Shown piece after piece: positions 1 through 19,028 of a stretch of DNA of 19,028 nt; position 1 is the first letter of the stretch; the number at the start of each line of letters is the position of its first letter. The notes beneath the pieces are model-generated. The model was given only the letters and a program-made list of their open reading frames with translations. It made no database searches and was not told the DNA's origin. Origin of the DNA: a bacterium (GTDB lineage: Bacteria; JAMCPX01); assembly GCA_021789095.1 (NCBI GenBank), contig JAJYJX010000022.1, forward strand, positions 1 through 19,028, in the 5' to 3' direction. The translations under genes were made by a program, and so were the position numbers.

Positions 1-2
1 TT

Positions 3-1109
3 GGCGATGCGACAATAGCAAGTGTAAAAGTAATAAATAACCACCAGCTTATGGTAACCGCTATTTCAAGGGGTGTTACAAACCTTTCTGTATGGCAGAT
101 ATCGGGCAAGAAACAAGACTATACTATACGAATAACTACGGAGGACATAAAACTGATCGATTTTGATGTAAAAGAATTGCTGCATGCTGTGGAAGGCGTG
201 AATGTTAATATAATAGGTAACAGAGTTGTGCTTGAGGGGCAGGTAATACGGGCTGATGATTATGATAAAGTTGAAAAGGTACTCGCACTTTATCCTCAGG
301 TGATCAATTTTGTGAAAAAAAACGATGTGCGCCTCGATAAAATGGTACAGATCGATGTCAAAATGATGGAGGTTGACAAAGGGTTTGCAAAAAACATCGG
401 CATTGGCTGGCCGCAATCCATACCTATGTCAGCGGAATTCAAAGGAACTTATCCTGCGATAGAAAATCAGCCCAAGATTAGCGCATTTTCAATAGAAGGT
501 TCGATACTTTCAGATTTTGGCTTTATTTTTAATATGATGGTTACCAATAACCTTGGCAGGGTTTTGAGTAATCCGGTACTTGTTTGCCGTTCCGGCGATA
601 AGGCCAGTTTTATAGCTGGCGGAGAAATTCCAATACCAACCACATCAACTTTTGGTCAGACAAATGTAAACTGGAAAGAGTTTGGTGTGATACTTAATAT
701 AGAGCCTGCAACAGATGAATTTAATAATATCAGTCTTAAGATACACGCAGAAACAAGCGATGTTGATATGAGCAATGCTGTTTCTGCGAATGGTATAAAC
801 CTGCCTGCTTTTGTTACAAGAAAAACAGAAACAGTTGTAAACCTCACGCAGGGCGAGACACTGGTTATGTCAGAGCTTTTAAATGATAAAGGATTTAAAA
901 GTGTTGCAAAGTTTCCGTTATTAGGGAGCATACCTATTATAGGCGAGTTGTTTAAGTCGAGAAAATATCAGCAGGCCCAGTCGCAGTTTCTTGTTTTTAT
1001 AACTCCGGCAATCATAAGGCCCGGCAGCATTGATGATACTAAAATCAAGGATATGAAGAGGCGATACAATGATGCAGGCAAATCTATAGGTTATGATCCA
1101 ATGGACTGA
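3..1109 (+). CDS. cpaC: Tad pilus outer-membrane secretin CpaC/RcpA, 5'-truncated
   Basis: This is the outer-membrane secretin through which Flp/Tad pili leave the cell. The frame is already open at base 3 and reads GDATIASVKVINNHQLMVTA before the ATG at 51. That is the usual pilus-secretin N-domain pattern (GDPxIAxVKV...), so the true start lies upstream and the ATG at 51 is internal. A BON-like segment (VEGVNVNIIGNRVVLEGQV) follows at about 75-95 of the visible part. The secretin core then carries LSNPVLVCRSGDKASFIAGGEIPIP-type features and ends in LLGSIPIIGELFKS and FLVFITPAIIRP, both typical of the GspD/PilQ/CpaC superfamily. The stop is 3 bases before the CpaF start, so the two are co-transcribed. 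In Caulobacter-type clusters CpaE/TadZ often lies between these genes; it is absent here. Confidence 0.88.
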   Translation, partial: GDATIASVKVINNHQLMVTAISRGVTNLSVWQISGKKQDYTIRITTEDIKLIDFDVKELLHAVEGVNVNIIGNRVVLEGQVIRADDYDKVEKVLALYPQVINFVKKNDVRLDKMVQIDVKMMEVDKGFAKNIGIGWPQSIPMSAEFKGTYPAIENQPKISAFSIEGSILSDFGFIFNMMVTNNLGRVLSNPVLVCRSGDKASFIAGGEIPIPTTSTFGQTNVNWKEFGVILNIEPATDEFNNISLKIHAETSDVDMSNAVSANGINLPAFVTRKTETVVNLTQGETLVMSELLNDKGFKSVAKFPLLGSIPIIGELFKSRKYQQAQSQFLVFITPAIIRPGSIDDTKIKDMKRRYNDAGKSIGYDPMD

Positions 1110-1112
1110 ATC

Positions 1113-2777
1113 ATGCTTGAGATCAAGATTAAGAAAAATGACAAACCTATCACTACAATTGTTCTTGAAACCCAGTCTATTGTTGGAAGAGCAGATGATG
1201 CTGATGTAAGACTTGAAGATGATCTATGCTCAAGAAGACATTTAAAGATCTACAAAGAAGGCAATACATGGTTTGCAAAAGACCTGAACAGTTCGAACGG
1301 CTCTTTTTTCAATGATAGGCGTTTATCAGAACCTGTAGTTTTGAATACGGACGACAGGCTCAGGATAGGTGTTCATGAGATTATTGTAAAGCGCGCCGTG
1401 AACGATGAGCAGGACTATAAAGCACGGAACACTGCAACAGAACAGGTGGAGGATAATAATTTAAACGAGGCAGCCCAAACTTATTCTACGCATAATAAAA
1501 TAAGCACAGAAAAACTGGATAATATAAAACAGGAGATACACAGACAATTGCTTGAAGAGCTTGATCTTAAAAATATTGACCTTTCAAAATTGAAGACAGG
1601 GGAGGTGCGCCGCAAGACTACCGACACAATAAAGAGTATTATCTCTAGATTTAAAGCTTGCAATACATTAGATGGCAATACCGACGAAGCAAGCCTGCTC
1701 AGGGATGTAATTGATGAGGCACTCGGGCTTGGTCCAATAGAGCCTTTGCTTGAAGACAAGGCTATAAGCGAAGTGATGGTCAATGCAAAGGATCAGATAT
1801 ATATCGAGAAGAGCGGCAGGCTTGAAAAAACACCATTGAGATTTTCATCGGACAGGGCAGTCTTGAATGTTATTGAAAGGATCGTTTCTCCTGTCGGCAG
1901 GAGGATAGACGAAAGTTCTCCGACGGTTGATGCCCGTTTAAAGGACGGATCAAGAGTTCATGTAATAGTGCCGCCGCTGGCGATAAAAGGTCCGACAATT
2001 ACGATACGGAAGTTCTCAAAAACACCATACACCGTTCGCGATCTGATAAGGTTTGGTACGTTTACAGAGAAAATGTCCGAATTTTTAAAGATAGCGATAC
2101 AAACAAGAAAGAACGTCATTGTGTCGGGTGGAACAGGTTCCGGCAAAACAACACTGCTCAATGTGCTTTCAAACTTTATACCGCAGGATGAACGCATACT
2201 AACTATTGAGGATGCTGCAGAGCTTAAATTAAATCAACCGCATGTTGTCTCGCTTGAGGCAAGGCCCGGAAACATAGAGGGCAAGGGTGCAATAAGCATC
2301 AGGGAGCTTGTGCGCAACGCCCTGAGGATGAGGCCCGACAGGATCGTTGTTGGAGAATGCAGGGGCGGGGAGGCGCTTGATATGCTTCAGGCAATGAACA
2401 CAGGGCATGATGGCTCACTCACCACGCTTCATGCAAACAGCCCGCGGGACGCACTGTCAAGACTTGAAACCATGGTATTAATGTCGGGCATGGAGCTTCC
2501 TGTTAAGGCGATACGAGAGCAGATAAAGTCAGCCATTGATCTTATTGTCCAGCAAACAAGGTTTAAGGATGGGGTAAGGCGTATATCAGCCATATCAGAG
2601 GTCCAGGGCATGGAAGGGGATGCCATTGTACTTCAGGATATATTTTTATATGAAACAAGTGGGGTTGATCCAGACGGTAAAATCATCGGCAGGTTTAAAT
2701 CAACGGGCTTTGTTCCAAGGTTTGTAGAGGAGCTGCGTGCACATCATATTGATGTGCCTCAAGAGATTTTTGGATGA
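1113..2777 (+). CDS. cpaF: FHA-domain-fused Tad pilus assembly ATPase CpaF/TadA
   Basis: This is the hexameric secretion ATPase that powers Tad pilus assembly at the cytoplasmic face of the inner membrane. Of 554 residues, 1-95 form an FHA (phosphothreonine-binding) domain with the hallmarks VGR (24-26), SRRH (41-44) and NSSNG (59-63). A linker of about 40 polar residues follows, then a CpaF N-terminal helical domain (about 130-240) and the ATPase core. Walker A is GGTGSGKT at 339-346. The Walker B region is [12 protein letters not shown] at about 410-421, where many relatives have V in place of C. The His-box segment [12 protein letters not shown] is at about 435-446. The start is 3 bases after the secretin stop with only a weak Shine-Dalgarno, which suggests translational coupling. 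The stop overlaps the TadB start (ATGA). FHA-CpaF fusions are known in some delta-proteobacteria; the fusion suggests control by Ser/Thr phosphorylation. Confidence 0.95.
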
Positions 2778-3622
2778 TATTTGTGTTAATGTCATCATTG
2801 TTTGCAGGCTTAAGCATGTTTCTCATTGTGTCCGAGAGCATGAACATTTTTGAACAGGGCATCGATGTGTACAGGCAGAGGGTTGTCAAAGAAACAAAAG
2901 AGTTCGGAGAGCTGTACATAAAAGTTGACCCACAGAGGTTGTTATACCTGAACCTGCTCATTTCATTGATTGTTTTTATATTTGTATCTTTGTTGACACG
3001 CAGTGCGATTGCAGGGCTTGTTGTATCTCCGTCAGGGTTGTTCCTGTCAAAGTTATGGATCACAATCATGAGAAAAAGGCGGTTGAGATTATTCAATGAG
3101 CAATTCATTGATGCAATAGGTATTATCAGCAACGCACTGAAGTCCGGACTATCGCTTCAACAGGCAATTGCAAGGGTTGCTGCACAATATCCCGTGCCGC
3201 TTTCACAGGAATTGTCCATGGTCGGCAAAGAGGTAGCACTTGGTGTGCCGCTTGAACAGGCGCTTATTAACTTAAGCAAGAGGATCGAAAGCGAGGACCT
3301 GGATCTGTTTGTAACAGCGACCAATGTTGTGAAGGATGCCGGCGGAAATCTTTCGGAGATGTTTGACACCATCGCAGACACACTCAGGGAGCGCAATACC
3401 ATTCAGGGCAAGATTAAGGCGCTGACAGCCCAGGGGCGTATGCAGGGGATTGTAATAGGGTTTATGCCTGTTGTACTTGGATTTATACTCTATAAGCTTG
3501 ATCCGAACCTTATTATGCCCCTGTTCAATGATCCAATTGGTTGGGCTATCCTGTTTATCATTGCTGTGTTTGAAGCTATTGGAGCATTCTTTATAGCAAA
3601 GATTGTAAGGATAGATGTATGA
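2774..3622 (+). CDS. tadB: Tad pilus inner-membrane platform protein TadB
   Basis: One of the two GspF-like polytopic proteins of the inner-membrane platform that couples the ATPase to pilin assembly. It has 282 residues. Hydrophobic helices are visible at about 1-20 and 55-95. A cytoplasmic T2SSF domain follows at about 105-230 with the typical FNEQFIDAIGIISNALKSG start and the GGNLSEMFDTIADTLRER signature. Two C-terminal membrane helices lie at about 225-242 and 255-278. It starts in the ATGA overlap with CpaF and ends in an ATGA overlap with TadC, so translation of the three genes is coupled. Order and length match the Tad family. Confidence 0.92.
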   Translation: MIFVLMSSLFAGLSMFLIVSESMNIFEQGIDVYRQRVVKETKEFGELYIKVDPQRLLYLNLLISLIVFIFVSLLTRSAIAGLVVSPSGLFLSKLWITIMRKRRLRLFNEQFIDAIGIISNALKSGLSLQQAIARVAAQYPVPLSQELSMVGKEVALGVPLEQALINLSKRIESEDLDLFVTATNVVKDAGGNLSEMFDTIADTLRERNTIQGKIKALTAQGRMQGIVIGFMPVVLGFILYKLDPNLIMPLFNDPIGWAILFIIAVFEAIGAFFIAKIVRIDV

Positions 3623-4494
3623 GCGCGGTTTATATAGTGCTTTCAAGCCTGTTCATTGGCATGTGCGGATATATGATAGCAGCGGCACTGCTTGATAAAC
3701 GTGAAGCGGAAAAGCAGAACAGAATAAAGCCGGCAAAAGAAACCTTTATGAAGTCGCCCCTTTACAGGGTCTTTATAAAGTTCCTTTATTTTATTGCAAA
3801 CATTCACCCCAAAAAAGATAAATTATCCGGCTATTTCAGCCGGGTTTGGAAACGGCTTTTACTTGCAGGGGAGCCGCTTTATCTGATACCTGAGGAGTTT
3901 TTAGCCCTGAAAGAGCTTGCAGCTTTATGCATGGTTATTATCTCGCTGGCACTCGGCTTATCAATTGCCATTACCCTTATACTCTCTGTTGCAGGGTTCT
4001 TTTATCCCGACCTGTGGCTCAGGGAGCTTTACAAGAAGCGGAGGGTTGCAATACTCAAAGAACTTCCATACATCCTTGACTTGCTGACCCTGTCCATTGA
4101 AGCAGGACTTGATCTGACCGGCAGTGTAAGCAGGGTTGTCGAGAAATCAAAGGAGGGTTTATTCCGTAGAGAGCTTTTTCAATTTTTGCAGGAGCTGAAG
4201 ATGGGTAAGGCACGCAAGCAGGCATTGACCGATATGGCGCAGCGTATTGGCGTGCCTGAGATCACATCGCTTGTCAATGCCATCATCCAGAGCGACGAAC
4301 TCGGCTCAGGGCTTGCGAGGACTTTGAGGATCCAATCGCAGGAATACAGGACAAGGCGGTTCCAAAGGGCCGAGAAGCTTGCCATGGAAGCACCGGTAAA
4401 AATGACCTTCCCGCTGTTGTTCGTCTTCGCATCCGTGTTTCTCCTCCTTTTCGGCCCGTTCGCAGTACAGACGCTGCGGGGGAAGCTGTTTTAG
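3619..4494 (+). CDS. tadC: Tad pilus inner-membrane platform protein TadC
   Basis: Second GspF-like inner-membrane platform protein, probably a heteromeric partner of TadB. It has 291 residues: an N-terminal helix (about 4-25), a hydrophobic pair around 95-130, a T2SSF domain (about 145-265) with LPYILDLLTLSIEAGLDL and QSDELGSGLARTLRIQS (the latter typical of TadC), and a C-terminal helix ending FGPFAVQTL. It starts in an ATGA overlap with tadB. It is the last tad gene here: no TadD-type TPR protein or minor pilin follows, and the next gene has its own promoter. No strong hairpin terminator is visible after the stop, so read-through into the toxin-antitoxin operon is possible. Confidence 0.92.
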   Translation: MSAVYIVLSSLFIGMCGYMIAAALLDKREAEKQNRIKPAKETFMKSPLYRVFIKFLYFIANIHPKKDKLSGYFSRVWKRLLLAGEPLYLIPEEFLALKELAALCMVIISLALGLSIAITLILSVAGFFYPDLWLRELYKKRRVAILKELPYILDLLTLSIEAGLDLTGSVSRVVEKSKEGLFRRELFQFLQELKMGKARKQALTDMAQRIGVPEITSLVNAIIQSDELGSGLARTLRIQSQEYRTRRFQRAEKLAMEAPVKMTFPLLFVFASVFLLLFGPFAVQTLRGKLF

Positions 4495-4525
4495 GCGGGA
4501 GGGGGACTGCTCTGTTTTGTTAGTA

Positions 4526-4554
4526 TTGACAATATGACAAATGTCGTATATATT
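4526..4554 (+). promoter_or_regulatory. Sigma-70-type promoter of the Xre-RES operon with a palindrome in the spacer
   Basis: TTGACA (4526-4531) is a perfect -35 hexamer, followed after exactly 17 bases by TATATT (4549-4554, 5 of 6 to consensus). Transcription would start near 4561. The spacer holds the palindrome GACAAATGTC (4536-4545), where a repressor could bind and block RNA polymerase. Autorepression is usual for Xre/RES modules, so this is a reasonable operator candidate, but binding is inferred only from position and symmetry. Confidence 0.7.
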
Positions 4555-4577
4555 ATAGACATATGGCAAAGCCATAC

Positions 4578-4584
4578 AGGGAGG
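4578..4584 (+). promoter_or_regulatory. Shine-Dalgarno that decides the antitoxin start
   Basis: AGGGAGG lies 5 bases before the ATG at 4590. The in-frame ATG at 4563 has no Shine-Dalgarno and would sit 2 bases after the predicted transcription start. The ATG at 4590 is therefore the better start. Confidence 0.75.
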
Positions 4585-4589
4585 CTGAT

Positions 4590-5039
4590 ATGGGAACCAT
4601 AATAAGCGAAGAGGAAAAAAACGAAGAGTTAAGTTATATTCTCGGAATAAAAAAAGAGGAAAAAATAAATAGTCTGTTGATAGATCAGCTTATACGCAAA
4701 GGGTTTTCTACAAGTGTCGGTGATCGCATAAAAAGCAGGCTTAATATTACCGATGCAGAACTTATAAAAGTAGCAGGCGTGAGTGGTAGAACTTTCCAGC
4801 GAAAGCGATCAGAAAACAAAAAATTTTCTTCCCTGGTAAGTGACCGTATTTTCCGAATAATACATATATGGATCTTTGCAACACAGGTGTTTGAAGACAA
4901 TAAGCGGGCAAGCGATTGGATGCATAAGCCGCAAATCGGGCTTGGCGGACGGGTACCGATGGATCTTCTACAAACGGAAGCCGGTGAAAAAGCGGTTGAG
5001 GATCTTCTCGGCAGAATAGAATACAGCGTTATTTCGTGA
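4590..5039 (+). CDS. Xre/MbcA/ParS-family antitoxin
   Basis: Antitoxin of a type II RES toxin-antitoxin pair: it binds and neutralises the downstream RES toxin and usually represses its own operon. The protein has 149 residues from the ATG at 4590. The middle part (about 45-75, TDAELIKVAGVSGRTFQRKR) is the Xre-like helix-turn-helix. The C-terminus carries the DUF2384/MbcA-ParS toxin-binding domain (about 95-149) with the family signature GRVPMDLLQTEAGEKAVEDL followed by LGRIEYSV. Its TGA overlaps the GTG of the toxin gene (GTGA), giving coupled translation in antitoxin-first order. It follows the tad operon on the same strand but has its own promoter, and is probably an independent accessory module. 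Confidence 0.92.
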   Translation: MGTIISEEEKNEELSYILGIKKEEKINSLLIDQLIRKGFSTSVGDRIKSRLNITDAELIKVAGVSGRTFQRKRSENKKFSSLVSDRIFRIIHIWIFATQVFEDNKRASDWMHKPQIGLGGRVPMDLLQTEAGEKAVEDLLGRIEYSVIS

Positions 5040-5497
5040 CAATTGCATGGCGTTTTGTAAAAGCTAAGCACGCACTGAAAGCTTTTGACGGCGAAGGTGC
5101 CAGACGTTACGGCGGTCGTTGGAATCGGGGGGGCATAGCTGTAGTATATATAAGTCAAAGCCTTGCACTTGCTTCACTTGAAGAGTTTGTGCATTTAGGA
5201 GATGAGGGTAAAAAATTAAAATTCGTATATTTTAAAGTAGAAATACCGGATAACATAAGGATTGATCAATTAACGACTTTACCGGGTGACTGGCGCAACG
5301 AACCGCCGTCTAATTCAACGCAGGATATGGGTACTGAGTGGGTAAAAAGAAACACCTCTGCTGTATTAAAAATTCCATCCGCTGTCGTTCCTATTGAGTT
5401 TAACTATATGTTGAATATAGCCCATCCAGATTTTAAAAAAATAAAAATATACGATCCTGTTGCATTCAGATTTGATCCCAGAATGTGGAAAGCATAA
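5036..5497 (+). CDS. RES-domain toxin (NAD+-degrading, ParT/MbcT type)
   Basis: RES-family toxin of 153 residues, the usual length. Characterised relatives deplete NAD+ (MbcT of M. tuberculosis is an NAD+ phosphorylase) or modify a host enzyme (ParT ADP-ribosylates Prs); which applies here cannot be told. The family core is intact: GGRWN with R28, VVYISQSLALASLEEFVH with Y38 and E49, and IPSAVVP with S115, followed by the typical FNYMLNIAHPDF and a short basic tail. These are the expected Arg/Glu/Ser active-site positions, so the toxin looks functional. It starts with GTG at 5036, overlapping the antitoxin stop. No terminator-like hairpin is obvious downstream before the convergent PilZ gene. 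Confidence 0.93.
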   Translation: MTIAWRFVKAKHALKAFDGEGARRYGGRWNRGGIAVVYISQSLALASLEEFVHLGDEGKKLKFVYFKVEIPDNIRIDQLTTLPGDWRNEPPSNSTQDMGTEWVKRNTSAVLKIPSAVVPIEFNYMLNIAHPDFKKIKIYDPVAFRFDPRMWKA

Positions 5498-5568
5498 GAA
5501 TTTGTAATGTAATAATGGAACGGAGTATCAACAGGGGTTAGCTGACATTTTTTAAGTCTAAAGCCGCG

Positions 5569-6300
5569 TTATCCCTTACTGGATTTGCCGAGAGACTTGA
5601 AATATTCTTCTAAAACCTTTTGCCCGTCATCTTCGAATTCCAAAAACTGTACACCCATCCCGGGCACTCTGTCATAATCCAGCAGCCTGGCCTGCTCACT
5701 GCCAAAAATATGCACTATCTCGCCAATGACCTTTACCTCTTTGGGAAAATTGGGCAGGGACAACACAAGCTCTACCTTTGATTCCAAGGGGAGCAGTTTA
5801 TCCGTAGATACGAATATCCCTCCTTTGGAAATATCTTTTGTATACTCCCATACAAACTGTTCTTTCGACTTAAAGGTAACCTTGATGGATGTGCTGTATC
5901 TGGGATTCTTTCTGCCCGGAGTCACATTTGTTCTGGAAATAATACTGTTTAGTGCAGAGGAAATATCGAAGTCTCCGGTAAATTTCATGTCTGATGTCAG
6001 AGGGAATTTACTTTTAAATACTTCTCTTTCTTTTTCTCCGATCATCATGAGGTTATAGAATTTCGACTCTGACTTTTCTGCCCATGATTGGATTCCATCA
6101 ACGTAACCGGGAAGGAAGGAATAAAAATCAAAAGAGAGGATTATCCCCAGGGTGTCACTTGAAGACCAGCTATAAATGTTTATGGCCTTGAGTACGGAAG
6201 GATAATGCTGGGTTTTTGTGTCTACAAGGAGCTTTTCAAGAAGTGCGGCCTTCTGGGATATATAGGGAATAATTAAAGCAATCTCAAAAAATCTGTCCAT
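5569..6300 (-). CDS. PilZ-domain protein with unassigned N-terminal domain (paralogue 1)
   Basis: Probable c-di-GMP receptor, 243 residues from the ATG at 6300. The start is chosen because AGGA stands 7 bases upstream and because the paralogue at 7672-8412 begins at the same residue (MDR/K-FEIALI). An in-frame GTG at 6327 lacks a Shine-Dalgarno. Residues 1-125 form a mixed alpha/beta region I do not recognise, with the conserved stretch NIYSWSSSDTLGIILSFDF (41-59). Residues 130-235 are the PilZ domain: RKNPR (130-134, the RxxxR c-di-GMP motif), DISKGG (156-161, D/NxSxxG) and a C-terminal PGMGVQFLEF (213-222), like Myxococcus-type PilZ proteins. There are no membrane segments, so it is cytoplasmic. 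The binding motifs are intact; the output partner is unknown. It is convergent with the RES toxin gene. Confidence 0.88.
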   Translation of the reverse strand: MDRFFEIALIIPYISQKAALLEKLLVDTKTQHYPSVLKAINIYSWSSSDTLGIILSFDFYSFLPGYVDGIQSWAEKSESKFYNLMMIGEKEREVFKSKFPLTSDMKFTGDFDISSALNSIISRTNVTPGRKNPRYSTSIKVTFKSKEQFVWEYTKDISKGGIFVSTDKLLPLESKVELVLSLPNFPKEVKVIGEIVHIFGSEQARLLDYDRVPGMGVQFLEFEDDGQKVLEEYFKSLGKSSKG

Positions 6301-6346
6301 ACATAATTCCTGGGAGTTTGATATCACAAAAACAGGAATAAAGAAA
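6301..6346 (-). promoter_or_regulatory. Leader conserved with the second PilZ paralogue
   Basis: Bases 6321-6346 match 8433-8458 at 22 of 26 positions, and both blocks begin 21 bases upstream of their ATG. The nearer bases contain each gene's Shine-Dalgarno. Either the duplication included the promoter or a regulatory site has been kept. A TTTGTGATA block is common to both. I do not recognise a specific factor. Confidence 0.5.
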
Positions 6347-6410
6347 CCAAAAGGCTGGGTGGTTCACTGAATCGCCCCTGCCTTGAAGCTCCCTTAACAC
6401 GGAAAGTGCA

Positions 6411-6594
6411 ATAAGGAAGTTTGCTCATTCTGTCGACCCTGCGATCCACCTAAGTTTTTTGAGCTTTTGTTCATGAATGATGCTGGAGTCCTCCGTATGT
6501 TTATATGCACACACCAGCGTTATAAGTTTTGCTGATATTCGAAGAATGCCTATGATTGACGCAGGGTTTTCCCTCATTACTCAAACTTCCTTAT
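6411..6594. repeat. 184-bp segment bounded by 13-bp inverted repeats
   Basis: ATAAGGAAGTTTG at 6411-6423 is repeated exactly in inverted orientation at 6582-6594. A third, direct copy stands at 10931-10943. The interior is almost filled by a 50-codon minus-strand ORF (6425-6577). No transposase and no clear target duplication are seen. It could be a small non-autonomous element. The rest of the gap between the first PilZ gene and the lipase (6347-6410, 6595-6625) shows nothing else recognisable. Confidence 0.5.
6425..6577 (-). CDS. Small hypothetical ORF inside the inverted-repeat segment
   Basis: A 50-residue ORF begins MRENPASIIGILRISAKLIT and ends KKLRWIAGSTE. The ATG (6575-6577) is preceded by the AAGGAA of the right repeat arm at about 9 bases, a usable Shine-Dalgarno. 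The stop falls just inside the left arm. It has a short hydrophobic stretch (about 8-24) and a basic end. I do not recognise it. It may be a chance ORF, and the main argument for it is that its ends coincide with the repeat boundaries. Confidence 0.22.
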   Translation of the reverse strand: MRENPASIIGILRISAKLITLVCAYKHTEDSSIIHEQKLKKLRWIAGSTE

Positions 6595-6625
6595 CTTGCA
6601 AATGCATTTTCCGGGTTAATGCCGA

Positions 6626-7408
6626 TCAGTGCCTTTGCCGGCTGTCAAGTGCCCTGCCAACAGCGGCCCAGCTCTTCGGGTCAATGAGATAGCTGTAATG
6701 CGTGAACGGCGTGGCATCGATCTTTTCGGTACCGTTCAAGGCAGCTGATTCAGCGGGCAGGACGAACAGGTCGTTGCGGCTCCAGAATGTTACCCCGCGC
6801 ACGCCCTTTGGCCAGCGCTGTTTATCCAGAAACTTTATAATCTTGCTGTCAGGCCTGAGTTCGCGGATTATCGTCGTGTTGGCATAGCGCGCATGGTATG
6901 TCCCGTGATGGGGTGTGCCAAGGGTGATCAGTGTCCTGACACCGGAGGAAAGCCTGTACTTGCTTATTGCAAGACGCGCGACAATACCGCCAAGGCTGTG
7001 CGCGATGATCTCCACCTGTTTTTCTCCGGTGGCCCTCCTGACACCGCGGATGAAATGTGCAAGTGCGGCCGCCATGTCTTCGACAGACTGTCCGGAATCA
7101 AAATTGATCTTATAGCTGCGCTTTCTTCCGAGGAGCCACAGATACCCTGCCATAAGCAGGAATTGACCACGGTTGCCCGCAAGACCGTGAACGAATATAA
7201 GCGGCGGATACCCGTCGGGCTTGCCCGGGTTGATCTTTTCATGCCTTGAAACAAGGAACGAATAGCCGAGCAGCGGGACCTGAACAAGATGGCGGATGAC
7301 ATCGGGATCGATCTTGCGATAGTTCTCAGACGCTTTATTGCTTATGAAAACGCCTGTTCTTATGACAGCAATACCTATTTTATTAATTATCGATCGCCAT
7401 TCATCCAT
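6626..7408 (-). CDS. Lipase-like alpha/beta hydrolase (EstA/LipA type)
   Basis: Probable carboxylesterase or lipase of 260 residues with the full catalytic set. The oxyanion-hole motif is HGLAG (74-78). The nucleophile elbow AHSLGG places Ser138 (AxSxG, in place of GxSxG). D213 in WSRNDLFVLP and H237 in PFTHYSYL complete a plausible triad. GTPHHGT (164-170) is typical of triacylglycerol lipases and PGAP1-like hydrolases. There is no clear cleavable signal peptide; the first 25 residues are moderately hydrophobic and could be amphipathic. Only a weak Shine-Dalgarno precedes the ATG. The gene looks more GC-rich than the flanking PilZ genes and sits between the two paralogues, with repeats on both sides, so a separate origin is possible. 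The substrate cannot be inferred. Confidence 0.87.
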   Translation of the reverse strand: MDEWRSIINKIGIAVIRTGVFISNKASENYRKIDPDVIRHLVQVPLLGYSFLVSRHEKINPGKPDGYPPLIFVHGLAGNRGQFLLMAGYLWLLGRKRSYKINFDSGQSVEDMAAALAHFIRGVRRATGEKQVEIIAHSLGGIVARLAISKYRLSSGVRTLITLGTPHHGTYHARYANTTIIRELRPDSKIIKFLDKQRWPKGVRGVTFWSRNDLFVLPAESAALNGTEKIDATPFTHYSYLIDPKSWAAVGRALDSRQRH

Positions 7409-7461
7409 ATCACTATTATTTTTTTATAACGATACCGGTAACGGTAACGCTGTTTACCTCG

Positions 7462-7486
7462 GTTAGAAAGCCGGGTCTTTTCTAAC
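7462..7486. repeat. Short hairpin related to the CCCGTTAGAAAG repeat family
   Basis: GTTAGAAAG (7462-7470) pairs with CTTTTCTAAC (7477-7486) around a 6-base loop, with one bulged base. The stem sequence is the same as the arms of the elements at 7574-7669 and 9064-9148, so this may be a shortened relic. It lies in the 263-bp gap upstream of the lipase gene. Confidence 0.5.
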
Positions 7487-7573
7487 ACGACTTATCCAAC
7501 AATATATGTATTACAACCGCAAAAACCAAAACAGCATACGGAAAACAATATGTGTCCTGCTGCTGCAGCCTGT

Positions 7574-7669
7574 CCCGTGAGAAAGCCCCGCCATTTTCAG
7601 CAAGAGGACTTGAGCTATAGGCTCATCCGCCTAAGGAGGAGATCAGCCTTTGTCTGACTTTCTCACGGG
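7574..7669. repeat. 96-bp element with 12-bp inverted repeats, copy 1
   Basis: CCCGTGAGAAAG (7574-7585) and CTTTCTCACGGG (7658-7669) are perfect inverted repeats around 72 bases. The inside contains a further partial palindrome around ATCCGCCTAAGG (7625-7636). The element ends 2 bases from the stop of the second PilZ gene, so the PilZ transcript would fold there. There is no T-run, so it is not a classical terminator. It has no coding capacity and resembles a MITE or REP-type sequence. Confidence 0.65.
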
Positions 7670-7671
7670 GC

Positions 7672-8412
7672 CTATTGAAAAGTGCCGGAATCCGTTTTGC
7701 TGAGTGAAAGGAAATATGCGTCTAAAATCTTCTGTCCGTTATCTTCGAATTCCAAAAACTGTATGCCCATTCCCGGCGCTTTGTCGTAGCCCATGAGCTT
7801 TGCCTGGTCTGCGTTGATAATATGCACTACCTCGCCTATGACCTTGACCTCTTCAGGGGAATTTGGAAGCGACAAGAGCAGTTCCACCCTTGATTTCAAA
7901 GGAAACGCTTTGCCTGTAGATACGAATATCCCTCCCTTGGATATATTGCTTGTATACTCGTGGATAAACTGCTCCCTTGACTTAAAAGCGACCTTGATGG
8001 ACGCACTGTACCGTACATGTTTTCTCCCGAGGGTTCCATTTATTCTGATAAGAATGCTTTTGAGTGCAAAAGGAATATCGAAATCCCCGATAAATTTAAG
8101 GTCCGATGTCAGGATAAATTTATTTTTGAATTCTTTTCGCTCGGTTTCCCCGAAAGCCATGAGTTCGAAAAGTCTTGCATCGGTCTTGGGTATCAGCGCT
8201 TTGATCCTGTTAAAGTAGCGGGGGAGAAAGGAGTGAAAATCAAAAGCGAGAATAATGCCAAGGGAGTCGCTCGAAGACCAGCTGTAAAGGTTTATAGACT
8301 TGAGGACATCACGGGAGTGTTCTGTTTTCATGTCCTGCAGGAATTCTTCCACAAGTGCAACCTTATTCGATATATGAGGAACTATTAAAGCGATCTCAAA
8401 AGATTTATCCAT
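7672..8412 (-). CDS. PilZ-domain protein with unassigned N-terminal domain (paralogue 2)
   Basis: Second probable c-di-GMP receptor, 246 residues from the ATG at 8412 (AAGGA 6-7 bases upstream). A further in-frame ATG at 8493 would add 27 residues that the paralogue lacks and that overlap the shared leader. It aligns without gaps to the first paralogue over about 235 residues: MDKSFEIALI at the start, NLYSWSSSDSLGIILAFDF at 41-59, RKHVR at 130-134, NISKGG at 156-161 and PGMGIQFLEF at 213-222. The c-di-GMP residues R130, R134, N156, S158 and G161 are kept. N- and C-terminal parts are about equally conserved between the copies, so the unassigned N-terminal domain is under constraint. The C-terminal tails differ. 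The transcript ends in the palindromic element at 7574-7669. Confidence 0.88.
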   Translation of the reverse strand: MDKSFEIALIVPHISNKVALVEEFLQDMKTEHSRDVLKSINLYSWSSSDSLGIILAFDFHSFLPRYFNRIKALIPKTDARLFELMAFGETERKEFKNKFILTSDLKFIGDFDIPFALKSILIRINGTLGRKHVRYSASIKVAFKSREQFIHEYTSNISKGGIFVSTGKAFPLKSRVELLLSLPNSPEEVKVIGEVVHIINADQAKLMGYDKAPGMGIQFLEFEDNGQKILDAYFLSLSKTDSGTFQ

Positions 8413-8458
8413 TGTTAATCCTTTGGGGTTTATTATCACAAATACGGGAATAAATAAA
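8413..8458 (-). promoter_or_regulatory. Leader of PilZ paralogue 2, with possible extended -10
   Basis: Conserved with 6301-6346 (22 of 26 bases in the distal block 8433-8458). On the minus strand TGT is followed by GATAAT (8437-8432), a fair extended -10, but no good -35 is seen. The first paralogue has GATATC at the same position. The promoter call is weak; the conservation itself is clear. Confidence 0.4.
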
Positions 8459-8568
8459 GGTTGCCGTAATGCCGATTGCCAATCAAGGAACAATTTGATA
8501 GGCTGGGGCCCAGGAGTATGACCGTATGGCCATTATTGCGATATCGGGCTGATAAAGTTCAGGGATTT

Positions 8569-9033
8569 TTATTCTGACTGTTCCTTCACCGGCAGCACAC
8601 AGTCCTCTTTCAGTGTTGAGAAAACAACCATGGTGTATGTCCTGACAACCCCTGTTATGCTCCTGAGCTCCTTGATCAATCTCTCAAGCGTGGTTGTGTT
8701 GCGCGTCTTTACCTTGAGCAGCAGGGTGTAGTCGCCTGTTACATGGTGACATTCCAGGATATCCTCGTTGATATTTGTGATAGCCTTTTCAAAACTGTCT
8801 ATGTATTGGGGATGCTCGACATAAACCCCGATGAATGCAGTTACATCTATACCAAGTTTCTTCTCGTCAATTACAGTTATGTACCTTTTTATTATCCCTT
8901 CTCTTTCGAGCTTTTTCACCCGGTCAATAACGGAAGGAGGCTGCAGTTTCACCTTTTTTGCAATATCCCTGTACGTCGTTCTGCTGTCCTTCTGGAGTAT
9001 ACTTAAGATCTTTATATCAATCCTGTCTAACAT
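8569..9033 (-). CDS. Lrp/AsnC-family transcriptional regulator
   Basis: Amino-acid-responsive DNA-binding regulator of 154 residues, the normal size for the family. The N-terminal winged helix-turn-helix spans about 1-60 (LDRIDIKILSILQKDSRTTYRD, then PSVIDRVKKLEREGII). The C-terminal RAM ligand-binding/oligomerisation domain spans about 66-142, with the typical CHHVTGDYTLLLKV. AAGGA stands 7 bases before the ATG. It is transcribed away from the glutamate synthase cluster, and the 344-bp shared intergenic region holds a consensus promoter and an inverted repeat. It is therefore a good candidate to regulate that cluster and itself; this is inferred from position. The effector could be glutamate, glutamine or another amino acid. 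Confidence 0.93.
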   Translation of the reverse strand: MLDRIDIKILSILQKDSRTTYRDIAKKVKLQPPSVIDRVKKLEREGIIKRYITVIDEKKLGIDVTAFIGVYVEHPQYIDSFEKAITNINEDILECHHVTGDYTLLLKVKTRNTTTLERLIKELRSITGVVRTYTMVVFSTLKEDCVLPVKEQSE

Positions 9034-9063
9034 GGATACATCCTTATAAAATTAGATTTTTAT

Positions 9064-9148
9064 CCCGTTAGAAAGCCCAATAACATGATAATTTTTAAAT
9101 TCCTTATAAAGAAAGGGCGTGGCCTAAAACCATGTCCTTTCTAACGGG
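9064..9148. repeat. 85-bp element with 12-bp inverted repeats, copy 2
   Basis: CCCGTTAGAAAG (9064-9075) and CTTTCTAACGGG (9137-9148) are perfect inverted repeats around 61 AT-rich bases. The arms differ from the copy at 7574-7669 by one base in each arm, changed in a compensating way (T to G paired with A to C). The interiors are unrelated in length and sequence. It lies between the Lrp gene and the gltB2 promoter, where it could influence either. Confidence 0.65.
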
Positions 9149-9196
9149 GTTTATTAGAGCCGGCCTTACTAAATATGGATAATCCTGCGCCGCCTT

Positions 9197-9259
9197 AATG
9201 TCAAGCTTTTCGTTGCGATTTCAGTTTTGCTTGACATTTCTTATCTAAAACATTAAATT
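9197..9259 (+). promoter_or_regulatory. Promoter of the glutamate synthase cluster inside a 10-bp inverted repeat
   Basis: TTGACA (9231-9236) and TAAATT (9254-9259), 17 bases apart, form a plausible sigma-70 promoter. The -35 is part of GCTTGACATT (9229-9238), the exact inverted repeat of AATGTCAAGC (9197-9206), with a 22-base interval. The left arm thus carries a TTGACA facing the Lrp gene, although the matching -10 there is poor (TATCCA). The symmetric arms are a natural operator candidate for the adjacent Lrp protein. The leader to the ATG at 9378 is about 110 bases, AT-rich, with a small hairpin (TTGCC/GGCAA, 9342-9358) and a strong AAGGGAGG at 9361-9368. I see no known riboswitch in it. 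Confidence 0.6.
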
Positions 9260-9377
9260 TATCTTAAAAAGAAAGGTAAATTAAGTAAAAAACCTTATTT
9301 TATAAGATTACAAGGGTTTTCGAAAAGAAAAAACAAGGAATTGCCGCAGGAAGGCAACACAAGGGAGGCTGTAGAAC

Positions 9378-10892
9378 ATGCTTTACAAGAACCCTTACAA
9401 CAACTACTTTGATTATGTAGTCCAGAGGGACATGGACAAGTGCATCAGGTGCAAAGACTGCGTTACACAGTGCTCGTACGATGCAAACTTTTACGATGAA
9501 GAGAGGGATCTCATTTACAGCCTTGATTCCAACTGTGTTGGATGCATGAGGTGCTCAACGTTCTGTCCGACCGACTGTATAAGGATTGTCAGGAACCCGG
9601 ATACGTTCAGAATCAATGCAAACTGGAAAGACAATAATGTAAAGGATCTTTATAAACAGGCGGGCACAGGCGGGATTATAATCACAGGTATGGGCAATGA
9701 CAAACCATACAAAAATTACTGGGAGCATATGGTCATTGATGCATGCCAGGTCACCAATCCTTCCATAGACCCGCTGAGAGAGCCTATGGAGCTCAGGACA
9801 TTCCTCGGAAGGAAGCCGGACAGGCTTGAGGTCAATAAGGACGGGGACATCACAACAAAGCTTGCCCCGCAGCTTGTCCTGGAAACACCAATTATGTTCT
9901 CTGCAATGTCTTACGGTTCGATCAATTATAACGTGTGCGAGTCCGTGGCAAGGGCGGCAAAAGAGCTCGGCATATACTGGAACACAGGTGAAGGCGGATT
10001 GCCCGACACGCTGTATGAATACGGGAAGCATACGATAGTGCAGTGTGCGTCAGGCAGGTTCGGCGTGAGTCCGGAGTATCTTAATGCCGGAGCAGCGATA
10101 GAGATAAAGATCGGCCAGGGTGCGAAGCCGGGCATAGGTGGCCATCTGCCCGGAGAAAAGGTCTTGGAGGGCATTTCCAGAACAAGGATGATACCTGTTG
10201 GAACAGACGCGATATCTCCGGCTCCACATCATGACATCTATTCCATCGAGGATCTGAGGCAGCTTATATACGCGTTAAAAGAAGCCACCCGTTATGAAAA
10301 ACCCGTTTCTGTCAAGATCGCCGCTGTCCATAATGTTGCAGCAATAGCAAGCGGCATTGCAAGGGCCGGAGCGGACATTATAGCCGTGGACGGTTTCCGC
10401 GGCGGAACAGGTGCAGCCCCGAAGTCCATAAGGGACAATGTCGGCATACCTACAGAGGTGGCCATAGCTTCAGTTGATCAAAGGTTGAGAGAGGAAGGCA
10501 TAAGGCACCAGGTATCACTTGTTGCTGCAGGGGGGTTCAGGAACAGCAGTGATATCGTAAAAGCAATCGCACTCGGCGCAGATGCCGTATATATTGCCAC
10601 CTCGGCGCTTATGGCGGTTGGATGCACACTGTGCCAGCAGTGCCACAGGGGAAGGTGCGCATGGGGTATAACGACAAACGACCCGGAGCTTTCAAAACGG
10701 GTCAACCCGGAGATTGGTGCAGAGAGACTGGTAAACCTGATAAGGGCATGGTCAAACGAGATCAAAGAGATGCTGGGATTGATGGGCATTAACTCCATAG
10801 AAAGCCTGAAGGGCAACCGCGACAGGCTCAGGGGCGTTGGGCTCTCGGAGATAGAACTCCAGACACTGGACATAAAACAGGCAGGCATGTGA
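9378..10892 (+). CDS. gltB2: Glutamate synthase FMN/Fe-S subunit, archaeal-type GltB2 with ferredoxin domain
   Basis: Synthase subunit of a split glutamate synthase: ammonia from glutamine adds to 2-oxoglutarate, and reduction at FMN gives glutamate. It has 504 residues. The N-terminus is a two-cluster ferredoxin domain, with CIRCKDCVTQC (C22, C25, C28, C32) and CVGCMRCSTFC (C53, C56, C59, C63). The FMN-binding (beta/alpha)8 synthase domain follows (about 115-480) with SAMSYGSIN, GEGGLPDTLYEYGKH, GRFGVSPEYL, the GQGAKPGIGGHLPG loop, and DGFRGGTGAAPKS at the FMN site. CTLCQQCHRGRC (C416-x5-C422-x4-C427) is the [3Fe-4S] motif of glutamate synthases. This is the archaeal/anaerobe type, lacking the fused glutaminase and GXGXG domains, which are separate genes downstream. 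It is the first gene of the cluster. Confidence 0.94.
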   Translation: MLYKNPYNNYFDYVVQRDMDKCIRCKDCVTQCSYDANFYDEERDLIYSLDSNCVGCMRCSTFCPTDCIRIVRNPDTFRINANWKDNNVKDLYKQAGTGGIIITGMGNDKPYKNYWEHMVIDACQVTNPSIDPLREPMELRTFLGRKPDRLEVNKDGDITTKLAPQLVLETPIMFSAMSYGSINYNVCESVARAAKELGIYWNTGEGGLPDTLYEYGKHTIVQCASGRFGVSPEYLNAGAAIEIKIGQGAKPGIGGHLPGEKVLEGISRTRMIPVGTDAISPAPHHDIYSIEDLRQLIYALKEATRYEKPVSVKIAAVHNVAAIASGIARAGADIIAVDGFRGGTGAAPKSIRDNVGIPTEVAIASVDQRLREEGIRHQVSLVAAGGFRNSSDIVKAIALGADAVYIATSALMAVGCTLCQQCHRGRCAWGITTNDPELSKRVNPEIGAERLVNLIRAWSNEIKEMLGLMGINSIESLKGNRDRLRGVGLSEIELQTLDIKQAGM

Positions 10893-10930
10893 GTTGGAAG
10901 ATGAACATAAACCAAAGAAATACATTAGAG

Positions 10931-10952
10931 AATAAGGAAGTTTGTGTAATGA
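10931..10952 (+). repeat. Third copy of the repeat containing a ribosome binding site
   Basis: ATAAGGAAGTTTG (10931-10943) is followed by a GTAATGAG context, as at the right arm of the segment 6411-6594 read on the minus strand. It carries AAGGAA and an ATG (10949) that opens a 35-codon ORF running through the adjacent palindrome to 11056. It lies 38 bases after the gltB2 stop. Confidence 0.5.
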
Positions 10953-10971
10953 GCAGGAACTGCGTTCTTTT

Positions 10972-11041
10972 GTCATTCCTGCGAAAGCAGGAATCCAGAG
11001 AAAATAAAAAAGACTGGATTCCGCATCAAGTGCGGAATGAC
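10972..11041. repeat. 70-bp nested palindromic repeat (GTCATTCC/GGAATGAC type)
   Basis: Outer arms GTCATTCC (10972-10979) and GGAATGAC (11034-11041) enclose two hairpins, ATTCCTGC-GAAA-GCAGGAAT (10975-10994) and ATTCCGCA-TCAAG-TGCGGAAT (11018-11038). A further pairing, GGAATCCAG (10990-10998) with CTGGATTCC (11014-11022), gives an alternative long stem. This is a widespread dispersed proteobacterial repeat that I recognise from its sequence. It sits between gltB2 and the ferredoxin gene in one transcription unit, so it could affect mRNA stability or the ratio of the gene products. Confidence 0.8.
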
Positions 11042-11063
11042 GGAGAAGATCAATGAGGATGGA

Positions 11064-11510
11064 ATGAAGATTGTATATCCAAGAGAACAGTGGTGTATTG
11101 CATGTAACCTGTGCGAGGTTGCGTGCATGACAGAACATTCGAGGACAAAGGACCCGTTAAGGGCGTACCTTATAGAAAAACCAAGGCCCGTATCCCGCAC
11201 AAAGGTGGAATATCTGCCGCCGGTTGCCGTCTCTGTAATGTGCAGGCATTGTGCAGAGGCAGAATGCGTTGAGGCCTGCAAGAACGGTACGCTTACAAGG
11301 GATGAAAAAACAGGCAAGATAGAACTTGATCGGGACAAATGCCTCGGCTGCTGGATGTGCATCATGGCATGTCCGTACGGCGTGATCACCCAGGTCAGGA
11401 AAGAGGAAAAGGCAGTTGCAAACAAGTGCGACCTTTGCCCGGACAGGGAGATCCCGGCGTGTGTTGCAGTATGTCCTAATCGTGCGCTTGTATTTGAGGA
11501 CAGGGGTTAA
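11064..11510 (+). CDS. Four-cluster ferredoxin-like electron transfer subunit
   Basis: Polyferredoxin of 148 residues (HycB/CooF/DmsB-like) with four cysteine groups: CIACNLCEVAC, CRHCAEAECVEAC, CLGCWMCIMACP and CDLC...CVAVCP. This is enough for four [4Fe-4S] clusters. It probably passes electrons between the FAD oxidoreductase downstream and GltB2. The ATG at 11064 is preferred because GAGG lies 5 bases before it (11055-11058). The in-frame ATG at 11037 falls inside the palindromic repeat and has no Shine-Dalgarno. The stop is 3 bases before the next gene. It has no Tat or Sec signal, so it is cytoplasmic. Confidence 0.88.
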   Translation: MKIVYPREQWCIACNLCEVACMTEHSRTKDPLRAYLIEKPRPVSRTKVEYLPPVAVSVMCRHCAEAECVEACKNGTLTRDEKTGKIELDRDKCLGCWMCIMACPYGVITQVRKEEKAVANKCDLCPDREIPACVAVCPNRALVFEDRG

Positions 11511-11513
11511 ACA

Positions 11514-12782
11514 ATGAAATACGTTATTATAGGAAATTCGTACGCAGCTGTTTTTGCTGTAGAGTCTCTGCGCAAAACAGACAAAAGCGGTGAGATTACA
11601 ATTATCTCGAAAGAACCTTATCATGTATACGCACGTGCGGCCATCCATGAATACATGGATGGAACAATCGGGGATGCGCAGATGTATTACAGGGACAAGG
11701 ACTTCTATGAAAAACACAGGGTGACAACAATATTCGGCAGGACAGTAACAGGGGTTGAACCTGAGAAGAACAGGGTTGTTCTGGACAACAAGCAGAAGAT
11801 CGACTTTGACAAACTGATGATAAGCTCGGGCGGGGTTCCGATAGTCCCTCCCATTGAGGACTTTAAAGGAGTCGGTACATTCACCTTCACAACGTGGGAC
11901 GATGCAAAGGTGCTGAAGGATTGGGTCAAAAAGCAAAAGATGCCGCAGGCAGTAGTCATAGGCGGAGGTCTTATCGGTTTGCAGTGTGCTGAAGGGTTAA
12001 AGCACATGGGCGTTGATGTTACAGTTGTTGAACTTGCAGATTATGTGCTTGTGAAGGCGCTCGACAGCATTACTGCGCAGCGCGTTCAGCAGTGGCTTAC
12101 GCATAACGGACTAAAGGTGATAACCGGCAATACGGTCGTATCCATAAACAGGGCAAAAGGCAGGATAACAGGAGTGAAACTCAAGAACGGCGAGAAAGTC
12201 AAATGCAACACCGTGGTACTGAGCATTGGTGTGCGTCCCAACACAAGCCTGGTTGAAGGCTCGGGCATAAAGGTAAACAGGGGGATAATGGTTGACAACA
12301 GCATGCAGACAAATGTCGAAGGCATCTTTTCAGGGGGTGATGTTGCAGAAGCCGAGGATTTTTTGAGAAAGAAAGGGGAAGTGATGCCTATAATACCTGT
12401 TGCGACCATGCAGGGTAAGATTGCTGGCTTCAACATGGCAGGAGAAAAAAGGACATATCCCGGCGGGCTTTTACAAAATGCGTTCCAGTTCTTTGGCAAG
12501 AGTGTCGTATCAATAGGTAATGTTATTTCCATAGACCACAACGACGGGTTTGAGGAGATCATAAAGGACGAAGGGGATGTTTATAAGAAAGCCGTTTTAC
12601 AGGACGGGAAACTGGTCGGTGTCCTGTCAATGAATTATATAGCAAGGATCGGCATATACAACAGCATTATCAGGTCCAGAATGGACGTGACCGGGATCAA
12701 GGACAAGCTGTTGTCGGACAAATTCGGATTTCTTGATCTTCCGAAGGAATTCAGGGACGAAATGCTGACAAAACCAGGGTAA
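11514..12782 (+). CDS. FAD-dependent NAD(P)H oxidoreductase of the glutamate synthase cluster
   Basis: Pyridine-nucleotide-disulfide-oxidoreductase-like flavoprotein of 422 residues, related to NADH-rubredoxin reductase and the FAD part of NirB. The N-terminal FAD site reads MKYVIIGNSYAAVFAVESLR, where the usual GxGxxG appears as GNSYAA. The NAD(P)-binding site VVIGGGLIGLQCAEGL is at about 145-160, and the second FAD motif VEGIFSGGDVAEAE at about 263-276. I see no redox-active CxxxxC pair. It probably replaces GltD as the electron entry point: NAD(P)H to FAD, polyferredoxin, then GltB2. It is tightly linked to the ferredoxin gene (3-base gap). The reverse direction, or use of reduced ferredoxin as donor, cannot be excluded. 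Confidence 0.88.
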   Translation: MKYVIIGNSYAAVFAVESLRKTDKSGEITIISKEPYHVYARAAIHEYMDGTIGDAQMYYRDKDFYEKHRVTTIFGRTVTGVEPEKNRVVLDNKQKIDFDKLMISSGGVPIVPPIEDFKGVGTFTFTTWDDAKVLKDWVKKQKMPQAVVIGGGLIGLQCAEGLKHMGVDVTVVELADYVLVKALDSITAQRVQQWLTHNGLKVITGNTVVSINRAKGRITGVKLKNGEKVKCNTVVLSIGVRPNTSLVEGSGIKVNRGIMVDNSMQTNVEGIFSGGDVAEAEDFLRKKGEVMPIIPVATMQGKIAGFNMAGEKRTYPGGLLQNAFQFFGKSVVSIGNVISIDHNDGFEEIIKDEGDVYKKAVLQDGKLVGVLSMNYIARIGIYNSIIRSRMDVTGIKDKLLSDKFGFLDLPKEFRDEMLTKPG

Positions 12783-12821
12783 GAGTACAATGGACAGGAT
12801 AATAATAACACAGGAAATGAT

Positions 12822-13937
12822 ATGGGAATAAAACCTTCTACACCTTACGGGAAAGATTTTGGCGGATGCGGACTGGTCGGCATAATAGACCGCAGCGGCG
12901 GCAGTCTCTCCGGCTCGATGGTTGTTTCCTCACTTTGTTCAATGAAAGAAAGGGGCAACGGTCTCGGCAGCGGATATGCTGTTTACGGCGCGTATCCAGA
13001 TTTTAAGGACAGCTTTGGGCTGCATATAATGTACAACGACATAAGTGCGCGCGAGCCTGTAGAGGAGTTTTTAAAGACGAGACTGAGGATCAAACACTCT
13101 GAGCCTGTGCCTGTGAAGAAACTCCATTCCATGAACACCCCCCCGGAGTTCTGGCGGTACTTTGCCGACCCTCCGGAGGACCTGGACGTGCAGGACGAAG
13201 ATGCCAACGACGATCTTATCGTTGGTGTTGTTATGGAGATCAACGAAAGGATAGATAATGCTTACGTTGTTTCGAGCGGCAAGAACCTTGGTGTGTTCAA
13301 GGGTGTAGGACATCCCGATGAGATCGCCGAGTTCTTCAGGATGCAGGATTATAAAGGATATCTTTTGCTTGGACATACCAGGTTCCCGACAAACACCCCG
13401 GGATGGTGGGGTGGGGCGCACCCGTTTACAATACTTGACTGGTCAATAGTTCATAACGGCGAGATCTCTTCTTACGGTACAAACAAAAGGTACGTAGAGA
13501 TGTTCGGATATAAATGCACCCTGCTCACAGACACGGAGGTAGTAGCCTACCTGCTGGATCTGCTTGTAAGGAAGAAGGGGCTTACGCTCTCAGCCGCGGC
13601 ATCTGTGCTGGCGCCGCCGTTCTGGAAGAACATTCAGGACATGGAACCGCCGAAGAAAGACTACTACACGGCGCTGAGAATGTGCTATGGCAATGCGTCT
13701 TTAAACGGCCCGTTTGCAATCCTCATGGGTTTTGACAACGGTATCCTCGGTCTCAATGACAGGATAAAGCTCAGGCCCCTAATTGTAGGCAGGAAAGGCG
13801 ACATAGTCGCAATAGCCAGCGAGGAATCGGCAATAAGGGAGGTCATAAAAGAGCCCGAAGACGTATGGGCGCCGAAAGCAGGCGAACCTTTTATAGTGAA
13901 ACTTAAGGAAGATGTAACCCAGGTCAGATCCACCTAA
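12822..13937 (+). CDS. gltB1: Glutamate synthase glutaminase subunit GltB1 (class II amidotransferase)
   Basis: Stand-alone glutaminase that releases ammonia from glutamine for GltB2. It has 371 residues of class II (Ntn-type) glutamine amidotransferase fold. The catalytic Cys is probably C16 in GGCGLVGIID, so a 15-residue propeptide would have to be removed to expose it, as in full-length GltB. Family motifs are intact: MKERGNGLGSGYAVYG (about 43-58), LLGHTRFPTNTPGWWGGAHPF (about 183-203), HNGEISSYGTN (about 210-220) and LLTDTEVVAYLLDLL (about 233-247). AGGAAA lies 5 bases before the ATG. The stop falls within a small palindrome (ATCCACCTAAGGCGGAT, 13928-13944). Confidence 0.93.
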   Translation: MGIKPSTPYGKDFGGCGLVGIIDRSGGSLSGSMVVSSLCSMKERGNGLGSGYAVYGAYPDFKDSFGLHIMYNDISAREPVEEFLKTRLRIKHSEPVPVKKLHSMNTPPEFWRYFADPPEDLDVQDEDANDDLIVGVVMEINERIDNAYVVSSGKNLGVFKGVGHPDEIAEFFRMQDYKGYLLLGHTRFPTNTPGWWGGAHPFTILDWSIVHNGEISSYGTNKRYVEMFGYKCTLLTDTEVVAYLLDLLVRKKGLTLSAAASVLAPPFWKNIQDMEPPKKDYYTALRMCYGNASLNGPFAILMGFDNGILGLNDRIKLRPLIVGRKGDIVAIASEESAIREVIKEPEDVWAPKAGEPFIVKLKEDVTQVRST

Positions 13938-13976
13938 GGCGGATTTGCTGGGTAAAACAGTAATATGGAAGGCACA

Positions 13977-14714
13977 ATGAAGATTGACTCACAGGGCATG
14001 CATTACAAAGTCCTTAATCAAAAGATCAACGAGGCCGTTATACAGGGTATAACGGATATAGAGCTTTTTAATGTTAACGGCCAGAGATACATAGGCGACG
14101 GGCTTAGAAAAGAGGTAAGGATCAATGTACATGGTGTGCCCGGGAACGACCTCGGGAGCTTTATGAACGGCCCTGTTATCACGGTCAACAATAATGCCCA
14201 GGATGCCGTTGGAAACACGATGAACGGCGGAAAGATCATAATAAAGGGGATGGCCGGTGATGTGTGCGGATATGGAATGCGCGGCGGGAAGTTGTTTATC
14301 CTTAAGGACGCGGGCTACAGGGTGGGCATACACATGAAGGGATACAAGACACTGAACCCGATCATAGTTATAGGGGGAAATGCTGGCGATTTTCTTGCAG
14401 AGTATATGGCGGGCGGCGTGATTATACTGCTCAGGATGTTCGGCCGCAATGATCATAACAATATAATCGGTGATTATCTTGGGACGGGCATGCACGGCGG
14501 GACTGTGTATATAAGGGACGGCATAGATAAGAAAAAGCTCGGCAAAGGGGTCGGGGTATCAGAGCCATCAGCCGAAGACAATATGCTTATAGAAGATATC
14601 ATAAAGGAATACGCCGCAGACATGGGACTCGATGCAGGGAAAATATTGAACGAAAAGTTCGAAAAGCTCACGGCCCTGAGCACCAGGCCGTACAGCAAGC
14701 TGTATACGTATTAA
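13977..14714 (+). CDS. gltB3: Glutamate synthase GXGXG-domain subunit GltB3
   Basis: Stand-alone right-handed beta-helix (GXGXG) domain corresponding to the C-terminus of bacterial GltB, where it has a structural role linking the active sites. It has 245 residues from the ATG at 13977, which has GGAAGG 4 bases upstream; the ATG at 13965 (4 residues longer) has no good Shine-Dalgarno. The repeats are clear: NGPVITVNNNAQDAVGNTMN, GGKIIIKGMAGDVCGYGMRG, GGKLFILKDAGYRVGIHMKG and GGNAGDFLAEYMAGG, with GMHGGTVYIRDG near 178. A helical tail of about 45 residues follows. It is last in the cluster. Its TAA overlaps the stop of the convergent TrkA gene, with no room for a separate terminator. Confidence 0.92.
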   Translation: MKIDSQGMHYKVLNQKINEAVIQGITDIELFNVNGQRYIGDGLRKEVRINVHGVPGNDLGSFMNGPVITVNNNAQDAVGNTMNGGKIIIKGMAGDVCGYGMRGGKLFILKDAGYRVGIHMKGYKTLNPIIVIGGNAGDFLAEYMAGGVIILLRMFGRNDHNNIIGDYLGTGMHGGTVYIRDGIDKKKLGKGVGVSEPSAEDNMLIEDIIKEYAADMGLDAGKILNEKFEKLTALSTRPYSKLYTY

Positions 14715-15376
14715 CCCGCGGATTTAAACATCTTCTGTATCTTGTCTATATGTTCTTTTGTGACGATTGCAATGACCTTGTCATCCTGCTGGAAGATTGT
14801 GTCACCTTTCGGAATGATCGTTTCTTCGCCCCGGTAAATGGAAACGATAATAATACCCTCCGGTAATCCGAGATCCTTTATCTTTTTATCGACTACGCTT
14901 GCCCCTTTCTGGACCTCCGCCTGTACAAGCTCAACGTTACCGCCTTTTAAAGGAAACAGCGGGACAACGACATCGCCCGCATGGACCTGTTCTTCGATAA
15001 GATAGTTCAGTATTCTCGTCGCATTGATCGTTGCGTCAACGCCGATGCTTTGAAACAATGGCTCGTTTGCCGGGTCGGAAACCCTTGTTATAGTCCTTGG
15101 CGCCATAAACATCATCTTTGTAAGCTGGCACACAACAAGGTTTGTTGAATCGTCTCCTGTCAGCGCCACTATTACATCCGCCCGGTTTGCGCCTGCTGCC
15201 TTTAGAACGGACGCATTCGCGCCATTCCCGAACATGACTACGTCTCCCAGTACTTCTGACAGGGAGGAGACCTTTAATTTATCCTGATCTATCAGGGTTA
15301 CTTCGTGCCCGGCTGATAACAGTGTTCTTGTAAGACTGATTCCTGCTTTGCTCGCCCCAACGATTATGATATACAT
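14711..15376 (-). CDS. RCK-N/RCK-C regulatory subunit (TrkA-type)
   Basis: Cytoplasmic regulator of ion or solute transport, 221 residues. Residues 1-125 are an RCK-N (TrkA-N) Rossmann fold with MYIIIVGASKAG (G7, A8, S9, G12; the second Gly of GxGxxG is Ser) and the NAD/ADP-ribose-binding acidic residue D30 in VTLIDQD. Residues about 135-219 form an RCK-C domain (VQAEVQKGASVVDKKIKDLG...). AGGAGG stands 4 bases before the ATG and overlaps the stop region of the gene upstream. It has one RCK unit, as in Ktr/Ktn and many archaeal Trk proteins; E. coli TrkA has two. No TrkH/KtrB-type channel is present in the window. The only transporter in the operon is the APC permease. Confidence 0.9.
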   Translation of the reverse strand: MYIIIVGASKAGISLTRTLLSAGHEVTLIDQDKLKVSSLSEVLGDVVMFGNGANASVLKAAGANRADVIVALTGDDSTNLVVCQLTKMMFMAPRTITRVSDPANEPLFQSIGVDATINATRILNYLIEEQVHAGDVVVPLFPLKGGNVELVQAEVQKGASVVDKKIKDLGLPEGIIIVSIYRGEETIIPKGDTIFQQDDKVIAIVTKEHIDKIQKMFKSAG

Positions 15377-15384
15377 GTGTCCTC

Positions 15385-15786
15385 CTATGATATTCCGGGC
15401 ATTTTAAGAAGTGCATCGATGGTAAGGCTCGTGGGGCACAGTATTTCTATACCAAGCTCTGTGTATACTGTCGCAAGGCTCACATCGAATAGCCTTGTTA
15501 TAATCCTTATGGTTTTATCCAGGAGCTTTATCTTCTGGGATATGAGGATGTTTGTGTAATCATTGCCTGTTGCAACGATTACGATATCAGCGGGTTTTTT
15601 TAATGCGTCCCTTATTATATTGTCATCTGCACCGTTTCCAGCCAGAAACTCAATGCCCTGCCTGTCTTCTATGTACATGAATTTGCTTTCGTTCTGTTCA
15701 ACCATAAGTACACTGTCGCCCCTCTTGGTAAAAAGGCTTGCAAGCCGCGATCCGAGCCTGCCTGAGCCTATTATGACTATTCTCAT
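15385..15786 (-). CDS. Stand-alone RCK-N (TrkA-N) protein
   Basis: A 133-residue protein consisting only of an RCK-N Rossmann domain: MRIVIIGSGRLGSRL with an intact GxGxxG (G7, G9, G12) and E30 at the end of the second strand, then FLAGNGADD and ADIVIVATGNDYTN. The RCK-C domain is missing and the ORF ends cleanly (LLKMPGIS). Because the next gene starts 8 bases later with its own full RCK-N/RCK-C, this is not a frameshifted half of that gene. It could pair with the neighbouring RCK protein as a hetero-dimer with different ligand specificity. The start is directly abutted to the UspA stop, with GAGGAG lying inside the UspA gene. Confidence 0.88.
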   Translation of the reverse strand: MRIVIIGSGRLGSRLASLFTKRGDSVLMVEQNESKFMYIEDRQGIEFLAGNGADDNIIRDALKKPADIVIVATGNDYTNILISQKIKLLDKTIRIITRLFDVSLATVYTELGIEILCPTSLTIDALLKMPGIS

Positions 15787-16347
15787 TTATGTCTCCTCAC
15801 CGGGTAATTTATCTATTATGACCTCGCATGGAGATTTTCTAAGGACGATATCGGATGTCCTTCCGAGTATGTTTTCCTTAAGCCCTACGTGCTGCCGTAT
15901 GCCCATGATAATAACATCAGCGTTCTGTTCCCTGGCGACCTTTATGATCTCCTCGCCTGCTGATCGTGACCTTACTACAAAAGAAACGCTTTTCATCTTG
16001 TGCAATGCAGCAAGTTCTTCTGCATGCGAAATGGCCTCTTTTGCCTCTTTGTCCTCTTCCTCCATCTCCGCATTCAGCGGAAGGGTCCTCGGTACTTCGA
16101 TAACATACAAAAATATAAGTGTTGCGTCCTGCTCTGTCCCCAGCCTGCATGCGACCTCAACGCCTCTTTCCGAATAAGCCATGCCCTGAGTTGGTATGAG
16201 GATGCTTTTCAAAGCCTCGACCTCCCTGTGTGCCCTTGCAACAACCTGCGGGATAATTGGCGGCACATGAAGCATCCACCATAACAGAGAGAGCATGGTT
16301 AATAGAAACAGGAACGCTATACCAACACCTAAAGATGACTGGATCAT
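15787..16347 (-). CDS. Membrane-anchored universal stress protein (UspA family)
   Basis: UspA domain with an N-terminal membrane anchor, 186 residues from the ATG at 16347. This start has AAGGGG 6 bases upstream and an ATGA overlap with the previous stop; a longer in-frame start at 16434 would lie inside the preceding gene. Residues about 5-27 form one transmembrane helix (LGVGIAFLFLLTMLSLLWWM). The UspA fold follows at about 46-180 (ALKSILIPTQG..., FLYVIEVPR, DVIIMGIRQ). The usual ATP motif G-2x-G-9x-G-S/T is degenerate: G149, Q152 in place of Gly, G162, then R163. It may not bind ATP in the standard way. It probably docks beside the permease as a cytoplasmic sensor. Confidence 0.88.
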   Translation of the reverse strand: MIQSSLGVGIAFLFLLTMLSLLWWMLHVPPIIPQVVARAHREVEALKSILIPTQGMAYSERGVEVACRLGTEQDATLIFLYVIEVPRTLPLNAEMEEEDKEAKEAISHAEELAALHKMKSVSFVVRSRSAGEEIIKVAREQNADVIIMGIRQHVGLKENILGRTSDIVLRKSPCEVIIDKLPGEET

Positions 16348-16535
16348 TGCCTGCCCCTTAAATACTTCAGCACATAGAACGTCCTGTAAATACCATAGCC
16401 CATGAAACTTATACCAACGATAACCGGCAGCCATGCATGGAGATTTATAGAGCGTATAATTATGATTATGCCGATAATGATAAACAGCAGGCTGTTTACA
16501 GATATAATTTTATTTTTCAGGCTTAGTTTGTCCAT
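16344..16535 (-). CDS. Small two-helix membrane protein in a transporter operon
   Basis: A 63-residue protein with two predicted transmembrane helices (about 12-30 and 33-56), a short polar N-terminus (MDKLSLKNK) and a basic end (YLRGRQ). I do not recognise the family. It is likely to be real because its ATG overlaps the end of the permease gene by 26 bases with AAAGAG just upstream, and its TGA forms an ATGA overlap with the UspA gene; all three are thus translationally coupled. Position and size suggest an accessory subunit of the permease, analogous to small subunits such as KdpF. That role is inference. Confidence 0.7.
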   Translation of the reverse strand: MDKLSLKNKIISVNSLLFIIIGIIIIIRSINLHAWLPVIVGISFMGYGIYRTFYVLKYLRGRQ

Positions 16536-18102
16536 TTCTCTTTAACTTTTCATCCCGCTCTTTTAAGGCAAGCCTGTACTCCTCTGCAAGGTCGAACTCC
16601 TCTGCAGATGTCAGGACGTCCATCTGGTGCGCCTCCCAGTTTCTTTTGATGCTTTTGGTCACAGGCATATTGTTTTTCTTCCTGAAATAAATGAAATAGA
16701 GCAGTCCTAATAAGACCCATATAGGGCCTGCTATCCTGCCTATTTTATGGGTAAGGATAACCTCGAACAAGATGGTGCCAACGCCGAGGAACCCGAATAT
16801 GGCAAGCACAGGGAAATCAATGGTCCTGTCCTTGTAACGCATTTTTATATTTAAAGGCATCTTGTACGGTCTTGGTGTGTATGGATCTGAGAAGCGCAGC
16901 CTTATAAGCGCAATGAATACAATCAGGTATCCGAGTGTTGCACCGAAAGCATACATGTTGCCGAGCGTGTCCATTGCTTGTGGTGTCATGAATGAGAGAA
17001 GCATTTCTATTATTCCGATTCCTGAGAATACCACTATCGTTCTTACAGGGGTCTTATACTTTGGATTAACCTTGTTAAACCACCGTGTTATAAGGTCGAA
17101 TTCACTCATTGAGTACGTAAGCCTTGAAGCGCTCATAACGCCTGAATTGGCCGAGATGAGCAGTATGGTTGCTCCAAGCAGCGCCGTGACAGGGCCTGCG
17201 ATTAATCCTATGTATGGTATGGCATGGGCAAGTGTTGCAATAGGGTCGCCTATGTGTTCTGCAAAAGTCTGCCATGGAAGCACGCCAAGACTCAAGCTTG
17301 AGAATGCTGTTGCAAATATGAATACGGTGAAGATTAGGGTCACGGAAGTCCTTGGTATAATAGTGGCCGGTCTTTTTGTTTCCTGGGCTGCCTGCGATAT
17401 GGATTCAAGCCCTACGAATGATATGATGCCGAGCGATGAACCGTACATAAAGTTATGGAGCGTTGGGAATGACATCTGCCACTGCTGAACAAGAAATTCC
17501 GGTTTCCATGCAAACAGAAAGCCGAATACAATGACACTTGATTCTATGAAGATATCAAATGCACCTATGACCTCGTTGAAAAGTGATGATTCCTTTATGC
17601 CTATGATATTGAGCCATATAAGAAAAAATATAAAAATGAGCGATTCTGTAAGCCACAGGTAATTTATTTTCAGCGATCCAAGCGTAAGAATAAAATGGGT
17701 CGGGTCTATGCCGAAGTAGGGCAGAAAGAAATTTACGTATCCTGCGGATGCAACGGAAAACAATGCGATGTCAATGGTATAATCAAGGAGAAGTGCTGTG
17801 CCGGTTACAAATCCCCAGAAATCACCCAGTCCGCGGAGTGCAAAGTATTGCCCGCCGCCGGCAATAGGATATGCTGAAGCAAGCTCTGTGTATGCGAATC
17901 CAATCATAATGTAAACAATGCCTGCTGCTGCGAATGCAAGGCTTGCTGCTCCCTGTGCAGCTGCAATGACAAGACCTAATGCTGCGTATATATCAGCCCC
18001 GACATCTGCATAACCCCACATGTATGAACCCCATACGCTTATATCCCTTCTGAGCTCGTGTGTAGGCTGAGAGGGTGTAACTATATCGGTATTATCATTC
18101 AT
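16510..18102 (-). CDS. APC-superfamily permease (amino acid or K+ transporter)
   Basis: Polytopic inner-membrane secondary transporter of 530 residues with about 12 predicted helices. It has APC-fold features: the unwound first helix GYADVGADIYAALGLV (30-45), AYPIAGGGQYFALRGLG (77-93), GTALLLDYTIDIAL (101-114), and GLESISQAAQETKRPATIIP in the middle. A charged cytoplasmic tail of about 60 residues (470-530) could contact regulatory subunits. The LLLDY segment and the AYPxAGGG pattern also occur in the KimA-type K+ transporters of this superfamily, but I cannot assign a substrate. Its neighbours encode UspA and RCK proteins, which elsewhere gate K+ uptake; the nearby glutamate synthase would equally fit amino acids. 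The Shine-Dalgarno is weak. The gene starts 32 bases after the upstream stop. Confidence 0.88.
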   Translation of the reverse strand: MNDNTDIVTPSQPTHELRRDISVWGSYMWGYADVGADIYAALGLVIAAAQGAASLAFAAAGIVYIMIGFAYTELASAYPIAGGGQYFALRGLGDFWGFVTGTALLLDYTIDIALFSVASAGYVNFFLPYFGIDPTHFILTLGSLKINYLWLTESLIFIFFLIWLNIIGIKESSLFNEVIGAFDIFIESSVIVFGFLFAWKPEFLVQQWQMSFPTLHNFMYGSSLGIISFVGLESISQAAQETKRPATIIPRTSVTLIFTVFIFATAFSSLSLGVLPWQTFAEHIGDPIATLAHAIPYIGLIAGPVTALLGATILLISANSGVMSASRLTYSMSEFDLITRWFNKVNPKYKTPVRTIVVFSGIGIIEMLLSFMTPQAMDTLGNMYAFGATLGYLIVFIALIRLRFSDPYTPRPYKMPLNIKMRYKDRTIDFPVLAIFGFLGVGTILFEVILTHKIGRIAGPIWVLLGLLYFIYFRKKNNMPVTKSIKRNWEAHQMDVLTSAEEFDLAEEYRLALKERDEKLKRNGQTKPEK

Positions 18103-18134
18103 GATATTCTTTATGGGTATAAAACCGGATGGGG

Positions 18135-19028
18135 TTAATCCGTGCTCTGTGTAAATCTGGCAAGTATGGCCTGGTTTGTCTCTATCCTTGCATTACTTAC
18201 GAGGTCCCGTATCCAGTAACTGTAGGAGGATTGAGATATATCGTACCTTAACTGCATATCAGCCTGCATAATATTTTCAGGCTGTTCAGCAGGCTTTAAG
18301 GAATCGATCCATACAATAAACAGGTTGTTGTCAACCGTGAATACCTTGTTTAATACGGCGCCTTTTTTATTCATCGTTAACAGCTGTTCGGCAATACCGG
18401 GTGCATTGCCGATACCGGGAATGTTTTCGCCATGCAGTGTGAACGGACCGCTCGTCCCCTCCTTTACGCCATCCATAACAGGAAGTTTTGTCTTGCCTTT
18501 TAACAAATCATTAAGGTAGGACCTGGCAACAGTCATTGCATAATCCTGGTTTGATTTTTCCCCCTGGGGAAGTTTCAGATTGTCAGGGCTTATTTTATAG
18601 TAATTGAGGGAGATCTTCGTGTTGTCGATGGTATTCAGCATTCCGATCTCATTATTGCTCAGAAAAATACCGTCGAAGAAGAGCTTGCGCAGTTTCAAAG
18701 TCAGTAAATCATTGTGCACGTCCTCCTGGAAGCTGTCGGGAGTAATGTTGTTTTCACGCAGCACAGCGTAGTATGCCCTGGGATCAAACTGGTGCTCTTT
18801 ATTGAGAAAAGCAGGGGTATGGCTTATCTGGTCGCGCAGTTCCTGATCTGAAACAATAAAGCCGATGTCGTGTGCCTGCTGGGCAGCTATTTCGTTTGAA
18901 ATGAGATTGTTCAGTACCTGACGTGGTATATTGAGCTTCTCTATCAGATCCGGAGGTATCTGGCCGTTAAATTCTTTGCTGTATGCATTGATCGTGTTTT
19001 TGTATGCCCTGCTGAAATTATCCATAAA
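18135..19028 (-). CDS. SurA/PpiD-like periplasmic chaperone, 5' end outside window, no parvulin domain seen
   Basis: Partial gene: the frame stays open to the window edge (one Phe codon before the ATG at 19025). The first visible residues, MDNFSRAYKNTINAYSKEFNG, align with the stretch that follows VNGxxIs in PpiD-type proteins, so the signal or anchor and the true start lie beyond 19028. Residues about 1-125 are a SurA-N chaperone domain (LNIPRQVLNNLISNEIAAQQAHDIGFIVSDQELRDQI). The C-terminal part has features of the PpiD C-terminal segment (GPFTLHGENIPGIGNAPGIAEQLLTM..., YWIRDLVSNARIETN). I find no GGDLG-type parvulin core, and the total would be roughly half the length of PpiD. It probably acts as a chaperone in the periplasm. 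It lies 32 bases upstream of the permease and may be co-transcribed with it. Confidence 0.75.
   Translation of the reverse strand, partial: FMDNFSRAYKNTINAYSKEFNGQIPPDLIEKLNIPRQVLNNLISNEIAAQQAHDIGFIVSDQELRDQISHTPAFLNKEHQFDPRAYYAVLRENNITPDSFQEDVHNDLLTLKLRKLFFDGIFLSNNEIGMLNTIDNTKISLNYYKISPDNLKLPQGEKSNQDYAMTVARSYLNDLLKGKTKLPVMDGVKEGTSGPFTLHGENIPGIGNAPGIAEQLLTMNKKGAVLNKVFTVDNNLFIVWIDSLKPAEQPENIMQADMQLRYDISQSSYSYWIRDLVSNARIETNQAILARFTQSTD

Follow-up and report, generated by a model that had tools for sequence, protein, structure and literature searches.

The window, by which we mean the whole 19,028-nucleotide stretch of DNA that was analysed, carries a cassette of five genes for a permease, a two-TM peptide, a membrane-anchored Usp protein and two RCK proteins (Table 1). 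All five ORFs stand where the earlier note had placed them. Consecutive genes overlap by 26 bp, share a 4-bp ATGA, abut and, at the last junction, lie 8 bp apart, a gap that had been taken for an overlap. Since the order is kept in sister genomes and in other phyla, the packing is not due to chance. The Usp gene can be read as a longer ORF (15787–16434); we set its start at the internal ATG at 16347 because the opening 28 codons of the longer form are unconserved and a sister genome carries a stop there. Pfam families are matched by the permease (AA_permease_2, E-value 7.8e-38), the Usp protein (Usp, 1e-24), the RCK-N protein (TrkA_N, 1.9e-19) and the RCK-N/RCK-C protein (TrkA_N, 3.8e-26; TrkA_C, 1.9e-18), and the two-TM peptide gives only a sub-threshold match to DUF308. 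The five genes are under coding constraint. Measured against a sister genome, divergence at the three codon positions is 0.12/0.06/0.49 in the permease and 0.27/0.21/0.52 in the two-TM peptide, where the constraint is weak.

Table 1. Features of the cassette and its upstream neighbour (positions in the window).
Feature	Position	Strand	Description
APC-fold permease, candidate K+ importer	16510..18102	-	530 aa; Pfam AA_permease_2, AF2 fold
Two-TM hairpin peptide	16344..16535	-	63 aa; DUF308-like, 26-bp permease overlap
Membrane-anchored Usp subunit	15787..16347	-	186 aa; Pfam Usp, start set by conservation
RCK-N subunit	15385..15786	-	133 aa; Pfam TrkA_N; TM1088A-like
RCK-N/RCK-C subunit	14711..15376	-	221 aa; Pfam TrkA_N + TrkA_C; TM1088B/TrkA-like
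SurA-like peptidyl-prolyl isomerase	18135..19025	-	Pfam SurA_N_3; directly upstream of permease

The SurA-like gene, on the same strand as the permease and 32 bp from it, is probably carried on one transcript with the cassette. It adjoins the cassette in this phylum wherever the contig extends so far, and it is a phylum-specific neighbour, lying outside the cassette in other phyla. Glutamate synthase genes were also considered as linked neighbours and were dropped, as they show no association with the cassette in sister genomes.

All nine genomes examined from the window's small phylum contain the cassette, either complete or with part of it visible, and the same gene order occurs in Nitrospirota, Bacillota, Zixibacteria, Methylomirabilota, WOR-3, Chloroflexota, Acidobacteriota and Myxococcota. 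The five-gene set spans at least nine bacterial phyla, the window's own included, and is thus one conserved cassette, not private to a single genome; confinement to one genome would have spoken against the complex proposed in the earlier note. The two-TM peptide adjoins the permease in most intact loci, and close packing of the RCK genes with the permease persists from phylum to phylum. The family also contains many permeases that have neither RCK nor Usp genes in their neighbourhood, and many loci consist of permease, peptide and Usp without the RCK pair. Viral contigs scanned with the Usp protein gave no match. We found no relevant literature on the gene set, although the two main ydaO-riboswitch papers may list individual riboswitch–permease pairs.

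The Pfam match and the predicted LeuT fold of the permease place it in the APC superfamily. By sequence its nearest solved proteins are the cationic amino acid carriers GkApcT and CAT (PDB 5oqt, 6f34; E-value about 1e-29), with KimA marginal (0.0057). Identity to the nearest solved structures is about 20% and all NCBIfam equivalogs score far below cut-off, so that the permease is not orthologous to any characterised amino acid permease; such orthology would have undone the earlier note's proposal. Comparison of folds, using an AF2 model with pLDDT 86.7, did not separate KimA (Z 38.6) from GkApcT (Z 38.2). KimA and Kup form the KUP family of H+/K+ symporters (PDB 6s3k, 8b70, 8b71; PMC6994465), from which the permease differs in its identity to KimA of about 16% and in having no match to Pfam K_trans (PF02705), a family with no match in the whole genome either. 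It also lacks the large C-terminal cytoplasmic domain of KimA, ending about 50 residues past its last TM helix, and its alignment to KimA stops at TM10; the cassette has RCK and Usp as separate proteins in place of such a domain.

Conserved residues of the permease site are D37 (44 of 46 sequences, with D33 nearby) and Y39 (43/46) in TM1, where D33 also lies, D107 and D111 in TM3, E233 in TM6 and Y384 in TM10, the last two being present in 46/46. In a profile alignment D117, E233 and Y377 of KimA meet identical residues in the permease, T121 is replaced by Asp, and D36 pairs with D37, with D33 also close; the TM3, TM6 and TM10 positions come from this alignment, and neither the register of TM1 nor the pairing of the Tyr is certain. 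The conservation of D33 and of W489/E490 is partly built in, as the search patterns contained both. The likeness to KimA that had been remarked upon holds at the site residues and fails for the overall sequence, which is nearer to the cationic amino acid carriers. From these carriers the permease departs at several points. Its TM1 motif is G-A-D in place of the G-(S/T)-G of the solved proteins, which in CAT and GkApcT serves the substrate carboxylate. It has a TM10 Tyr that GkApcT lacks, the TM5 Lys position of GkApcT/CAT is Asp in the RCK-pair clade, and the permease has in addition a C-terminal tail on the cytoplasmic side (about residues 480–522), which is conserved.

The RCK-N protein has TM1088A as its best PDB match (4.7e-16), and the RCK-N/RCK-C protein matches TrkA (7.3e-42) and TM1088B (1.3e-30). 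The cassette thus contains RCK subunits of the Trk/Ktr type (TrkA_N with TrkA_C), and its linked RCK-N-only and RCK-N/RCK-C proteins correspond by sequence to the TM1088A/B two-subunit arrangement. In the Trk system of Thermotoga maritima, TM1088A and TM1088B, likewise from tightly linked genes, make up a two-subunit TrkA ring with the TrkH protein TM1089 (PMC4380455, PDB 3l4b). Where that system has a TrkH pore, the cassette has the APC-fold permease in the neighbouring place, and the Usp protein and two-TM peptide are added. In Acidobacteriota and Myxococcota the pair is fused as TrkA_N-TrkA_N-TrkA_C, an arrangement seen in three relatives; an AF2 model of the fusion (pLDDT 73, pTM 0.61, linker unresolved) is too weak to describe RCK packing. 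The Usp subunit consists of an N-terminal TM helix with a WWMLHVPP motif followed by the Usp domain. The earlier note had counted it among three nucleotide-sensing subunits, a count that we do not uphold: the ATP motif G-2x-G-9x-G(S/T) is missing in all 22 cassette Usp proteins examined, and the window's Usp protein, with a loop reading TQGMAYSERG, also lacks the motif of c-di-AMP-binding Usp domains of the KdpD type, (A/G/C)-x-S-x-S-x2-N-(Y/F) (PMC8214093), though it may bind ligand in some other way.

A link to c-di-AMP is found outside the window's phylum, where an RF00379 riboswitch lies upstream of the permease in 8 of 11 RCK-pair relatives searched. The eight loci belong to Nitrospirota, Zixibacteria, Bacillota, Methylomirabilota and Acidobacteriota, with the riboswitch 55–275 nt from the permease and scoring 71–95 bits (cut-off 38). 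In the loci scanned RF00379 occurs nowhere else, accompanying RCK-pair cassettes only. It was not found at the window's operon, whose contig ends at the surA-like gene, or in sister genomes, and a simple scan of two loci (L039 and L076) gave no sign of an intrinsic terminator following the riboswitch. A c-di-AMP synthase is encoded by 39 of 42 cassette carriers, including 9/9 in the phylum. KimA is a K+ importer tied to c-di-AMP.

Searching the window's own genome family by family, we found no TrkH/KtrB, KdpA or Kup, which extends to the whole genome the absence of the usual K+ importers noted earlier. The TrkH/KtrB pore family (PF02386) is absent from this genome and from all nine genomes of the phylum; full-length Kup is found in 0/9 and KdpA in 5/9. 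In one 99%-complete genome of the phylum TrkH/KtrB, Kup and Kdp are all missing, and none of its other APC genes is KimA-like. KtrAB and KtrCD are RCK-controlled K+ uptake systems, several of which have a c-di-AMP riboswitch or bind c-di-AMP, and their membrane subunit KtrB is of the TrkH family, which the cassette's genome lacks. Across all 42 carriers TrkH occurs in five and full-length Kup in three. We disregard the raw contrast of this TrkH count with 11 of 14 model genomes, which overstates the difference; TrkH absence is weaker evidence than the model genomes suggest because the baseline in a Chloroflexota sample is only 35%. Within that sample TrkH is present in 0/18 permease carriers versus 52/132 other genomes (Fisher p 2.6e-4, in a test that ignores shared ancestry), and the three carriers in 297 Acidobacteriota genomes are too few for a second such comparison. 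The cassette and TrkH are not strictly exclusive, since TrkH is retained by four Bacillota carriers. A further point against the K+ importer reading is that the window's own genome encodes a K+ channel with RCK (L029).

The riboswitch, the missing importers, the KimA-like site residues and the TM1088A/B-like RCK pair are four independent lines that argue for K+ uptake. On this sequence evidence K+, raised earlier as a possible substrate, is now the likely one, and gating by RCK subunits the likely form of control. We suggest that the cassette is probably a housekeeping K+ uptake system in which the APC-fold permease is gated by a TrkA-type ring. A broader proposal has about an even chance of being correct: that the cassette, present in at least nine phyla, represents a new class of K+ importer whose RCK ring, by way of Usp and peptide, gates a secondary transporter of the APC fold and not TrkH/KtrB. 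Here, the APC/LeuT-fold permease would import K+, probably together with H+, through a site that resembles that of KimA/Kup. RCK-N and RCK-N/RCK-C would assemble into a mixed TrkA-type ring, as do TM1088A/B under TrkH in Thermotoga, and this ring may sense nucleotide (ATP/ADP or NAD(H)), possibly also c-di-AMP via RCK-C, and would switch the permease. The Usp protein, with its membrane anchor, and the two-TM peptide may serve as structural or adaptor subunits that keep ring and permease together. If the riboswitch acts as it does at kdp in B. thuringiensis, a high level of c-di-AMP, which signals that K+ is plentiful, would turn off the operon. The earlier idea of a multi-subunit transporter is thus largely supported, with the complex and its K+ substrate both putative.

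Amino acid or osmolyte transport is the main rival to the K+ reading. The permease would then carry amino acids or compatible solutes, with RCK and Usp tuning it to the osmotic state and the riboswitch providing osmotic control, consistent with GkApcT and CAT being the closest sequences and with a review that lists amino acid transporters among the genes preceded by c-di-AMP riboswitches (PMC7266159). We consider this unlikely, since the TM1 motif is not that of the solved carriers, conserved acids crowd the site and the absence of TrkH and Kup from carriers would be left unexplained. It is quite unlikely that the permease imports K+ while RCK and Usp regulate something separate, for example an RCK-type K+ channel or antiporter: RCK domains are already built into the channel (L029) and antiporter (L030) of the genome itself, and both the tight packing of RCK genes with the permease across phyla and the restriction of the riboswitch to RCK-pair cassettes speak against a separate role, although permease homologues without nearby RCK genes and the many permease–peptide–Usp loci without the pair would fit one. 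Transport of a different cation, for example Na+, ammonium or a polyamine, would suit the acidic, cation-friendly site, and polyamine carriers are found among APC members; but K+ is the ion with which RCK rings and c-di-AMP riboswitches are chiefly associated, and the missing K+ importers would again stay unexplained, making this very unlikely.

K+ uptake is essential, and for several lineages without TrkH/KtrB, Kdp and Kup the cassette is the strongest candidate for this role. If a K+ uptake system gated by RCK subunits is indeed what it encodes, an RCK ring, known on channels and channel-like transporters, would here be joined to an alternating-access permease, and one more importer would come under c-di-AMP. 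Family models at present label the permease as an amino acid transporter, so that models built from the genomes of these organisms, many of them uncultured, would overlook K+ uptake.

The five genes of the cassette lie on a single contig from a draft assembly of 2.15 Mb (92% complete, in 203 contigs) and are tightly packed, with, in gene order, a 26-bp overlap, an ATGA junction, an abutting junction and an 8-bp gap. Codon-position divergence against a sister genome indicates that all five are constrained, the peptide most weakly. A longer ORF for the Usp, starting at 16434, was rejected: its initial 28 codons are unconserved and a sister genome carries a stop codon there. The SurA-like gene ahead of the operon recurs in the loci examined of the phylum wherever the contig extends far enough, and such placement is confined to this phylum.

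Genes of the cassette and their neighbours in the window
Feature	Coordinates	Strand	Match or description
Permease	18102-16510	minus	Pfam AA_permease_2
Two-TM peptide	16535-16344	minus	Pfam DUF308, sub-threshold match only
Usp	16347-15787	minus	Pfam Usp
RCK-N	15786-15385	minus	Pfam TrkA_N
RCK-N/C	15376-14711	minus	Pfam TrkA_N + TrkA_C
SurA-like gene	18135-19025		peptidyl-prolyl isomerase, 32 bp ahead of operon
Split archaeal-type glutamate synthase set	9378-14714		ferredoxin, oxidoreductase, GATase and GXGXG genes; convergent with operon
Lrp/AsnC-like regulator	8569-9033		near glutamate synthase set
Adjoining gene pair	4563-5497		resembles Xre/RES-type toxin-antitoxin (by eye)
PilZ-like proteins	5569-6327 and 7672-8493	minus	alike, on either side of a lipase-like gene, and seemingly duplicated recently (by eye)

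By scanning a permease alignment against named bacterial and archaeal genomes we obtained 49 loci, whose neighbourhoods were annotated with profiles built in this analysis. The co-occurrence check proposed in the earlier note is borne out, as the five-family set recurs beyond this genome, in several phyla and in the same order. Loci examined in the phylum itself share this order, with the Usp gene in 9/9 genomes, and the full order is found in Nitrospirota (L039), Bacillota (L038, L040, L042, L043 and L076, Moorella thermoacetica), Zixibacteria (L041, L051), Methylomirabilota (L045) and WOR-3 (L047); in Chloroflexota L115 it is visible as far as the edge of the sequence piece. The RCK pair is a single TrkA_N-TrkA_N-TrkA_C gene in Acidobacteriota (L062, L077) and Myxococcota (L049), and RCK-N is placed upstream of the permease in some Chloroflexota (L070-L072, L113). 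Another clade of permeases, largely from Bacillota and Chloroflexota, retains the peptide and Usp without an RCK pair close by; a few other permeases are solitary.

RCK-N best matches TM1088A (4.7e-16), and RCK-N/C matches TrkA (7.3e-42) and TM1088B (1.3e-30). In Thermotoga the overlapping TM1088A/B genes encode a mixed octameric ring serving TrkH (PMC4380455). By these matches the pair is a two-subunit TrkA of an established type, next to a membrane partner of another type.

By sequence, the nearest solved proteins to that partner are GkApcT and the CATs (E about 1e-29), the match to KimA being far weaker (E 0.0057). Its AF2 model (pLDDT 86.7) gives a tie between the folds of KimA (Z 38.6) and GkApcT (Z 38.2). 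Over 46 homologues we find conserved D37 (44/46), Y39 (43/46), D107 (45/46), and D111, E233 and Y384 (each 46/46). D33 is also 46/46, but was partly selected for by the search pattern; in a profile search without that pattern it is present in nearly all homologues, and D37, D111, E233 and Y384 in all but one distant member of those covering the sites. When the permease is aligned by profile to true KimA proteins (L104-L106, the identity of L104 being confirmed against 6s3k), D107, D111 and Y384 come to lie at KimA D117, T121 and Y377, D37 at D36 (with the TM1 register uncertain by a few residues), and E233 at the proton-coupling Glu, within a G-[LV]-E motif common to both. KimA cannot do without D36, Y43 and E233, and its affinity depends strongly on Y377 (PMC6994465). 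Amino acid carriers have G-(S/T)-G in TM1, while the aligned permease has G-A-D; at the position of the GkApcT TM5 lysine, most permeases of the RCK-pair clade have Asp and most RCK-less ones have Ala. Since the site residues are KimA-like, the sequence is nearest to GkApcT and the CATs, and the fold match is tied, the permease belongs to the APC superfamily (not to KUP by Pfam) and has a KUP-like site. A tail of about 40 residues past the last TM helix is conserved across all groups. The three genomes that carry these true KimA genes also have RCK-less cassettes (L066, L060 and L063); L106 has Asn at the essential TM1 Asp position. With its GNVGSSIYY (TM1), DY (TM3) and TGIETVSN (TM6), a distant Chloroflexota permease (L130:1417-2946) resembles an intermediate between the cassette family and KimA.

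We also compared carriers for other K+ importers. Among 42 carriers, 5 have TrkH, 3 a full-length Kup and 24 KdpA; for the nine genomes of the phylum the counts are 0/9, 0/9 and 5/9, and all three are missing from a 99%-complete member (G002). None of the phylum's other APC genes is KimA-like. A possible second K+ route in the genome studied here is a K+ channel (L029:1880-2887) whose domains are Ion_trans_2, TrkA_N and TrkA_C. In 150 Chloroflexota genomes, a sample excluding the centre, the permease occurs in 18 and TrkH in 52 with no overlap (Fisher p 2.6e-4, shared ancestry ignored). Counter-examples are four Bacillota carriers with TrkH, among them M. thermoacetica DSM 21394, whose genome has TrkH and Kdp. 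Here the permease frame is broken (L076:6013-7205; pieces of 79 and 257 aa); the riboswitch and the other four cassette genes are intact.

Upstream DNA was searched for 11 RCK-pair loci from other phyla, and 8 of them (L039, L041, L042, L043, L045, L062, L076 and L077) have a c-di-AMP riboswitch (RF00379, 71–95 bits) on the same strand, 55–275 nt upstream of the permease ORF. None was found upstream in L047, L049 or L051, in any RCK-less locus scanned, or in the phylum itself. In B. thuringiensis, a riboswitch of this type switches kdp off when c-di-AMP is high (PMC6488665). A c-di-AMP synthase is present in 39/42 carriers and in 9/9 genomes of the phylum.

At its N terminus the Usp carries a membrane helix with a conserved WWMLHVPP stretch. 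The ATP motif occurs in 0/22 cassette Usp proteins, and the KdpD-type c-di-AMP motif, as defined in PMC8214093, is absent from the Usp of the window. The proposal of three nucleotide-sensing subunits thus fails for the Usp, which we treat, because both motifs are missing, as a putative adaptor.

In the open-access literature, a scope outside which most subscription journals fall, we found no description of the five-gene set. The main idea of the earlier note, one gated multi-subunit transporter, stands, except for the Usp as a sensor. The most economical reading is a K+ importer in which a two-subunit TrkA ring would control an APC-fold permease, with K+ as its putative substrate and with a putative coupling ion, complex and gating.
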